Part shown: positions 1 through 64,000 of the stretch, piece by piece
Numbering within the stretch: the first letter of the stretch is position 1
Layout of the letters: the number at the start of each line of letters is the position of its first letter
DNA from: Sphingobium indicum BiD32
GTDB lineage: Bacteria; Pseudomonadota; Alphaproteobacteria; Sphingomonadales; Sphingomonadaceae
Length of the DNA stretch: 64,000 bases
Direction: 5' to 3'
Assembly (NCBI RefSeq): GCF_000382885.1
Contig: NZ_CAVK010000150.1
Coordinates: 1 to 64,000, forward strand
Notes under the pieces: generated by a model
The model's input: the letters and a program-made list of their open reading frames with translations, nothing else
What the model was told of the DNA's origin: nothing
The model's database searches: none
Program-made: the position numbers and the translations under genes

Positions 1-53
1 GACACCCCTCCGTCAGCACTTCGTGCTGCCACCTCCCCTGCAAGGGGAGGAGC
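1..53. repeat. Palindromic interspersed repeat inside rnr
   Basis: The sequence contains the near-perfect palindrome CCTCCCCTGCAAGGGGAGG at 32-50, followed towards the window edge by GGCAGCACGAAGTGCTGA-type sequence and the GGAGGGGTGTC tail on the minus strand. The same core and tail recur at 8667-8790 and 59870-60017. The element is read in frame by rnr without a stop as far as the window edge. Confidence 0.85.
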
Positions 54-842
54 GATGGGGCCAAGGTCGATCTTGGAAGCCGCCACGGCTTCCTCCTCCA
101 CCGCATCGGGAAAGACGTGGGGGATGCCATGTTTGTGGATGGCGATCATGCTGAAGCTGCGCGGGGCGAAGGGATCGCCGAGAATGTCGGTGACGCGGGC
201 GGAAATGCGCGGCGGCCGGCCGGTTGGTTCGGCGAGGACAAGGTCGCCCTTTTTGGCCAAGCCAAGGTCGCTGATCGGCGTGTCCTTGCGGATGCGCTTG
301 TCGACCGGGCGGAGCCACAGCTTGCCGTCGGCCATTTCCTCGACCACGCCCAGCAGCATTTCGGTCGCCTTGGGCAGCTTCTTCATAGGATGGGCAATCC
401 AGCCCTTCCCGGCTTCCTCGGTACGGGCGAGGATGCGGTCGCCGACCGTCAATGCTCCACGTTTGCCGCGCTCCACTATGCGCAGGCGGGGTGCGCGCTG
501 GCCTTCGGCTTCCCAGCGTTCGGGGGTGGCGATCAGGGTAGTGTCGTCCACGTCGATAATGCGCAGCACGGTAACCTTGGGCACGCCGCCCAGCTTGTGG
601 AAGGCGCGGGCCGGGCCGAGGTCGATCAAGCCTTCGTCTGCCATATCCTTGAGCAGGGCTTTGAGGGCGATTTTTTCCTGGCCCTTCAGGCCGAATGCCC
701 TGGCGATTTCGCGTTTGCCAGCGGGCTGGTCGGACGTGGTGATGAAGTCCATGATTTCGTTGCGGGTCGGGAAACCGGCGGGACGCACCTTGTCGCGGAC
801 GGGGCGCCTGGGGGGCGAAACCTTTTTATCGTTCGATGTCAT
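1..842 (-). CDS. rnr: Ribonuclease R, N-terminal part (3' end outside window)
   Basis: This is the first 280 codons of a 3'-to-5' exoribonuclease of the RNase II/R family, which degrades structured RNA in the cytoplasm. The ATG is at 842-840. Near residues 20-60 there is a winged-helix-like segment (FPTRNEIMDFI, GKREIARAFGLKG), followed by OB/cold-shock-like sequence and the family segment HGIPHVFPDAVEEEA at about residue 245. The catalytic RNB domain lies beyond the window. The frame stays open through a palindromic repeat at 53-1, giving PPLAGEVAARSADGGV where the linker to the RNB domain (usually DLR-LPL-TID) is expected. The family is clear from the N-terminus. Whether the full protein is intact cannot be seen here. 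Confidence 0.85.
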   Translation of the reverse strand, partial: MTSNDKKVSPPRRPVRDKVRPAGFPTRNEIMDFITTSDQPAGKREIARAFGLKGQEKIALKALLKDMADEGLIDLGPARAFHKLGGVPKVTVLRIIDVDDTTLIATPERWEAEGQRAPRLRIVERGKRGALTVGDRILARTEEAGKGWIAHPMKKLPKATEMLLGVVEEMADGKLWLRPVDKRIRKDTPISDLGLAKKGDLVLAEPTGRPPRISARVTDILGDPFAPRSFSMIAIHKHGIPHVFPDAVEEEAVAASKIDLGPIAPPLAGEVAARSADGGV

Positions 843-1106
843 GGGAAAGCTATAGGGACGGCGCTGGCGCTGCGCCAGAGGGATGGCGGTATGCGGAACT
901 TCGCAAACTTCGCCCATATCGCATATGAGGAATTTGGGTGAAGTTTGCCGGTCGACCGTGTGGTGTGCGGTCGTGCTTGGGTGCGGACGATAGGAAGGAG
1001 CCGCGCAGGTGTGTAGCAGTTTGGTAGGGCGTAGGACAGAGAACAGCGCGCCGTTCCCCCTCTTCCAACTTCGCCTAAACTCACGGCGTTCGTTAAGGCT
1101 TCTTAT

Positions 1107-1129
1107 CCTTCTCCTCCAAGGGGAGAAGG
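1107..1129. repeat. Short hairpin repeat (CCTTCTCC/GGAGAAGG)
   Basis: CCTTCTCC is followed by a short spacer and GGGGAGAAGG, an inverted repeat directly after the stop codon of the MOSC gene. It resembles the hairpin at 29764-29786. There is no clear T-run, so it could be an interspersed repeat or a 3'-end stabilising hairpin. The rest of the 843-1130 gap shows no gene I can support. Confidence 0.5.
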
Positions 1130-1130
1130 G

Positions 1131-1784
1131 TTAAGGGACTAGCCTGCGGGCGCGGTCTCGCCAGGCTTCGGCGAGGACGGATGTGTTGGCGAGGGCGCGG
1201 ACGGCAGACGGGTCGCTTTTGTGGCCACCGCTGATCAGCAGGTGAAAGACGCGGGCGATGCTCCAGTCGGGGAGCGGACGGTCGATCAGGGTCATGGCGG
1301 TCCCTGCCTGCGCCTGCCCTTCGCGAATGACGCGGAAATAGAGGCCGCAGCGGCCGGTCTTGACGATGGTGGCCAGGACATCGCGCGCAGCGAAGCGATG
1401 GTCGAGTTTCCAGCAGGGCTGGCGGCCATGGCTGACCTCCACGATGGCGCTGCCCAAAGTGAAGCGATCGCCCAGACAAATCTGATCCTCGGTCATCCCG
1501 CGCGAGGCGATATTTTCGCCAAAGGCGCCGGGCGCGTCCAGCAGCTTCTGACCGGGCTTGCGGTCGCGCCACCAGTCATAATGGTCCTGCGGGTAGAGGT
1601 GGATCGCCTTGTCCCAACCGCCATGGTGGATGGGGTCGGCGACCTGATTGCCGACGAAGCCGTCCCATGTGATCTGCACCGGGCCATCGACCGGGGTTTT
1701 GGCTATGGCGCTATAGTCACCGTCGCGAAAAGGGACGGGCGTACCGACGAGCAAAGCGTCGATAGTCATGAAGGGCGTGTCCAT
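1131..1784 (-). CDS. MOSC domain protein, YiiM-like
   Basis: A 217-aa MOSC-domain protein resembling E. coli YiiM, a molybdenum-cofactor-type sulfurase C-terminal domain family that includes N-hydroxylated substrate reductases. Family segments are visible: IHHGGWDKAIHLYPQDHY, PGAFGENI, and GRQPCWKL with the conserved Cys expected to bind cofactor. The C-terminal 50 residues match the YiiM-like tail. ATG 1784 gives the full open frame; a second ATG at 1769 (MTIDALLVG) is an equally good start because neither has a strong ribosome site. The HVA1 gene lies 58 bp upstream in the same direction. The physiological substrate is unknown. Confidence 0.82.
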   Translation of the reverse strand: MDTPFMTIDALLVGTPVPFRDGDYSAIAKTPVDGPVQITWDGFVGNQVADPIHHGGWDKAIHLYPQDHYDWWRDRKPGQKLLDAPGAFGENIASRGMTEDQICLGDRFTLGSAIVEVSHGRQPCWKLDHRFAARDVLATIVKTGRCGLYFRVIREGQAQAGTAMTLIDRPLPDWSIARVFHLLISGGHKSDPSAVRALANTSVLAEAWRDRARRLVP

Positions 1785-1842
1785 GCCCCGTCATGCCATG
1801 GCTGCACCGATGATGCGAGGGGCCGATCCGAAGTCAGTGGCG

Positions 1843-2061
1843 TCAGGCGGCGTCGATTTCCGAGCTGAGCTTCAGCACCTGCCCTCCGGTATCAGCGTGG
1901 ATAAGGAAGGCAGGATTGTCGGGCGATCCGTTGCGGCGGACAGGCACGCCTTCAATATGGCGCTCTACGGGACGGTCGAACCGTTCCGCTATATGTCCCC
2001 GGCCGACGCCCTGCCCCCAATTCCATCTGACTCGCGCACCTTTACGGAATGTCTGCGGCAT
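1843..2061 (-). CDS. HVA1/DUF2945 family small protein
   Basis: A 72-aa basic protein with the DUF2945 (hypervirulence-associated, Tudor-like) pattern: KGARVRWNWGQGVGRGHIAERF, then RNGSPDNPAFLI and a terminal VLKLSSEI. Bacterial members are small single-domain proteins of unknown function with an SH3-like barrel fold. It is encoded just upstream of the MOSC gene on the same strand and could share its transcript. A 136-codon plus-strand frame covering the same DNA lacks family features and is rejected. Confidence 0.75.
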   Translation of the reverse strand: MPQTFRKGARVRWNWGQGVGRGHIAERFDRPVERHIEGVPVRRNGSPDNPAFLIHADTGGQVLKLSSEIDAA

Positions 2062-2188
2062 CGGGGCATCCTCTTTCCCTTGGGCGCAACCGCGTCAGCC
2101 GGTGTCCCAATCCTAACGAAGGGCATAATTCCCAAAGGCTTACCCGGTTCCCTTGGGTTTTCACATTTCTTGGGCTAAGGGGGCTGCG

Positions 2189-3367
2189 ATGGATGCTAGC
2201 GGCCTTCGCATTGCCCTGTTCAGCGGCAATTATAATTATGTGCGCGATGGGGCCAATCAGGCGCTCAATCGCTTCGTGGGCTATTTGTTGCAGCAGGGCG
2301 CGGCGGTGCGGGTCTATTCGCCCACCACCGATACGCCGGCCTTTTCGCCCGCTGGCGATCTGGTCAGCACGCCCTCCGTGCCGGTACCGGGGCGCAAGGA
2401 ATATCGCATTCCCTACGCCATGTCGGCCAGGGTTCGCCGCGATCTCAAGGCGTTCGCGCCCAATCTGATCCATCTGTCCAGCCCCGATCCGCTGGGTCAT
2501 CGCGCGCTCAGTTGGGCGCGGGACAATGGTTTGCCGACGGTCGCGTCGGTGCATACGCGGTTCGAGACCTATCCGCGCTATTATGGCCTCGCTTTTCTGG
2601 AACCGGTGATCGAAGGGATATTGCGCCGCTTCTATCGCCGCTGCGACGCGATCGTCGCGCCATCCGAATCGATGGCGCAACTGCTGCGCGAACAGCGGAT
2701 GAGCTATGATGTCGGCATATGGACGCGGGGGATAGACCGGGAGATTTTCAATCCGGGGCGGCGCGATCTGGACTGGCGGCGCTCCATCGGCATTGGTGAC
2801 GATATGCCGACCATCGGCTTTATCGGTCGGCTGGTGATGGAAAAAGGGCTGGACGTTTTTTCCGACACGATCGACCAGCTGACCGCGCGCCAGATAGCGC
2901 ACAAGGTGCTGGTCGTAGGCGAAGGCCCGGCGCGCGAATGGTTCCAGAACCGCCTGCCCGGTGCGATCTTCACCGGATTCCAGCAGGGGCATGATCTGGG
3001 CCGTGCGGTCGCCAGCATGGACATGCTGTTCAACCCGTCGGTGACCGAGACGTTCGGCAATGTCACGCTGGAGGCGATGGCGTGCGGCGTGCCGACTGTT
3101 GCGGCGCGCGCGACGGGCAGCGAAAGCCTGCTGAGCGATCGGGTTACCGGGCGGCTGATCCGCCCCGGTGCGATCGGGGCGTTTGCCGATGCCTTGCAGG
3201 ATTATTGCCTGGATAGCGATGCACGGGCGCAGGCGGGTGCGGCGGCGCAGACGCGAGCGGAGCGCAACGGATGGGATCAGGTCAATCAGGCCCTGGTCGA
3301 TACCTATTTGCGGATCATCCGCCAGCGCGAACAGGGCATGATGCCGCGATCCAGCCCGGTTCCCTGA
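2189..3367 (+). CDS. Glycosyltransferase family 4 (mannosyltransferase-like)
   Basis: A 392-aa retaining GT-B glycosyltransferase. The N-terminal domain starts LRIALFSGNYN and carries SVHTRFETYPRYY. The C-terminal GT4 nucleotide-sugar domain has GFIGRLVMEKGLD and the EX7E motif (ETFGNVTLEAMACG). It resembles GDP-mannose-dependent alpha-mannosyltransferases and plant-type glycolipid glycosyltransferases, so glycolipid or polysaccharide synthesis at the cytoplasmic membrane face is likely. Donor and acceptor cannot be read from the sequence. The start at ATG 2189 is chosen because AAGGGGG lies about 6 nt upstream; the frame is open further upstream without a better site. rarA follows after 28 bp. 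Confidence 0.85.
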   Translation: MDASGLRIALFSGNYNYVRDGANQALNRFVGYLLQQGAAVRVYSPTTDTPAFSPAGDLVSTPSVPVPGRKEYRIPYAMSARVRRDLKAFAPNLIHLSSPDPLGHRALSWARDNGLPTVASVHTRFETYPRYYGLAFLEPVIEGILRRFYRRCDAIVAPSESMAQLLREQRMSYDVGIWTRGIDREIFNPGRRDLDWRRSIGIGDDMPTIGFIGRLVMEKGLDVFSDTIDQLTARQIAHKVLVVGEGPAREWFQNRLPGAIFTGFQQGHDLGRAVASMDMLFNPSVTETFGNVTLEAMACGVPTVAARATGSESLLSDRVTGRLIRPGAIGAFADALQDYCLDSDARAQAGAAAQTRAERNGWDQVNQALVDTYLRIIRQREQGMMPRSSPVP

Positions 3368-3395
3368 GCGCGCTTTCGTCCCTATATCAACTGGC

Positions 3396-4718
3396 ATGGC
3401 CGATCTTTTCGCTTCCGATGACGCCCTGACCGGCGCTGATGCCGTCAGCGATACCGCGCCGCTGGCCGACCGATTGCGTCCGCGCACTTTGGCGGAAGTG
3501 GTGGGTCAGGAACATCTGACCGGATCGGAGGGGGCGATCGGGCGGATGGTGGCGGCGGGGCGCTTGTCCTCCATCATCCTGTGGGGACCGCCCGGCACCG
3601 GCAAGACCACGACGGCGCGCCTGCTGGCCGATGCAGTGGGGATGCGGTTTGAGCCGATTTCGGCGGTGTTTTCCGGCGTCGCGGACCTCAAGAAGGTATT
3701 TGCCGCGGCCAAGGAGCATGGGCGGCGGGGCGACAAGACCCTCTTGTTCGTGGACGAGATCCACCGCTTCAACCGGGCGCAACAGGACGGGTTTCTGCCC
3801 TTTGTCGAAAATGGCACGGTGACGCTGGTTGGCGCGACGACCGAGAATCCGAGTTTCGAGCTGAACGCGGCCTTGCTGTCGCGGGCGCAGGTATTGATCC
3901 TGCGGCGACTGGATGCGGCGGCGCTGGAGCAGTTGCTGGACCGGGCCGAAGCCGTGACGGGACGCGCCCTGCCGCTGGACGCCGACGCGCGCGAGGCATT
4001 GGTGGCGAGCGCGGATGGCGACGGGCGGTTTTTGCTCAATCAGGTCGAGACGCTCTATGCGATCGACATAGCAGAGCCGCTCGATCCGGCAGGGCTGTCC
4101 GCGCTGCTCCACCGCCGGGTTGCGGTATATGACAAGGATCGGGAGGGGCATTATAACCTCATCTCGGCGCTGCATAAGTCGCTGCGCGGGTCGGACCCGC
4201 AGGCCGCGCTCTACTATATGGCGCGGATGCTGGTGGCGGGCGAGCAGCCGCTTTATGTGCTGCGGCGGCTGGTGCGCTTTGCGGCGGAAGATATCGGGCT
4301 GGCGGACCCGCAGGCGCTGGTCCAGTGTCTGGCGGCCAAGGAAGCCTATGATTTTCTGGGCAGTCCCGAAGGCGAAGTGGCGATCGTGCAGGCCTGCCTC
4401 TATTGCGCGACCGCGCCCAAATCCAACGCAGCCTATATGGCGATGAAGGCGTCGTTCAAATCGGCGCGCGACACCGGATCGCTGATGCCGCCGCAGAATA
4501 TATTGAACGCCCCCACCAAGCTGATGAAGGATGTCGGCTATGGCAAAGGCTATCAATATGACCATGACGCGGCAGACGGCTTTTCGGGGGCGAATTACTG
4601 GCCGGACGAGATGGTGCCGCAGACCTTCTATGCGCCCACAGATCGGGGATATGAGGCGCGGATTGCCGAGCGGATCGCCTATTGGCAACGGCTGCGGGCG
4701 GAGCGCGGCGCGGGGTGA
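3396..4718 (+). CDS. rarA: Replication-associated recombination protein A (AAA+ ATPase)
   Basis: A 440-aa RarA/MgsA family ATPase, related to eukaryotic Mgs1/WRNIP1, acting at stalled replication forks with the clamp loader and SSB. Visible features are the N-terminal RPRTLAEVVGQEHL, Walker A GPPGTGKT (residues 64-71), Walker B LLFVDEIHRF (116-125), sensor 1 GATTENPSF, and the C-terminal tetramerisation region ending in the typical WPDEMVPQTFY segment. Length is normal for the family. It overlaps the next gene by the 4 bp GTGA (4715-4718), so the two are probably translationally coupled. Confidence 0.95.
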   Translation: MADLFASDDALTGADAVSDTAPLADRLRPRTLAEVVGQEHLTGSEGAIGRMVAAGRLSSIILWGPPGTGKTTTARLLADAVGMRFEPISAVFSGVADLKKVFAAAKEHGRRGDKTLLFVDEIHRFNRAQQDGFLPFVENGTVTLVGATTENPSFELNAALLSRAQVLILRRLDAAALEQLLDRAEAVTGRALPLDADAREALVASADGDGRFLLNQVETLYAIDIAEPLDPAGLSALLHRRVAVYDKDREGHYNLISALHKSLRGSDPQAALYYMARMLVAGEQPLYVLRRLVRFAAEDIGLADPQALVQCLAAKEAYDFLGSPEGEVAIVQACLYCATAPKSNAAYMAMKASFKSARDTGSLMPPQNILNAPTKLMKDVGYGKGYQYDHDAADGFSGANYWPDEMVPQTFYAPTDRGYEARIAERIAYWQRLRAERGAG

Positions 4719-5572
4719 CGCCCGGTTTCACGCGCTTTGCCGCGATCGACTGGTCCGGAGCGAAGGGCGCGCGGCACAGGGGGATTGCGGTCGCGCTGTG
4801 CGAGGCGGGGTGCGCGGTGCCACGATTGGTGGAAGCGCCGGATGGCGCATGGTCGCGGACGGGCGTGGCCGACTGGCTGATGGGAATCGCGGGTGACGCC
4901 CCTACCCTGTTCGGATTTGATTTCAGCTTTGCGCCGCCCTTTGTGGCGCGTGGCGGCTATCTGCCGGGCGATCATGTGCCCAACAATGGACCAGCCTTCT
5001 GGGCCTATGTCGATACGCTGTGTCAGGACGAGGATCTGGGCGCGGCGAGCCTGCTGGAAGTGGCACACCGGCGGCATTTCTATTTCGGCAAGGCGGACGG
5101 GGTGAAGGCCGACTATATGCATCATCGCGCGTGCGAGGCGCGCTATCTGGCCGGTGGCGGGGGCAAGCCGTCCACCGTCTATGACGCGATCGGCGCGGCC
5201 CAGGTGGCCAAGGCGAGCTTTGCCGGGATGCGATTGCTGCACCGGGTGCGGGGCGATGTGCCGGTGTGGCCGTTCGATCCTGTCCCGGCGCGCGGGTCGC
5301 TGATCGTGGAAATCTATACCAGCCTTGCAGCGTCAGCGGCAGGACGGACGAAGGGGCGAGCCAAGATGCGCGATCTGGCGGCGCTCAACGACGCGCTGGG
5401 GGTGATCGGATCTGCGCCGCATGAAGGTGCGGCGCCGGACGACCATGGCGCGGACGCAATCCTGACGGCGGCGTGGATGCGGGCGGTGGCGGGGCAGAAC
5501 GCGCTGTGGACGCCAGCGACGCTCGATCGACAAATTGCTGCAACGGAGGGCTGGACGTTCGGCGTCATCTGA
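4715..5572 (+). CDS. DUF429-like hypothetical protein (predicted RNase H-like fold)
   Basis: A 285-aa protein that I do not recognise as a characterised enzyme. Four short acidic motifs in order resemble DUF429/RNase H-like proteins: AIDWSGAKG near the N-terminus, LFGFDFSFAPP, VEIYTSLAA, and DDHGADAILTAAW near the C-terminus. They would supply the D-D-E-D carboxylates of an RNase H-type site, so a nucleic-acid role is possible but unproven. The GTG at 4715 is chosen because it overlaps the rarA stop; an upstream start at 4682 would lie inside rarA. The coupling suggests co-expression with the fork-repair ATPase. Confidence 0.7.
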   Translation: MTPGFTRFAAIDWSGAKGARHRGIAVALCEAGCAVPRLVEAPDGAWSRTGVADWLMGIAGDAPTLFGFDFSFAPPFVARGGYLPGDHVPNNGPAFWAYVDTLCQDEDLGAASLLEVAHRRHFYFGKADGVKADYMHHRACEARYLAGGGGKPSTVYDAIGAAQVAKASFAGMRLLHRVRGDVPVWPFDPVPARGSLIVEIYTSLAASAAGRTKGRAKMRDLAALNDALGVIGSAPHEGAAPDDHGADAILTAAWMRAVAGQNALWTPATLDRQIAATEGWTFGVI

Positions 5573-5600
5573 TAGTAAGGGCGTGTCGCCTGACTGGTGC

Positions 5601-5675
5601 GCCGGATTAGCACAGTGGTAGTGCAGCGGTTTTGTAAACCGAAGGTCGCGGGTTCAAATCCTGCATCCGGCACCA
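5601..5675 (+). tRNA. tRNA-Thr (anticodon TGT)
   Basis: A 7-bp acceptor stem GCCGGAT/ATCCGGC closes the molecule. There is a D-arm GCAC/GTGC, an anticodon loop TTTGTAA (anticodon TGT at loop positions 34-36), a T-arm with GGTTCAAATCC, and an encoded CCA at 5673-5675. The outermost anticodon-stem pair looks mismatched (G-A). It reads ACA threonine codons. Confidence 0.95.
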
Positions 5676-6341
5676 GCCAGCGCAATGCCCCCGATTCGAT
5701 GATGTCCGCTGCCCCAAACGCAAAATGGGGGCCGACATTGCTGTCGGTCCCCACTGCCGTCGGGTCAAGCGATCCGCTTCTCTTGCCGAGAGGCGATCAT
5801 CGGCCCGGCGTTGTCCTGGCACCGGCCTGAAAGGCTGTTTGCCAAGGACTGCTCCAGATCGGGCCAAGGGCAGCCAATCTGGCTCTGGTCCGCAATATCC
5901 GATGCCCGACGTTCACTTTCGCGCGTACCCGGCTACGGTCTTTTGGACCGGCCCGTTGGTTGGTGCCGTCTTTGCGAACGACGCCTTCCAGCAGACCTTC
6001 GAGACAGGTTAAATTCCTGTTTTACCAGGGATTTCTGAAAATGGATCGCTCCGTTTCCTGCTGTTTCGATAGGAGGATGGTCTCACCAAAAGCGAGTCGC
6101 GCAAAGCGGAATCGGCGGTCGCCCGTATCAAAACTGTCATAAAGCTGTGGATAAGTTTTCGGCTTGTTCAGGTTCACCGAAATTGGCAGCTGTGAATCCC
6201 GTTCACCGCGGTCCGCCACCAATTCATCTTAAGTTTTAATCGATGATAAACAACGGCTTATCTCGTTGTGAGACGTTCATGCAACTTCCATCAAGATGCA
6301 GGGGTTCAAGCGTCAAATCAACGCAATTGGAGGAGATACTC
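5676..6341. other. 666-bp gap without a supported gene; contains strong hairpins
   Basis: No open frame here shows a recognisable protein. The part at 5700-6000 is GC-rich and holds several inverted repeats, including CCGACATTGCTGTCGG, CGGTCTTTTGGACCG at 5935-5949, and CCAGAT/ATCTGG around 5853-5881. This suggests structured RNA on one strand. The part from about 6130 to 6270 is AT-richer and is the probable promoter region of the downstream glycine-zipper gene. One sequence identical to a DnaA box (TGTGGATAA) lies at 6146-6154, but it is single and probably fortuitous. Antisense frames across the tRNA are artefacts. Confidence 0.5.
5717..5752 (-). terminator. Candidate rho-independent terminator on the minus strand
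   Basis: On the minus strand TGGGGACCGACA (5752-5741), a GCAA loop and TGTCGGCCCCCA (5736-5725) form a 12-bp stem, followed by TTTTGCGTTT. No minus-strand gene is recognised upstream of it, so it may end an untranslated transcript from the 5750-6130 region. The T-run is interrupted, which lowers confidence. Confidence 0.45.
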
Positions 6342-6644
6342 ATGCGTAAAGCCCTACTCGCCCTGGCCGCCGTCTCGCTGGCCGTTCCGCTGTCCATGGC
6401 CGTGCCGACCGATGGCGCACAGGCGCGCAAGGATTATCGGTACAAGGAATGGCGCGGTCGCGATGGCCGGACCTATTGCCGCAAGTCCAATGGCACTACG
6501 GGCCTGATCGTCGGTGCCGCCGGTGGCGCGCTGCTGGGCCGGGCGATCGACACACGCGGCGAACGCACGACGGGTACGATCCTGGGCGCAGTTGGTGGCG
6601 GCCTGCTCGGCAAGGAAGTCGACAGCAAGCGTCGCTGCCGCTGA
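6342..6644 (+). CDS. Glycine-zipper 2TM domain secreted protein
   Basis: A 100-aa protein with a clear signal peptide (MRKALLALAAVSLAVPLSMA). Its mature part carries DGRTYCRKSNGTTGLIVGAAGG and two glycine-zipper hydrophobic hairpins (GAAGGALLGRAID, ILGAVGGGLLGKEVD). It ends in a basic cysteine-containing tail. Such Rick_17kDa/glycine-zipper proteins are usually envelope-associated in alphaproteobacteria; the exact role is unknown. ATG 6342 is chosen for the strong GGAGGAG ribosome site at 6329-6335. The upstream frame extension to 6243 lacks a signal sequence and lies in promoter DNA. Confidence 0.85.
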   Translation: MRKALLALAAVSLAVPLSMAVPTDGAQARKDYRYKEWRGRDGRTYCRKSNGTTGLIVGAAGGALLGRAIDTRGERTTGTILGAVGGGLLGKEVDSKRRCR

Positions 6645-6657
6645 ACCTGGCCCAATG

Positions 6658-6691
6658 AAAAAGGCCGCTTCCCGTCGGAAGCGGCCTTTTT
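6658..6691. terminator. Bidirectional rho-independent terminator
   Basis: AAAAAGGCCGCTTCC, loop CGTC, GGAAGCGGCCTTTTT gives a 10-bp GC stem with an A-run on one side and a T-run on the other. It sits between two convergent genes (ending 6644 and 6714) and can serve both. Confidence 0.92.
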
Positions 6692-6713
6692 AATGGCTCA
6701 AGAGGCGTGACGC

Positions 6714-7001
6714 TCAGTTCGCGGCAGCGCCGCGAGCTTCGTCGACCTTGAAGGCAACCGACTGGCCGCCCGATACGCCGGAAACCTTGCCGTTCTTGAT
6801 CGAGAGGTTGAAGGCAACCGCATCGGGAAAACGACGGCCGGAAATAACCTGGCCAGCCTTGGTGTCCTTCACCTGATAGACATAGGTATAGCCTTCGTGG
6901 GTGAAGCGCTGCTTGCCGGCTTCTTCAGCCTGGGCAGGAGCAACGATGGCAACAAGAGCGCCGAGGGCGCTGGCGGCAACAAACTTGGACAGCATTCGCA
7001 T
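6714..7001 (-). CDS. Small secreted protein of unknown function
   Basis: A 95-aa protein with a cleavable signal peptide (MRMLSKFVAASALGALVAI, then APAQA before EEAGK). The mature part is small and soluble-looking, with FTHEGYTYVYQV and GQVISGRRFPDAVAFNL segments. I do not recognise a characterised family. The codon use and start context (AAGGAG-like sequence upstream of 7001) are like those of neighbouring genes. Its 3' end faces a shared terminator. A periplasmic location is inferred from the signal peptide only. Confidence 0.7.
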   Translation of the reverse strand: MRMLSKFVAASALGALVAIVAPAQAEEAGKQRFTHEGYTYVYQVKDTKAGQVISGRRFPDAVAFNLSIKNGKVSGVSGGQSVAFKVDEARGAAAN

Positions 7002-7147
7002 GGGTAAACTCCTTGTGAATGCCGATCAAACACCTCTGAAATATTCTTATTCTGTTGAGGCGCTTCTATGTCGCAGCGCAGCATAGCGACAATCGCAAAA
7101 AGCGCCGAAACAGTTGCGCGGAACGCAACCGGAACGGTTTCGGCGCC

Positions 7148-7555
7148 TTAAGCCTTTGATAGCGCAACAATATGATCAAATTCAACCTTTGATACAGGCG
7201 ACACGGACAGGCGCGACTGGCGCAGCATGACCATGCCCGCCAGGGCCGAATCAGCTTTCATCGTCTTGAGCGTCACCGGTTTGGCAAGCTTTTCGCGCGC
7301 ATGGACATGCACCGCCATCCATTTGCCGGTCTCGTCCGTACTGTCGGGCGCGGCTTCCTCGACAATCTCCATGATGCCGACCGCCTCGACCCCGATATTG
7401 CTGTGGTAGAAGATCGCCAGATCGCCCTTGCGCATCGCCTTCATATTGATTTGGGCGGTGTGATTGCGCACGCCGTCCCATTCCGCCTTCCCCTTGGCGA
7501 CGAGGTCGTCATAGGAAAAAACATCGGGTTCCGATTTCATCAGCCAATAGTTCAT
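7148..7555 (-). CDS. EVE domain-containing protein
   Basis: A 135-aa single-domain EVE protein (PUA/YTH-like fold). Diagnostic segments are the N-terminal MNYWLMKSEPDVFSYDDL, WDGVRNHTAQINMKAM, GDLAIFYHSN, GIMEIVEEA and the terminal RLSVSPVSKVEFDHI. EVE domains bind modified bases in RNA or DNA; housekeeping single-domain members like this one have no assigned partner. ATG 7555 (MNYWLM) is chosen because family proteins begin there; the frame extends six codons further. It is transcribed divergently from the oxygenase at 7674. Confidence 0.88.
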   Translation of the reverse strand: MNYWLMKSEPDVFSYDDLVAKGKAEWDGVRNHTAQINMKAMRKGDLAIFYHSNIGVEAVGIMEIVEEAAPDSTDETGKWMAVHVHAREKLAKPVTLKTMKADSALAGMVMLRQSRLSVSPVSKVEFDHIVALSKA

Positions 7556-7673
7556 TTTGCCTCCTTGCATCACCGCCTCGCCGCGATCAAGGATGGGAAT
7601 ATCGGTGCACGATCCTTATGTTGCGCGCCCTGCCCCCAGCGTTTTCGGACCTGAATTTTCGGAGAAGTGCAAA

Positions 7674-8618
7674 GTGTCGCAATCGGTGCTGGATCAGGTG
7701 CCCGTCCTGTCGATGGCGGAGTTGAGCAAGGCTGATTTCGCGCAAGGGTTCGGCGAATCCTTTCAGCGATTCGGCTTCGCCATGGTGCGCGACCATGGCA
7801 TGGACCCGGCGCTGATCGATGCAGGATGGACGCTGGCGCGCGATTTTTTCGCCCTGCCCGAAGCGGCCAAGCGCGCCTATGATGCCAAATATAATGGTGG
7901 TCAGCGCGGCTATACCGCGTTCGGCACGGAAATTGCCAAGGGCGCGAGCGAGAATGACCTGAAGGAATTCTGGCATGTCGGACGCGATTTGCCGCCGGGC
8001 GATCCGCTGGCGGAAACGATGCCACCCAATGTCTGGCCGGATGAATTGCCCGGCTTTCAGGCCATTTTCACGAAACTCTATGCCGAGTTCGACCGGGTCG
8101 GCGCGGAATTGCTGTCGGCCATCGCGCTTTATCTGGGGCTGGAGGAACGCTGGTTCGACGGGCCGATCGACCGGGGCAATTCGATCCTGCGGCTGCTCCA
8201 TTATCCTCCTGTCTCGCCGGAAGCGCCGGGCATCCGCGCGGGTGCGCACGAGGATATCAACCTGATCACGCTGCTGCTGGGCGCCGAGGAAGGCGGGCTG
8301 GAGTTGAAGGACCGTAATGGCAACTGGCTGCCGGTGGTGCCGCCCCCCGGCGCGCTGGCGATCAATGTCGGCGACATGCTCCAGCGGCTGACCAACCATG
8401 TTCTGCCATCGACCAGCCATCGCGTGGTCAATCCGCCACCGGAGCGGCGTGGCCATTCGCGCTATTCGATGCCCTTCTTCCTGCACCTGCGCCCCGATGT
8501 GATGATCGACGCGCTGCCGCAATGTGTGAGCGAGGCCAACCCGCGCCGCGACCCGCCGATCAGTGCGCATGATTATCTGACCGAGCGGCTGATCGAGATC
8601 GGGCTGATCAAGAAATAG
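7674..8618 (+). CDS. 2OG-Fe(II) oxygenase, isopenicillin-N-synthase-like family
   Basis: A 314-aa non-haem iron dioxygenase. The DIOX_N part (VPVLSMAEL, FGFAMVRDHGM) precedes the jelly-roll core. The iron ligands are visible as GAHEDINLITLLL (His-X-Asp) and STSHRVVNP (distal His), and RYSMPFFLH supplies the 2-oxoglutarate-binding Arg-X-Ser. The substrate is unknown; paralogues act on small amines, antibiotics and gibberellin-like acids. The GTG at 7674 is chosen because GGAGAA lies 8-13 nt upstream and the family N-terminus starts there. The longer frame from 7557 overlaps the divergent EVE promoter and is unlikely. Confidence 0.85.
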   Translation: MSQSVLDQVPVLSMAELSKADFAQGFGESFQRFGFAMVRDHGMDPALIDAGWTLARDFFALPEAAKRAYDAKYNGGQRGYTAFGTEIAKGASENDLKEFWHVGRDLPPGDPLAETMPPNVWPDELPGFQAIFTKLYAEFDRVGAELLSAIALYLGLEERWFDGPIDRGNSILRLLHYPPVSPEAPGIRAGAHEDINLITLLLGAEEGGLELKDRNGNWLPVVPPPGALAINVGDMLQRLTNHVLPSTSHRVVNPPPERRGHSRYSMPFFLHLRPDVMIDALPQCVSEANPRRDPPISAHDYLTERLIEIGLIKK

Positions 8619-8666
8619 GCGGGCCATGTGGTTTGCAAACGCATATTGGCGTGTGGAACAAAGCTG

Positions 8667-8790
8667 ATCCTCCCCTGCAAGGGGAGGTGGATGGCCGCAG
8701 GCCAGACGGAGGGGTGTCGCCCTCTCGATAGGGTGCCCCCCCTCCACCACTGGCTACGCCAGCGGTCCCCCTCCCCTTGCAGGGGAGGAT
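8667..8790. repeat. Bipartite palindromic interspersed repeat
   Basis: A 124-bp element bounded by ATCCTCCCCTGCAAGGGGAG and CTCCCCTTGCAGGGGAGGAT, each end itself palindromic and the two ends inverted copies. The interior contains GGAGGGGTGTCGCCCTCTCGATAGGGTG, also seen at 59938-59965. It fills the gap between two convergent genes (ending 8618 and 8828). Confidence 0.9.
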
Positions 8791-8827
8791 TTTGATGGCG
8801 GAATTACAAACTAAGAAATAAGGGGCG

Positions 8828-9211
8828 CTATTTCCGGCTACGCCCCAGGGTGATGCCGATTTCCTCGCCCCGTTCGGACAGGGCCAGCTTGACGATCTTC
8901 ACCTCGACATGGGTGACATCGTCGCCCTGAAGGAAGATGGTGTCGATGACATGGTCGGCCACCGCCTCGATCAGGGTGAAGTGGACGCCATCGGGCAGCG
9001 CGGTCGAAGCCGCATGTTTTAGGTCCATATAGTTTTTGGACTGCGACAGCGGCGTGCCGGGATCATAATGATCCGCGATCGTCAGCCGCGCACGGATGGA
9101 GATTCGCAGCGGCTGGGGGAGATGGGTCTCCTCCGAATAAATGCCGGTCAGCACATCGACATGGAGGTTATTGACCTCCAGCGTCAAAAAATCGTCAAAT
9201 CCAGTCTGCAT
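8828..9211 (-). CDS. folB: Dihydroneopterin aldolase family protein (FolB-like)
   Basis: A 127-aa protein of the FolB tunnelling fold, which converts 7,8-dihydroneopterin to hydroxymethyl-dihydropterin in folate synthesis. Visible are LTLEVNNLHVDVLTGIYSEE at the N-terminus (with the conserved G-I-Y/E region), the central YMDLKHAAS, and HFTLIEAVADHVID. The C-terminal KLALSERGEEIGITLGR fits the final strands. ATG 9211 gives a protein of normal size; the frame continues 36 codons upstream without homology. Sequence divergence leaves a dihydroneopterin epimerase-like role possible. Confidence 0.75.
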   Translation of the reverse strand: MQTGFDDFLTLEVNNLHVDVLTGIYSEETHLPQPLRISIRARLTIADHYDPGTPLSQSKNYMDLKHAASTALPDGVHFTLIEAVADHVIDTIFLQGDDVTHVEVKIVKLALSERGEEIGITLGRSRK

Positions 9212-9321
9212 GGCCCGCCATATCCGGCCCTTTCCTGCTGTCAGGCGGGGCCAGTTTAGTCTTTCATTTTGCGAAGCGGGCGGTAAAGCCCGCCGCTCCC
9301 GGCGCGGTCCATGCGCCATTG

Positions 9322-9858
9322 ATGGCGGATCGGCAAGACGTGTCTATGATTGTCCCTCTTGAAAGCCAGCGGCCAGACGCGATCGAGCGGCTGCTCGACG
9401 ATGCGTTCGGTGCGGATCGGCATGGGCGGACAGCTTATCTGATTCGCGGGAAGGCCGCATGGATTCCCGCGCTCTCCTTTGCCGTGGTGGATGATGACGG
9501 CGCTCTGATCGGATCGCTGCAAAGCTGGCCGGTTGCGCTGACCCAGGCCGATGGGTCGCGCAGTCCCTATATCATGGTGGGACCGGTTGCAGTCGATCCC
9601 TCGCATCAGGGTGGCGGCCATGGCCGGGCGATGATGGACGCTGTGGTCGCGGCCGCGCGGGTGCAGGGGACGCCGCCACTGATGATGATCGGTGACCCGG
9701 AATATTATGGCCGCTTCTGGGGCTTTAGCGCGAATGATACCAACGGATGGCGCGCCCCCGGGCCGGTCGAGCAACGGCGCCTGCTGGCACTGTCGGTCGA
9801 TGGCCGCGCGGTGGGCGGCAGCGGGATGCTTGGCCCCGATATTCGCGTCACCGCCTGA
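9322..9858 (+). CDS. GNAT family N-acetyltransferase
   Basis: A 178-aa single-domain GNAT protein. The acetyl-CoA binding motif A is visible as VGPVAVDPSHQGGGHGRAMM (R/Q-X-X-G-X-G/A), with LIGSLQSWPV before it and GDPEYYGRFWGF after it, a pattern common in small-molecule acetyltransferases. The acceptor is unknown. Starts at TTG 9319, ATG 9322 and ATG 9346 (MIVPLES) are all possible; the family N-terminus fits 9346 equally well. It is divergent from folB. Confidence 0.8.
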   Translation: MADRQDVSMIVPLESQRPDAIERLLDDAFGADRHGRTAYLIRGKAAWIPALSFAVVDDDGALIGSLQSWPVALTQADGSRSPYIMVGPVAVDPSHQGGGHGRAMMDAVVAAARVQGTPPLMMIGDPEYYGRFWGFSANDTNGWRAPGPVEQRRLLALSVDGRAVGGSGMLGPDIRVTA

Positions 9859-9902
9859 ATACCCCTTTGCCATCGGGGCGTAGCGATCCTATCTGCTAGG
9901 CC

Positions 9903-10469
9903 ATGCCGATGGACCCGATACCTGACCTTGCCGATCTGTCGCTCAGCGACATAGCGCGCCTGCTTGCCGAAAAAAAACTGCCGCCGGTGGAGAAATGGAA
10001 CCCGGACCATTGCGGTGACAGCGAGATGCGGATCGCGCGCGACGGGACATGGTTTCATCAGGGATCGCCGATCGGCCGCGAGGCGATGGTGCGGCTGTTT
10101 TCCACCATATTGCGGCGCGAGGCGGACGGCAGCTATGTGCTGGTCACACCGGTCGAGAAATTGAGCATCGCGGTCGAGGATGCGCCGTTCGTGGCGGTCG
10201 AACTCAAGAGCGAGGGCGAAGGGCGTGCGCGGGCGCTGGCGTTCCGGCTGAACACCGGCGATCTGGTCGCGGCGGGACCGGACAATGCGCTGCTGATCCG
10301 TGAGACGGCGGATGGGCCGCACCCCTATCTGCATGTCCGCGCGGGGCTGGAGGCGCTGGTCGTGCGCAGCGTCTATTATGAGCTGATGAACATGGCGCTG
10401 GATGAAGGGGCCGAGCGGGTCGGCCTGTGGAGCAATGGCGCCTTCTTCCCGCTGGACGGCGCGGCATGA
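9903..10469 (+). CDS. DUF1285 domain protein
   Basis: A 188-aa DUF1285 protein. Typical segments are VEKWNPDHCGDSEMRIARDG with GTWFHQGSPIGREAMVRLFS, then LVTPVEKLSIAVEDAPFVAVEL and a C-terminal WSNGAFFPL. The function is unknown; structures of the family show two beta domains resembling ligand-binding modules. Its stop overlaps the ATG of the NUDIX gene (ATGA, 10466-10469). The gene order DUF1285, CoA pyrophosphatase, CCA-adding enzyme recurs in alphaproteobacteria, as I recall. Confidence 0.88.
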   Translation: MPMDPIPDLADLSLSDIARLLAEKKLPPVEKWNPDHCGDSEMRIARDGTWFHQGSPIGREAMVRLFSTILRREADGSYVLVTPVEKLSIAVEDAPFVAVELKSEGEGRARALAFRLNTGDLVAAGPDNALLIRETADGPHPYLHVRAGLEALVVRSVYYELMNMALDEGAERVGLWSNGAFFPLDGAA

Positions 10470-11062
10470 CTCTCGCGGAGCGGCTGCGCGCCGCGCTGGC
10501 CGAGGGACACCGGCGTGGTGGCGAATTCCTGCTGTCCGACACGCGCGATCCGCGCATTGATGAAGAAATTGCGCTGGCACCTGCGGCCGTGCTGGTGGCG
10601 ATTACCGACCGGGCCGAACCGGGGCTTATCCTGACCCAGCGATCGGAGCGTCTGCGCACACATGCGGGGCAGGTCGCCTTTCCGGGCGGCCGCGTCGATG
10701 CCAGCGATGCCGACGAGATTGCCGGGGCACTGAGGGAAGCGGAGGAGGAGATCGGCCTGCCGCCGCATCTGGCGCAGGTGATCGGCACGTCCGACCGCTA
10801 TCATACCTATACCGGCTTCGACATCGTGCCGGTGTTGGCGGTAATTCCCCCCGACCTGCCGCTGCGGCCGCAGGAAAGCGAAGTCGCCGACTGGTTTGAG
10901 CTGCCGCTTGCCTATGCGCTCGATCCAGCCAACCGGACCCAGCATGCCGTGGAGTTTGAGGGGGCGGTGCGGCATTATTATGAGATTCTGTGGCAGGAGC
11001 GCCGCATCTGGGGCGTGACCGCCGCGATTCTGGCGAACCTGTCACGCAGGCTGGGCGCATGA
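10466..11062 (+). CDS. NUDIX hydrolase, CoA pyrophosphatase-like
   Basis: A 198-aa NUDIX protein of the NudL/YeaB CoA-pyrophosphatase type. The NUDIX box is visible as GGRVDASDADEIAGALREAEEEIGL (G-X5-E...REXXEE), preceded by LTQRSERLRTHAGQVAFPGG, the family signature of CoA pyrophosphatases. It would cleave CoA or related dinucleotides to 3',5'-ADP and 4'-phosphopantetheine. The start at 10466 overlaps the upstream stop as ATGA and its own stop overlaps the next ATG the same way, so the three genes are probably translationally coupled. Confidence 0.88.
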   Translation: MTLAERLRAALAEGHRRGGEFLLSDTRDPRIDEEIALAPAAVLVAITDRAEPGLILTQRSERLRTHAGQVAFPGGRVDASDADEIAGALREAEEEIGLPPHLAQVIGTSDRYHTYTGFDIVPVLAVIPPDLPLRPQESEVADWFELPLAYALDPANRTQHAVEFEGAVRHYYEILWQERRIWGVTAAILANLSRRLGA

Positions 11063-12270
11063 GCGCGCTGCTGCCCGATGCCGAATGGCGGCATCGCCCC
11101 GGTCTGGATGCGTTGCTCAGGGCGCTGGATGCGGCCGGCGGCAAGGCACGCTTTGTTGGCGGCGCGGTGCGCGACGGGTTGCTGGGGCTGCCGGTCAACG
11201 ATCTGGATATTGCCACGACGCTGGACCCGCATGATGTGGTCGACCGGCTGAAGGCGGCGGGAATCAAGGCGGTGCCGACCGGAATCGAGCATGGCACGAT
11301 TACGGCGGTGATTGCGGGCTGGCCGGTGGAGATCACGACGCTGCGCCGTGATGTCAGCACCGACGGGCGACGCGCGATCATCGCCTATACCGACGACTGG
11401 CGCGAGGATGCGGCGCGGCGGGACTTTACGATCAACGCGCTGTACGCCGATCCGCTGAGCCGGGAGGTGACGGATTTTTTCGGCGGGGTCGCTGATCTGG
11501 AGGCGCGGCGGTTGCGCTTCATCGGCGACGCCGACGCGCGGATTGCCGAGGATCATCTGCGCATATTGCGCTATTTCCGCTTCCTGGCGCGCTATGGCGA
11601 CGATGAGCTGGACAATGTGGCTTATGCCGCCTGCGTCGCCGCAGCCAACAGCCTGATGGCTTTGTCTCGCGAACGGATTGCCGATGAGCTGCTGAAATTG
11701 CTGGGGGTGGCGGCGCCGATCCATGCGCTGCGGCTGATGGTCGATGGCGGGATATTGATACCGGTTTTGCCCGAAGTGGATGGCGCGGGGATTGACCGGC
11801 TGAAGCGGTTGATGGCGCGGGAGGCAGCGGCCGGAGTGGCGCCGTCCGCGCTGCGGCGGCTGGCGGCGTTGTTGCCGCCCGATGCGGCGCGGGCCGATCT
11901 GGTGGGCGCGCGGCTCAAATTGTCGAACAAGGCGCGCAAGCGGCTGGTCACCGCCCTGGAGGACGGATTGGGCAATGCGCCGATCCGGGCGCTGGCGTGG
12001 CATATCGGGGTGGAGGGGACGATCGACCGGTTGCTGCTGGATGCGGAGGCGCCCTTGTCGGGCGTCGCCATGCTGGAAAAATGGACGCCGCCCAAGCTGC
12101 CGATCAGCGGTGGCGCGTTGATTGCGCGCGGGCTGGTGCCCGGCCCGGATGTCGCCAAAGCATTGAATATCGTGCAGGAACTATGGGTAGCCGAGAGTTT
12201 TCCCGATGCGGCGCGGGTTGGCGAAATTGCCGATCAGACCGTCTCGAAATTCCAGCGGGCGCGCCAATAG
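11059..12270 (+). CDS. cca: CCA tRNA nucleotidyltransferase
   Basis: A 403-aa class II polymerase-beta-like nucleotidyltransferase that adds or repairs the 3' CCA end of tRNAs. Motif A is seen as FVGGAVRDGLLGLPVNDLDIAT (GG and DXD), followed by RRDFTINALYADP and a DFFGGVADLEARRLRFIGDA segment typical of the neck, with EDHLRILRYFRFLARYG. Length is normal for alphaproteobacterial enzymes. ATG 11059 overlaps the NUDIX stop (ATGA). The 3' end overlaps the convergent GGDEF-EAL gene by 37 bp (12234-12270). Confidence 0.93.
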   Translation: MSALLPDAEWRHRPGLDALLRALDAAGGKARFVGGAVRDGLLGLPVNDLDIATTLDPHDVVDRLKAAGIKAVPTGIEHGTITAVIAGWPVEITTLRRDVSTDGRRAIIAYTDDWREDAARRDFTINALYADPLSREVTDFFGGVADLEARRLRFIGDADARIAEDHLRILRYFRFLARYGDDELDNVAYAACVAAANSLMALSRERIADELLKLLGVAAPIHALRLMVDGGILIPVLPEVDGAGIDRLKRLMAREAAAGVAPSALRRLAALLPPDAARADLVGARLKLSNKARKRLVTALEDGLGNAPIRALAWHIGVEGTIDRLLLDAEAPLSGVAMLEKWTPPKLPISGGALIARGLVPGPDVAKALNIVQELWVAESFPDAARVGEIADQTVSKFQRARQ

Positions 12271-13988
12271 TCGAAGGCGTCCTGTTCCGTCATGGCTTTG
12301 GCGAAATGATAGCCCTGCCCCTGCCAGCAGCCCATTTGCTGGAGCGCATGGGCCAGTTCCTGCGTCTCTATCCCTTCGGCCGTGACCTTGAGGTTCAGCG
12401 ATTCGGCGAGCGAGAGGATGGTGCGGACGATGACCGCCTTGTCGCGATCCTCCAGCATGGACGACACGAAGCTGCGGTCGATCTTCAATATGTCGATCGG
12501 CAGGCTGTGCAGGCTGGCGAGGTTGGAAAAGCCGGTGCCAAAATCGTCCATCGCGATCGGCATATGCAGATCCTTGAGCGCGAACAGCAATTTGCGCGCC
12601 TTGTCGGGATCGGCGATGATCGCACTTTCGGTGACTTCGGCGGTCAGGCGGTGGCCAGCGATACCGGAATAGCGCAACGCTTCCTCGAACATGGAAGCAA
12701 CGTCATCGCGCGCCATCTGGATGGGCGAGAGGTTGACGTTGACGCCGACGGGCATGGGCTGGCCGAATTTGGCGTCCCAGCGCGATAAGGTCTGCGCCGC
12801 TTCATAGGCCGCCCAGCGACCCAGCGGGGTGATGAGGCCGCTTTCCTCAGCCACGGCGATGAATTCGACCGGGGATACGTGCCCCAGTTCCTCGTCATCC
12901 CAGCGGGCGAGCGCCTCGAATCCGGTAATCTCGCCGGTTTGCAGGTGGATGAGCGGTTGATAGGCGAGCGAAAGGCCACCCTGTGCCAGCGCGTCGCGCA
13001 GGCGGCTTTCGATCGAAAAGCGGCGCTGCGCTTCCTTGAGGACGCCGTTACGGTAGATTTCCACCTTGCCGCTGCGCTTGGCGATCTTGACCGCGGCCTG
13101 CGCCTTGCGGACGATATCGTCAGGGTCATCGCTCAGGTTGGTCGACAGGGCGCAGCCGATCGCGCAGTCGACCCGGATTTGCAGATCGCTCAACCGAATC
13201 GGCGAACTGAGCGCTTCCTTGATACGCTGAACGATATGAAGAGCGTCCGACAAGCCATTGTTAAGACGCGCAAATATTGCAAAATCATTGCCGCCGATGC
13301 GGGCCAGGACATCGCCCTGCCGCAGGCTGGATTTCAGCCGCTTGGCGACCGTGATCAGCAATTCATCGCCTGCCATCGGGCCGAGCGATTCATTGACCCT
13401 GCTGAACCGGCTAAGATCAATGGCGATGATGCCGAACTGGGCGTTGTCGGGCCAGACAGTGTTGGCGATCCGGTCGTCAATTTCCTCGCCAAAGCCGGTG
13501 CGGTTGGGCAGCGCGGTCAGACCGTCGGACAAAAGCTCACGACGCAGATTTTTCTCGATCGTCCGCTCATTGGTGCGGTCGGTCGCGGTGAGCAGATAGA
13601 GTTCTGGGTGGTTCGCATCGGCCGGTAGTCGGCCAAGCGTGCACATAAAATATTCCGGGCCGAGTTTTCCGTCGCGACGCAGTTCAAAACTGTCACATAT
13701 CCGATTCGACTGGACGAACTGACGGACCCGTTCGATCCATTCGCTACTCGTTGTCGGGTTGGCCCCGGTCAATTCCTGCTGACGACTGAAGGCGGCGGCA
13801 AAACGCTCATTGGCGTTGAGTACATTTATCTGGTCATTTTCAAACGACAAAACCGCAGAATATTGCGGCATGGCTTCGAGCCATTGGCTGACGTCGACCA
13901 TCGGCGACAGGTGCGCGCCCGCATCCCCTGACGAGGGGTCACTGCTGGTCTTGCCGACTGGCCAGTTGCGCGCCGAAATGGATTCCAT
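12234..13988 (-). CDS. Degenerate-GGDEF/EAL protein (c-di-GMP phosphodiesterase)
   Basis: A 584-aa protein with a PAS-like N-terminal region (about 30-145: FENDQINVLNANERFAAAF), a GGDEF domain (about 150-310) and an EAL domain (about 325-575). The GGDEF active site reads GGNDF instead of GGDEF, so cyclase activity is probably lost. The EAL catalytic set looks complete: FEALARW, VNVNLSP, AEVTESAI, MDDFGTGFSNL, LKIDRSFV, AEGIET, QGYHFAKA. It is therefore probably a phosphodiesterase lowering c-di-GMP, with the GGDEF domain perhaps a GTP sensor. No membrane segment is evident. A PilZ effector is encoded at 55996. Confidence 0.88.
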   Translation of the reverse strand: MESISARNWPVGKTSSDPSSGDAGAHLSPMVDVSQWLEAMPQYSAVLSFENDQINVLNANERFAAAFSRQQELTGANPTTSSEWIERVRQFVQSNRICDSFELRRDGKLGPEYFMCTLGRLPADANHPELYLLTATDRTNERTIEKNLRRELLSDGLTALPNRTGFGEEIDDRIANTVWPDNAQFGIIAIDLSRFSRVNESLGPMAGDELLITVAKRLKSSLRQGDVLARIGGNDFAIFARLNNGLSDALHIVQRIKEALSSPIRLSDLQIRVDCAIGCALSTNLSDDPDDIVRKAQAAVKIAKRSGKVEIYRNGVLKEAQRRFSIESRLRDALAQGGLSLAYQPLIHLQTGEITGFEALARWDDEELGHVSPVEFIAVAEESGLITPLGRWAAYEAAQTLSRWDAKFGQPMPVGVNVNLSPIQMARDDVASMFEEALRYSGIAGHRLTAEVTESAIIADPDKARKLLFALKDLHMPIAMDDFGTGFSNLASLHSLPIDILKIDRSFVSSMLEDRDKAVIVRTILSLAESLNLKVTAEGIETQELAHALQQMGCWQGQGYHFAKAMTEQDAFDYWRARWNFETV

Positions 13989-14056
13989 GCGTTGGCCATA
14001 TCGGGAAGCGGTAAATTTTCAGGAAACGATCCGGCAAGCATTGTAAAAAATGGTCA

Positions 14057-16384
14057 TTAAAAGCGATTGTCGCGCGGAAAACCGGTCGGCGGCATGCGTC
14101 CGGCAGCCCCTCGCGCCACTTTCCATGGCGTCATGTCCGATTCGGTGCGGGTCCGCCCGGTTTCGCCACCCATGGTCCAGCTGAGGCCATCGGCGAGGCG
14201 GAAGGCGATGGCGTCGGACAGGCCGCCGTCACGATAGCGCTGCATCTGCACCCCCTGCCCGCGCGCCATACGGGGCATTTCATCAAGGGCAAAAACCAGC
14301 AATTTGCGATTTTCGCCGATCACCGCGACGCTATCCGCCCCCGGCGCGATCGGGCGGATGACGGCGAGCTTGGCACCGGGGCGGATATTCACGACCTGAC
14401 GGCCCTTACGGGTTTCAGCCATGATCTCCGCTACGGCCGCAATGAAGCCACGCCCGTCGGACGAAGCCAGCAACAGGTCCGTGCCAGCGCGCGCGGGCAT
14501 GAAGGCGACGATCGTGCCTTCATTGTCCATGTCCACGAGCGAACGCACCGGATCGCCAAAGCCGCGTCCGCCGGGCAGCTTGTCCGACCCCAGCGTATAG
14601 ATGCGGCCGGTGGAGGTGGCGAGCAGCAGCTTGTCCGTCGTATAGGCGTGGAACGCATATTGCGGCCCGTCGCCTTCCTTGAATTTCAGCGTATCGGCGG
14701 CAGCCAGATCGCGGTGGCCGCTCATCGCCCTGATCCAGCCGCGTTCGGAGAGGATGACGGTGATCGGCTCACGCTCGATCATCGCCTCCAGCGGGATTTC
14801 CCGCGCGGGTCCGGCTTCCTCGACCAGCGTGCGGCGATGGCCAAGGACGGTGTCCGGGCCGTAGCGCTTGCGCAGCGCGGCGATGTCGCGCTTGAGCTTG
14901 GCGCGCTGGCGCTGCGGGCTTTCGACCAGCTTTTGCAGATCGTCCCGCTCCGCCACCAGATCGGCATGTTCGCGGCGCAACTCCATCTCTTCCAGCTTGC
15001 GCAGGGAGCGTAGCCGCATGTTGAGGATGGCTTCGGCCTGCCGGTCGGTCAGGGCAAATTCGTCCATCATCACCAGTTTCGGCTCATCCTCGGTACGGAT
15101 GATCTCTATTACCCGGTCGAGGTTGAGATAGGCGATGATATAGCCGTCGAGCAGTTCGAGCCGGTCGGCAATCTTGGCGAGGCGATGCTGCGCGCGGCGG
15201 ACCAGCACGTCGATCTGATGCTTGAGCCATTCGACCAGCACGGCGCGCAGCCCCAGCACGCGCGGCGTGTGGGTGGCGTCCAGCACATTGAGATTGAGCG
15301 GAAAGCGATTTTCCAGATCGGTCAGGCGGTAGAGGCTGTCTTTGAGTATCTGCGGATCGACATTGCGCGTCTTGGGCGTGATGACGATGCGGATCGTCTC
15401 ATCGCTTTCGTCGCGCACATCCTCCAGGATCGGCAGCTTCTTGTCGTTGATGATCGCGGCAATCTGCTCGATCAGCTTGCCCTTCTGCACCTGATAGGGG
15501 ATTTCGCTGACGATCAGCTGCCAGGTGCCGCCGCTTAGCTTCTCGATGCCGGTCGGTTCCCAGACGCCCTGATCATCCTTGCCGGTTGAAAAGCGCGCGC
15601 GGGTACGGAACGCGCCGCGCCCCGTGGCATAGGCTTCCGCGATGATCGCCGGGCTGTCCACCAGCACGCCGCCGGTCGGGAAATCCGGTCCCTTCACCAC
15701 TGCCATCAGCGCGGCATGATCCGTATCGGGATTGTCGATCAGCAGGCTGGCGGCGTCGAGTATTTCGGTGACATTGTGGGGCGGGATGCTGGTCGCCATG
15801 CCGACGGCGATGCCGCTGGCCCCATTGGCGAGGAGGTTTGGGAAAAGGCCGGGGAAAATCTCCGGCTCCTCATCCTCACCATTATAGGTCGGGCGGAAAT
15901 CGACCGTGCCTTCGTCCAGCCCCGCCATCAGGTCAGCGGCAGGCTGGGTCAGGCGCGCTTCGGTATAGCGCATGGCCGCCGCATTATCGCCATCGATATT
16001 GCCGAAATTGCCCTGACCATCGACCAAAGGCGTGCGCAGGACGAAATCCTGCGCCAGCCGCACCATCGCGTCATAGACGCTGCTGTCGCCATGGGGGTGA
16101 TATTTGCCGATGACGTCGCCCACGACGCGGGCGCATTTCTTGTAACTGGTGCCGTTGCGCGCCGGGTTGGCGACCAGCACGTCCGCCGATGCGCCGGACG
16201 GCTCCATCTTGAGCAGCCGCATCGCCCAGAGCAGGCGGCGATGCACCGGCTTCAGCCCGTCGCGCAGATCCGGCAGCGACCGCGCCGTGATGGTGGACAG
16301 CGCATAGACAAGATAGCGTTGCGACAGCGCAGCGTCGAACGGATGGTCCTTGATACTGTCGAAGGGATCGCGAAAATCGGTCAT
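14057..16384 (-). CDS. parC: DNA topoisomerase IV subunit A
   Basis: A 775-aa type IIA topoisomerase subunit that decatenates daughter chromosomes with ParE. Visible are [19 protein letters not shown], the quinolone-region [15 protein letters not shown], catalytic tyrosine in [10 protein letters not shown], and the [21 protein letters not shown] segment. The C-terminal third has beta-propeller-like repeats and is short, as in ParC rather than GyrA. ATG 16384 is used; a GTG lies one codon upstream. The ccdAB genes lie directly upstream on the same strand (gap about 66 bp). The partner parE is at 34154. Confidence 0.95.
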
Positions 16385-16450
16385 CACGGGCGGGATAGCA
16401 GCACGGGGACGAAACGGAAACGGAGATTTGGCAGGGATGGGACGGGAGCG

Positions 16451-16747
16451 CTAAAATCCCACCAGAAGCATGTCGAGCGCAGCGGCGATGGCGTCCTGAT
16501 GATCATGGAGAGACAAAGCGGGCTGTCCCAGCGATCGGGCCGGAATCGCGCCAGCAAACTGGGTCATCATGACCAGTGTTTCGCCTTCAACCTCGAAACG
16601 CGGATTGAGCCGCGCCATGGGCGTGCCGACATCTGCTACAGGAATGAGCGGCACGACGAAACGGGTAGTCAGATGGTCGAGCAGATCAGCCTGACAATCG
16701 ACGACCCACCCGCCGTCCGGCAAACGGTGCGCGCAAAACCGCGCCAT
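16451..16747 (-). CDS. ccdB: CcdB-family toxin
   Basis: A 98-aa toxin of the CcdB family. F-plasmid CcdB poisons DNA gyrase by binding GyrA in the open conformation. The fold pattern is seen in WVVDCQADLLDHLTTRFVVPLIP, LNPRFEVEGETLVMMTQFAGAIP and the C-terminal DHQDAIAAALDMLLVGF. The last three residues, which contact gyrase in F CcdB (Trp-Gly-Ile), are Val-Gly-Phe here, so the key Trp is missing. The start overlaps the ccdA stop by one base (TGATG). It is followed after 66 bp by parC. Confidence 0.88.
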   Translation of the reverse strand: MARFCAHRLPDGGWVVDCQADLLDHLTTRFVVPLIPVADVGTPMARLNPRFEVEGETLVMMTQFAGAIPARSLGQPALSLHDHQDAIAAALDMLLVGF

Positions 16748-16995
16748 CAGAACATCCGATATTTTTCGAGTGGCAGGCCATGTTTTTCGACATAGGCATT
16801 GGAGGCGGCAATGCCTTGCGCATTCTCTTCCTTCCACCTTCGCCCACGTTCGGCAGCGATTTCCTGGCGGAGGGCGGCTTCGCAGGTGCGCGAAAGGTTG
16901 ATCCCCAACGCCTTGGCATCCTCCACCAGCACGCTGTCGAGCGACAGGTTGGTGGCTTTACGGGTCGTGAAGCCTTCGCGGTCATGCCGGGTCAT
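16747..16995 (-). CDS. ccdA: CcdA-family antitoxin
   Basis: An 82-aa antitoxin partner of CcdB. The N-terminal ribbon-helix-helix region (TTRKATNLSLDSVLVEDAKALGI) binds DNA and normally autoregulates the operon; the C-terminal NAYVEKHGLPLEKYRMF tail is typical of chromosomal CcdA and wraps the toxin. ATG 16995 is chosen because AAGGA lies about 10 nt upstream; a further ATG at 17013 has no ribosome site. It lies 42 bp downstream of the LysR gene on the same strand. Confidence 0.88.
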   Translation of the reverse strand: MTRHDREGFTTRKATNLSLDSVLVEDAKALGINLSRTCEAALRQEIAAERGRRWKEENAQGIAASNAYVEKHGLPLEKYRMF

Positions 16996-17037
16996 GGGTG
17001 GATCATCCTTCATGGGCCATGCGCATGAACATACGCA

Positions 17038-17964
17038 TCATTCGTCACGGGGCAAGTAGCGGCCATCCGGGTCATCGGCGATGGCGGTGGCGAATTCGGC
17101 GCTGATCCAGTCGCGAAACGCCTTCACCTTGGGTGTGTTGCGGGCGTGGGGCGGATAGACGATCCAATAGCTCGCAATCTCACGCACATAGGAGGGCATG
17201 GCTTCGACCAGCAGTCCCGCGTCCACCTCTGCCTTCCACAGAAACAGGTTGAGGATGGCGATGCCCTGCCCGCCAATGGCGGCGCGGCCTTCCATCACCT
17301 GGCTGTCGAGCGCGATGCCGGGCGGGCCGTCGGCGGGATCGGCCTCCACCCCCATGGCGGCGAACCATTCATGCCACCACATATCATCGGGCGACAGACG
17401 CGGCAGGGCGTGGAGCGTCTGTGCGTCGGCGATGGGACCGTTGCGGGCGAGCCAGGCCGGGCTGCACATCGGCGCCAAACGGTTATGGGTCAACAGTCGT
17501 GCCTCCAGCCCCGACCAGACGCCCTTTCCACCCCGGATCGCAAGATCCACCCCGGCGCGGGCGAGGTCGACCACGGCATCTTCGGCCTGAATCCGCACCG
17601 CCAGACCCGGATGGCGCATCTGGAACGCGCCAATTCGGGGGGCGAGCCAGAGATGGGCGAAACTGTTGGTGCAACTGATGGTAAGGACGGTCGAATGATC
17701 CTGCGCCAGTGCGGCAAAGCCCTGCCGCATCTGATCGAAGGCGCGGATGATGACGGGCGCGATTTCCCGCCCCTTGTCGGTCAAAAGCACGCGGCGACCG
17801 GCGCGCTGGAACAGGCTCAGCCCCAGCCGTTCCTCCAGCAACTTCACCTGATAGCTGACGGCGGCCTGGGTCATGCCCAGTTCCTGCGCGGCGGCAGTGA
17901 AATTTTCGAGCCGGGCGGCAGCCTCGAACACGCGAACGGCGGAGAGCGGGGGCAGGACAGACAT
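17038..17964 (-). CDS. LysR-family transcriptional regulator (GcvA-like)
   Basis: A 308-aa LysR regulator. The N-terminal winged helix reads LSAVRVFEAAARLENFTAAA through LGMTQAAVSYQVKLLEERLG. The substrate-binding domain follows from about residue 95 (STVLTISCTNSFAHLWLAP), matching the GcvA-like subgroup. ATG 17964 (MSVLPPLSA) is chosen since LysR proteins begin close to the helix-turn-helix; in-frame upstream starts at 18000 and 18048 add residues without homology. It is divergent from the small gene at 18082 and the trehalose genes, which are natural candidate targets, though no operator is proven. Confidence 0.88.
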   Translation of the reverse strand: MSVLPPLSAVRVFEAAARLENFTAAAQELGMTQAAVSYQVKLLEERLGLSLFQRAGRRVLLTDKGREIAPVIIRAFDQMRQGFAALAQDHSTVLTISCTNSFAHLWLAPRIGAFQMRHPGLAVRIQAEDAVVDLARAGVDLAIRGGKGVWSGLEARLLTHNRLAPMCSPAWLARNGPIADAQTLHALPRLSPDDMWWHEWFAAMGVEADPADGPPGIALDSQVMEGRAAIGGQGIAILNLFLWKAEVDAGLLVEAMPSYVREIASYWIVYPPHARNTPKVKAFRDWISAEFATAIADDPDGRYLPRDE

Positions 17965-18081
17965 GGTTTTGCATAAGGCAGGCTTATCATGACTGTCCAT
18001 GCTTTTGTTGGTGATCGCTACGGAAACGGGGCATTGGCTGTATCGCAAAGCTGCACCATTTCAATCGAAAGGATCGCGACC

Positions 18082-18240
18082 ATGCGTGACCAATATGACG
18101 CCCAGTTGTGGACCCAGAATCATACCGAAACCAGCGCCGGGATCGACCGGCTGATTGCGCGGATCATGCAGGCATTTCGCGTGCTGCATTGCATAAACTG
18201 GTCGGCGCCCTGGTCCGACGACAGCCGGTGCGGCGCGTAA
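18082..18240 (+). CDS. Small conserved-looking protein of unknown function
   Basis: A 52-aa protein (starts MRDQYDAQLWTQNHTETSAG, ends in a short Cys-containing tail). It is preceded by a good GAAAGGA site at 18067-18073. The sequence is mixed helical, with RLIARIMQAFRVLHCINW as the most hydrophobic stretch. I recall similar MRDQYDA-type small proteins in sphingomonads but know no function. The start at 18082 is chosen over an upstream frame start at 17989, which lies in the LysR promoter. It ends 7 bp before the otsB frame. Confidence 0.55.
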   Translation: MRDQYDAQLWTQNHTETSAGIDRLIARIMQAFRVLHCINWSAPWSDDSRCGA

Positions 18241-18247
18241 AATCGAC

Positions 18248-19048
18248 ATGCAGGTCAAGGACGGGGGTTGCGGATTGGCTGCGAAGCGCCACTTTGCGCC
18301 CGTGTCAGACCATCCCCTCCCCCCGCCCCCGCCCGCATTGTTGACCGGTGCCGCGCTGTTCCTGGATTTTGACGGGACGCTCACCCCCATTAGCGCGACC
18401 CCCGACGGGGTGATCGTGGACGATGGGCTGGTGCAATTGCTCCTGACGCTGCGGGAGCGGCTGGACGGGCGGCTGGCGATTGTGAGCGGTCGGTCGGTTG
18501 CGACATTGCGCGCGCTGGGCTTTGGCGATTTTCTGCTGGCCGGGACGCATGGGCTGGAATTTGCAAATCCGGGCGGCACAGTGGAAGCACCGCCGCGCCC
18601 GGCGGCGATTGATGAAGCCGAAGCCGCTTTCCACGCCTTTGCCGCCGACAAGCCCGGCATACTGGTCGAGCGCAAGTCGATCAGCGTCGGGCTGCACTAT
18701 CGCGGTGCGCCTGTCTGGCAGGATGCTGCCCATGTCTTGGCGCGCCACTGGGCGAACCGCGATGGCCTGACGCTCCAGCAGGGCAAGATGCTCTATGAGT
18801 TGCGGCCGGGCGGCGCGGACAAGGGCAGCGCGGTCCATGCGTTGATGGCGCAGGGTCCGATGGCGGGCGGCGTTCCCGTCTTTATCGGCGACGATGTGAC
18901 CGATGAGGAAGGTTTTGCCGCTGCCGCCGAGCTGGGCGGGGCCGGGATATTGGTCGGACCAAAGCGGGCGACGCGCGCGGCATATAGTTTGGAACAGGTT
19001 GCGGCCGTCAGGCATTATCTAGGCGAAGGGGTCGCACGGCTCGGCTGA
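18248..19048 (+). CDS. otsB: Trehalose-6-phosphate phosphatase
   Basis: An HAD-superfamily phosphatase (up to 266 aa) that removes phosphate from trehalose-6-phosphate. Motif I is LFLDFDGTLTPIS (nucleophile Asp), motif II IVSGRSVATL, and motif IV VFIGDDVTDEEGF, with the cap segment KMLYELRPGGADKGSA. The start is uncertain: ATG 18248 gives an 18-residue extension without homology, while GTG 18302 begins just before the family N-terminus; neither has a clear ribosome site. It forms a cluster with a GH15 enzyme and otsA. Confidence 0.9.
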   Translation: MQVKDGGCGLAAKRHFAPVSDHPLPPPPPALLTGAALFLDFDGTLTPISATPDGVIVDDGLVQLLLTLRERLDGRLAIVSGRSVATLRALGFGDFLLAGTHGLEFANPGGTVEAPPRPAAIDEAEAAFHAFAADKPGILVERKSISVGLHYRGAPVWQDAAHVLARHWANRDGLTLQQGKMLYELRPGGADKGSAVHALMAQGPMAGGVPVFIGDDVTDEEGFAAAAELGGAGILVGPKRATRAAYSLEQVAAVRHYLGEGVARLG

Positions 19049-19077
19049 TCCGTGTCCCCTCACTTTGCCAGAAAAGC

Positions 19078-20922
19078 ATGAGGGGCAGACCGATAGACAG
19101 CATCAACCACCCAATATCGGGCGGCAACGCCCGCACACTTGACCTGTGGCCGATCGGCAATTGCCAGGCGTCGGCGCTGATCGACCGGGCCGGACGCATG
19201 GTGTGGGCCTGCGTCCCGCGCGTCGATGGCGATCCGGTCTTTTCCGCGCTGCTGGACGATGCGGAGTGGGAGGAAGAAGCAGCGCGCGGTTTCTGGGCGA
19301 TCGAGCTGGAAAATTGCGTTGCGATCGAGCAGCATTATCTGCGCAATACGCCGGTGCTGGTCACGCGGCAGAGCGACGCGCAGGGCAATGCCATCGAGAT
19401 TTTCGATTTCTGCCCGCGCCACAAGCATAAGGGCCGGATGTATCGGCCAGTCGCCTTTGCCCGGATCGTGCGCCCGGTGGCCGGTTCGCCGCGTATCAGA
19501 GTTAGGCTGCGGCCAACCACCGCCTGGAACGCGGAAAGCGTACCGATCAACTATGGCTCCAACCATATTCGCATGGTGCTGTCCTACATGGCGATGCGGG
19601 TGTCGACCGACGCGCCCATTGGCCTGATCGCGCAGGAAAGCTGGTTCCGGCTGGAGCAGGACGCGCATTTCTTCATGGGACCGGACGAGGGTTTTTCCGA
19701 CGCGCTGCGCCCGGCGATCGAGCGGATGCTGGACGACACGATCGAGGAATGGCGGCTGTGGGTACGTGGCCTGGCTATACCGGCGGAGTGGCAGGAAGCG
19801 GTCATCCGGTCCGCCATCACGCTGAAATTGTGCCAGCATGAGGAAACGGGCGCGATCGTCGCGGCGCTGACGACCAGCATCCCCGAACATGCCGATTCGG
19901 GGCGGAACTGGGACTATCGCTACTGCTGGGTGCGCGATGCCTATTATACGGTCGAGGCGCTGAACCGGCTGGGTGCGCTCGATGTACTGGAATCCTATCT
20001 CGCCTATCTTCGCAACATCGTCGATGGGGCGAAGGGCGGGCATATCCAGCCCCTCTATGATGTGCGCGGCAATGCGACGCTGATCGAGTGGGAGGCCGAC
20101 AAGCTGCCCGGCTATCGCGGCATGGGTCCGGTGCGGGTCGGCAATGCCGCCTATAGCCAGATCCAGCACGACGCCTATGGCCAGATCGTGCTATCGTCGG
20201 TGCAGGGCTTCATCGACCAGAGGCTGCTGCGGATGGCGGGCCATGCCGATTTCGAGGCGCTGGAGGCGGTGGGCGAGCGGGCCTGGGCAGTATATGACCA
20301 ACCCGATGCGGGATTGTGGGAATTGCGGACCCGCGCGCATGTCCACAGCTATAGCGCCGTGATGTGCTGGGCGGCGTGCGACCGGCTGGCCCATGCGGCA
20401 CAAGCGCTTGGCCTGCCCATGCGGGCGGCGCATTGGCAGAACCGGGCGGACACGATGAAGGCGCGGATCGTCGAGTCGGCATGGCGGGCGGACAGTCAGG
20501 CGATTTCGGCCAATTTCGAGGATGATTCGCGCGACGCTTCGCTGCTGCAACTGCTCGATCTGCGGTTCCTGACAGCCGATGATCCGATGTTCATTGGCAC
20601 GCTGGCGGCGCTGGAGGCGGACCTGCGGCGCGGCAATGACATGCTGCGTTACAGCGCGCCCGATGATTTTGGCGAGCCGGTGACCGCATTCAATGTCTGC
20701 ACTTTCTGGCTGATCGAGGCGCTGCATCGCACCGGTCGCACGGAGGAAGCGCGAACCCTGTTCGAGGAGATGCTGACCCGCCGCACGGCTGCTGGATTAT
20801 TGTCCGAGGATATTGATCCGGCGACAGGCGAATTGTGGGGCAATTATCCACAAACCTATTCGCTGGTCGGCATCATCAACTGCGCCGTCCTGCTGAGCAA
20901 ACCGTGGAGCGTGATGCGATGA
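19078..20922 (+). CDS. Glycoside hydrolase family 15 (glucoamylase/trehalase-like)
   Basis: A 614-aa GH15 protein with an N-terminal beta-sandwich (LDLWPIGNCQASALIDRAG) and a C-terminal alpha/alpha-barrel. Conserved barrel segments are GRNWDYRYCWVRDAYYTVEAL, WEADKLPGYRGMGPVRVGNAA near the general acid, and LSEDIDPATGELWGNYPQ containing the second catalytic carboxylate. The family contains glucoamylases, glucodextranases and trehalases. Its position between otsB and otsA (4-bp ATGA overlap with otsA) favours a role in trehalose turnover, but alpha-glucan hydrolysis is not excluded. No signal peptide is seen, so it is probably cytoplasmic. Confidence 0.9.
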   Translation: MRGRPIDSINHPISGGNARTLDLWPIGNCQASALIDRAGRMVWACVPRVDGDPVFSALLDDAEWEEEAARGFWAIELENCVAIEQHYLRNTPVLVTRQSDAQGNAIEIFDFCPRHKHKGRMYRPVAFARIVRPVAGSPRIRVRLRPTTAWNAESVPINYGSNHIRMVLSYMAMRVSTDAPIGLIAQESWFRLEQDAHFFMGPDEGFSDALRPAIERMLDDTIEEWRLWVRGLAIPAEWQEAVIRSAITLKLCQHEETGAIVAALTTSIPEHADSGRNWDYRYCWVRDAYYTVEALNRLGALDVLESYLAYLRNIVDGAKGGHIQPLYDVRGNATLIEWEADKLPGYRGMGPVRVGNAAYSQIQHDAYGQIVLSSVQGFIDQRLLRMAGHADFEALEAVGERAWAVYDQPDAGLWELRTRAHVHSYSAVMCWAACDRLAHAAQALGLPMRAAHWQNRADTMKARIVESAWRADSQAISANFEDDSRDASLLQLLDLRFLTADDPMFIGTLAALEADLRRGNDMLRYSAPDDFGEPVTAFNVCTFWLIEALHRTGRTEEARTLFEEMLTRRTAAGLLSEDIDPATGELWGNYPQTYSLVGIINCAVLLSKPWSVMR

Positions 20923-22325
20923 GCCGCCTGATAGTTATCTCCAACCGTGTGTCGCGGCCCAGCAAGTCGGGCAATCAGGGTGGGCTGGCTGTCGCACTGT
21001 CGCAGGCCTTGCGCGAAAGCCGGGGGATGTGGATCGGCTGGTCGGGTGAGGTCACCGACAATTTCACCGGCCATATCGGCTTTTCCGAGGATGATGGCGT
21101 CAAGACCGCGACGATCGACCTGGAAGAACAGGATGTCGATGAATATTATAATGGTTACGCCAACAAGACGCTGTGGCCGCTGTTCCATTTCCGCATCGAC
21201 CTGGCCGAATATGCCCGCGATTTCGAGGGCGGCTATAATCGCGTCAACCAGCGCTTTGCCGATACCGCAGCCCCACTGATCGAGCCGGAAGATGTCATCT
21301 GGGTCCATGATTATCACATGATCCCGCTGGGCCAGATGCTGCGCGACCGGGGCCATCGCAACAGGATGGGCTTTTTCCTGCACATACCCTGGCCGCCGAC
21401 CCGGCTGCTGGTGTCGCTGCCCCATCATACCAAGCTGGTCAGCACCCTGTTTGCCTATGATGTCGTCGGTTTCCATACCGAGGAATGGCTCGAATCCTTC
21501 CGCCATTATGTGGAAAAGGAAATGGGCGGCAGCGTGGACGGTGATTTCGTCACCGTGGGCGACCGCACGATCCAGGCCGTTGCCTGCCCGATCGGCATCA
21601 ATGCCAGGGAATTTGCCGAGGCCGCTGTCAGCGACGCCGCACGCGATATGTACGAACAGATACGCGCGTCGCTTCAGGAGCGCGCAATGATCGTCGGCGT
21701 CGACCGGCTCGACTATAGCAAGGGGCTGGAAGAGCGGTTCAACGGCTATGCCCGTTTCCTGAAGGACAATCCCGACCAGCATCGCAAGGTCCTGCTGACC
21801 CAGATCGCGCCGCCGTCTCGCGGGGAAGTAGAGAGCTATCAGCAGATTCGCGCGACGCTGGATGCGTTGGCAGGACGGATCAACGGCGAATATAGCGATG
21901 TCGACTGGACCCCGATCCGATACGTCAACCAGGGCTATCCGCGCGACAAGCTGGCGGGCATCTATCGCAGCGCCCGGATCGGGCTGGTCACGCCTCTGCG
22001 CGACGGGATGAACCTGGTTGCGAAGGAATATGTCGCGGCCCAGAACCCCGACGATCCCGGCGTGCTGATCCTCTCGCGCTTTGCCGGGGCGGCGATGCAG
22101 TTGAAGGACGCACTGCTGATCAACCCCTATAGCCCGGAGGAAATGTCCGACGCGATCCTGCGCGCGCTCGCCATGCCGCTGGATGAGCGCAAGCGCCGCT
22201 GGCGGGCGATGATGAACAGCGTCGAAGGGCAGGACATCAGCTGGTGGCGGCAATCCTTCACCGAACGGCTGATGGCGGTGGAACGCGACACGGCGCGGGT
22301 TGAGCCGGAGGCAGCGGACGGCTAG
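20919..22325 (+). CDS. otsA: Alpha,alpha-trehalose-phosphate synthase (UDP-forming)
   Basis: A 468-aa GT20 enzyme that makes trehalose-6-phosphate from UDP-glucose and glucose-6-phosphate. The N-terminal IVISNRV and GGLAVAL segments, WVHDYHMIPLG, FFLHIPWPPTRLL, VGVDRLDYSKGLEERF and TPLRDGMNLVAKEYVA are the standard donor and acceptor site motifs. ATG 20919 overlaps the GH15 stop (ATGA) and is preferred over an upstream frame start at 20835 inside GH15. With otsB this completes the OtsAB osmoprotectant pathway. Confidence 0.95.
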   Translation: MSRLIVISNRVSRPSKSGNQGGLAVALSQALRESRGMWIGWSGEVTDNFTGHIGFSEDDGVKTATIDLEEQDVDEYYNGYANKTLWPLFHFRIDLAEYARDFEGGYNRVNQRFADTAAPLIEPEDVIWVHDYHMIPLGQMLRDRGHRNRMGFFLHIPWPPTRLLVSLPHHTKLVSTLFAYDVVGFHTEEWLESFRHYVEKEMGGSVDGDFVTVGDRTIQAVACPIGINAREFAEAAVSDAARDMYEQIRASLQERAMIVGVDRLDYSKGLEERFNGYARFLKDNPDQHRKVLLTQIAPPSRGEVESYQQIRATLDALAGRINGEYSDVDWTPIRYVNQGYPRDKLAGIYRSARIGLVTPLRDGMNLVAKEYVAAQNPDDPGVLILSRFAGAAMQLKDALLINPYSPEEMSDAILRALAMPLDERKRRWRAMMNSVEGQDISWWRQSFTERLMAVERDTARVEPEAADG

Positions 22326-22334
22326 CATTGCGCC

Positions 22335-22466
22335 ATGATCGAGGATGATGACGAACAGCGCGGCATAGCTGCAACCCTGCGCGCCCGTTCCGGCGTCATT
22401 ATCGGTGCGATCGGCATGGTGGCCTGGATAGCGCTGATCTGGGCGATGTTCGGGGACGTGCTATAG
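22335..22466 (+). CDS. Small single-span membrane protein
   Basis: A 43-aa protein beginning MIEDDDEQRGIAATL, with an acidic N-terminus, a short basic hinge (RARSG) and one hydrophobic span (VIIGAIGMVAWIALIWAMFG). The pattern of acidic head, hinge and transmembrane helix is convincing for a real small protein. It lies 10 bp after otsA and could be co-transcribed. No function is known to me. A 90-codon antisense frame over the same DNA is rejected. Confidence 0.65.
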   Translation: MIEDDDEQRGIAATLRARSGVIIGAIGMVAWIALIWAMFGDVL

Positions 22467-22592
22467 GCTGGCACCAATTGCACCCCTGCACGCTTTGCTC
22501 TAAGGGCGAGGCCCAAGCAGCCCCGGCACCCGCTGATCCTTCTCGATTCGCGATTGTCGGGGCGCAGTATTTTTGACCAGACAGGAACGCGC

Positions 22593-23375
22593 ATGGCCCG
22601 TCGCCGCCAGATTTACGAAGGCAAGGCAAAGATCCTTTATGAAGGCCCGGAACCGGGCACGATCATCCAATATTTCAAGGATGACGCCACCGCCTTCAAC
22701 GCGCAGAAGAAGGGCACGATTTCCGGCAAGGGCGTGCTCAATAACCGGATTTCCGAGCATATTTTCACGTTGCTCGGCCAGATCGGCGTGCCGACCCACT
22801 TCATCCGTCGCCTCAACATGCGCGAGCAGCTGGTGCGTCAGGTGGAGATCGTGCCGATCGAGGTTGTGGTGCGTAACGTTGCCGCCGGATCGCTCAGCAA
22901 GAAGCTGGGGATCGAGGAAGGCACGCAGCTGCCCCGTACACTGATCGAATATTGCTACAAGGATGATGCGCTGGGCGACCCGCTGATCTCCGAAGAGCAT
23001 ATCGCCTGCTTTGGCTGGGCGACGCAGGAAGAGATGCACGACATTGCCGACATGGCGATCCGCATCAATGACTTCATGTGCGGTCTGTTTGCCGGGATCG
23101 GCATCCGCCTGATCGACTTCAAGCTGGAGTTCGGGCGCCTGTATGACGGCGATTACAGCCGCATCATCCTGGCCGACGAGATCAGCCCCGATGGCTGCCG
23201 CCTGTGGGACGCGGTGACCAACGAGAAGCTGGACAAGGACCGGTTCCGCCGCGATCTGGGCGGTGAAGTGGAAGCCTATCAGGAAGTCGCGCGCCGCCTG
23301 GGCCTGCTGCCTGAAGGGCTGGACACCACGGTGCTGGACCTCGACACGCATCGCAAGAAGCGCGAGAAGGAATAA
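22593..23375 (+). CDS. purC: Phosphoribosylaminoimidazole-succinocarboxamide synthase
   Basis: A 260-aa SAICAR synthetase, which joins CAIR and aspartate in purine synthesis. Family segments are [64 protein letters not shown] and [15 protein letters not shown]. Length is typical of the short bacterial form. ATG 22593 is the family start. The related genes purS and purQ follow about 1.2 kb downstream after two minus-strand genes; purL is not in the window. Confidence 0.95.
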
Positions 23376-23390
23376 ATCCTTCGGTCCACC

Positions 23391-23416
23391 GTCATCCTGA
23401 CGAAAATCAGGATGAC
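23391..23416. repeat. Perfect 10-bp inverted repeat between convergent genes
   Basis: GTCATCCTGA, six-base loop CGAAAA, TCAGGATGAC lies between the ends of purC (23375) and the sulfite-exporter gene (23426). No T-run follows, so it may be an interspersed GTCATCCTGA-type repeat acting as a weak terminator for both genes. Confidence 0.6.
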
Positions 23417-23425
23417 GGTTGTGGA

Positions 23426-24178
23426 TCATGCCATCAGTGCGTCGGCCATCAGCTTGGCGCCCAGCAACACCATCAGCACATAGATGAGCGTGTAGAAGCG
23501 CGCCGCGTCGACCCGGCGCACCAGCGCTACACCTGCCAGCGTCGCCACTACCGCGACCGGCACCAGCATCACCGTCGCGGTCAGATTGGCGCGGGTGAAT
23601 TGGCCCAGCGCGGCATAAGCGGGCACCTTCATCCAGTTCATCGTGGCGAAGGCGACGGCGGTGGTGCCGACCAGCATGTCGCGCGGCAGGCGTTTGGGCA
23701 GCACCCACATCTGGAACGGCGGCGAACCGGCATGGGCGATCTGGCTGGTGAAGCCGCTGGCGATGCCGAACAGCACGCCGATCCAATCCGGCGAGGTGGA
23801 CGGCAGCACGATCGCCCCGCCCCGTTCGACCCACAGCCGTTGCAGCCCGAACAGTATCGATATCGCGCCCAGAGCGCCCAGCACCGTCGTTTCGGGCACC
23901 TGCGCGGCAAACAGATAACCAAGCCCGACGCCGACCGCCATGCCCGGCAGCATCACCCGCAAGATATGCCCGTCCCAGCTTTTGCGGAACGCCCAGACGC
24001 TGACGGCATCCTGCAGGATCAGGATCGGCAGCATGATCGCCGCGCCGCGCACCGGATCGACGCCCAGCGCCATGATCGGCATGGCCAGCGCGCCAACGCC
24101 GGCAAAGCCACCCTTGGCAAGGCCCGAAATGGCGACGGCGATGAAGGCGCAGGCGAGGTAGATATAGTCAGGAGTCAT
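23426..24178 (-). CDS. TSUP (TauE/SafE) family membrane transporter
   Basis: A 250-aa polytopic membrane protein of the TauE/SafE family, commonly linked to export of sulfite or sulfoacetate or uptake of related anions. The two family repeats are visible: the N-terminal SGLAKGGFAGVGALAMPIM and the central GFTSQIAHAGSPPFQMW, each followed by hydrophobic helices; about eight membrane segments are expected. No sulfur genes are adjacent, so the substrate is unassigned. Confidence 0.88.
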   Translation of the reverse strand: MTPDYIYLACAFIAVAISGLAKGGFAGVGALAMPIMALGVDPVRGAAIMLPILILQDAVSVWAFRKSWDGHILRVMLPGMAVGVGLGYLFAAQVPETTVLGALGAISILFGLQRLWVERGGAIVLPSTSPDWIGVLFGIASGFTSQIAHAGSPPFQMWVLPKRLPRDMLVGTTAVAFATMNWMKVPAYAALGQFTRANLTATVMLVPVAVVATLAGVALVRRVDAARFYTLIYVLMVLLGAKLMADALMA

Positions 24179-24224
24179 GCCGGTCGCCTAGCGCAGCGGC
24201 AGGGCGATTGGCATAGAAAAACGA

Positions 24225-24374
24225 TCAATGATTGGCGCGATAGCCGATCAGCAGGCCGAAGCTGAAGGTGGCGAGCAAAGCAAGCTGCACCTTTCCCTGC
24301 GGGTCATCATAGCCCACAATCTGCTGTCCCCATGCGAACAGCCCGACAAACATCGCCAGCGCCAGCCCGGACAT
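24225..24374 (-). CDS. Small two-span membrane protein
   Basis: A 49-aa protein (begins MSGLALAMFVGLFAWGQQIV) with a first hydrophobic span, a polar loop YDDPQGKVQ, and a second span LALLATFSFGLLIGYRANH. It is upstream of the TSUP gene on the same strand (gap 46 bp) and could share its transcript. I do not know a function. The coding pattern is supported by its two balanced membrane helices and a basic C-terminus; I see no clear ribosome site. Confidence 0.6.
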   Translation of the reverse strand: MSGLALAMFVGLFAWGQQIVGYDDPQGKVQLALLATFSFGLLIGYRANH

Positions 24375-24540
24375 GCCCTAAATGCTTCCCCCGCAACTCT
24401 ACAGCCTAACAATATCGCCTGAGATGCTAACAAAAGCATAATGGCTTGCCACCCCGCCGCGCCGGGACTAGGGGAGCGGCAAAGTCGATCCCCCCGATCC
24501 GCAGGGATCGGTCCTGTCGTTGCCAAGGAGTTCGCCCCTC

Positions 24541-24774
24541 ATGAAAGCCCGCATTTTCGTCACCCTCAAGGGCGGTGTCCTCGATCCGCAGGGCCGGGCG
24601 ATCCACCATGCGCTGGAAGGCCTGGGCTTTGATGGCGTCAATGACGTGCGCGCGGGCAAGCTGATTGAGCTGGACCTGGCCGATGGCACCAGCGACGAGG
24701 ATATCGACGCGATGTGCCGCAAGCTGCTGGCCAATACGGTGATCGAAAACTACCGCATCGAAAAGGTCGCCTGA
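24541..24774 (+). CDS. purS: FGAM synthase small subunit
   Basis: A 77-aa PurS protein, the small scaffold subunit of the three-part PurLSQ formylglycinamidine synthase. The family pattern KARIFVTLKGGVLDPQGRAI and LGFDGVNDVRAGKLIEL is clear, with MCRKLLANTVIENYRIE at the C-terminus. ATG 24541 is the family start. purQ begins 3 bp after its stop, so the two are probably coupled. Its presence means the separate small PurL type should be encoded elsewhere. Confidence 0.95.
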   Translation: MKARIFVTLKGGVLDPQGRAIHHALEGLGFDGVNDVRAGKLIELDLADGTSDEDIDAMCRKLLANTVIENYRIEKVA

Positions 24775-24777
24775 GCC

Positions 24778-25452
24778 ATGAAGAGCGCCGTCATCGTCTT
24801 TCCGGGCAGCAATTGCGACCGCGACCTGGCTGTGGCGTTCGAGGCCGCGACGGGCGCGAAGCCGACCATGATATGGCATCGTGATACGGAACTGCCCGAC
24901 GACATCGACCTGATCGGCGTGCCGGGCGGTTTTTCCTATGGCGACTATCTGCGCTCCGGCGCGATGGCCGCGCGGTCCCCGGTAATGCAGGCGGTGGCGC
25001 AGGCGGCGGATCGCGGCACGTTCGTGCTGGGCATCTGCAACGGTTTTCAGGTACTGACCGAAAGCGGCCTGCTGCCCGGCGCGCTGCTGCGCAACGCCGG
25101 TGGGCATTTCGTGTGCCGCGACGTCGCGCTGACGGTGGAGAATGCGCAGAGCGCCTTTACCAGCCGCTATGCGGCGGGTGAGCAGATTTCCTATCCGGTC
25201 GCGCATCATGACGGCAATTATTTCGCCGACGAAGCCACGCTCGACCGGCTGGAAGGCGAAGGCCGGGTCGCGCTGCGCTATGCCGAAAACGTCAATGGTT
25301 CGGCCCGCAATATTGCGGGCATTTTGAACGACAAGGGCAATGTGCTGGGCATGATGCCGCACCCCGAACGGGTGATCGAGGCCGCCCATGGCGCGACCGA
25401 TGGCAAGCGGCTGTTCGACGGGCTGGTCGAGGGTCTGCTGGCACGGGCTTGA
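24778..25452 (+). CDS. purQ: FGAM synthase glutaminase subunit
   Basis: A 224-aa class I glutamine amidotransferase that supplies ammonia to PurL. The nucleophile is Cys87 in [11 protein letters not shown]; the His and Glu of the triad lie in MMPHPERV near the C-terminus. [10 protein letters not shown] and [13 protein letters not shown] are family motifs. Length is normal. It follows purS by 3 bp. Confidence 0.95.
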
Positions 25453-25464
25453 TGGCGCTGAAAA

Positions 25465-25488
25465 ATCCTCCCCTTGCAGGCGAGGATT
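25465..25488. repeat. Short degenerate copy of the CTCCCC-TGCA palindrome
   Basis: ATCCTCCCCTTGCAGGCGAGGATT is an imperfect palindrome matching one end of the larger bipartite elements. It sits between the convergent purQ and wzc-like genes and may be a remnant or a solo end. Confidence 0.6.
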
Positions 25489-25498
25489 GAATTAGTCC

Positions 25499-27583
25499 TC
25501 ACCCGCCCCGGTGATAATCATATTCCATCGTTCGGCCCTGCTGCTTGGTCAGGATGCCGCCGATGATCGCCCCGCCCGCGCGGCGCAGGCGGTCCACGGC
25601 GGCGCGCAGGCCGCCATGATGATTGCGGCCCCATTCGACCACCAGCAGGCTTGCCTGCGCCTTGCCCGCCAGCAACAAAGCGTCCGTCCCGCCCAGGATC
25701 GGCGGCGCGTCGATCAGCACCGTGTCATAGCTGTCGCGCACGGACAGCAGCAGGGCTTCGAGCGCAGGGGTCGCCAGCAACTCGGCCGGGTTGGGCGGTA
25801 CAGCGCCGCAGGGGATCAGCGCCACGCCGGTCGTGCCGGTTTCCACAATGACCTGATCCGCACTCGCTTGCCCGGTCAGCAATTCGCTGATGCCGCGCCC
25901 TGCGGGCAGGCGGAACAGGCTGTGCTGGACCGGGCGGCGCATGTCGCCATCGATTACCAGCACGCGCTTGCCGAGACCCGCCAGCGCCAGCGCCAGGGCG
26001 TGCAGAGTCAGTGACTTGCCCTCCCCTTCCTGCGCGCTGGTGACAAGGATCGAACGGGGCAGGCCGCCCGCGGATGCCAGCAGCAGCGATGAAGCGAGCG
26101 GCGAGAAAATGTCGACCGGCTGGGGCGCATCGCCGGTCACCGGCACCGCGCCCAGCAATGGCAGGCCGACCCGCTCCGCCAGCGTATCCGCGGACGTCAC
26201 GGCATCGTCGAACATATGCCGCGCCGCGACCAGCAGCAGACCCAGCGCGATCCCGCCCAGCGACGCCAGCAGCAGCGTCACGCCGATGTGGGGCGAGAAG
26301 GGCCGGGTCGGCACCGCCGCGCGATCGAGCGGCTGGATGCGCCCGGCCTGAAACCCGGCCTGCGACGCCATGTCGCGATAGCGCTGGAGCAGGCTGTCAT
26401 GCAGCATCCGGTAGGTATCGACCGACCGTTCCAATATGCCGGTCTGCACGTCACGTCCGCGCTCTGCCTGCGCCTGCCGTTCCAGATCGGCGATTTCGGC
26501 GGCTATCTGGGTTTCGCCGTGAAGCGCGACCTCATATTGTTCGCGCAGTGACGAACGGATCATGTTGGCCATCACCTCCGCCTGATCGTCCAGCGCGGCC
26601 AGGCGCGCGCGGGCTTCGCGCATGTCGGGATGAGCGTCCTTGCGGAACTGGCGTTCCTCGACAATCGCGGCGCGGGCTTCGGCGCGGCTCGCCATCAAAG
26701 TCTGCATCGCGCCATTGCCCAGCACTTCGGGCAGTGTTTCCGCACTCGCCCGGCGTGCTCCTTCCCAGCGCTTCTGCGCCGCAATCCGATCGGCCAGCGC
26801 CTGCGCATGATAGGCGTTGAGCTGCGCAAGACGGGCGGTGATGCTGCCTTCCGCGGGTCGTGATTTGCTGCCTTCTTCGTCCGTCGCGGCGCCGGTGCGC
26901 GCGGCATAGACCGCCAGATCACGCTCCGCCCGCGCCAGATCATTGCGCGCGCCATCCAGTTCGCCCAGCAGAAAACGGCGGGCCTGCACACCCGATTCAA
27001 AGCCGCGTTTCAGGTCCGCGCGGATCAGGCTGTCGGCATAGCTGTTGGCGACGCGCGCCGACAGGACCGGATCGGCGCTCACGAAGCTGATGCGCAGGAC
27101 GCGCGACTTGCCGGGCAGATCGACTTCCAGATTGTCGCGCAGCAGGCGGACGACCATATCCTGTTCGACCTGTCTCTGGGTCAGGCTGCCTGCGCCCTCG
27201 GTCGGTCGCTTGCGGTCCATCCCGGCAAAGAAGGTGGGCGAGCCGACCAGCGCCAGGTCGCGCGCGACCTCTTCGGCCAGGGCGCGGCTGCGCAGCACTT
27301 CCAGTTCGGTCTGCATCAGCGATTCAATGTCGCCCGGTGCGACGCGCGAGGTGGCCTGCGCGCCTGCCGCGCCTGCGGGCACGTCCTGCACCTCGACCGA
27401 CGCCGTTGCGCGATAATCGGGGGTGGACATCAGGATGAACAAGGCGCCTGCCAGCAGGCACAGGGCCATGGTGACGAACAGGATCACGCGATGGCGGCGC
27501 AATACCGCCCAGCCATGGCGGGTGGTGGCGGCGAAGCGGGCGGCGCGGCCCTCGTCCGATACCATGATCATGGGCGCGGCCAT
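25499..27583 (-). CDS. Polysaccharide chain-length/export protein with BY-kinase domain (Wzc/GumC type)
   Basis: A 694-aa inner-membrane protein. Residues about 30-50 form the first membrane span (VILFVTMALCLLAGALFIL), then a Wzz domain and a long coiled coil (about 200-410), a second span near 440-465 (IGVTLLLASLGGIALGLLLV), and a C-terminal BY-kinase domain. Walker A-type TSAQEGEGKS is at about 514-523, Walker A' VLVIDGDMRRP, Walker B VLIDAPP. The C-terminal tyrosine cluster is poor (only EYDYHRGG). ATG 27583 overlaps the wza-type stop as TGATG. It probably controls polymer length and export with the outer-membrane protein encoded upstream. Confidence 0.88.
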   Translation of the reverse strand: MAAPMIMVSDEGRAARFAATTRHGWAVLRRHRVILFVTMALCLLAGALFILMSTPDYRATASVEVQDVPAGAAGAQATSRVAPGDIESLMQTELEVLRSRALAEEVARDLALVGSPTFFAGMDRKRPTEGAGSLTQRQVEQDMVVRLLRDNLEVDLPGKSRVLRISFVSADPVLSARVANSYADSLIRADLKRGFESGVQARRFLLGELDGARNDLARAERDLAVYAARTGAATDEEGSKSRPAEGSITARLAQLNAYHAQALADRIAAQKRWEGARRASAETLPEVLGNGAMQTLMASRAEARAAIVEERQFRKDAHPDMREARARLAALDDQAEVMANMIRSSLREQYEVALHGETQIAAEIADLERQAQAERGRDVQTGILERSVDTYRMLHDSLLQRYRDMASQAGFQAGRIQPLDRAAVPTRPFSPHIGVTLLLASLGGIALGLLLVAARHMFDDAVTSADTLAERVGLPLLGAVPVTGDAPQPVDIFSPLASSLLLASAGGLPRSILVTSAQEGEGKSLTLHALALALAGLGKRVLVIDGDMRRPVQHSLFRLPAGRGISELLTGQASADQVIVETGTTGVALIPCGAVPPNPAELLATPALEALLLSVRDSYDTVLIDAPPILGGTDALLLAGKAQASLLVVEWGRNHHGGLRAAVDRLRRAGGAIIGGILTKQQGRTMEYDYHRGG

Positions 27584-28278
27584 CAATTTTTCCCGTCCAG
27601 CGCGATGAACCCGGCTGCAAGCGCTGGCGCGGCAAGCAGGGTTCCGCCCAATATCGCCTTCGCCCGTGACAGGCCGACGATGATCGTATCACCAGGCAGG
27701 ATTTCGGGATCGGCAGCCTTTCCCCGCCGGATCGCGGCAAGATCAAACATCGCGGCTTGCCGCTGTCCGTCGATCTGCCGCACAATAACAATTTGCGTGA
27801 GGCTGGCGAGGCGGGTCGGTCCCTTGGCCAGCATCACCGCCTGGCTGAGGGTCAAACGCCCATCGAACGGGAAGAGGCCCGGCTCACGCACTTCGCCGTC
27901 CACGGTGATGCGGCGGCCGACCGCCTTTTTCACGAAAATGGTAACCTGTGGCGACACCAGATAGCGCTGGCCCAGCCGCGTGGCGATAAGGTCGGCGGCG
28001 TCGCCCGACGACAGGCCAGCCACGGGCACATCGCCGATCAGCGGCATCCGCACCGTACCCGCAGCGCTGATCTGCGCATCCTCCAGCGACAGGCCCGGCT
28101 CATGATAGACCTGGATGCGCAGCACATCGTCGGGGGATAGGCGATAGTCGGCACCGATGGCGGGCGCGGGCGGGATGACGGCATAGGCGGCTTCACCGCG
28201 CGGTGCCTGCTCGACGCTGGCACAGGCCGACAGCAATGCGCAGCCCGTCATCGCGGCATGGATTTGCCTGAAGGTCAT
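27583..28278 (-). CDS. Outer-membrane polysaccharide export lipoprotein (Wza/GumB type)
   Basis: A 231-aa export protein with a lipoprotein signal (MTGCALLSACAS, lipobox LLSAC). A Poly_export domain follows (DYRLSPDDVLRIQVYHEPGLS through VSPQVTIFVKKA), then an SLBB domain (ITVDGEVREPGLFPFDGRLTLSQAV). The C-terminal hydrophobic stretch AILGGTLLAAPALAAGFIAL could be the membrane-anchoring helix. ATG 28278 is chosen so that the signal peptide has normal length. It overlaps the Wzc/GumC-type gene. Confidence 0.88.
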   Translation of the reverse strand: MTFRQIHAAMTGCALLSACASVEQAPRGEAAYAVIPPAPAIGADYRLSPDDVLRIQVYHEPGLSLEDAQISAAGTVRMPLIGDVPVAGLSSGDAADLIATRLGQRYLVSPQVTIFVKKAVGRRITVDGEVREPGLFPFDGRLTLSQAVMLAKGPTRLASLTQIVIVRQIDGQRQAAMFDLAAIRRGKAADPEILPGDTIIVGLSRAKAILGGTLLAAPALAAGFIALDGKN

Positions 28279-28380
28279 CTGCACATCTGCCCCCTTATGG
28301 CCCAATTGAGGCCGGGGGGTAGCGATGCGGCACCCCGATGGCAACCATAGGCGCGACGGATCGCGCCCAGCCGCCGCCTG

Positions 28381-29676
28381 TCAGACTGCGATGCGCCCCG
28401 GTGCGGGTTCGACAATGCGGCGCGGCTGGTCTGGCCAGATGCCGCGCGTGTCATAGACCGCCTTGCCGACACGTTCATCGACGGGGACAGATTTGAACAT
28501 GTCATGATCGACAAGAATGACGAACACGCCACATTGTTCCAGTGCCGTATCGAGATCGATCAGTTCAGCGCCGGTCCCGACAAATTCCATCGGCAGGGCA
28601 TGGGCATAAGGTTCGACCAGCTTGATCCGGCGGCCATAGCGGCGGGCGAGACGCGCGGCGACCTTGACCGCCGGGCTTTCGCGGAAATCGTCGATATTCG
28701 CCTTGAAGGCGAGGCCGAGGCAGGCAATGTCCTCGCCAGCGAAGGCGTCGATCATGTCCGATGCCTTGGCGACGACATAGTCGGTCTTGCCGTCATTCAC
28801 TTCGCGCGCAGTGCGGATGATGCGGGCATTTTCCGGGTCGCCATGGACGATGAACCAGGGGTCGACCGCGATGCAATGACCACCGACGCCGGGACCGGGC
28901 GAGAGGATGTTGACGCGCGGATGGCGGTTGGCCAGCCGGATCACTTCCCACACATCGATGTCCATATTCTCGGCGATCACCGACAATTCATTGGCGAAGG
29001 CGATGTTGACGTCGCGGAAGCTGTTTTCAACCAGCTTGACCATCTCCGCCGCGCGGGCGGTGGTGGTGATGCAGGCACCGCGCACGAACTGGCGATAGAA
29101 GCCCAGCGCCTTGCGCGCGCAACGGGGGGTGATGCCGCCGATGCAGCGATCATTATCGATCAGCTCGACAAGGATACGGCCAGGCAGAACCCGCTCCGGG
29201 CAATAGGCGATGGCGATATCGCCCTGCACGCCCTTGCCGGGCATTTTGAGGTCAGGGCGCATGGTGCCGATGACGTCGCGCATCGCCTCGGTCGTGCCGA
29301 CGGGCGATGTGGATTCAAGGATCACCGTGTCGCCCGCCTTCAGGACGGGCGCGATGGTGCGGGCAGCTTTGAGGACATAGCTGATGTCGGGCGCGCGATC
29401 CTCCGACACCGGGGTCGGCACGGCGATGATGAACACGTCGCTGTCCTCGACAGTCAGGCTGGCGCGCAGATTGCCGCGCGCGACGACGCCCTGCACCAGC
29501 CCGTCGAGATCGACTTCCTCGATATGCACGCGGCCCGAATTGACGGTTTCCACGACATGGGCGGACACATCCACGCCAACCACCTGGCATCCCCCACGGG
29601 CGATCAGGGCTGCGGTCGGCAGGCCGATATAGCCAAGGCCAATGACGGAAACCTTCTGCTTGGTGTCGACGGGCAT
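28381..29676 (-). CDS. wecC: UDP-N-acetyl-D-mannosaminuronate dehydrogenase
   Basis: A 431-aa nucleotide-sugar dehydrogenase oxidising UDP-ManNAc to UDP-ManNAcA. The NAD-binding loop VIGLGYIGLP is near the N-terminus; PTPVSEDRAPDISYV, ESTSPVGTTEAM and ENSFRDVNIAFANELS are family motifs; the catalytic Cys lies in PGPGVGGHCIAVDP. FKANIDDFRESPA marks the C-terminal domain. Assigned to WecC rather than UDP-glucose dehydrogenase by overall pattern and by the neighbouring WecB epimerase. Confidence 0.88.
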   Translation of the reverse strand: MPVDTKQKVSVIGLGYIGLPTAALIARGGCQVVGVDVSAHVVETVNSGRVHIEEVDLDGLVQGVVARGNLRASLTVEDSDVFIIAVPTPVSEDRAPDISYVLKAARTIAPVLKAGDTVILESTSPVGTTEAMRDVIGTMRPDLKMPGKGVQGDIAIAYCPERVLPGRILVELIDNDRCIGGITPRCARKALGFYRQFVRGACITTTARAAEMVKLVENSFRDVNIAFANELSVIAENMDIDVWEVIRLANRHPRVNILSPGPGVGGHCIAVDPWFIVHGDPENARIIRTAREVNDGKTDYVVAKASDMIDAFAGEDIACLGLAFKANIDDFRESPAVKVAARLARRYGRRIKLVEPYAHALPMEFVGTGAELIDLDTALEQCGVFVILVDHDMFKSVPVDERVGKAVYDTRGIWPDQPRRIVEPAPGRIAV

Positions 29677-29763
29677 GGAGGGGCAGTCCTTATGAGAATA
29701 GGATTTGCCTCAGTTTCTGCCCGGAAATGCTGAAGATTTCGGTAACGGTGGTGCGAAGATCGA

Positions 29764-29932
29764 CCTTCTCCCCGCGGGGGAGAAGGATATGGAGCCTTAC
29801 CGCATCCGCAGGATCGGTTAGGCTCAGTTGGATGAGGGGGCTGTGCGCCAACGTCAGGGCGGACGCCCTCACCACTGCGACTAAGGCAGCAAGCCGCCAA
29901 GTCTCGTTGCCTCTCCCCTACGGGAGAGGAAG
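29764..29932. repeat. Bipartite repeat, CCTTCTCCCC family
   Basis: The gap between wecB and wecC holds two hairpins about 125 bp apart: CCTTCTCCCCGCGGGGGAGAAGG (two 10-base arms) at 29764-29786 and CTCTCCCCTACGGGAGAG at 29911-29928. The layout parallels the CCTCCCC family elsewhere in the window but with a different core. No gene is visible in this gap. Confidence 0.65.
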
Positions 29933-29943
29933 ATTTGGGTGCG

Positions 29944-31053
29944 TTATCCCGCAATCACCCCGGCGATCCGCTCCGCCGCATGGCCATCACCGAACGGATT
30001 ATGCGCGCGGGCCATGGCGTCATAGGCATCCGCATCGTCCAGCAGCGCCAGCACTTCGCGCACGATGCGGGTGCGGTCTGCGCCCACCAGCTTGGCGGTG
30101 CCAGCCTCCACCCCTTCGGGCCGTTCGGTGGTTTCGCGCATCACCAGCACCGGCTTGCCGAGCGAGGGCGCTTCCTCCTGCACGCCGCCGCTGTCGGTCA
30201 GGACCAGATGGCACAGGTCGAGCAGGCGAACGAAATGGGGATAGTCCAGCGGCTCGATCATCGCGACATTGGGCAGGTCGCCCAGCACCGCGTCCATGAT
30301 CGGGCGGACATTGGGGTTGGGATGGACCGGAAAGATGACCGCAACGTCGGGCCGGGCGGCGATGTCGGCGATGGAGCGGGCGATCGCCTCCATGCCGCCA
30401 CCGAAATTCTCCCGCCGGTGGCTGGTGACGGCGATGATGCGTTTGCCCGAAAAGCGCGCGGCGAGATCGTCCAGCCCGCTGGCGAGCGAGGGATCGGCCA
30501 ACACCCGGTCGCGGGTGGCGAGCAGCGCGTCGATCACGGTATTGCCGGTGATATGGATACCGGCCGCGTCACGGCTTTCGCGCAGCAGCGCGTCGGCGGC
30601 GGCCTGTGTGGGGGCGAAATTCATGTCGGCGATGCAGGCAACCACGCGGCGGTTCACCTCTTCGGGCCATGGGTGATGGATGTCGCCGCTGCGCAAGCCC
30701 GCCTCGACATGGGCGACCGGGATCTTGCGATAATAAGCGGCCAGGCTGGCGACCATGGTGGTCAGCGTGTCGCCATGGACGACGATGCGATCGGGCTTTT
30801 CGGCGTCGAACGCCTTGCCCAGTTCGACGATCAGCTTGGCGGTCAGCCCGTCGAGCGTCTGGTTCGGGACCATGACGTCAAGGTCGACGTCCGGCACGAT
30901 GCCGGCAATCTCCAGCACCTGATCCAGCAGGCCGCGATGCTGGGCCGTTACGATGACGCGGGTTTCGATGCCCGGTCGCGCGCGCAGGGCGTGGATGACC
31001 GGGAACATCTTGATCGCTTCGGGCCGGGTGCCGAACACTATGGCTATCTTCAT
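29944..31053 (-). CDS. wecB: UDP-N-acetylglucosamine 2-epimerase (non-hydrolysing)
   Basis: A 369-aa GT-B-fold epimerase converting UDP-GlcNAc to UDP-ManNAc. Family motifs are VFGTRPEAIKMFPV, VHGDTLTTM, HVEAGLRSGD, VTSHRRENFG and the C-terminal DSGGVQEEAPSLGKPVLVMR. Length is standard. It lies upstream of wecC in the same direction, so the pair supplies UDP-ManNAcA. The Wza- and Wzc-type genes follow. Confidence 0.93.
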   Translation of the reverse strand: MKIAIVFGTRPEAIKMFPVIHALRARPGIETRVIVTAQHRGLLDQVLEIAGIVPDVDLDVMVPNQTLDGLTAKLIVELGKAFDAEKPDRIVVHGDTLTTMVASLAAYYRKIPVAHVEAGLRSGDIHHPWPEEVNRRVVACIADMNFAPTQAAADALLRESRDAAGIHITGNTVIDALLATRDRVLADPSLASGLDDLAARFSGKRIIAVTSHRRENFGGGMEAIARSIADIAARPDVAVIFPVHPNPNVRPIMDAVLGDLPNVAMIEPLDYPHFVRLLDLCHLVLTDSGGVQEEAPSLGKPVLVMRETTERPEGVEAGTAKLVGADRTRIVREVLALLDDADAYDAMARAHNPFGDGHAAERIAGVIAG

Positions 31054-31276
31054 GCGGCAACCTTCATCATCAAGCCTTCATTCTGCGAAGCGGTATCGCA
31101 GCCCCATGTGGCAGAGAAATGTAACCATCGCCTGAACGCGGACGGGTCGCCCATGGTTTTGCAACGTCGCGATCCCATGCTAAGGCAACCACCCTTTCGC
31201 GGGTGATACGGATCTATGAAATCATGATGATCGAGGCAGGCATTACCTCCACGCGCGCTGGCGGTGTCGATCATTG

Positions 31277-31399
31277 ATGTGGCCGTGGGAACAAGAGGAT
31301 GACGATCACGCCCTGCCCCGCTGGCATCACTGGCTGCTGGCGGCGACGATGCTGATCGTCCTGAGCGCCGTCATGCCGATCGTGGCCGCCTTTTCCTGA
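31277..31399 (+). CDS. Candidate small membrane protein
   Basis: A 40-aa frame starting MWPWEQEDDDHALPRWHHW and containing one hydrophobic span (LLAATMLIVLSAVMPIVAAF). The acidic, Trp/His-rich head followed by a membrane helix resembles the other small membrane proteins in the window. The ribosome site is weak, and it ends 4 bp before the end of the convergent permease gene. Coding status is plausible but not proven. Confidence 0.4.
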   Translation: MWPWEQEDDDHALPRWHHWLLAATMLIVLSAVMPIVAAFS

Positions 31400-31402
31400 C
31401 GG

Positions 31403-32263
31403 TCAGGCCTTGATCTTCCAGCCGCGCTTCAACAGCGTGTAGCAGAGCGTGCCGAGGCCGATATTGAGCGCCAGCAGCACGCTGCTGCCAACGACGATAT
31501 TCGTATCCGCCGCGGCCACGAAGCCATAGCGAAAGCCGGAAATGATGTAGAAGAAGGGGTTGGCATGGCTGATCGCCTGAAAGAAGGGCGGCAACCGGTC
31601 GATCGAGTAGAAGGTGCCAGACAGCAGCGCCAGCGGGCCGATGAGGAAATTGGTGACTGCGGCGTTATGGTCGAACTTGTCCGCCCAGATGGACGTCAGC
31701 ACGCCCAGAAAGGCGATGAAGCTGGTGCCGATCACCCCGAACCACAGCACCGCCCACAGATGCGCAGGGGTGACATGGACACCGGGCCACAGCGCCATCG
31801 CCGCCCACAGCGCCGAACCGACGAACAGCGCGCGCGTGACCGACGATGCGACCAGCGCGCCCAACAATTCGCCGACCGAAATGGGGGGCATCAGATAATC
31901 GACCAGCGTGCCCTGCACCTTGCCCACCATCAGCGGGAAGCTGGCATTGGCAAAGCAGGCGTTGATCATGCCCATGATGATGAGGCCGGGCGCGACGAAA
32001 TCGGCAAAGGGCACCGCCTGCCCGCGCAGCATCACGGTGCGCCCGCTGCCGCCCAGGGCAACGATGAAGATGACCAGGAACAGCAGGGTCGTAATCGCCG
32101 GTCCCCACACCGTCTGAAGCTGCACCTTCATGAAGCGACGCACTTCCTTCAGATAGAGCGCCCAACTGCCCGCCCAGTTGATGTTGCGAATCACCGGCAC
32201 CCCCGGTTCGGGGAATGGCGGCAGAGTCGGCGGGGTCGGGACAATTTTGGGCTGGTCGTTCAT
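31403..32263 (-). CDS. ABC-2 type transporter permease
   Basis: A 286-aa permease with a proline-rich cytoplasmic N-terminus and about six membrane segments. The ABC-2 pattern is seen in RRFMKVQLQTVWGPAITTLLF, FVAPGLIIMGMINACFANASF, GKVQGTLVDYLMPPIS and HANPFFYIISGFRYG. Family members export polysaccharides, drugs or lipids with a separate ATPase. No ABC ATPase lies next to it, so the partner must be elsewhere. ATG 32263 is chosen over a much longer frame reaching into gcrA. It is divergent from gcrA. Confidence 0.85.
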   Translation of the reverse strand: MNDQPKIVPTPPTLPPFPEPGVPVIRNINWAGSWALYLKEVRRFMKVQLQTVWGPAITTLLFLVIFIVALGGSGRTVMLRGQAVPFADFVAPGLIIMGMINACFANASFPLMVGKVQGTLVDYLMPPISVGELLGALVASSVTRALFVGSALWAAMALWPGVHVTPAHLWAVLWFGVIGTSFIAFLGVLTSIWADKFDHNAAVTNFLIGPLALLSGTFYSIDRLPPFFQAISHANPFFYIISGFRYGFVAAADTNIVVGSSVLLALNIGLGTLCYTLLKRGWKIKA

Positions 32264-32378
32264 GATGGGATCGACTATCGGCTGGGAGGATTTGCTGCAA
32301 GGGCGCTGTTCACGGATTTGAACCTGCGCACCGACTTCCCATATAGGGATGCAGCCAGATATTTTGAGGAGTGTTTCA

Positions 32379-33083
32379 TTGTCCTGGACCGACGAGCGTA
32401 TCGACCAGCTCAAGGGGATGTGGGAGCGCGGCCTGACCGCCAGCCAGATTGCCGAGGAACTGGGCGGCGTCAGCCGCAATGCGGTGATCGGCAAGGCCCA
32501 TCGCCTGGGCCTGCAATCGCGTCCTTCGCCGGTCAAGGCCAATGACGCGCCCAAAAAGGCAGCCGTACCACCGCGCAAGCCGGTAAGCGCCGCCCCGGCA
32601 GCCGAGGTGGAGGCAGCGCCGCGCCCGGCCACGCCCGCGCCAGTGGCGCAAGCCCCTGCCCCGGTCCGCGCCTTCACGCCCGCCGCCGCTCCAGCCGCGC
32701 CTGCGCCCGTCACCGACGAAGCACCGGTCGTAGCACCAAAGCCGCAGCCGCGCATCGTGTCGGTTGGTCCCGGCGGATTCCTGCGCCAGGGTCCGGGCGA
32801 TCAGCAGGCACCGATCCCGCCTGCGCCGCCCCGCCGTCTGGTTCCCGCCAAGCCGAGCGCCGAGATTGCAGGCAAGACATCGCTGCTCGACCTGACCGAG
32901 CGCATCTGCAAATGGCCGATGGGGCATCCGGGCGAGCCGGACTTTCATTTTTGCGGTGAGCAGGTGAACCCCGGCTTCCCCTATTGCGTCGAACATTGCG
33001 GTCGCGCCTATCAGGCGCAATTGCCGCGCGGCACCCGCCGCCCACCCCCGCCGCTCCCGTTTGGCGGGCCAAGGGTTCGATAA
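32379..33083 (+). CDS. gcrA: GcrA cell-cycle regulator
   Basis: A 234-aa GcrA protein, the alphaproteobacterial regulator that binds sigma-70 and methylated GANTC promoters to drive cell-cycle genes. The N-terminal DNA-binding part SWTDERIDQLKGMWERGL through NAVIGKAHRLGL is diagnostic; a long Ala/Pro-rich linker follows (about 55-160); the C-terminal cysteine-rich segment (ERICKWPMGHP, FHFCGEQ, PYCVEHC) is the sigma-interacting domain. TTG 32379 is chosen: GAGGAG (32366-32371) is at the right distance and homologues start at this SWTDE. The upstream ATG at 32349 lacks such a site. Confidence 0.93.
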   Translation: MSWTDERIDQLKGMWERGLTASQIAEELGGVSRNAVIGKAHRLGLQSRPSPVKANDAPKKAAVPPRKPVSAAPAAEVEAAPRPATPAPVAQAPAPVRAFTPAAAPAAPAPVTDEAPVVAPKPQPRIVSVGPGGFLRQGPGDQQAPIPPAPPRRLVPAKPSAEIAGKTSLLDLTERICKWPMGHPGEPDFHFCGEQVNPGFPYCVEHCGRAYQAQLPRGTRRPPPPLPFGGPRVR

Positions 33084-33101
33084 GAAATTTGGCCAAGGCA
33101 C

Positions 33102-33143
33102 AAAAAAAGGGCCGGTTCCTTCGCAGGAACCGGCCCTTTTTTT
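33102..33143. terminator. Bidirectional rho-independent terminator
   Basis: Seven As, the 11-bp stem GGGCCGGTTCC (33109-33119), a six-base loop, GGAACCGGCCC (33126-33136) and seven Ts lie between the convergent gcrA and outer-membrane protein genes. Confidence 0.95.
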
Positions 33144-33151
33144 AGAATCGA

Positions 33152-33994
33152 TCAGAAGCGGAAGCTGGTGGTCACCATCACGCTCTGGGTGTCGAACTTG
33201 TCGCCACGGTTCATGCTCGTGCCGCCCGATGGGGTGATCAGGAACGGGTTGGTTGCAGGCGCGCTGCCCGCGCCGACATCGACGCGATAATCGCCGACAT
33301 TATAGCGGGTCCACAGATAGCGGGCGCCGATCGAGAAATTGTCGGACACTTTGGCTTCGATGCCGCCGCCTGCGGTCCAGCCCCATGCATCTTCCTTGGC
33401 ATCGACCTGCGTAAAGCTGTTCGCGCCGTTGCTGGTGCCGAAACTGTTCTTGACCTTGGCATAGGCAAGGCCACCGGTAACATAAGGCATGATGCCGCCG
33501 GGCGTGGTGTAGCCCAGGCGCGCGCGCAGATTGCCGTTCCAGTCGATCCGGCGCGTCATGGTGTAGAAAGCGGGCGTGGTCGAATATTCGGTCACGCTGT
33601 CGCTGATATAGGCCTTGCCCGCTTCGGCGACGACACCGGCGACGATGCTGCCGAACTGGCGATCATAGCCGACATGGCCCATCCAGCCGATCGCGTCCTT
33701 GTCATCATCGCAACCTGTTGCCGGGGTAGAGCCACGCGCTGCGCCGCCGCAGGTGCCGGGGGAAAAGGCATTGGCACCGGTCGTTGTGGTCACAACATCA
33801 TCATAATCACCATCGGCATCGGTATCGAAACGCAGATGCTCGGCGCCGTCCTTCTTCTGGAAATTATAGCCGAACGACCCGCCGACATAGGGACCGGTCC
33901 AGTCGACGGTGCCGCTATCCTGCGCAAGGACAGGCGACGCCGCCAGGACGAGCGCCAGGGTGGCGCCAAGTGGCGCGATACGGTTGAAATGCAT
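33152..33994 (-). CDS. Outer-membrane beta-barrel protein (porin-like)
   Basis: A 280-aa protein with a signal peptide (APLGATLALVLAASPVLAQ) and an eight-stranded OmpA/Omp25-like barrel. Typical segments are WTGPYVGGSFGYNFQ at the mature N-terminus, IGWMGHVGYDRQFG, LRARLGYTTPGGIMPYVTGG, FSIGARYLWTRYNVGDYRVD and the terminal Phe in TTSFRF. An Asp-rich stretch at about 57-65 could be a calcium-binding loop. Such proteins are abundant envelope proteins in sphingomonads; a specific function is not known. It ends at a strong terminator. Confidence 0.85.
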   Translation of the reverse strand: MHFNRIAPLGATLALVLAASPVLAQDSGTVDWTGPYVGGSFGYNFQKKDGAEHLRFDTDADGDYDDVVTTTTGANAFSPGTCGGAARGSTPATGCDDDKDAIGWMGHVGYDRQFGSIVAGVVAEAGKAYISDSVTEYSTTPAFYTMTRRIDWNGNLRARLGYTTPGGIMPYVTGGLAYAKVKNSFGTSNGANSFTQVDAKEDAWGWTAGGGIEAKVSDNFSIGARYLWTRYNVGDYRVDVGAGSAPATNPFLITPSGGTSMNRGDKFDTQSVMVTTSFRF

Positions 33995-34153
33995 TGAAAA
34001 ATCTCCTCGCCTGATCGGGTATCAAAACCCAACTGCGAACCGCTAACGGATTGAATTGGGGTTTTGTTTCACATCGCAATGCAACATTTTGTTGCTGTTG
34101 CCATTTCAGCACAGCGCTTGCGCGGATCGCCCGCCTGCCTATAGCTTGCAATC

Positions 34154-36130
34154 ATGTCCGATGACCTGTTCGCCGCCCAGCCCACATCCTCCCCCGGCTA
34201 TGATGCCTCCGCCATTGAAGTTCTCGAAGGACTGGAACCGGTCCGTCGTCGTCCCGGCATGTATATTGGCGGTACGGACGAGCGCGCGCTGCACCATCTG
34301 GCGTCCGAAGTGCTGGACAATAGCATGGACGAGGCGGTGGCTGGCCATGCCACCCGGATCGAGGTGACGCTGGAGCCGGGCAACCGGCTGACCATCACGG
34401 ACAATGGCCGGGGCATCCCGGTCGATCCGCACCCCAAATTCCCCGGCAAGTCGGCGCTGGAGGTCATCATGACCACGCTCCATTCGGGCGGCAAGTTCAC
34501 CGACAAGGCCTATGCGACGTCGGGTGGCCTGCACGGCGTTGGTATCAGCGTGGTCAACGCCCTGTCGACCAGCACGGTCGTGGAGGTTGCCCGCAACAAG
34601 GAATTGTTCCGCCAGAGCTTTTCGCAGGGCCATCCGACCAGCACGCTCGAAAAAGTCGGCGCGGCCCCCAACCGGCGCGGCACGTCCGTCACTTTCATCC
34701 CCGATACGGAAATTTTCGGCGAGCAGAAATTCAAGCCCGCGCGGCTCCATCGCCTCGCCCGGTCCAAGGCCTATCTGTTCGCGGGCGTCGAGATACGCTG
34801 GAAATGCGCGCCGGAACTGATCAGCGACGATACGCCAGCCGAGGCCGTGTTCCAGTTTCCCGGCGGACTTGCCGATCATCTGAAAGAGCAGGTCGGCGAC
34901 CGCGAATGTGCGACCAGCATATTCTTCGCGGGCAATCAGGATTTTCCCGGCACCGCTGGCCGGGTCGAATGGGCGGTCGCCTGGCCGCTCTGGTCCGATG
35001 GCAGCTATAGCTGGTATTGCAACACCATCCCGACGCCCGATGGCGGCACCCATGAAGCGGGGCTGCGCACCGCTCTGGTCAAGGGCATCCGCGCCTTTGG
35101 CGACCTGATCGGCCAGAAAAAGGCCAAGGACATCACCGCCGACGACATCATGACGTCATCGGAAATCATGCTGTCCGTGTTCATCCGCGATCCGCAATTT
35201 CAGAGCCAGACCAAGGATCGCCTCACCAGCCCGGACGCCGCGCGGCTGGTGGAAAATGCGGTGCGCGACCATTTCGACCATTTCCTCACCGACCATATGG
35301 ATCGCGGCAAGGCGCTGCTGGCCTATGTCATCGACCGGATGGACGAGCGGCTGAAGCGCAAGCAGGAAAAGGACGTCAAGCGCAAGACAGCGACCAGCGC
35401 GCGCAAGCTGCGCCTGCCCGGCAAGCTGACCGACTGTTCGACCGACAATCCCGAAGGCACCGAGATATTTCTGGTCGAAGGCGATTCGGCAGGCGGCTCC
35501 GCCAAACAGGCGCGCGACCGCAAGACGCAGGCGATCCTGCCCCTGCGGGGCAAGATATTGAACGTCGCGTCGGCCAACAATGCCAAGATCCTGGCCAATC
35601 AGGAAATTGCCGACATGATCCTGGCGCTGGGCTGCGGCACGCGCAAGGACTGCAACCCCGACAATCTGCGCTATGACCGCATCGTCATCATGACTGACGC
35701 AGACGTGGACGGCGCGCATATCGCGACATTGCTGATGACCTTCTTCTTTCAGGAAATGCCCGAACTGGTGCGGCGCGGGCATCTCTATCTGGCGCAGCCG
35801 CCGCTCTACCGCATCGTGGCGGGCGGCAAGAGCCTCTATGCCAAGGATGATGCGCATCGCGAGGAATTGATGCGCAAGGAATTCAAGGGCAAGAAGGTCG
35901 AGGTCAGCCGCTTCAAGGGGCTGGGCGAGATGAACCCGATGCAGCTGCGCGAAACCACCATGGACCCCAAGACCCGCAGCCTGATCCGCATCACCCTGCC
36001 CGCCGATGTCGAGGAACGCGCCAGCGTGCGCGATCTGGTCGATCGGTTGATGGGCACCAACCCTGCGCACCGCTTCGCCTTCATTCAGGAAAATGCGGCG
36101 GCAGTGGACGAGGAAGCGATCGACGCATGA
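34154..36130 (+). CDS. parE: DNA topoisomerase IV subunit B
   Basis: A 658-aa GyrB/ParE ATPase subunit pairing with ParC (14057-16384). The GHKL ATP site is visible (EVLDNSMDEAVAGHA, TITDNGRGIPVDPHP, GGLHGVGISVVNALS). The TOPRIM domain includes EIFLVEGDSAGGSAKQARDRK and MTDADVDGAHIATLL, and the C-terminal part has FKGLGEMNPMQLRETTMDP. ParE rather than GyrB is favoured by the total length and by ParE-like segments such as YSWYCNTIPTPDGGTHEAGL. Confidence 0.95.
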   Translation: MSDDLFAAQPTSSPGYDASAIEVLEGLEPVRRRPGMYIGGTDERALHHLASEVLDNSMDEAVAGHATRIEVTLEPGNRLTITDNGRGIPVDPHPKFPGKSALEVIMTTLHSGGKFTDKAYATSGGLHGVGISVVNALSTSTVVEVARNKELFRQSFSQGHPTSTLEKVGAAPNRRGTSVTFIPDTEIFGEQKFKPARLHRLARSKAYLFAGVEIRWKCAPELISDDTPAEAVFQFPGGLADHLKEQVGDRECATSIFFAGNQDFPGTAGRVEWAVAWPLWSDGSYSWYCNTIPTPDGGTHEAGLRTALVKGIRAFGDLIGQKKAKDITADDIMTSSEIMLSVFIRDPQFQSQTKDRLTSPDAARLVENAVRDHFDHFLTDHMDRGKALLAYVIDRMDERLKRKQEKDVKRKTATSARKLRLPGKLTDCSTDNPEGTEIFLVEGDSAGGSAKQARDRKTQAILPLRGKILNVASANNAKILANQEIADMILALGCGTRKDCNPDNLRYDRIVIMTDADVDGAHIATLLMTFFFQEMPELVRRGHLYLAQPPLYRIVAGGKSLYAKDDAHREELMRKEFKGKKVEVSRFKGLGEMNPMQLRETTMDPKTRSLIRITLPADVEERASVRDLVDRLMGTNPAHRFAFIQENAAAVDEEAIDA

Positions 36131-36151
36131 GGGGCCGTTTAACCCCGGCAC

Positions 36152-36225
36152 CCGTTCGCTTCGAGCGTAGTCGAGAAGCCGCTTGGTCTGCTTTCGCGTT
36201 TCTCGACTGCGCTCGAAACGAACGG
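36152..36225. repeat. Long inverted repeat, CCGTTCG-TCGAG family
   Basis: Two 27-base arms (36152-36178 and 36199-36225), beginning CCGTTCGCTTCGAG and ending CTCGAAACGAACGG, match as inverted copies with three differences around a 20-bp centre. The window's last 30 bases begin with a related CCCGTTCG element. It separates parE from the serine hydrolase gene. Confidence 0.8.
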
Positions 36226-36234
36226 ATTTAGCGT

Positions 36235-37509
36235 GTGCGGCTCTGGTTGACCCTCATCACCCTGTTTGTGATTTTTCTGCCGACCGGCAGCCTTGCCCAA
36301 CCCACTGTCGCCTATCAGCAACGGGCATCGCAACTGCTCGACATGCTCAGCGCCCCTGGCGGCGAGGACAGCTATTTCTCGACCCTTTTCCTGGACGCGG
36401 TGCCGGTGGCGCAATGGCGCGCGCTGGCGGCCGATCTGCGCAAACAGCATGGCAAGCCAGTCGCACGCGGGGCGGTGCAGGTGGAAAGCCCGACGACGGG
36501 CGTGGTGGAAATCCGCTATGAGCGGGCGACGATCGGCTTCACGCTGGTGATCGCGCCGCAAGCGCCCAACCGCGTCATCGGCCTGCAACTGGTGGGCGCG
36601 CGGCAAAGCGGTGACAGCATGGACAAGCTATTGGCCGACATCGCCGCCCTGCCGGGTCATGCCGCTCTGTCGATAGCCCGGCTGGGCGAGGCTGGACCGG
36701 TCTGGCTGCATGGCCATCGCGACGACGCGCTGATGGCCACCGGGTCATCGTTCAAACTCTATATAATGGCGGAACTCGCCCGCGCTGTGGCAGCCGGAGA
36801 ACGGCGCTGGAGCGATGTGATCCCGCTGGAACACAAGAGCTTTTCGGGACGGTTGCTGACAAGCCCGGATGGTGCGCCGATGACGCTGCACAGTCTGGCG
36901 CTGGCGATGATCGCGGAGAGCGACAATAGCGCGGCTGACACGCTGTTGCTGGCGCTGGGGCGGGCGCGGGTGGATGCGATGGTCGGGTTGAGCGGCCATG
37001 CCCGCCCGGCGGCGACGCTACCGTTACTGGCTACGGCGGAGGCGTTCGCACTCAAAATGCCCGCCAATGCCGATCTTGCGCGCCGCTATGCCACAGCCAC
37101 GCCAGACGCGCGCCGCGCGCTGATCGCCGCGAACGCCAAACGGCTGACGGCGGGTGCTGTGGACATCGGCACTGTCGCGGAAATGCCGACCGCGATCGAC
37201 AGTATCGAATGGTTCGCCACGCCGCGCGATATGGTTCACCTGCTCGACTGGCTGCGGCGCAACGGCGGCGATGTTCTGCCGATCCTGGCGGTCAATCCCG
37301 GCATCGCGCCCGCCGACGCGAAACGCTGGCGCTATCTGGGCTATAAGGGCGGATCGGAGGCGGGCGTCATCGCCATGAATTTTCTGGCGCAGGGACAGGA
37401 TGGTCGCTGGTTCGCGATTGCGGCCAGCTGGAACGATGGCACCGCCCGCGTCGATGAGCCGCGCTTCATTGCGCTGATGACCCGCGCGCTGAACCTGCTC
37501 GCCCGATAA
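36235..37509 (+). CDS. Secreted serine hydrolase, class A beta-lactamase-like
   Basis: A 424-aa exported protein with a signal peptide (LTLITLFVIFLPTGSLA). Residues about 25-150 are a region I do not recognise. The rest is a penicillin-binding fold with S171-S-F-K174, S229-D-N231 and K371-G-G, the three active-site motifs of class A-type serine hydrolases. I cannot place the Glu166-type general base, so beta-lactamase activity is not assured; a peptidoglycan- or ester-directed role is possible. GTG 36235 is the apparent start; it lies directly after a palindromic repeat. Confidence 0.78.
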   Translation: MRLWLTLITLFVIFLPTGSLAQPTVAYQQRASQLLDMLSAPGGEDSYFSTLFLDAVPVAQWRALAADLRKQHGKPVARGAVQVESPTTGVVEIRYERATIGFTLVIAPQAPNRVIGLQLVGARQSGDSMDKLLADIAALPGHAALSIARLGEAGPVWLHGHRDDALMATGSSFKLYIMAELARAVAAGERRWSDVIPLEHKSFSGRLLTSPDGAPMTLHSLALAMIAESDNSAADTLLLALGRARVDAMVGLSGHARPAATLPLLATAEAFALKMPANADLARRYATATPDARRALIAANAKRLTAGAVDIGTVAEMPTAIDSIEWFATPRDMVHLLDWLRRNGGDVLPILAVNPGIAPADAKRWRYLGYKGGSEAGVIAMNFLAQGQDGRWFAIAASWNDGTARVDEPRFIALMTRALNLLAR

Positions 37510-37544
37510 TATTGAACTGAAGGGACAGGCTTCAGCGCGGCGGA

Positions 37545-37685
37545 TCAATCATCATCATTCAGGATGCGCAGCGCCGAACCGTCGGGATCGTCAAATTGCC
37601 CGGCCGTCAGCGCCCAGAAGAAGGCACCAAGCCCGACCAGTCCCAGCAGCAGGGCAATGGGAATGAGGAGGGCAAGGCCGATCAT
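37545..37685 (-). CDS. ccoS: cbb3 oxidase maturation protein CcoS
   Basis: A 46-aa membrane protein with one N-terminal span (MIGLALLIPIALLLGLVGLG), then FFWALTAGQFDDPDGSALRIL, the diagnostic CcoS segment. It is needed for cofactor insertion (haem b and copper) into CcoN. The start overlaps the ccoI stop by 4 bp. It is the last gene of the ccoNOQP-GHIS cluster. Confidence 0.9.
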   Translation of the reverse strand: MIGLALLIPIALLLGLVGLGAFFWALTAGQFDDPDGSALRILNDDD

Positions 37686-39820
37686 CGCGCAGCCCGCCGC
37701 AAACGCAGGGCATTGGCAATGACGATCAACGACGAACTGGACATGGCCAGAGCAGCGACCAGGGGGGTGACAAGCCCGGCAATCGCCAGCGGCACCGCCA
37801 ATATATTATAGCCCACAGCGAGCAGGAAATTCTGACGCACCACCGCCAGCGTGCGCCGCGCCGCACGCACGGCAACCGCGACGGATGCCAGGCTGTCGCC
37901 CAGAAACACGACATCGGCGGCCAACTGGCTGACATCACTGGCCGAGGATGGGGCCAGGCTGACATGCCCCGCCGCGAGCGCGGGACCATCATTCAGGCCA
38001 TCCCCCACCATCAGCACACGATGCCCCTGCGCCTTGAGCCGCTCGATCATCGCCAGCTTGGCCTGCGGGCTCATATGGCCCGTCGCCAACATGCCCGTCG
38101 CGACGGCGACATCGTGCAGCGCCTGGGGCCGGTCGCCGCTCGCGATGATGGGATCAAGGCCAAGAGTCCGCAGGTCGGCTGCCGTCGCGGCGGCGTCGGG
38201 ACGCAGCATGTCGGCAAAGGTCAGCAGAATATGGCGCTCGCCCTCCCGATATTCCGTGGAAAGGCTGGTCCAGTTGCCCGCATGTTCCGGCCGGGCAAGC
38301 GATACGGCCCTTCCCTGCCACAGCCCGCTTACGCCAACGCCAGCATCCTCGCGCAGGTCGGACAGCGTGGCGGCGGTGACGCCCTGTCTTTGCAGCGCCT
38401 CGGCCAGTGCCGCGCTCAGCGGATGGCGGCTGGCACGGGCCAGTGCCAGCACGACGGGCCGGGCATCGGACGGCAGCGCATCGAGGTTCACGGGCATGGG
38501 CCGACCGAGCGTCAACGTGCCGGTCTTGTCGAAAATCGCGCGGTCTGCCTCGGCCAGCCGCTCCAGCGCGGACCCGTCCTTCACCAATATGCCGCGCCGC
38601 ATCAGCGCGCCGCACGCCACCACCTGCGCGGCAGGCACAGCCAGGCCAAGGGCGCAGGGACAGGTGATCAGCAGCACGGCGGTGGCGATCAGCAGCGCCT
38701 GATGCAGGCCAGCGCCCGCGATCATCCACCCTGCAAACGACAGGGCGGCCAGCAGATGTACGGCAGGCGCGTAAAGCCGCGCGGCCCGGTCGGCAATGCG
38801 GACATAGCGTGACTTGCCCTGCCCTGCCGCGTCCATCATCCGGGCTATATCGGCGATCAGCGTATCCGCACCCGCGGCGCGCACGACGACGCTCAGCGGC
38901 CCGTCCATATTGAGCGCACCGGCATGAACGCCGTCGCCGACCCCGACCGCCATCGGCTGGCTCTCGCCAGTCAGGAAAGCAAGATCGACGCTGCTCTTGC
39001 CTTCGCGAATTTCGCCATCGGCCGCGAAGCGTTCGCCCGCCGCCACCTGCATCATCATGCCCGGCACCAGCGCCCGCGCGGCGACCCAGCGACGCTGCCC
39101 CGCTTCGATCACATAGGCACCCGGTGCGGTCTGGCGCAGCAGCGCGGCGACGCCATCGCGCGCCCGGCCACGCATCATGGCGTCAAGGCATCGTCCGGCC
39201 AGCAGGAAGGTCAGCAACATCACCGCGCCGTCGAACCAGGCATGGGCGCCACCGGTGATCGTCTCATAAAGGCTCATGCCGGTTGCCAGCAGCACCCCGA
39301 TGCTGATCGGCACGTCCATATTGGTGCGCCCCGCGCGCAGCGCAGCGATGGCGGAACGGAAGAAGGGCTGCCCGGCATAGGCGACGGTCGGCAGGGCGAT
39401 CAGGGCGGACAGCCAGTGAAACAGTTCACGGGTCGCGCCCATCGCCCCGGACCAGATCGATACCGACAGCAGCATGATGTTCATCGACGCAAAGCCCGCG
39501 ACGGCAAGCGCGCGCAACAGTCGCTTGTCCTGCGCACTCTCCACGTCGATCGTCGGATCGGCCAGTGGCTCGGCGGCAAAGCCGATGCCCGCAATTGCCG
39601 CGCGCAGGTCCGGCACGGTCAGCGCCGGATCATGGGTGATGGCGACACGCCGGGCCGAATAGTTGACGCGCGCGGCATGGATACCCGGCAACATGGTCAG
39701 CCCGCGCTCGACCTTGGCGATGCAGCCGGCGCAATGCATGTCGGGCACCGCGAATATGCTATGGGCCGTGTCCCGCACGACCGGATCGGGCGACAAGGTG
39801 ACAGGCACGCCCTGCATCAT
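37682..39820 (-). CDS. ccoI: Copper P1B-type ATPase for cbb3 oxidase assembly (FixI/CcoI)
   Basis: A 712-aa heavy-metal ATPase delivering copper for the CcoN binuclear centre. An N-terminal HMA domain carries MHCAGC; the membrane CPC motif is in LLITCPCALGLA; phosphorylation motif DKTGTLTLG; TGES-type loop FLTGESQPM; hinge MVGDGLNDGPALA; and the ATP-binding HP in ASRHPLS. Residue count and context fit FixI rather than a detoxifying CopA. ATG 39820 overlaps the ccoH stop as ATGA (a second ATG follows at 39817). Confidence 0.93.
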   Translation of the reverse strand: MMQGVPVTLSPDPVVRDTAHSIFAVPDMHCAGCIAKVERGLTMLPGIHAARVNYSARRVAITHDPALTVPDLRAAIAGIGFAAEPLADPTIDVESAQDKRLLRALAVAGFASMNIMLLSVSIWSGAMGATRELFHWLSALIALPTVAYAGQPFFRSAIAALRAGRTNMDVPISIGVLLATGMSLYETITGGAHAWFDGAVMLLTFLLAGRCLDAMMRGRARDGVAALLRQTAPGAYVIEAGQRRWVAARALVPGMMMQVAAGERFAADGEIREGKSSVDLAFLTGESQPMAVGVGDGVHAGALNMDGPLSVVVRAAGADTLIADIARMMDAAGQGKSRYVRIADRAARLYAPAVHLLAALSFAGWMIAGAGLHQALLIATAVLLITCPCALGLAVPAAQVVACGALMRRGILVKDGSALERLAEADRAIFDKTGTLTLGRPMPVNLDALPSDARPVVLALARASRHPLSAALAEALQRQGVTAATLSDLREDAGVGVSGLWQGRAVSLARPEHAGNWTSLSTEYREGERHILLTFADMLRPDAAATAADLRTLGLDPIIASGDRPQALHDVAVATGMLATGHMSPQAKLAMIERLKAQGHRVLMVGDGLNDGPALAAGHVSLAPSSASDVSQLAADVVFLGDSLASVAVAVRAARRTLAVVRQNFLLAVGYNILAVPLAIAGLVTPLVAALAMSSSSLIVIANALRLRRAAR

Positions 39821-40272
39821 CCGTTCCTTTCCAGAAAGCGCATGTCCTGGCCGTCGGCCTGAACGGTCCAGTGGATGATCCATCGCCCAGCGGGCAGCGG
39901 GGTTACCGCGCGCCAGTGGCCGTCCGCCTGCGCCTCAAAGCGCAAAGGAATGTCGGCAGCGCGCCCCAGCGGATGTTCGGCCGTCGCGCTGACCGACGTC
40001 GGCGTCGCGCTTGGCCCAACCAGCGTCAGCACCAGATGGCGTCCGGCGTCCAGGCGCGTTTCCTGCCGCCAGCCAAGGGCATCCTGCCGTCGCGCCATGG
40101 CGAGCCAGTCATTGAAGCGCTGGCTCGCGACATAGCTATTGTCGACCACCGTGCCGCCGAAGCCCCCAACGGCGTAACTGGCCATCAGGACATTCACCGC
40201 GATGACCACGGCAAAGAAGCTGACGAAGATCGCCGCGACATGGCGACCGTTGAGGCGAAAGCTGGACATCAT
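39817..40272 (-). CDS. ccoH: cbb3 oxidase assembly protein FixH/CcoH
   Basis: A 151-aa protein with one N-terminal membrane span (VAAIFVSFFAVVIAVNVLMA) and a periplasmic domain. The segment SYAVGGFGGTVVDNSYVASQ is a typical FixH feature, and HWRAVTPLPAGRW is near the end. FixH stabilises subunits during oxidase assembly. It overlaps ccoG (ATGA) upstream and ccoI downstream. Confidence 0.9.
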   Translation of the reverse strand: MMSSFRLNGRHVAAIFVSFFAVVIAVNVLMASYAVGGFGGTVVDNSYVASQRFNDWLAMARRQDALGWRQETRLDAGRHLVLTLVGPSATPTSVSATAEHPLGRAADIPLRFEAQADGHWRAVTPLPAGRWIIHWTVQADGQDMRFLERNG

Positions 40273-41699
40273 TGCGGCCTTTCAAAATGAGCGGCTTCGC
40301 GGTCGGTGCCACCTTCGCGATCGGTCGCGCGAACGGTGAAGGCGAAATCCTGGCGCGCAGGCCCGGCGCCGGGCACGGCGAGGAAGATGCGCAACTTGGC
40401 CACGCTGTCGGCCGGGACGATCGTGTCGATCGCGGCGCGAGCGTCGCCCCTGTCGTCACGGTCGGTCCACAGGCTGGCGCCCGGCAGTCCTTCTACCGCG
40501 ACGCGCATGGTCCGGGGACGCGATTCCATGTTGCGCAACTTGACCATATAGGCGTTGCGGATAGCGCCGTCGGACAGGCGCACGGCAATCGGGTTGCGAT
40601 CCTGCTGCGCGCTGATGTCGATGCGCGTACGGGTTCCCAGCGCAAACAGCATCGCCCCACCAATCCCACTCCACAGCGTGAGATAGACCAGGGTGCGAAC
40701 GTGCAGCAGTGACCGGATGACCGAGCGTGGGGCACGGCCCGCCTTTTCGGCAGTGGCGTCATCTTCGGTGCAATAGTCGATCAATCCGCGTGGCCGCCCG
40801 ACCTGCGCCATCACCTTGTCGCAGGCGTCGATACAGAGCGCGCAGGTGATGCAGCCGATCTGCGGTCCTTCGCGTATGTCGATGCCGGTGGGGCAGACCG
40901 CGACGCACTGGTCGCAGTCGATGCAGTCGCCAAAGGCGTCGGGTTGCGCCTGCGCCTTCTTCAGGCTGCCCCGCCGTTCGCCCCGCCAATGCTTGTAGGT
41001 GACGACCAGCGACTTTTCATCGAGCATCGCGGTCTGGATACGCGGCCACGGGCACATATAGATGCACACCTGTTCGCGCATGAAGCCGCCCAGGACGAAG
41101 GTGGTCGCGGTCAGGACGGCGACGGTGGCATAGGCGACGGTCGCTGCCGTTCCTGTCCAGAACTGGTGCTGGAGCGTCGGCGCGTCGGCGAAATAGAATA
41201 TCCACGCGCCGCCGGTGCCAAAGGCGATGACCAGCCAGACGCTCCATTTGGCGATCCGCCGGGCGATCTTGGAAATGCTCCAGGGTGCTTTGGCGAGACG
41301 TATCTGGGCGTTGCGATCGCCATCCATGAACCGTTCGACATGCTGGTAGAGGTCGGTCCACACCGTTTGGGGACAGGCATAGCCGCACCATGCGCGCCCG
41401 ACAGCGGAGGTCACCAGGAACAGGCCGATACCCGCCATCACGAGCAGGCCCGCGACATAATAGAATTCATGCGGCCATATCTCGATCGCGAACATGTAGA
41501 AGCGACGATTGGCCAGGTCGATCAGCACCGCCTGATCGGGCGCATAGGGTCCGCGATCCCAACGCAGCCAGGGGGTGATCCAGTAGATGGCGAGCGTGAC
41601 CACCATGACCGCCCATTTGAGGCGACGGTAAAAGCCATCGATCGCCTTGGGATAGACGCCCTTGCGCTTTTCGTAGAGGGACAGGGGAGCGGTGGTCAT
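40269..41699 (-). CDS. ccoG: cbb3 oxidase accessory iron-sulfur protein FixG/CcoG
   Basis: A 476-aa membrane protein with about five spans and two 4Fe-4S clusters: CIDCDQCVAVCP and CITCALCIDACDK near residues 260-300. GRAWCGYACPQTVWTDLY and CIYMCPWPRIQTAM are FixG/NapH-like motifs, and the C-terminal Ig-like domain follows. FixG is a copper reductase that helps deliver copper to CcoN. ATG 41699 is chosen; the open frame continues upstream only because it reads through a palindromic repeat (41706-41826). Confidence 0.93.
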   Translation of the reverse strand: MTTAPLSLYEKRKGVYPKAIDGFYRRLKWAVMVVTLAIYWITPWLRWDRGPYAPDQAVLIDLANRRFYMFAIEIWPHEFYYVAGLLVMAGIGLFLVTSAVGRAWCGYACPQTVWTDLYQHVERFMDGDRNAQIRLAKAPWSISKIARRIAKWSVWLVIAFGTGGAWIFYFADAPTLQHQFWTGTAATVAYATVAVLTATTFVLGGFMREQVCIYMCPWPRIQTAMLDEKSLVVTYKHWRGERRGSLKKAQAQPDAFGDCIDCDQCVAVCPTGIDIREGPQIGCITCALCIDACDKVMAQVGRPRGLIDYCTEDDATAEKAGRAPRSVIRSLLHVRTLVYLTLWSGIGGAMLFALGTRTRIDISAQQDRNPIAVRLSDGAIRNAYMVKLRNMESRPRTMRVAVEGLPGASLWTDRDDRGDARAAIDTIVPADSVAKLRIFLAVPGAGPARQDFAFTVRATDREGGTDREAAHFERPQ

Positions 41700-41705
41700 T
41701 CCCCC

Positions 41706-41826
41706 ATTCCTCCCCTGCAAGGGGAGGTGGCAGCGCGCAGCGCTGCCGGAGGGAGCGTGCGTTGACGCGCGCGCCCTCCGCCAATCGCTTCGCGATCGGT
41801 CCCCCTCCCGGAAACAGGCAGGAATT
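41706..41826. repeat. Palindromic element between ccoP and ccoG
   Basis: ATTCCTCCCCTGCAAGGGGAGG opens the element, followed by a GGCAGCGCGCAGCGCTGCC hairpin and GGAGGG, then CCCTCCG, CAATCGCTTCGCGATCGG and a degraded right end (CCCCCTCCCGGAAACAGGCAGGAATT). It has the same plan as 8667-8790 and 59870-60017. It fills the only sizeable gap within the cco operon. Confidence 0.85.
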
Positions 41827-41841
41827 TGGAGCAGGGAATGA

Positions 41842-42732
41842 TCATCGCGGCGCAGCCTCGCCCCCGCCCAGGCTGTGGACATAGACCGCGAGCATCCGTA
41901 CCGTCGCCGCGTCCAGCCTGTCGCCCCAGCGTGGCATCACGCCCTGGCGGCTGTTCCACACGGTCTGGTGCAGGGATTCCCCGTCGCCGCCATAAAGCCA
42001 TATGCCGTCGGTCAGCTTGGGTGCGCCCAACTGACGATTGCCCTCGCCTGCTACGCCGTGACAGACCGCGCAATTGTCGGCAAAGAGCGTCGCCCCGCGC
42101 TGCGAAGCCGCGTCACCCTTCTGCTGGCCGCTGATGGTGCGGACATGGGCAACGACATCGTCGACCTGCTGCGCCGTCATCAACTGGTCGCGGCCAAAAG
42201 CAGGCATTATCGAAATGCGGGTTTCGGCATGATCGGGATTGCGAATGCCATCAACAATCGTCTTTTCGATGGTGGCAAGATCGCCGCCCCACAACCAGTC
42301 GTCGTCATTGAGATTGGGATAGCCCTTCGACCCGGCCGCGCCGGACCCATGACACTGGACGCAATGCACTTTGAAGGCGGCACGGCCACCCTCGACCGCC
42401 GCCTGCATCAGCGCGGGCCTGGCCGGAAGTTCATCAATCGGGGTCGCGGCGATGGCACGGTGGATCGGCGCCACCTTCTCCGCCTGCGTCGCCATCTCCC
42501 GCGCCAGATCGCCACGGCTGGACCAGCCCAGCATCCCGGTGGTGTAGCTGTCGATCAGCGGCCACGCCGGATAGGCGACGACATAACCGATCGAAAAGAG
42601 GATGCAGGCATAGAATGTCCACAGCCACCAGCGCGGCAGGGGCGTATCGAGTTCCTCAATCCCGTCCCACTCATGCCCCATGGTCGGGGTTCCGGTGGGC
42701 TGGTCAATCTTGCTTCTGGTCGGGTCAGCCAT
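41842..42732 (-). CDS. ccoP: cbb3 cytochrome c oxidase subunit III (dihaem CcoP)
   Basis: A 296-aa dihaem cytochrome c subunit. The N-terminal membrane helix (WWLWTFYACILFSIGYVVAY) follows EWDGIEELDTPLPRWW, the standard CcoP entry. Haem c motifs are CVQCH at 124-128 and CAVCH at 221-225, each with a downstream Met ligand (SIMPAFG, GVMPRWG). It passes electrons from soluble cytochrome c to CcoO. ATG 42732 lies within the ccoQ 3' end (8-bp overlap). Confidence 0.95.
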   Translation of the reverse strand: MADPTRSKIDQPTGTPTMGHEWDGIEELDTPLPRWWLWTFYACILFSIGYVVAYPAWPLIDSYTTGMLGWSSRGDLAREMATQAEKVAPIHRAIAATPIDELPARPALMQAAVEGGRAAFKVHCVQCHGSGAAGSKGYPNLNDDDWLWGGDLATIEKTIVDGIRNPDHAETRISIMPAFGRDQLMTAQQVDDVVAHVRTISGQQKGDAASQRGATLFADNCAVCHGVAGEGNRQLGAPKLTDGIWLYGGDGESLHQTVWNSRQGVMPRWGDRLDAATVRMLAVYVHSLGGGEAAPR

Positions 42733-42898
42733 GGTCGCTTCCCTTCGCTTCACTGTCGGTGAGGATCATCATGGCGGCGTCGCTGCTGCGGCGCTTGCCG
42801 CCGGGACGGAAATGCCAGCCGATGAGGATCAGATATAGGAGGCCCATGAAAACCAGACCCCAGCTGTCTGCGAAATGCCGCATAGCGTCATAGCTCAT
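42725..42898 (-). CDS. ccoQ: cbb3 oxidase subunit IV CcoQ
   Basis: A 57-aa small membrane subunit starting [20 protein letters not shown], with one membrane helix ([17 protein letters not shown]) followed by [12 protein letters not shown]. CcoQ stabilises the CcoP-CcoNO contact. It overlaps ccoO (ATGA) and ccoP. The pattern and position leave little doubt. Confidence 0.93.
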
Positions 42899-43641
42899 CG
42901 CGGTTTCTCCTGCGGGGCTGCCGCATCGACATCAACCAGCGTGCCGATCATCTGGAGATAGGCGACCAGCGCATCCATTTCGGTCAGCTTGGCCGGATCG
43001 CCGTCGAAATCGCGCACCTGCGCCTTGGGATAGCGTTTCACCAGCGCCGTGCTGTCAGCGGTGGGATCGGCCTGCGCCTTCAAATCCTCATTGGCGGCGG
43101 CGATGGCGGCCTTGTCATAGGGGACGCCAACGCGCGACAGGGCGGTCAGGTCGCCGCTCATATCGCCTGCCTTGAGTTCGCGTTCCGCCAGGAAAGGATA
43201 GGTCGGCATGATCGATTCCGGCACGACGGCGCGCGGATCGACCAGATGCTGGACATGCCATTCATCCGAATAGCGGCCGCCCACGCGCGCCAGGTCCGGC
43301 CCGGTGCGCTTGGACCCCCACTGGAAGGGATGATCATACATGCTTTCGGCGGCCAGGCTGTAATGGCCGTATCGTTCGACTTCATCGCGGAACGGGCGGA
43401 CCATCTGGCTATGGCAGTTGTAGCAGCCTTCGCGGATGTAGATATTGCGCCCGGCCAGTTCGAGCGGGGTGTAGGGGCGCATCCCCTCCACCTTCTCGAT
43501 CGTGGAGTCGATCCAGAAGAGCGGCGCGATCTCCACGATGCCGCCAATGGCGACGACGATCAGCGACGCGATGCCCAGCAGGGAGACGTTACGCTCCAAT
43601 CGGCCATGATCGAAAAATTTGCGTTTTGTCTTGGTTTCCAT
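42895..43641 (-). CDS. ccoO: cbb3 cytochrome c oxidase subunit II (monohaem CcoO)
   Basis: A 248-aa membrane-anchored monohaem cytochrome c. The N-terminal helix ([21 protein letters not shown]) precedes the periplasmic domain; the haem motif is CYNCH at 73-77, in [14 protein letters not shown], with the Met ligand probably in [27 protein letters not shown] is a family hallmark. It lies 13 bp downstream of ccoN. Confidence 0.95.
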
Positions 43642-43654
43642 GTCGGTGTCTCCG

Positions 43655-45307
43655 TCACGCGGCGTGCGGCTGGAGGGGACGATCTGCGGCGGGATCGAAG
43701 GCTGCGTCGCGCATCGGCTTTTCCTGCCGCTGGCGTCCCGCGATGGTCAGGCCGATATTGACCGCCATGATGATCGCGCCAGCCAGATAGAGCAGACCGC
43801 CCGCTGCGCGGATGACGTACATGGGGAACATGGCCTTCACGACTTCGGAGAAGGCATAGACGAGGTAGCCGTCGCTCCCATATTCGCGCCACATCAGCCC
43901 CTGCATGATGCCTGCGGTCCACATCGCGGCGGCGTAGAGAACGATGCCGACGGTCGCGAGCCAGAAGTGCCAGTTGACCATCCGCAGCGAATAGAGGCGT
44001 TCCCGGCCCCACAGGCGCGGCGTCATATAATAGAGGCAGGCGAAGGTGATCATGCCGTTCCAGCCCAGCGCGCCGCTATGGACATGGCCGATCGTCCAGT
44101 CGGTATAATGGGACAGGCTGTTGACCGCCTTGATCGACATCATCGGGCCTTCAAAGGTCGACATGCCGTAAAAGGCCAGTGCCATCACCATCATGCGAAT
44201 GATCGGGTCGGTGCGGATCTTGTCCCAGGCACCGTTCAGGGTCATCAGGCCGTTGATCATCCCGCCCCAGCTGGGCATCCACAGCATGATCGAAAACACC
44301 ATGCCCAGCGTCTGCGCCCAGTCGGGCAGCGCGGTGTAGTGAAGGTGGTGCGGACCCGCCCAGATATAGAGGAAAATCAGCGACCAGAAGTGGATGATCG
44401 ACAGGCGATAGCTATAGACCGGCCGTTCCGCCTGTTTCGGCACGAAATAATACATCATCGCCAGAAAACCGGCGGTCAGGAAGAAGCCCACGGCATTATG
44501 GCCGTACCACCATTGGGTCAGCGCATCCTGCACGCCCGCAAAGGCGCTATAGCTTTTGGACCCCAGCAGGCTGACCGGCATCGACAGATTGTTGACGATG
44601 TGCAGCATGGCCACGGTGATGATGAACGACAGGTAGAACCAGTTGGCGACATAGATATGCGGTTCGCTGCGGCGCATGATGGTGCCGCCATAGACCAGCA
44701 GGTAGCAGACCCACACGATCGTCAACCACAGGTCGACATACCATTCCGGCTCGGCATATTCCTTGCCTTCGGTAATGCCCAGCAGATAGCCGGTTGCCGC
44801 CAGCACGATGAACATCTGGTAGCCCCAGAACACGAAGCGGGCCATGGCGGGAAAGGCGAGCCGCGCGCGGCAGGTGCGCTGCACGACGTAGAAGCTGGTC
44901 GCGATCAGCGCATTGCCGCCAAAGGCGAAGATAACCGCAGACGTATGCAGCGGCCGCAACCGGCCGAAGCTGGTATATTCAATCCCCAGGTTCAGCGCCG
45001 GGAAGGCCAGCTGGAGCGCGATGTAGAGCCCGGCGAGAAACCCGGCCAGACCCCAGAATATCGTCGCGATCACGCCCCAGCGGATCATGTCGTCATCATA
45101 GCGCCCCGGATCGGGCATTTTGAGCGCGCCACGCACGATCGCGCCATAATCGGCGCGATTGAGGGTGAGCGCCGCGAGCAGCAGTCCAGTCGCTGCCACG
45201 ATCGTCATGTGGACGGCAAAGCCGGTGTCCGCCGCCATGACTGCCGCAGCGGCTGCAAGCAGGGCCAGTGCGAACCATCCGCCCGCCTTGATGACCAATT
45301 GTTCCAT
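43655..45307 (-). CDS. ccoN: cbb3 cytochrome c oxidase catalytic subunit I
   Basis: A 550-aa haem-copper oxidase subunit of type C with about 14 membrane helices, reducing oxygen at low concentration and pumping protons. Histidine-bearing family segments include [16 protein letters not shown] (low-spin haem), [20 protein letters not shown] (copper B), [16 protein letters not shown] and [17 protein letters not shown] (haem ligands). The start ATG 45307 is preceded by GGGGGA. It is the first gene of the ccoNOQP-GHIS cluster. The upstream 128 bp hold an FNR-like box and an AGGGACATT element. Confidence 0.97.
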
Positions 45308-45366
45308 GCTTATCCCCCAGGAGATATGTTCGTCGCCGCGCCTGCACGGCCGGGCTTCGACTGTCC

Positions 45367-45380
45367 TTGTCCTCTGTCAA
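45367..45380. promoter_or_regulatory. FNR/FixK-like box upstream of ccoN
   Basis: TTGTCCTCTGTCAA keeps the outer TTG and TCAA of the TTGAT-N4-ATCAA consensus (7 of 10 positions). It is centred about 66 bp upstream of the ccoN ATG. cco operons are classic FNR/FixK targets and an FNR-type gene lies next door, so the match is credible though imperfect. Confidence 0.55.
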
Positions 45381-45405
45381 AAGGGGGGATCGGGGTCTGT
45401 AGGGG

Positions 45406-45416
45406 AATGTCCCTAT
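45406..45416 (-). promoter_or_regulatory. AGGGACATT element upstream of ccoN
   Basis: On the minus strand ATAGGGACATT lies about 100 bp upstream of ccoN, inside the partial palindrome AGGGACATTCCCCT. The same AGGGACATT core occurs upstream of fnr and usp in the same orientation. It is a candidate operator for the neighbouring response regulator. Confidence 0.5.
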
Positions 45417-45435
45417 CCCGGCCGAAACTGGCCGA

Positions 45436-46188
45436 TCAGGCCGCTTCGGCGCAGCAGGCCAACTGGTCGCGGTCCAGAATTTCGACCGTGCGCCGGTTGG
45501 GCAGCGCGATGATTCCGGCGCGCTTCATGTCGGTCATCTGGCGGCTGACCGTCTCGATCGTCAGGCCCAGCACATCGGCCACCTGCTGGCGCGAAAGGGG
45601 TAGCGCGAACCTGTCGAGCGGCCCTGCGCCCTCCCCCGCCAGCCGGTGCGACATATCAAGCAGGAAGGTCGCAATCTTTTCCCGCGCATTCTTGCGGCCC
45701 AACAGCAGCATCCAGGCCCGCGCCCGGTCGAGGTCATCGAGCGTGCGTTGCAGCAGGCGATGGCCCAGTTCGGGATGGGTGCGGGCAAAACCATCGAACG
45801 CGCCACGGGTGAACAGGCACAATCGTGCATCGGTCAGCGCGGTGACGCTGTGCGGGGTGCTGCGGCCAAAGGGCCGGCCGATGAAATCGGATGGATAGAC
45901 CACCCCCACAATCTGTTCGCGCCCGTCGCCGGTGGATGCTGATAATTTGAGCGTGCCTTCGATGACATTGGCGACGATGGTGGCATCGTCGCCCTCCCAC
46001 ATCACCGTCTGTCCGGCCTGCACCGTGACCCGCCTGCCCAGGCGATTGAGCGCAACGCGCTCGTCATCCTCCAATGTACCGCAAATGGCGCGCGCGCGCA
46101 CGTCGCATTGCTGGCAGAAGCTGGCATCCTGACAAGGGACCGGGGCGGCGGCGGGCGCGGTTTGCGCCAGATCAAAATGCATCATCAT
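45436..46188 (-). CDS. fnr: FNR/CRP-family regulator with iron-sulfur cysteines
   Basis: A 250-aa CRP/FNR regulator. N-terminal cysteines Cys19, 25, 28 and 36 plus internal Cys124 (ARLCLF) match the FnrL-type C-X2-C-X7-C plus one arrangement, so an oxygen-labile 4Fe-4S cluster is likely. The effector barrel spans about 45-160; the C-terminal winged helix contains LSRQQVADVLGLTIETVSRQ, whose E-SR pattern recognises TTGAT-type half sites. It probably activates ccoN under low oxygen. Three consecutive ATGs open the frame; the first is used. An AGGGACATT element lies 41-52 bp upstream. Confidence 0.9.
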   Translation of the reverse strand: MMMHFDLAQTAPAAAPVPCQDASFCQQCDVRARAICGTLEDDERVALNRLGRRVTVQAGQTVMWEGDDATIVANVIEGTLKLSASTGDGREQIVGVVYPSDFIGRPFGRSTPHSVTALTDARLCLFTRGAFDGFARTHPELGHRLLQRTLDDLDRARAWMLLLGRKNAREKIATFLLDMSHRLAGEGAGPLDRFALPLSRQQVADVLGLTIETVSRQMTDMKRAGIIALPNRRTVEILDRDQLACCAEAA

Positions 46189-46228
46189 GATCGCTGCCTG
46201 ACGCAGCGGGCGACATGCGCCTATCCGT

Positions 46229-46240
46229 AATGTCCCTGAT
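46229..46240 (-). promoter_or_regulatory. AGGGACATT element upstream of fnr
   Basis: On the minus strand ATCAGGGACATT (46240-46229), followed by ACGGATAG, lies 41-52 bp upstream of the fnr start. The core and the following CGGAT resemble the usp copy. Confidence 0.5.
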
Positions 46241-46246
46241 CAAGCC

Positions 46247-46855
46247 TCATTCCAGCCCCGCCTGAAAGGCGATGCGCAGCGCTTCAGACAGGCTGCGCAC
46301 GTCCAGCTTCTGCATCAGATTGGCGCGATGGATTTCCACCGTGCGGGGGGAAATGCCCAGATCATAGGCGATCGACTTGTTGGGCAGCCCTTCGACCAGC
46401 CCGGCCAGCACTTCACGCTCACGATCGGTCAATATGTTGAGGCGCGCCTGGGCTTCGTCGCGCCGGGCACCGGCATCGCGATGCGCGGCAACCTGTGCGC
46501 AGGCGGCGGCGATGGCATCCAGCAACGCTGCCTTCTCGAACGGCTTTTCGATGAAGTCGGTCGCGCCCGCCTTCATCGCAGCGACCGCCATGCCAACATC
46601 GCCATGACCGGTCATGATGATGACGGGCAGGACGATCCCCCGCGCGCGCAGTTCGCGCTGCACCTCCAGCCCGTCCATGTCCGGCATCCGCACGTCGAGC
46701 AGAACGCAGCCCTGGTCCAGCCCGGCGACCTCCTTGAGGAAGGGCAAGCCGCCCGAAAAGCTCTGCACCGGAAAGCCGCTCGTCTTGAGCATGAAGCTCA
46801 GCGACCGGCGGATCGCCTCATCATCATCGACGACATAGATCGGAGGTTGGGTCAT
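46247..46855 (-). CDS. fixJ: FixJ-type response regulator
   Basis: A 202-aa two-domain regulator. The receiver has acidic pocket VVDDDEAIRRSLSF, phospho-acceptor Asp54 in VLLDVRMPDMDG, Thr in VIIMTGHGDV and Lys in FIEKPFEK. The LuxR-type helix-turn-helix is LTDREREVLAGLVEG through GISPRTVEIHRANLMQKL. It is the partner of the FixL-like kinase 4 bp upstream. In rhizobia FixJ activates fixK and fixNOQP; here fnr and ccoN are next in line. Confidence 0.92.
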   Translation of the reverse strand: MTQPPIYVVDDDEAIRRSLSFMLKTSGFPVQSFSGGLPFLKEVAGLDQGCVLLDVRMPDMDGLEVQRELRARGIVLPVIIMTGHGDVGMAVAAMKAGATDFIEKPFEKAALLDAIAAACAQVAAHRDAGARRDEAQARLNILTDREREVLAGLVEGLPNKSIAYDLGISPRTVEIHRANLMQKLDVRSLSEALRIAFQAGLE

Positions 46856-46859
46856 GGCG

Positions 46860-47996
46860 TCAATCCGCAGGATCAAGGGTGAAGTGAAAGGCGACCCCGC
46901 CCCAGCGTGATCGCGTGGTCCAGATGCGACCGCCATGGCCTTCGACGATAGTGCGGCTGATCGACAGGCCAACCCCCATGCCCGTGGGCTTGGTGGTGCT
47001 GAACGGGGTGAAGAGCGATCGTTCGGCCGCAGGATCAAGGCCGGGGCCGCTGTCGGCGATGATGATTTCCACCCGGCCTTCCTCATCCGGCGTCGCCGAC
47101 AGATGGAGGATACGCATCGGCCGCCCCTCCATGGCTTCCACGGCATTGCGGACCAGGTTGATGATCACCTGCTGCACCTGAACGCGGTTGGCCATGATCC
47201 GGCCGACACGCGGATCGACGGCGATGTCCATGTCGATGCCCCGGCTGTTGATGCCGATAAAGGCCAGCGCGACCCCTTCCGACAACAAGGTGGAGACCGT
47301 TTCGGGCTGGCGGTCGGCTTCGCCCCGGCGGATGAATTCGCGCAGCGACCGGATGATTTCCCCCGCGCGCAGCGCCTGGGTCGCGGCTTCGTCCATGGCT
47401 TCGCCCAGCAATGCGCGATCGATCGCGCCGTCCTGTGCCAGCAGGTCGCGGCCCGCTTCCATATAATTGGCAATCGCGGTCAGGGGCTGGTTGAGTTCAT
47501 GCGCCAGCGCGGCGGCCAGCGTGCCCATGGCGGTGACGCGCGACGCATGGCTGAGTTCCGCCTGCAAATCCTGCACCCGCCGCTCGGTGCGCTGCCGTTC
47601 GGTCAGATCGCGGATGAAACCGGTGAACAGCGGCTCCCCCTGATCATGCACCTCACCCACCGCCAGTTCGATCGGGAAAGTCGATCCGTCGCGCCGCCGC
47701 GCCGTGGTCAGGCGGCCGATGCCGATGATCTTCTTTTCGCCTGTCTCGCGATAATGATCGAGATAGCCATCATGCCGCTCGCGATCGGGCGATGGCATGA
47801 GCATCGCCACATTCTCGCCCAGCACTTCGGCTTCGCTATAATGGAACATGCGCTGTGCGGCCGAGCTGAACGATATGATGCGCCCGCGTGCGTCGATGAC
47901 GATCAAGGCGTCAGGCACCGTCGCCAGGATCGACCCCAGCAACGCCTGTTCCAGGCTGTGCGCATCATCGCGCGGATCGACATCGTTGATCGCCAT
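46860..47996 (-). CDS. fixL: FixL-like sensor histidine kinase
   Basis: A 378-aa soluble kinase with one PAS domain (about 18-135) and HisKA-HATPase (about 145-375). Compared from memory with Bradyrhizobium FixL, His75 (RHDGY) aligns with the haem ligand His200 and Arg95 (IIGIGR) with Arg220, so oxygen sensing by haem is plausible; the Arg206 and His214 positions are His81 and Lys89. The phospho-acceptor is His166 in ALAHELNQPLTAI; ATP-site boxes INLVRNAVEAM, DSGPGL and GMGVGLSISR follow. No membrane segment is present. It is encoded between usp and fixJ. Confidence 0.9.
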   Translation of the reverse strand: MAINDVDPRDDAHSLEQALLGSILATVPDALIVIDARGRIISFSSAAQRMFHYSEAEVLGENVAMLMPSPDRERHDGYLDHYRETGEKKIIGIGRLTTARRRDGSTFPIELAVGEVHDQGEPLFTGFIRDLTERQRTERRVQDLQAELSHASRVTAMGTLAAALAHELNQPLTAIANYMEAGRDLLAQDGAIDRALLGEAMDEAATQALRAGEIIRSLREFIRRGEADRQPETVSTLLSEGVALAFIGINSRGIDMDIAVDPRVGRIMANRVQVQQVIINLVRNAVEAMEGRPMRILHLSATPDEEGRVEIIIADSGPGLDPAAERSLFTPFSTTKPTGMGVGLSISRTIVEGHGGRIWTTRSRWGGVAFHFTLDPAD

Positions 47997-48016
47997 CGCC
48001 CATCACTGACCGGAAA

Positions 48017-48832
48017 TCAGTGCGCCAGCAAGAGCGGAACTCGCGCTTCGCTGAGCAGGTAGCGGGTGACCCCGCCAAAGATCGTCTCGCGCAGGCGGCT
48101 ATGGCCAAAGGCGCCCATAGTGATCCAGTCCGCGCGCAGTTCGTCGGCCGCAGCGGCCAGCGCCTCCTCGACCGTGCGCCCCTTGCGCGGCCATTCGTGG
48201 ATTTCCGACGCAATGCCGTGGCGCGACAGATATTCGCTGGCGTCGATCGGGGGGAAATCGCGCTTGGTCTTTTCCTCGACCGTGACGACATGCACCTCGC
48301 CAGCCAGCGCCAGCAGCGGCCTGGCGGCGCACAGGGCGACGGCGGCCTCATGCGATCCGTCCCACGCCACCATCGCCCGCCCCTGACAGGCAAAGCTCTG
48401 GCACGCCTGCGGCACGGCCAGGATCGGTGCGCGGCTGCTGATCGCAAGGTCAGCGACGATCGGTAGCGGATCGCCGATCGCGCGGCGCCCCGGCGTCGGC
48501 AAGGTCACGACGATCGCATCGGCCAGCCGCGACGCGGACAGCAGGCATTGCACCACCTCGCCATCGCTGTGTCGCCAGTCCCATGCCACGCCTTCGCGCT
48601 GCAACCGCGCTTCAACCTTCGCCTTCACCTTGTCCTCAGCCTTGCGTATCTCGTCGATGTCGCTGGGCAGCACATAGCTGCCCCCATACATATCCGCCGA
48701 AACAAATTCGATCACCGGCGTCACCTGAAGGCAGCGGATATGCGCGCCGGTCGCGCGGGCAATATCCAGCGCAACCTCCATCCTGCTGTTCTGGGCGTTA
48801 TCCTCATGAATGTGCAGCAGGATGGTTTTCAT
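48017..48832 (-). CDS. Universal stress protein (tandem UspA domains)
   Basis: A 271-aa UspA-type protein. The first half starts MKTILLHIHEDNAQNSRMEV; the second half has MVAWDGSHEAAVAL and ends GAFGHSRLRETIFGGVTRYLL, the ATP-binding G-X2-G-X9-G-S/T-like pattern, giving two Usp folds. ATG 48832 is chosen over six codons of upstream frame as it matches Usp starts. Usp genes are often induced by low oxygen, and this one lies directly upstream of fixL (20-bp gap) with an AGGGACATT element 78-88 bp ahead of its start. Confidence 0.85.
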   Translation of the reverse strand: MKTILLHIHEDNAQNSRMEVALDIARATGAHIRCLQVTPVIEFVSADMYGGSYVLPSDIDEIRKAEDKVKAKVEARLQREGVAWDWRHSDGEVVQCLLSASRLADAIVVTLPTPGRRAIGDPLPIVADLAISSRAPILAVPQACQSFACQGRAMVAWDGSHEAAVALCAARPLLALAGEVHVVTVEEKTKRDFPPIDASEYLSRHGIASEIHEWPRKGRTVEEALAAAADELRADWITMGAFGHSRLRETIFGGVTRYLLSEARVPLLLAH

Positions 48833-48909
48833 GGACGGAACTCCGGGCATAAGGGCGTTGGGCGATTGGCTTCCTGATTATGCCGGTCCAGCCGCACCCT
48901 CCATCCGCA

Positions 48910-48920
48910 AATGTCCCTAT
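48910..48920 (-). promoter_or_regulatory. AGGGACATT element upstream of usp
   Basis: On the minus strand ATAGGGACATT (48920-48910), followed by TGCGGATGG, precedes the usp start by 78-88 bp. It is the third copy in the same orientation in this locus. Confidence 0.5.
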
Positions 48921-48960
48921 GCCCGCCGGTCTTGCCGACAGCCTGTCCTGATCCAATCCG

Positions 48961-50388
48961 TCAGATCAGATAGCCGACCTCATACAGGCCCCAGCGCCGC
49001 CCTTCAAAAACCAGCGGCACGAACACGCTGCGCAGCGCGCGATAGCGGCCCTCGCCCAGATCCTGCCGATAGGTGAACAGGAAAAAATCCCCCTCCCCGT
49101 CCAGCGCGCGGCGGGTCTGGCTGTCCATGAACATCTGCCGGTTGCGCGCATGTTCCATGTTCCAGCGCGGATCGCCCGGCCGCTGCGGCTGGCTGCGCGC
49201 GCTGATATGGGTGGGCAGATAGCCATTCATGTCGATCAGGCAGCACCCGACGATCGCGCTGTCCTCCCCGGTCCGCCGGTCCAGCGTCGGGCGCAGCAGC
49301 GTGTCGGCAAAGGCAGTGAAACGGGTTTGATATTGCGCGGGGTCGGAACCCTCGATCCGGCGATAATCGGTATCGAACAGGTCCGCCAGGCTGAGCTGAT
49401 TGTCTGCAATCCCCCGATGAATCACCGCCATCACCTCGTCCGCGCCTTCCTCGGCCAGCGCGATATAGCGGCTGTTGCGGGTGCGTTGCGGGCCGTGGGC
49501 AGCGGTATCCAGCATGGCGTTGGCCATCCCCTCCAGCCCTTCCAGTTGCCCGCGCGCCACCTCCACCCGCGTCGCGCTCTCGCTCGCCGACTGGCTGAAC
49601 AGCGCCAGCCCCTGCCGCAACGCCGCGACATCGCCATCCGCCTCGTCAGTGCAGGTCACGATCGCGTCGGACCGCTCGGCAAATTGCGTCACCAGCGACG
49701 CGATCTCCGCCATGCTCAGCCGCAACCTGTCGATATGCGTACCGACATCGCGCCCGCGCACGATATTGGCCTCCACTCCGCCGATCAGCCGCCGCGCATC
49801 GCGGTCCAGCTGGCCCAGCTTGTCGCCCACCGAAGCCGCCGATTCGCCTGCCTGCCCCGCCAGTCGACGGATTTCATCGGCCACCACGGCAAAGCCCTGC
49901 GTCGCCTCCCCGCCGCGTGCCGCCTCGATCGCGGCATTGATGCCCAGCAGTCGCGTCTGCCGCGCGATCGCGCCCAATTCGTCGGAAATGTCGCCCACCG
50001 CTTCGATCACGGACAGGAACTGGCGCAAATGCCCCTCAAGTCCTGTGACATGCTCGACCAGCCCCGCCACCTCGCCCAGCGACAGGGTGACAACCTCATG
50101 CCCGTCGGCGATGATCCGCCCGGCGCGGCGCGCGGTCAGGCTCAATTCCTGCGCGGCGGCAACGCTTTCATTCTGGCTGGTGGCAAGCGTGTTCATGTTG
50201 GCCTGCAAATCCGACAGGCGCGCCGAATCCTGCTGGATGCGCAAGTTCAACTCGCTCAGAAAGCCCGCCGTTTCGCTGCATTGCAACGCGATGTCACCTG
50301 ACCGTTCGCCAAGATCAGCCAGCAAGTCCCTGTTTTCCAAGCGTGCGCCCCAAATTTTCGGATCAATGGATAGTGACGTATTAACCAT
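48961..50388 (-). CDS. Soluble methyl-accepting chemotaxis-like protein
   Basis: A 475-aa cytoplasmic MCP-like signalling protein without membrane segments. The conserved hairpin tip region is seen around residues 140-190 (AIARQTRLLGINAAIEAARGG, GFAVVADEIRRLAG), so the signalling domain is N-terminal and a separate sensor-like domain follows (about 320-475: DTDYRRIEGSDPAQYQTRF, IVGCCLIDMNGYLPTHIS, RRWGLYEVGYL). This inverted order resembles soluble redox- or energy-sensing MCPs. No chemotaxis genes are nearby. ATG 50388 is chosen over a start four codons upstream. It lies just upstream of the oxygen-response locus. Confidence 0.82.
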   Translation of the reverse strand: MVNTSLSIDPKIWGARLENRDLLADLGERSGDIALQCSETAGFLSELNLRIQQDSARLSDLQANMNTLATSQNESVAAAQELSLTARRAGRIIADGHEVVTLSLGEVAGLVEHVTGLEGHLRQFLSVIEAVGDISDELGAIARQTRLLGINAAIEAARGGEATQGFAVVADEIRRLAGQAGESAASVGDKLGQLDRDARRLIGGVEANIVRGRDVGTHIDRLRLSMAEIASLVTQFAERSDAIVTCTDEADGDVAALRQGLALFSQSASESATRVEVARGQLEGLEGMANAMLDTAAHGPQRTRNSRYIALAEEGADEVMAVIHRGIADNQLSLADLFDTDYRRIEGSDPAQYQTRFTAFADTLLRPTLDRRTGEDSAIVGCCLIDMNGYLPTHISARSQPQRPGDPRWNMEHARNRQMFMDSQTRRALDGEGDFFLFTYRQDLGEGRYRALRSVFVPLVFEGRRWGLYEVGYLI

Positions 50389-50468
50389 GCACTGCAACAC
50401 TTAATATTCCGACAAGCCATCGCCCCAGCCGCTTGCATCACGCGCCGCGCTGCCCGACAAGGGCAGCC

Positions 50469-51644
50469 ATGCTGCTCAATTTTCTCGATGCGCTCCGGGC
50501 CGCTGGCATCCCCGCCAGCATCAAGGAGCATCTGCTGTTGCTGGAAGCGCTGGACCGCGACGTCATCGAACGGCGGCCGGAGGATTTTTATTATCTCGCC
50601 CGCGCCACCTATGTGAAGGATGAAGGGCTGCTCGACCGTTTTGATCAGGTGTTCGGGCAGGTGTTCAAGGGCATGCTGGGCAGTTCTGGCGTAAAGGCGG
50701 AGATACCGGAGGAATGGCTACGGCTGGTCGCCGAGAAATATCTCAGTCCCGAAGAGATGGAGAAGATCAAGTCGCTGGGCGACTGGGACGAAATCATGGA
50801 AACGCTCAAGAAACGGCTGGAGGAACAGCAGGCGCGGCATCAGGGCGGCAATAAATGGATCGGCACTGGCGGCACATCCCCCTTCGGCCATGGCGGCTAT
50901 AATCCCGAAGGCGTGCGCATCGGGGGGGAAAGCAAGCATAAGCGCGCCATCAAAGTGTGGGAGAAGCGCGACTTCGCCAATCTCGACAACAGCAAGGAAC
51001 TGGGCACCCGCAATATCAAGGTCGCGCTACGCCGTTTGCGCCGTTTCGCGCGCGAAGGATCGGCGGAGGAACTGGACCTGGACGAAACCATCCGTGGCAC
51101 CGCGCGGCAGGGCTGGCTCGACATCCGCATGCGCCCGGAACGGCATAATGCGGTCAAGCTGCTGCTGTTTCTGGACGTCGGCGGATCGATGGACCCGTTC
51201 GTCAAGCTGTGCGAGGAGCTTTTCTCCGCCGCCACCAGCGAATTCAAGAATATGGAATTTTTCTACTTCCATAACTGCCTCTATGAAGGCGTGTGGAAGG
51301 ATAATCGCCGCCGCTTTGCCGAGCGCACCCCGACCTGGGACATCCTCCACAAATATGGCCATGACTATAAGGTGATCTTCGTCGGCGACGCGGCGATGAG
51401 TCCTTATGAGATCAGCCATCCGGGTGGATCGGTTGAACATATGAATGAGGAAGCGGGCGGCGTGTGGCTGCAACGGGTCGCCCATACCTATCCCGCGACC
51501 GTGTGGCTCAACCCGACGCCAGAGGCGCATTGGGGCTATAGCCAGTCGACCCGCCTGATCCGCGAGGCGATGAACGACCGCATGTATCCGCTGACGATAG
51601 AGGGCATCGACGCGGCCATGCGGGAGTTGACGCGGAAGCGCTGA
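50469..51644 (+). CDS. VWA domain protein, CoxE-like
   Basis: A 391-aa protein with a helical N-terminal region and a C-terminal VWA domain containing the MIDAS motif D-X-G-X-S (LLFLDVGGSMDPF) at about 235-247. It matches the CoxE-like/DUF58-neighbour VWA family that works with MoxR-type AAA ATPases in metal-centre maturation or chaperoning. No MoxR gene is adjacent. The start at 50469 (MLLNFLDAL) is the family start. Its stop overlaps the next ATG (TGATG). Confidence 0.82.
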   Translation: MLLNFLDALRAAGIPASIKEHLLLLEALDRDVIERRPEDFYYLARATYVKDEGLLDRFDQVFGQVFKGMLGSSGVKAEIPEEWLRLVAEKYLSPEEMEKIKSLGDWDEIMETLKKRLEEQQARHQGGNKWIGTGGTSPFGHGGYNPEGVRIGGESKHKRAIKVWEKRDFANLDNSKELGTRNIKVALRRLRRFAREGSAEELDLDETIRGTARQGWLDIRMRPERHNAVKLLLFLDVGGSMDPFVKLCEELFSAATSEFKNMEFFYFHNCLYEGVWKDNRRRFAERTPTWDILHKYGHDYKVIFVGDAAMSPYEISHPGGSVEHMNEEAGGVWLQRVAHTYPATVWLNPTPEAHWGYSQSTRLIREAMNDRMYPLTIEGIDAAMRELTRKR

Positions 51645-52624
51645 TGGCGGGCGTCGCGGCGGAGGCGCTGGCGCTTCTCCAGCGCGGCGACAGTGCGTCG
51701 GCGCAGGCGCTGGTCGAGGCGGCTTGCGCACGCGGCGATGGCGATGCGCTGGCGATGCGGGCGCTCTGGCGGGTCGAGGGGCGGCTTGTGCCGCGCGACC
51801 TGATCGCCGCCCGCGCTGATCTGGCCGCTGCGAACACGATCGGTGCAGCGCGAATCCTTGCGGGCTTTCTCGCCGCCGGCACAGGCGGCAAGCGCGACTG
51901 GGCCGGGGCGCTGGCGATGCTGGATGACTGGGCGAGCCGCGATCCGGTAGCCGCGCAGCAGCGGGCCTTGATCGCCGCGATGGCGATCGACACCAAAGGC
52001 GATCCTATCGCTCTGCCGACGGTCAAGCCACTGTCCGACAGCCTGATGATCCTCGCTTTGCCCGGCCTGCTCACCGCGCCGGAATGTGACCTGCTCGCCG
52101 CCCTGTCCGACCGGCGGCTGCGCCCGGCGCTCATCTTTCACGAAGGGCAAAAACGCTTCGTCGCCGATCCAATCCGCGATTCCGACGCGGCAGGATTTCC
52201 CATCGTGTCCGAATGGCCCGCCATCCACGCGATCAACCGCCGACTGGCCGCCGTCAGCGGCACCACCGTAGAACAGGGCGAGACGCTCCAAGTGCTGCGC
52301 TACCGCCCCGGCCAGCAATATCGCCCCCATCTGGACGCCGTGCCGGGCCTCACCAACCAGCGCAGCCTGACCCTGCTGGTCTATCTCAACGATGATTATC
52401 AGGGAGGCGAAACCCACTTCACCCGCCTGCCCCTCACCCATCGCGGTCGCAAGGGCGACGGGCTGCTTTTCGCCAATACCCTGCCCGACGGCCGCCCTGA
52501 CCCGATGAGCGAACATGCCGGGCTGCCGGTGCAGGCAGGTTTGAAACTGATCGCCAGCCGCTGGATCAGACAAAGGCCGCCCGAAAGCCCGGACGGCTTT
52601 GGCCAGCATGAGGCGATGGCGTGA
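51644..52624 (+). CDS. 2OG-Fe(II) oxygenase, prolyl-4-hydroxylase-like
   Basis: A 326-aa protein: a helical, Sel1/TPR-like N-terminal part (about 1-120; ALLQRGDSASAQALVEAACARG) and a C-terminal P4H catalytic domain. Iron and cosubstrate ligands are visible as RPHLDAV (His-X-Asp), SEHAGLPV (distal His) and GLKLIASRW (Lys for 2-oxoglutarate), with VLRYRPGQQYRPH before. The target protein or peptide is unknown. It is coupled to the VWA gene (TGATG) and to the DUF817 gene (GTGA). Confidence 0.85.
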   Translation: MAGVAAEALALLQRGDSASAQALVEAACARGDGDALAMRALWRVEGRLVPRDLIAARADLAAANTIGAARILAGFLAAGTGGKRDWAGALAMLDDWASRDPVAAQQRALIAAMAIDTKGDPIALPTVKPLSDSLMILALPGLLTAPECDLLAALSDRRLRPALIFHEGQKRFVADPIRDSDAAGFPIVSEWPAIHAINRRLAAVSGTTVEQGETLQVLRYRPGQQYRPHLDAVPGLTNQRSLTLLVYLNDDYQGGETHFTRLPLTHRGRKGDGLLFANTLPDGRPDPMSEHAGLPVQAGLKLIASRWIRQRPPESPDGFGQHEAMA

Positions 52625-53490
52625 AGCCTGTGCCGAGCGACCAGACCCGCTTTGCCCGTATCCGGCTGACACTGGAGCAGGCGGCCATTGCGCCGGGCTG
52701 GCGCGGTCCTGTTTTTGAATTTCTGATGTTCGGCTTCAAACAGGGATGGGCCTGTCAGTTCGGTGCCTTGATCCTCGCGCTTTTGCTGGGCACGCATTTT
52801 TTCTATCCGGCGTCAGCGCCGCTGCATCGGTACGACTTTCTGACCCTGTGTGCGCTGGCGATCCAGATCGGCATGATCGCCTTTCGGCTGGAAACATGGC
52901 GCGAAGTCGCGGTGATCGGGATATTCCATATCGTCGGCACGGTGATGGAATTGTTCAAGACGGCAGCGGGGTCCTGGGTCTATCCCGAAGCCAGCCTGCT
53001 GCATATCGGTGCCGTCCCCCTCTTTTCCGGCTTCATGTATGCCGCCGTCGGCAGCTATATCGCGCGTGTCTGGCGCATTTTCGATTTCCGTTTCAGCGCC
53101 TATCCGCCGCGCTGGACCAGTTTCGTCCTTGCCGCCGCCATCTATGTCAATTTCTTCGCCCATCACTGGCTGCCCGACGTTCGCCCGCTGCTGTTCGGCG
53201 TTACCGGGCTGTTGTTCGGGCGCTGCCGCATCTGGTTCAGGCCGCTCCATCATCACCGGTCGATGCCACTGTTGCTGGGCTGGTTCCTCGTTGCGCTCTT
53301 CATCTGGTTTGCTGAGAATATCGCCACCTTTGCCAATGCCTGGAACTATCCCGATCAGGCAGGAGGATGGCGCATGGTGTCGCCCATGAAAATGGCGGCA
53401 TGGTATCTGCTGATGATCATCAGCTTCGTTCTGGTGTCCCTTGTGTCGCCGATCCGGCGGCCTGTCCTACAGCAAACCCGCCTGCTATGA
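52621..53490 (+). CDS. DUF817 family membrane protein
   Basis: A 289-aa polytopic membrane protein of DUF817 with about eight hydrophobic segments. Distinctive parts are FEFLMFGFKQGWACQFG, YDFLTLCALAIQIGMI, KTAAGSWVYPEASLLHI and WFAENIATFANAWNYP. The GTG start overlaps the preceding stop (GTGA). The function of DUF817 is unknown; the charged and aromatic loops with the LHHHRSMP segment could bind a metal, but that is speculation. Confidence 0.85.
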   Translation: MKPVPSDQTRFARIRLTLEQAAIAPGWRGPVFEFLMFGFKQGWACQFGALILALLLGTHFFYPASAPLHRYDFLTLCALAIQIGMIAFRLETWREVAVIGIFHIVGTVMELFKTAAGSWVYPEASLLHIGAVPLFSGFMYAAVGSYIARVWRIFDFRFSAYPPRWTSFVLAAAIYVNFFAHHWLPDVRPLLFGVTGLLFGRCRIWFRPLHHHRSMPLLLGWFLVALFIWFAENIATFANAWNYPDQAGGWRMVSPMKMAAWYLLMIISFVLVSLVSPIRRPVLQQTRLL

Positions 53491-53561
53491 TGCGCAACGC
53501 ACTTTGCGATAGGATCACGCCCACGCAACAAAATGTCACGATTGCCGGGAAATATGCGAAG

Positions 53562-54647
53562 TTAAGGCCGGAACAGCACACCGCCCGCCATCGGCTCCGG
53601 CGCGCCCGTGGTCCCCGGAAAGCTGATCGGCAGCCCCTCCAGATGCCGCACCGCCATATAGGCAAAACCCTGCGCCTCCAGCGCGTCGCCGTCCCAACCC
53701 AGCGCATCCACAGCCCGAACCTCAACCCCGCACCGCGCCGCCAGCATCGCCATCAGCGTCCCATTATGCCGCCCACCGCCCGCGACATGCAGGCAGACCG
53801 GCCGCTCGGCCAGATGCGCGATCCCCCGCGCTACGGCTGCCGCTGAAAAGGCGGTCAGCGTCGCCGCGCCATCTTCAACGCTCAGCCCCTGCACCGCGTC
53901 GATCGTAAACGCCTCCCGATCGATGCTCTTGGGCGGTGGCACGGCAAACCAGGGGTCGGCCAGCATGGCTGCCAGCCGTGCCTCATCCACGCGCCCTTTC
54001 GCGGCGCAAGCCCCACCCGCGTCATAGGCCGCATCCCCATGCGCCTGCATCCAGTTGTCGATCAGCCCGCTCGCCATGCCGGTGTCGAATGCGGTCAGCG
54101 CCCCGTCTGATCCGATTGCGGTGATATTGGCGACCCCGCCCAGATTGAGGATCGCCACCGGCTTTTCCAGCCCGGCGGCCAGCGCACGATGATAGACCGG
54201 CATCAGCGGCGCGCCCTGCCCGCCCGCCGCCACATCCGCGCTGCGCAGGTCACCAACCACGGATATGCCGAACGCCCCGGCCAGCGCCGCGCCATCGCCA
54301 ATCTGCCAGGTCCAGCGGCGGTCAGGCCGGTGCGCCACGGTATGGCCATGAAAGCCGATGACGCCGACATCCTCCGCCATATGGCCGCTGCGGCCAAGCA
54401 GGTTGGCCACCGCCTCCACATGCAGTTCGGTCAGTTCCGCCTCGACCGACGCGATCAGCGGCTCGAACCCCCGCGCGTCCATCGCCATGGCACGGGCGCA
54501 GGCTTCGGTCAGCCGCACCCGGAAGCCGTCATGATAGGGTTGCGCATGAAAAGCGACCGGCTTCACCAGCCCATCCCCGTCGGTCTCGATCAGCGCCGCG
54601 TCGATCCCGTCGCGCGATGTCCCCGACATCAGGCCGATTGCCAGCAT
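53562..54647 (-). CDS. anmK: Anhydro-N-acetylmuramic acid kinase
   Basis: A 361-aa sugar kinase of the ASKHA fold that phosphorylates and opens 1,6-anhydro-MurNAc during peptidoglycan recycling. Family motifs are the N-terminal [54 protein letters not shown] and [14 protein letters not shown] near the C-terminus. Length is normal. It is divergent from tyrS with a 54-bp gap. Confidence 0.95.
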
Positions 54648-54701
54648 TTACGACTCTCCGCCTCTTTTACAGCCGCCCTCCCAATGCTACAGGCGCGCGC
54701 C

Positions 54702-55919
54702 ATGAGCAACTATCAGTCCGACCTCCTGCGCCTGCTCGACACGCGCGGCTATATCCATGACGTCACCAATGCGGCAGGTCTCGACGCGCTGGCGCAGAAG
54801 GAGATCGTGCCCGGCTATATCGGGTTCGATCCGACCGCGCCCTCGCTCCATGTCGGCAGCCTGGTACAGATCATGATGCTGCGGCGGATGCAGCAGGCAG
54901 GGCACAAGCCCATCGTCCTGATGGGCGGCGGCACCGGCAAGATCGGCGACCCCAGCTTCAAGGATGAAGCGCGCAAGCTGCTGACCGACGATCTGATCAG
55001 GTCCAACGTCGCCAGCATCAAGCGGGTGTTCGAGAAATTCCTGACCTTTGGTGACGGCCCGACCGACGCGGTGATGGTCGACAATGCCGACTGGCTGGAT
55101 AGACTGGAATATATACCGTTCCTGCGCGACATCGGCCAGCATTTCTCGGTCAATCGGATGCTCAGCTTCGACAGCGTCAAAATGCGGCTGGAGCGTGAAC
55201 AGTCGCTCAGCTTCCTCGAATTCAACTACATGATCCTGCAAGCCTATGACTTTCTGGAACTGTCACGCCGTTCGGCCTGCCGGTTGCAGATGGGCGGATC
55301 GGACCAGTGGGGCAATATCGTCAACGGCATCGAACTGTCGCGCCGGGTCGATGGAACGCAGGTCTATGGTCTCACCAGCCCGCTGATCACCACGGCGGAT
55401 GGCGGCAAGATGGGCAAGACAATGAACGGCGCGGTCTGGCTGAACGCCGACGCGCTGCCGCCCTATGACTATTGGCAATTCTGGCGCAATACCCAGGATG
55501 CCGATGTCGGCCGTTTCATGCGGCTGTTCACTGACCTGCCGCTGGACGAGATCGCCCGGCTCGAAGCCTTGCAGGGCGCGGAGATCAACGAGGCCAAGAA
55601 GATCCTGGCCGACGCCGCCACCGCCATGGCCCATGGCGCGGAAGCCGCTGCCGCGTCTGCTGAAACGGCCCGCAAGACATTCGAGGAAGGCGAGTCCGAC
55701 GCCAACCTGCCGACCGTCAGCATCGGCGCGGAGGGGCTGACGGTGGTGCAGGCCAATGTCGCGCTCGGCTTTGCCACGTCAAACAAGGAAGCGCGGCGAA
55801 AATTGTCGGAAAATGCGATCCGCGTGAACGGAAACGTGGTGAACGATCCGGCCCTGACGCTGAAACCGGGCGACAAGGTGAGTTTCGGCGCGAAAAAGCA
55901 TGGGATAGTGGTCGCCTGA
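54702..55919 (+). CDS. tyrS: Tyrosyl-tRNA synthetase
   Basis: A 405-aa class I synthetase. The HIGH-type motif is [10 protein letters not shown], the KMSKS-type motif [10 protein letters not shown], and the tyrosine pocket is seen in [10 protein letters not shown] and [10 protein letters not shown]. The C-terminal S4 RNA-binding domain follows ([20 protein letters not shown]). ATG 54702 is the family start; a long upstream frame extension lies antisense to anmK and is rejected. Confidence 0.96.
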
Positions 55920-55995
55920 GGCAGAAAGAATGTTAGAGGAACATTAACCTTTTCTCCTAATGAAGCGTCCATCTTCGCCGCCCTAGGCTGCACCC

Positions 55996-56349
55996 ATGTC
56001 ATCGCTGTTCGCCAACCTCAATCATGTCATGCGGTCCCGCGATCCGGCGGTGGATCAGCGCCGGGCTACCCGTGACCTGGTCGACATGGTGAGCCATGTC
56101 ACGGCGCGCGGCCGCACCCATGGCGTGCGGATCATCAACATTTCCGCGCTCGGTGCCATGTGCCGCAGCGATGGCGAATTGCTGATGGGCGAACGACTGA
56201 CGATCTGGCTGCCGATCCTGAAGGACCATCCCGCCGAAGTCCGCTGGGTCGAGGATGGGCGACTGGGCATCGAGTTCCTGCAACCCATCGCCCCGCGCAC
56301 CTACAACGCGCTGATGGCGCTCATTCCCCCAAGGCAGACGGCCTGGTAA
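55996..56349 (+). CDS. PilZ domain protein
   Basis: A 117-aa single-domain PilZ protein, a probable c-di-GMP receptor. The R-X3-R-type motif is QRRATR at about 20-25 and the second motif N-X-S-X2-G is in NISALGAMC; then a beta-barrel with GERLTIWLPIL and GRLGIEFLQP. The output is unknown. It could respond to c-di-GMP set by enzymes such as the EAL protein at 12234. Its 3' end overlaps the convergent mscS-like gene by 29 bp. Confidence 0.85.
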   Translation: MSSLFANLNHVMRSRDPAVDQRRATRDLVDMVSHVTARGRTHGVRIINISALGAMCRSDGELLMGERLTIWLPILKDHPAEVRWVEDGRLGIEFLQPIAPRTYNALMALIPPRQTAW

Positions 56350-57394
56350 AAGCCTGTCCCGTCTCTATCGACTGGCGGGTACGGACGAGCGCTTCTGGCA
56401 TTTCGCCACGGAGGAAAGACAGCATCGATTCGCGCACCTCGCATCGCAGGTCAAACGCCATCCCGGCGTTGCGCGCACTCAGCAAGCCTCGCAATTCCAG
56501 AGCATCGGCACGGTGATCAGTAACTTGTAATATCGCGACCCGTCCATCCCACCGGCTATTGCCCTGTACCGCCGCCACGAATGCCGTACGGATGCGTTCA
56601 ATGTCGGCGGTCGGATCGACATAAAGAAACACTGTGCCAAGCAGGTCAGACGTGCGAGTCGTCCAGTTCTGGAACGGCTTTTCCAGAAAATAGGACACGG
56701 GCACGATCATGCGCCTGTCGTCCCAGATGCGGATGACGACATAGGTAAGCGTAATATCCTCGACCCGTCCCCATTCGCCTTCCACAATGACAACATCGTC
56801 CAGCCGGATCGGCTCGGAAAAGGCCATCTGGATGCCCGCAATCAGATTTTTAAGCGCCGGCTGCGCCGCTGCACCAACCGCCAGCCCAACTAGGCCCGCC
56901 GACGCCGCCAGCGTAACGCCGATGGTGCGCACCCCCGGTATCGCCATCAACATCATCGCGATGACAAACACCGCCACGATGCTCTGCACGATCCGATAGA
57001 GTATGCGGACGCGGGTGTGACGCTTGCGCGCCTTGAGATTATCCTCGGCGTTGATATCCGCCTGCTGCTCGACGATCTGGCGCACGGCACGCAAAATACC
57101 GAACAGCAGCCAGCCTGCCAGCATGGCAAAGGCCATCCGCGACCCGATAGACCAAAGGACTTGCGCCTTTTGGCCCAGGTCCAGCGACTGAACCCCCGCA
57201 CTCAGCGCCAGCAGCACGACCAGCCAGCGGGTTGGTTGGAAAATCGCTGGCAACAGCACCGGCTGCATCCGCGTCCTAACGACGCGCACCATGATGGCAT
57301 AGATGACCCAGTGCGCGGCGAAAGCGAGTGTCACAGACAGAACAATGGACAGGAGCGCCGTCGGGGCATCGGAAAATAGCTGCAGTCGAATCAT
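56321..57394 (-). CDS. Mechanosensitive ion channel (MscS family)
   Basis: A 357-aa MscS-type channel. About four N-terminal membrane helices precede the pore helix GLVGLAVGAAAQPALKNLIAG, typical of TM3, followed by the beta-domain segments IQMAFSEPIRLDDVVIVEGEWGRVE and TYVVIRIWDDRRMIVPVSYF. It is longer at the N-terminus than E. coli MscS (286 aa), resembling YbdG/YnaI-like members. It would release solutes on hypo-osmotic shock, which would complement trehalose accumulation from the ots genes. Confidence 0.9.
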   Translation of the reverse strand: MIRLQLFSDAPTALLSIVLSVTLAFAAHWVIYAIMVRVVRTRMQPVLLPAIFQPTRWLVVLLALSAGVQSLDLGQKAQVLWSIGSRMAFAMLAGWLLFGILRAVRQIVEQQADINAEDNLKARKRHTRVRILYRIVQSIVAVFVIAMMLMAIPGVRTIGVTLAASAGLVGLAVGAAAQPALKNLIAGIQMAFSEPIRLDDVVIVEGEWGRVEDITLTYVVIRIWDDRRMIVPVSYFLEKPFQNWTTRTSDLLGTVFLYVDPTADIERIRTAFVAAVQGNSRWDGRVAILQVTDHRADALELRGLLSARNAGMAFDLRCEVRESMLSFLRGEMPEALVRTRQSIETGQAFTRPSALGE

Positions 57395-57448
57395 GCCCCG
57401 ACAACGCGACGATACCTGCTTTGTTTCGCTGTCGTAGCATGGCTGCCT

Positions 57449-59512
57449 CTACCCGCCCCGTAGCAACCCCACCGCAGCATCCCGCTCGAACAGATAGAGG
57501 CAGGTTCGCGCCGCCTGTCCGCGCGGGCTGTCGAGGCCGCCATCGCGGTCGATCAGCAGATGCGCGTCATCCCGCGCCGCGTCCAGCAAGGACGCCAGAT
57601 GCTCAGGCGTCGCGAGCTTCAACTGCTGCTCGCCCGACTGGCGCGTCCCCAGCACTTCGCCCGCACCACGCAGCTTCAGATCCTCCTCGGCAATGCGGAA
57701 GCCGTCGTTCGTTTCCCGCATCAGCGCCAGCCGTGCCCGCGATGTTTCACCAAGCGCATTGCCGCGCAGCAGCAGGCAGACCGACGGCTTGTCGCCACGC
57801 CCCACCCGCCCGCGCAACTGGTGCAATTGCGCCAGGCCGAAGCGATCCGCGCCCTCGATGATGATCAGGCTGCTATTGGGCACATCGACGCCAACCTCGA
57901 TCACGGTAGTGGCGACCAATATCTGTGTCCGGTTGGCGGCGAAGGCCTCCATCGCAGCATCTTTGTCCGGCCCCTTCATCCGGCCATGGACCAGACCCAC
58001 CCGATCGCCAAAGCGCAGCTTCAGGGATTCGGCCCGCGCCTCTGCCGCCGCCTGATCGCTCGTCTCGCTCTCCTCGACCAGCGGGCAGACCCAATAGGCT
58101 TGGCCCCCACCCTCGACATGGCGGGCCAGCGCATCGACCACTTCGTCGAGCCGGGTCGCGGCCATCACCACCGTCTGGATCGGCTGGCGACCGGGCGGCA
58201 TCTCGTCCAGTTTGGACACCTCCATTTCACCATAATAGGTCAGGGTCAGTGTCCGGGGAATCGGCGTTGCCGTCATCACCAGCAGGTGCGGCGCGCGCTC
58301 CGCCTTGTTGGCCAGCATCATCCGCTGGGCGACGCCGAAGCGATGCTGTTCGTCGATCACGGCGAGGCCCAGATGCTTATACTGCACCGCTTCCTGAAAG
58401 ATCGCATGGGTGCCAACGAGGATGTCGATGCTGCCATCGGCCAGCCCCATCAATGTGGCCTCGCGTATCTTGCCCTTGTCGCGCCCGGTCAGGATGGCGA
58501 TCTCCACCGGCAGGCCCGACGCCATTTTGCGCAGCGTCTCATAATGTTGCCGCGCCAATATCTCCGTCGGGGCGAGCATCGCGCCCTGCATCCCGGCCTC
58601 GACGGCGTTCAACAACGCCATCAATGCCACCAGTGTCTTGCCCGAACCGACATCGCCCTGGAGCAGCCGCAGCATCGGCGTGCCCTGCGCCATATCGCCC
58701 TCAATTTCGCCAAAAGCGCGACGCTGCGCTCCGGTCGGCGCGAAGGGCAGCTTGAGCATTGCCCGCAACCGCCCGTCGCCTTGGATCGGCACGCCCCGCC
58801 GCCGCCGCGACGATTGCCGCACCAGCATCAGTGCCAGTTGCCCGGCGAAAATCTCGTCATAGGCTAGTCGCTCACGCGCGACCGCGTCGGACGGATCGGC
58901 ATGGACACGCGCCAGCGCCTCACGCCAGCCCGGCCAGTCCTTGCGCACGAGCAGGCTTGGTTCGATCCATTCGGGCAGGTCCGGCGCACGGGCCAGCGCC
59001 TGCCCCACAAAGTCGCGCATCCGGTTGTTGGTCAGTCCTTCGGACAGGCCATAAACCGGCTCGCGCGCAGGAATTGTAGCGGCTTCGTCGGGCGGCAGCA
59101 CATGGTCGGGGTGGACGATCTGGAGATTGTCGCCATAGGCCTCCAGCTTGCCCGACACGAATTTGGGTTCGCCCAGCGGCAGCAGCTTGCGCGGCCAGGC
59201 GCTGTTCCTGCCGAAATAGGTGAGCGAGACATAATTGCCATGCCTGTCGGTCGCATGGACACGGAACGGCGCGCGCGCACTGCCGCTGGCGCGATAGTCC
59301 ACCGGGGTCAGGACAATGCCGATCACCCGGCCCGCATCCGCCATATCCAGCTCGTCGGTCAGGACGCGATCGACCCAACTGACCGGCAGATGGAACGCCA
59401 CATCGACCGCGCGCGCCAGCCCCAGCCGCTCCAGCGGGCGGGCCAACGCCGGTCCAATGCCCTTAAGGACAGAGATTTCGGCAAAGAGCGGATTGAGAAT
59501 ATCGGGTCGCAT
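57449..59512 (-). CDS. recG: ATP-dependent DNA helicase RecG
   Basis: A 687-aa SF2 helicase that reverses stalled forks and processes Holliday junctions. The N-terminal wedge/OB domain (LLPLGEPKFVSGKLEAYG), Walker A LLQGDVGSGKT, DEXH box VIDEQHRFGV, MTATPIPRTL, LVHGRMKG, EVGVDVPN and QLHQLRGRVGRG are all visible. ATG 59512 (MRPDILNPLFAEI) is chosen because RecG proteins start there; the frame is open for a further 135 codons antisense to sdhE and through a palindromic repeat, which is an artefact. It is divergent from sdhE and mfd. Confidence 0.95.
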   Translation of the reverse strand: MRPDILNPLFAEISVLKGIGPALARPLERLGLARAVDVAFHLPVSWVDRVLTDELDMADAGRVIGIVLTPVDYRASGSARAPFRVHATDRHGNYVSLTYFGRNSAWPRKLLPLGEPKFVSGKLEAYGDNLQIVHPDHVLPPDEAATIPAREPVYGLSEGLTNNRMRDFVGQALARAPDLPEWIEPSLLVRKDWPGWREALARVHADPSDAVARERLAYDEIFAGQLALMLVRQSSRRRRGVPIQGDGRLRAMLKLPFAPTGAQRRAFGEIEGDMAQGTPMLRLLQGDVGSGKTLVALMALLNAVEAGMQGAMLAPTEILARQHYETLRKMASGLPVEIAILTGRDKGKIREATLMGLADGSIDILVGTHAIFQEAVQYKHLGLAVIDEQHRFGVAQRMMLANKAERAPHLLVMTATPIPRTLTLTYYGEMEVSKLDEMPPGRQPIQTVVMAATRLDEVVDALARHVEGGGQAYWVCPLVEESETSDQAAAEARAESLKLRFGDRVGLVHGRMKGPDKDAAMEAFAANRTQILVATTVIEVGVDVPNSSLIIIEGADRFGLAQLHQLRGRVGRGDKPSVCLLLRGNALGETSRARLALMRETNDGFRIAEEDLKLRGAGEVLGTRQSGEQQLKLATPEHLASLLDAARDDAHLLIDRDGGLDSPRGQAARTCLYLFERDAAVGLLRGG

Positions 59513-59599
59513 GTCTATCTGGCCAGCATCTACCCCAGCCGGGACGATGGCACAAACATCCGATCGGCTTTTTCCGCGTGTCCGCAAAAGGAACAAATT

Positions 59600-59866
59600 G
59601 TGAACGATGATCCCCAGATGCGCCGCCTGAAATTCCGCGCCTGGCACCGGGGCACGCGCGAATCCGATTATGCGGTGGGCGGCTTTTTCGAGCGCTATCA
59701 CCAGGAATGGAACGCCGAAGAGATCGCCTGGTTTGAGCGCTTCATGGATGAACAGGATGCCGACATCATCGGTTGGGCGCTGGGCACCATTCCCGTGCCG
59801 GACGAATGGAAGGGGCCGATGATGGACAAGTTCCTGAAGTTGGATTTCGTAAAGATCGAGAATTAG
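59600..59866 (+). CDS. sdhE: Succinate dehydrogenase assembly factor SdhE
   Basis: An 88-aa SdhE/DUF339 protein needed for covalent flavinylation of succinate dehydrogenase. The conserved segments are RRLKFRAWHRGTRESD with the RGxxE-type motif region, FERFMDEQDADIIGW and PMMDKFLK. GTG 59600 is chosen for AAAAGGAAC just upstream; an internal ATG at 59618 (MRRLKF) is an alternative. It lies between the divergent recG and mfd, an arrangement I recall as common in alphaproteobacteria. Confidence 0.92.
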   Translation: MNDDPQMRRLKFRAWHRGTRESDYAVGGFFERYHQEWNAEEIAWFERFMDEQDADIIGWALGTIPVPDEWKGPMMDKFLKLDFVKIEN

Positions 59867-59869
59867 AAA

Positions 59870-60017
59870 ATCCTCCCCTGCAAGGGGAGGGGGTGGAATG
59901 GAGGCACGTGACTCCATTCAGCCAGCGTAGCTGGTGGTGGAGGGGTGTCACCCTCACGATAGGGCAACACCCCTCCGTCAGGGCTGCGCCCTGCCACCTC
60001 CCCTGCAAGGGGAGGAA
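59870..60017. repeat. Bipartite palindromic interspersed repeat upstream of mfd
   Basis: A 148-bp element bounded by ATCCTCCCCTGCAAGGGGAGG at the left and CACCTCCCCTGCAAGGGGAGG at the right. The interior has GGAGGGGTGTCACCCTCACGATAGGG, CAACACCCCTCCGTCAGG and a GGGCTGCGCCC hairpin, shared with the copies at 1-53 and 8667-8790. It starts 4 bp after the sdhE stop and ends 20 bp before the mfd ATG. Confidence 0.9.
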
Positions 60018-60037
60018 TATTGGATAGCGATACAGAC

Positions 60038-63000
60038 ATGACCGATCTCCAGAAAATCCTCCGCGCCAAAGCACCGCTGACCCTTTCGGGCGTCCCCGCC
60101 GGCTTCCAGCCCTGGCTGCTGGCGGATGTTGCGCGTGCGGCACCAAGCCGCGCCGTGTTTGTCGCGTCGGACGAGCAATTGATGCGCGCGGTCGCGGAAA
60201 CGGCGCATTATTTCGCGCCGGAGATCGAGATCATCGAAATCCCCGCCTGGGACTGCCTGCCCTATGACCGGGCCAGCCCGTCGCTGCGTACCGCATCGGC
60301 ACGGCTTGCCGGGCTGCACGCCTTGCAGGCGAAGCCGAACGGCCCGCAACTGGTCCTGACCACGCTCAACGCCCTGACCCAGCGGACGCTCACCCCATTT
60401 CGCGTCCGGCAACTGGTGGCGAAACTCGCGCCCAAGGAGCGGATCGCCATCACGCGCCTTGCCGAAATGCTCCAGGGCAACGGCTATGTCCGCACCGATA
60501 CCGTCCATGATCGGGGCGAGTTCGCGATTCGCGGCGGCATTGTCGATCTGTTTCCCGGCGGCGAGGAGCAACCGCTCCGCCTCGACTTTTTCGGGGACGA
60601 GATTGAGACGGTCCGCCGCTTCGACCCAAGCGACCAGCGCACCACCGGCAGCGTCGATGGCTTCACCCTGCTCCCTGCATCCGAAGCGCTGCTGGACGAG
60701 GACACGATCAAGCGCTTTCGCGGCCGCTATCGCGAGATGTTCGGCGCGACCGCAACCGGCGATCCGCTCTATCAGGCCGTCAGCGACGGGCGGCGGCTGT
60801 CGGGCATGGAACATTGGCTGCCCCTGTTCGAGGAAAAGCTGGTTCCCCTGTCCGACCATCTGGGCGAGGATGCCGTCATCATCCGCGACCATGGCGTCGT
60901 CGGCGCAGCAGATTCCCGGTTCGAGGCGATCCGTGATTATCACGCCAACCGGGTACAGGCGAAATCGTCGGACCCCGGCGCCTATCGTCCGCTCAAGCCC
61001 GACCTCCTCTATCTCGATGCCGCCGAATGGGACGCCATCGTCGCGCGCTGGCCGATGCACGTTGCCACGCCATTCCACGAGCCGGACAGCGCAACCGTGC
61101 TGGATTTCGCCGTCGATGGCCCGCGCGATTTCGCACCCGAACGCGCGCAGAACGCCAATGTCTATGAAGCCGTCGGCAAGCATATCGGCACGCTAAGCCG
61201 GTCAAAGAAAAAGGTCGTGATCGCCAGCTACTCCGCTGGCGCACGCGAGCGATTGTCTGGCCTGCTCGCCGACCATGGCGTCAAGCGGATGGCGGCGGCG
61301 GATAGCTGGCAGGAAGCGCTGGGTCTGGCCGCCAGCGGCAGCGTGGTGCTGACCGTCCTGTCGCTCGACCATGGCTTTACCGCGCCCGATGTCGCGGTGC
61401 TGACCGAACAGGATATGCTGGGCGACCGGCTGGTCCGCCGGGCCAAGCGCAAGAAAAGTGCCGACGCTTTCCTGGCGGAACTCGCCACTCTCTCCCCCGG
61501 TGATCTGGTGGTCCATATGGATCATGGCATTGGCCGCTATGAAGGGCTGACCCAGATCCCGGTCAGCAAGACGGCGCATGATTGCGTCGCCCTGAGTTAT
61601 GCGGGCGGCGACAAATTGTTCGTGCCAGTCGAAAATCTCGAAGTCCTTTCCCGCTATGGCTCCGACAGCGACGGGGTGAGCCTCGACAAATTGGGCGGCG
61701 AAGCGTGGCAGCGGCGCAAGGCCAAGATGAAGGAGCGCATCCGCGAGATTGCGGGTGAATTGCTCAAAACCGCCGCCGAACGCGCGCTGCGCGCCGCCAC
61801 CGTCGCTGAACCCGACAGCGCAGGCTATCCCGCCTTTGTCGATCGCTTCCCTTATCAGGAGACCGAGGATCAGGAGCGCGCCATCATGGACGTGATCGAG
61901 GATCTGGGCGCGGGCAAGCCGATGGATCGCCTCGTCTGCGGCGACGTCGGTTTCGGCAAGACCGAGGTGGCGCTGCGCGCCGCTTTCGTCGCGGCGATGG
62001 CGGGGATGCAGGTCGTGCTGATCTGCCCCACCACGCTACTCGCGCGCCAGCATCATATGCAGTTTGAGGAGCGCTTCCGCGGTTTCCCGGTCAATATCGG
62101 CCGCCTCTCCCGCCTCGTTCCTGACAAGGAGGCGAAGGCGGTCAAGGCGGGTCTGGCCGACGGCACGGTGGATATCGTCATCGGCACCCATGCACTGCTG
62201 ACCAAGGGCATCGAATTCAAGCGCCTCGGCCTTGTCATCGTCGATGAGGAACAGCGGTTCGGCGTGACCCACAAGGAACGATTGAAGGCGCTCAAAACCG
62301 ATGTCCACGTCCTGACACTGACCGCGACACCCATTCCGCGCACGCTGCAAATGGCCATGTCGGGTCTGCGCGAACTGTCGGTGATCCAGACTCCGCCGGT
62401 CGATCGTCTGGCGGTGCGGACCTATATCATGCCGTGGGACGGGGTGGTGATCCGCGAAGCCTTGTTGCGCGAACATTATCGCGGTGGGCAGAGCTTCTTC
62501 GTCGTCCCCCGCATCGCCGACCTGACCGAGATTGAGGAATATCTTCGCAACGAAGTCCCTGAAATCAAGGCGATCGTCGCCCACGGCCAGATGAGCGCCA
62601 CCGAGGTCGAGGAACGCATGTCGGCCTTTTACGACAAGCGCTACGACGTGCTGCTCTCCACCACCATCGTCGAAAGCGGGCTGGATATTCCCAGCGCCAA
62701 CACGCTGATCATCCATCGCGCCGACCGATTCGGCCTGGCGCAACTCTATCAGTTGCGTGGTCGCGTGGGCCGATCCAAGACCCGCGCCTATGCCTATATG
62801 ACCACCCCCGCCAACCGCATCATCACCGAGACAGCAGAGAAGCGCCTGAAGGTGCTGTCCGACCTCGACACGCTGGGCGCGGGCTTCCAGCTTGCCAGTC
62901 ATGATCTCGACATTCGCGGCGCGGGCAACCTGGTGGGCGACGAACAGTCGGGCCATATCCGCGAAGTGGGCTTTGAACTCTATCAGTCGATGCTGGAAGA

Positions 63001-63502
63001 GGCGATACTGGACGCGAAGGCGGGTGGGGCTGGCCTGGAACCACGCAGCGACAGTTTCTCGCCCCAGATCAGCGTCGATGCGCCGATCATGATCCCCGAC
63101 GATTATGTCCCGGACCTCGACCTGCGCATGGGCCTGTATCGGCGCATCAATGAGCTGGAGGACCGGCAGGGTCTGGAATCCTTCGCCGCAGAACTGATCG
63201 ACCGGTTCGGTAAGCTGCCCGCGCCGACGCAAAACCTGCTCAAGATCATCGAGATCAAACAGAATTGCGTGAAGGCCAACATCGCCAAGATCGACGTCGG
63301 GCAAAAGGGCGCACTGGTCAGCTTCTTCGAGGATCGCTTCCCCCATCCGGCAGGTCTCGTCGCCTATATCCAGCGGCTCGATGGCGTCGCGCGACTGCGG
63401 CCCGACAGCAAGGTGGTGGTCAACCGCAACTGGGCCGACTCCGCCGCCCGCCTGAACGGCGCCCTGCAATTGTCGAAGGGACTGGCCAAGGCAGCGGCCT
63501 GA
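60038..63502 (+). CDS. mfd: Transcription-repair coupling factor
   Basis: A 1154-aa translocase that removes RNA polymerase stalled at lesions and recruits UvrA. The N-terminal UvrB-like region (WDCLPYDRASPS), the RNA-polymerase-interacting domain (LSPGDLVVHMDHGIGRYEGL), Walker A CGDVGFGKTEVA, DEEQRFG, TATPIPRTLQMAMSG, VVPRIADL and the TRG region (IRGAGNLVGDEQSGHIREVG) are in the expected order, with the D7 domain after them. ATG 60038 (MTDLQKIL) is preferred to a TTG at 60020. Its translation-initiation region directly adjoins a palindromic repeat. Confidence 0.96.
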   Translation: MTDLQKILRAKAPLTLSGVPAGFQPWLLADVARAAPSRAVFVASDEQLMRAVAETAHYFAPEIEIIEIPAWDCLPYDRASPSLRTASARLAGLHALQAKPNGPQLVLTTLNALTQRTLTPFRVRQLVAKLAPKERIAITRLAEMLQGNGYVRTDTVHDRGEFAIRGGIVDLFPGGEEQPLRLDFFGDEIETVRRFDPSDQRTTGSVDGFTLLPASEALLDEDTIKRFRGRYREMFGATATGDPLYQAVSDGRRLSGMEHWLPLFEEKLVPLSDHLGEDAVIIRDHGVVGAADSRFEAIRDYHANRVQAKSSDPGAYRPLKPDLLYLDAAEWDAIVARWPMHVATPFHEPDSATVLDFAVDGPRDFAPERAQNANVYEAVGKHIGTLSRSKKKVVIASYSAGARERLSGLLADHGVKRMAAADSWQEALGLAASGSVVLTVLSLDHGFTAPDVAVLTEQDMLGDRLVRRAKRKKSADAFLAELATLSPGDLVVHMDHGIGRYEGLTQIPVSKTAHDCVALSYAGGDKLFVPVENLEVLSRYGSDSDGVSLDKLGGEAWQRRKAKMKERIREIAGELLKTAAERALRAATVAEPDSAGYPAFVDRFPYQETEDQERAIMDVIEDLGAGKPMDRLVCGDVGFGKTEVALRAAFVAAMAGMQVVLICPTTLLARQHHMQFEERFRGFPVNIGRLSRLVPDKEAKAVKAGLADGTVDIVIGTHALLTKGIEFKRLGLVIVDEEQRFGVTHKERLKALKTDVHVLTLTATPIPRTLQMAMSGLRELSVIQTPPVDRLAVRTYIMPWDGVVIREALLREHYRGGQSFFVVPRIADLTEIEEYLRNEVPEIKAIVAHGQMSATEVEERMSAFYDKRYDVLLSTTIVESGLDIPSANTLIIHRADRFGLAQLYQLRGRVGRSKTRAYAYMTTPANRIITETAEKRLKVLSDLDTLGAGFQLASHDLDIRGAGNLVGDEQSGHIREVGFELYQSMLEEAILDAKAGGAGLEPRSDSFSPQISVDAPIMIPDDYVPDLDLRMGLYRRINELEDRQGLESFAAELIDRFGKLPAPTQNLLKIIEIKQNCVKANIAKIDVGQKGALVSFFEDRFPHPAGLVAYIQRLDGVARLRPDSKVVVNRNWADSAARLNGALQLSKGLAKAAA

Positions 63503-63564
63503 CGCCTTGTAGGCCGCCCGGCGATGGCATAGATTGACGCATCAACGGGGTGGAGAGAATGATC

Positions 63565-63960
63565 ATGGCTGTCGAACTGTTCGTGCTGGCCTGGGCCATG
63601 ATACTGCTGCTCATCCACATTTTCGCCGCAGCCCATGTCAAGACAAAGCAATATGGCACCGACTGGAACATGGGCGCGCGCGATGAGGCTTTGCCGCCGC
63701 TCAACCCGGTTGCCGGCCGTCTGGCCCGCGCGCAGGCCAATTTTCAGGAAACCCTGCCCATCGCCATCGTCGCGCTGATCGGCGTGGTGGTGGCTGGCCG
63801 GTCAAGCGAGATGACCATGCTCGGCGCCCATATCTGGCTGGGCGCGCGCATCCTCTATCTGCCCGTCTATGCCCTTGGCATCCCCAAAATCCGCACGCTG
63901 ATCTTTCTTGTCAGCCTGGTCGGGCTGGGCATGGTGTTGTGGCCGCTACTGCGCCTGTAG
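63565..63960 (+). CDS. MAPEG family membrane protein
   Basis: A 131-aa membrane protein with four hydrophobic segments. The MAPEG pattern is seen in LLLIHIFAAAHVKTKQYG, RLARAQANFQETLPIAI (conserved R-A-X2-N-X2-E) and IWLGARILYLPVYALGIP. Eukaryotic relatives are glutathione-dependent membrane enzymes; bacterial members are mostly uncharacterised. GGAGAG (63552-63557) favours ATG 63565; GTG 63550 and ATG 63559 are in frame too. It follows mfd by about 60 bp. Confidence 0.85.
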   Translation: MAVELFVLAWAMILLLIHIFAAAHVKTKQYGTDWNMGARDEALPPLNPVAGRLARAQANFQETLPIAIVALIGVVVAGRSSEMTMLGAHIWLGARILYLPVYALGIPKIRTLIFLVSLVGLGMVLWPLLRL

Positions 63961-63969
63961 AATGTAAAT

Positions 63970-64000
63970 ACCCGTTCGTCCTGAGTAGCCATTGAGCGAA
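63970..64000. repeat. Partial interspersed repeat at window edge
   Basis: The final bases begin CCCGTTCGTCCTGAGTAGCC and end GAGCGAA, resembling the left arm of the CCGTTCG-type element at 36152. The remainder lies outside the window. Confidence 0.45.

Follow-up and report, generated by a model that had tools for sequence, protein, structure and literature searches.

A DNA element shared by the gaps before usp, fnr and ccoN in an oxygen-response locus of Sphingobium indicum BiD32 is very probably the operator of the FixJ protein encoded in the same locus, and its placement predicts autoregulation of fixLJ as well as a feed-forward loop in which FixJ and Fnr both act on the cbb3 oxidase. Judging from the compared sequences, the element is part of a conserved switch, most likely the FixJ docking site, which seems to tie fixLJ to a stress protein, to a second oxygen sensor and to the low-oxygen oxidase in one Sphingobium circuit. 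The kind of operator is already known; new are the host group, the targets and the wiring. All coordinates refer to the window, i.e. the whole stretch of 64,000 nucleotides that was analysed.

On the minus strand, usp (48017..48850), which encodes a universal stress protein (Pfam Usp), is the first gene of a likely usp-fixL-fixJ unit and is followed after 20 bp by fixL (46860..47996, minus strand) and after another 4 bp by fixJ (46247..46855, minus strand, ATG at 46855). The response regulator FixJ scores 257 bits with the NCBIfam FixJ equivalog NF006900 (cut-off 255) and has a FixL partner encoded by the adjoining gene, which identifies it as a FixJ regulator; its best solved structure is FixJ 5xso (184.8 bits). 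The FixJ query sequences were used without the first three residues. The FixJ recognition helix is nearly constant across the compared FixJ proteins and B. japonicum FixJ. The product of fixL is a haem-PAS sensor kinase whose PAS domain matches FixL 1dp6 (3e-47) and keeps the RHD..Y and GIGR stretches; its score with NF041777 is 474 bits, under the cut-off of 850. Haem FixL proteins of this family phosphorylate FixJ at low oxygen. The Crp/Fnr-family regulator encoded by fnr (45436..46188, minus strand) carries the HTH_Crp_2 and cNMP_binding domains, scores 238.5 bits with the FnrL model (under the cut-off of 300) and has an N-terminal cysteine cluster of the form C-x5-C-x2-C-x7-C. Judged by these cysteines it is an iron-sulphur oxygen sensor. 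Subunit I of the cbb3 oxidase is encoded by ccoN (43655..45307, minus strand), after which come ccoO (42895-43641), ccoP (41842-42753), ccoG (40269-41882), ccoH/fixH (39817-40272) and a copper-type P-ATPase gene (37682-39883), all assigned by NCBIfam and Pfam.

The longest word common to the gaps before ccoN, fnr and usp is the 9-mer AGGGACATT. A pattern search found it exactly three times in the window, on the minus strand only (45406-45414, 46229-46237 and 48910-48918), and the copies lie in the short gaps before these three minus-strand genes, as the sequence-only reading had claimed. Among 5000 resamples of the three gaps (first-order Markov) none shared a 9-mer and three shared an 8-mer. 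The whole genome (4.79 Mb) contains 14 exact copies compared to seven of the reversed control, so that the bare 9-mer is only about twofold above background. Outside the window there are 11 copies. Ten of them score at most 5.1 with the 19-position matrix of the larger element described below, and one (L014) scores 19.1, just below the lowest training site (20.3). A CGGAT had been said to follow the word at both fnr and usp. It is present at both, but its register is off by one base (AGGGACATT-ACGGAT at fnr, AGGGACATT-TGCGGAT at usp), the fnr copy being shifted by one base against those at usp and ccoN. The 9-mer identity at fnr is therefore partly fortuitous, while the element is still there.

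AGGGACATT is the local variant of a longer element, an imperfect palindrome of 16-19 bp which reads roughly TAnGGAnnnTnnCnKA. In many relatives TAGGGA is replaced by TAAGGA, TACGGA or TACGCA, and positions 3, 5 and 7 of the matrix vary. The element has the imperfect TAnG-N8-CnTA-like palindrome of a FixJ operator and stands upstream of a fixK/fnr-type gene, as such an operator does; at usp and fnr the palindrome is imperfect because the right half reads CnGA there, not CnTA. It does not match the FNR/FixK box pattern TTGA-N6-TCAA. Sites above 20 bits, comprising 41 distinct 21-mers and thereby 39 distinct 19-mers, were the input of a model (R1) with which 42-150 candidates per genome were scored. 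Three predicted FixJ-type operators lie on the minus strand of the window. Those of the usp-fixL-fixJ unit (TAGGGACATTTGCGGATGG, 48901..48919, matrix score 26.1) and of the ccoNOP operon (TAGGGACATTCCCCTACAG, 45397..45415, score 23.7) are matched by R1, and the one of fnr (TCAGGGACATTACGGATAG, 46221..46239, score 13.7), in which the left half is altered and the right half conserved, is missed. Applied to the reverse strand of the regions compared, the matrix gives scores up to 13.6. Within its own genome R1 gave two matches at E up to 10, before usp and ccoN, with fnr absent (150 of 1051 candidates scored). A family-wide scan with R1 was weakly negative: matches with E up to 0.5 occurred in three of the 199 genomes, with 42 candidates scored per genome and at a cut-off which the window's own sites miss. 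A literature search for the literal AGGGACATT gave no FixJ paper by title among the matches listed.

Thirty-nine genomes of the same genus encoding the FixJ type of the window (FixJ1) were compared. The orthologous promoters, which had been proposed as a check, carry the element before usp in all 36 FixJ1 genomes having this gene, and before fixL in the three where usp is not adjacent. The first alignments had left out usp and fnr matches below 48% identity; the usp of G015 is back in the 39-genome count, the three FixJ-paralogue loci L061-L063 are not. Before fnr the canonical element is found at the same place in 31 of the 39 genomes, and the remaining eight, the window's site included, deviate from the consensus left half and keep the right half. 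It also precedes 33 of 36 ccoN copies of at least 77% identity; one of the three copies lacking it (G058) is 88% identical, an orthologue, and does have an FNR-type box. Non-training sites pass as well (fnr 14/14, ccoN 14/17). In genomes without FixJ1 the element occurs at none of nine ccoN genes, although the FNR-type box is kept in all nine, and at none of nine fnr genes. At ccoN (33/36 versus 0/9) and fnr (31/39 versus 0/9) the element is thus confined to genomes with the matching FixJ, in counts which ignore kinship. A tenth FixJ1-less genome, G033, is left out of the count, its ccoN being a fragment that lacks upstream DNA.

Among genes of lower identity, fnr-like ones in FixJ1-less genomes score 14.3 (G033) and 14.9 (G007), and none of six ccoN copies in FixJ1 genomes has the site. 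Three further ccoN copies (56-60%) in FixJ1-less genomes show no forward-strand score above 3.8, G007 reaching 12.6 on the reverse strand. By locus, the site stands before usp or fixL in 15 of 15 named FixJ1-type loci, and in the 65 loci with a more distant FixJ the scores upstream of the four genes do not exceed 12.1. An fnr, ccoN, usp or GNAT gene that is detached from fixLJ keeps its site. In total 25 R1 matches lie off the locus, 17 of which precede fnr (11), ccoN (1), usp (1), GNAT (2) or ion-channel genes (2); the other eight are in G042 (C42), G028 (C65), G036 (C46), G026 (C3), G006 (C2), G003, G014 and G060.

The ccoN promoter additionally contains an FNR-type box, TTGACAGAGGACAA (45367..45380, minus strand), which is separate from the FixJ-type site. 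In all 25 ccoN copies showing both patterns the box starts 35 bp after the start of the FixJ-type site; in eight of the 33 copies with this site the box pattern is unmatched. Before usp, a possible -10 element, CATAAT (48877..48882, minus strand), is centred 32 bp downstream of the midpoint of the FixJ-type site, and relatives show a CTAG/CTAA-like block whose position hardly varies.

FixJ palindromes have been derived for Rhizobiales and Caulobacterales (PMC4999443), and the same paper quotes the S. meliloti FixJ site at the fixK promoter as TAAGTAATTTCCCTTA (Kurashima-Ito 2005). Compared with this quoted site, the element's 16-mers share 9-14 bases (background mean 4.0). The window's sites, in either orientation of TAAGTAATTTCCCTTA, share 12 of 16 bases at fnr, where the match is to the reverse complement, 11 at ccoN and nine at usp, and the quoted site itself scores 14.2 in the element matrix (5 of 200000 shuffles). 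The difference from rhizobial FixJ sites seen in the sequence-only reading is, at least against this site, none in kind: both are 16-bp imperfect palindromes TAnG-N8-CnTA before a fixK/fnr gene, the best likeness being TAAGGACTTTCCCTTA before a GNAT gene (G046). They differ in position 5, which is T in the quoted site and G or C in Sphingobium, and in that several Sphingobium sites end in GGA, not TTA. Unlike the S. meliloti, Rhizobiales and Caulobacterales sites, those of Sphingobium have the fixLJ unit itself, usp and ccoN among their predicted targets. Strong support for the earlier proposal, in which a FixJ operator links usp, fnr and the oxidase, comes from the orthologous promoters, the non-training sites, the co-occurrence with FixJ1 and the S. 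meliloti likeness.

A chance repeat without function would agree with the merely twofold excess of the bare 9-mer and with the register shift at fnr, but was rejected as next to impossible given the resamples and the conservation of the larger element across the genus. The DosR/DevR box has conserved GGGAC half sites in inverted repeat, and since GGGAC occurs in all three window copies a likeness had been suggested; DosR regulons also include usp genes, according to an excerpt of PMC6127331. GGGAC is not, however, the conserved part of the element. The half sites vary among relatives at positions 3, 5 and 7, and because TAGGGA is so often replaced the analogy is not needed. As the encoded regulator is also far closer to FixJ than to DevR (3c3w, 53.9 bits), a DosR-type operator was rejected and has hardly any probability.

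A conserved core-promoter or sigma-factor element in place of an operator is very improbable. With CATAAT as the -10 element the usp site would overlap the -35 region, but the element is quasi-palindromic, tracks FixJ1 and is missing from orthologous promoters without it, and at ccoN its distance upstream of the FNR-type box is too great for a -35 element. It is unlikely that another FixJ/NarL-family regulator binds the element, alone or along with FixJ1. A candidate would be the genome's second FixJ paralogue (G000:C202, 64% identical), since the paralogues have almost the recognition helix of FixJ1 and might bind as well. Five genomes (G017, G027, G040, G043, G056) have paralogues at 61-65% and yet no site at ccoN, the ccoN and fnr sites go with FixJ1 and not with the paralogues, and at L155, where the paralogue of the present genome is encoded, no site scores above 13.

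If the element is the FixJ operator, haem FixL would, by analogy with its family, phosphorylate FixJ at low oxygen, and the FixJ dimer would bind the palindrome. At usp-fixL-fixJ the likely start would follow some 41 bp downstream of the site; as the site heads this likely transcription unit, autoregulation of fixLJ is implied, a point absent from the sequence-only reading. FixJ would presumably activate, rather than repress, its own operon along with the stress protein; an excerpt of PMC13327599 indicates that FixJ can also repress. At fnr it would drive the synthesis of Fnr. The ccoN site, 34 bp upstream of the FNR-type box (centre to centre), suggests that FixJ and Fnr act together on the oxidase, possibly with AND-type logic, and the overall wiring would be positive autoregulation combined with a coherent feed-forward loop.

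Rhizobia and Caulobacter likewise have a cascade from FixJ via a Crp/Fnr regulator and TTGA-N6-TCAA-type boxes to cco (PMC4999443). In Sphingobium, however, the Crp/Fnr protein contains an FnrN-like cysteine cluster, cco also carries a predicted direct FixJ-type site, and fixLJ is apparently autoregulated by FixJ, whereas Caulobacterales fixLJ is predicted with FixK sites (PMC4999443). The FxkR regulon of some Rhizobiales is similar in that a response regulator has predicted sites before its own gene, a fixK-type gene and the cco operon, but FxkR is another regulator with another motif, GTTACA-N4-GTTACA (PMC4999443). In the Fnr regulon of Sphingopyxis granuli TFA (PMC7713065) ccoN also has an FNR box (centred at -41.5) and uspA is oxygen regulated; there uspA has an FNR box at -41.5, while Sphingobium usp has a FixJ-type site and forms a unit with fixLJ.

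We give about even weight to the wider reading that FixLJ was rewired in Sphingobium as a self-amplifying hypoxia switch, in which the fixLJ operon is turned on by FixJ itself, two oxygen sensors of different chemistry (haem FixL and iron-sulphur Fnr) meet at the oxidase promoter with fixed spacing to form a feed-forward gate, and the same operator serves a compact DosR-like stress set of usp, a GNAT acetyltransferase with an unassigned protein of ~120 aa and, in two genomes, an ion-channel gene. The definition of FixJ sites has so far been hard. The site set from 39 genomes, with FixJ1-less relatives as a natural negative control, yields a consensus that can be put to use and a short list of targets. 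Direct control by FixJ, which PMC4999443 predicts for fixK, nifA, fixX and SMc03253, is thereby extended as a prediction to a group in which the operon of FixJ itself, a stress protein and a terminal oxidase seem to be under its direct control.

The minus-strand gene order in the window is usp (universal stress protein), fixL (haem-PAS kinase), fixJ, fnr (Crp/Fnr regulator), ccoN, ccoO, ccoP (cbb3 oxidase), ccoG, ccoH and a copper-type P-ATPase gene. Because just 20 bp separate usp from fixL and 4 bp fixL from fixJ (ATG at 46855), these three genes are suggested to form one unit. Among the best 80 named matches to the FixJ protein, all genus-named ones with at least 78% identity are from Sphingobium (top match 95%), which places the window in a Sphingobium-type genome. 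The sequence-only reading had flagged the 9-mer AGGGACATT in the gaps upstream of usp, fnr and ccoN, and all three copies are indeed exact and lie inside these gaps. Scanning the promoters of relatives recovered a common block upstream of the three genes, of which AGGGACATT is one spelling.

The scan covered stretches from 40 same-genus genomes, mapped with the proteins of the window; three of the stretches were taken around paralogues of FixJ alone. A single block aligns the upstream regions: usp is preceded by a TAAGGACTATCCCGGATGG-like sequence, fnr by a TAGGGACATTTACGGATAGGT-like one and ccoN by TAGGGACATTCCCCTACAGAC or TACGCATTTTCCCGTAAAGAC. We read this imperfect palindrome of 16-19 bp (roughly TAnGGAnnnTnnCnKA) as a predicted FixJ operator. 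Across 39 distinct 19-mers five columns (T1, G4, T10, C13, A16) never vary, and three more (A2, A6, G19) are conserved in at least 90%. At fnr the window's clade carries TCAGGGACATTACGGATAG, a site with a changed left half, in which the 9-mer is shifted by one base in register against the usp and ccoN copies.

A 21-position matrix was scored on 78 upstream regions, of which all those of usp (34/34) and ccoN (19/19) and 17 of 25 of fnr exceed 20 bits; the eight weaker fnr sites come from the window's clade (four, 16.9) and one other clade (four, 12.7). The control maxima were -2.0 for fixJ upstreams (n = 40), -1.8 for ccoG (n = 18), 7.5 for ccoP (n = 18), 8.3 for shuffles (n = 78) and 13.6 for the reverse strand of the same regions (n = 78). 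Three of 39 fixL upstreams score 26-30, namely those of the genomes in which usp is not adjacent. Those 78 regions also served to train the matrix, so sites outside the training set are the fairer test; in such genomes or copies the site was found at fnr in 14/14 and at ccoN in 14/17 cases.

The distribution of the site follows that of FixJ1, defined as a protein with at least 71% identity and present in 39 of 61 same-genus genomes (G025 included from a truncated copy). In FixJ1 genomes the site lies upstream of usp in 36/36, of fixL in the 3/3 without adjacent usp, of fnr in 31/39 and of ccoN copies with at least 77% identity in 33/36. The search model R1, built from the 39 19-mers, gave matches at E <=2 in 36 of the 39 FixJ1 genomes versus three of the 22 others (those at E 1.3-1.8). 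Nine of these 22 keep ccoN (at least 79% identity, with upstream DNA); the site is absent there in all nine, the best score on either strand being 2.9, and all nine kept an FNR-type box; it is likewise absent at nine of nine fnr genes (at least 59% identity) of FixJ1-less genomes (best 3.4). Fisher tests of site presence with versus without FixJ1 gave 2.5e-7 for ccoN and 1.4e-5 for fnr, uncorrected for relatedness. FixJ paralogues are present in several of these FixJ1-less genomes. Lower-identity fnr-like genes of two FixJ1-less genomes show intermediate scores, 14.9 in G007 and 14.3 in G033, where the site (TAGGTACTATCCCTTA) adjoins a FixJ paralogue and is itself close to the Sinorhizobium meliloti site. 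The site could be common to FixJ1 and paralogous FixJ proteins.

TAAGTAATTTCCCTTA, quoted in an excerpt of PMC4999443 as the fixK site of FixJ in S. meliloti, scores 14.2 in a 16-column matrix (reverse complement 16.2) versus 18.2-25.6 for the training sites, and 14.2 was reached by five of 200,000 shuffles and three of 2,000,000 random 16-mers. Between 9 and 13 of its 16 bases are common to the sites at the three promoters (in the window usp 9, ccoN 11 and fnr 12), and 14 of 16 to a GNAT acetyltransferase site in G046, while background 16-mers have on average 4.0 bases in common with it and at least nine in 278 of 106,223, true sites included. The pattern TAnG-N8-CnTA is found upstream of both fixL and ccoN in Sphingomonas rhizophila (L184), where a palindrome, TACGCAAACTTACGTA, is apparently common to both, and before an fnr/fixK-like gene in four of seven further loci (L234-L240), e.g. 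TAAGTAAAATCCCTTA in Mesorhizobium norvegicum. The recognition helix of FixJ is nearly constant across the FixJ proteins compared.

The usp site is followed, with almost fixed spacing, by a block resembling CATAAT or CTAG; if this is the -10 element, the site would be centred near -41.5. The fnr site starts 50-52 bp upstream of the ATG (62 bp in G042), so a transcript starting 41 bp past the site centre would begin at about that codon; this constant spacing (46188-46239 in the window) hints at a leaderless fnr transcript. At ccoN the site start precedes that of the FNR-type box by 35 bp in 25/25 copies with both found, the box pattern being unmatched in eight of the 33 copies with a site. According to part of PMC7713065 the FNR box at ccoN of Sphingopyxis granuli is centred at -41.5; a like arrangement here would put FixJ near -75.5. 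Another FNR/FixK-like pattern (TTGA-N6-[GT]CAA), TTGATCTGGCGCAA, lies within the first codons of fnr (46162-46175, minus strand) and recurs there in 38 of 39 FixJ1 genomes versus none of nine without FixJ1; it might serve as an autorepression box or might just reflect a conserved peptide (FDLAQ).

In G008, G012, G026, G039, G044 and G049 fnr and ccoN are distant from usp-fixLJ and both retain the site; in G039 usp is relocated too, and usp and fixL have one site each. Many genomes carry a GNAT acetyltransferase gene near usp on the opposite strand. A match was found in 37 genomes, none being the window's own, and 30 loci were examined: all 17 within the usp or fixL region have a site, and so do the detached GNAT genes (4/4, 79-103 bp upstream, scores 15.8-28.5), while no score above 12 was found at eight paralogues (46-53%), and one more, truncated, locus lacks a site. 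In six inspected loci (L046, L053, L072, L078, L081, L083) a divergent frame of 116-122 aa (MTW..IRLEL...), without a Pfam family in the one frame tested, adjoins the site upstream of usp, followed within the stretch by GNAT in four; in the window an MCP-domain gene occupies its place. A FixJ-type site also precedes an ion-channel-domain gene in L146 (G004) and L161 (G021), whose upstream stretches are almost identical; judged by sequence alone, the next frame resembles a metallo-beta-lactamase-fold protein. Scores of 21.7-26.6 occur at L148 (G042), L150 (G028) and L154 (G036), with no clear common target gene. As limited candidates were scored, this regulon list is a lower bound.

FixL/FixJ paralogues of about 60-64% identity recur in sphingomonads, for example at L155 in the window's own genome (G000:C202:6000-24000) and, among named loci, at L192 on plasmid pSLPG of Sphingobium sp. 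SYK-6; they possibly represent a mobile FixLJ module. Excerpts of the literature place FixLJ orthologues in Caulobacterales and Rhizobiales (PMC4999443) and ascribe repression as well as activation to FixJ (PMC13327599). A FixLJ homologue is described as absent from 18 other Sphingobium genomes bar one in a portion of PMC6783567; here 39 of 61 genomes carry FixJ1. In the open-access literature, at the level of titles and abstract openings and with subscription papers mostly outside its scope, we found no report of a sphingomonad FixJ operator. The kind of operator is already known; what is new is its predicted occurrence here, with a putative site at the usp-fixLJ promoter and a putative direct site at cco.
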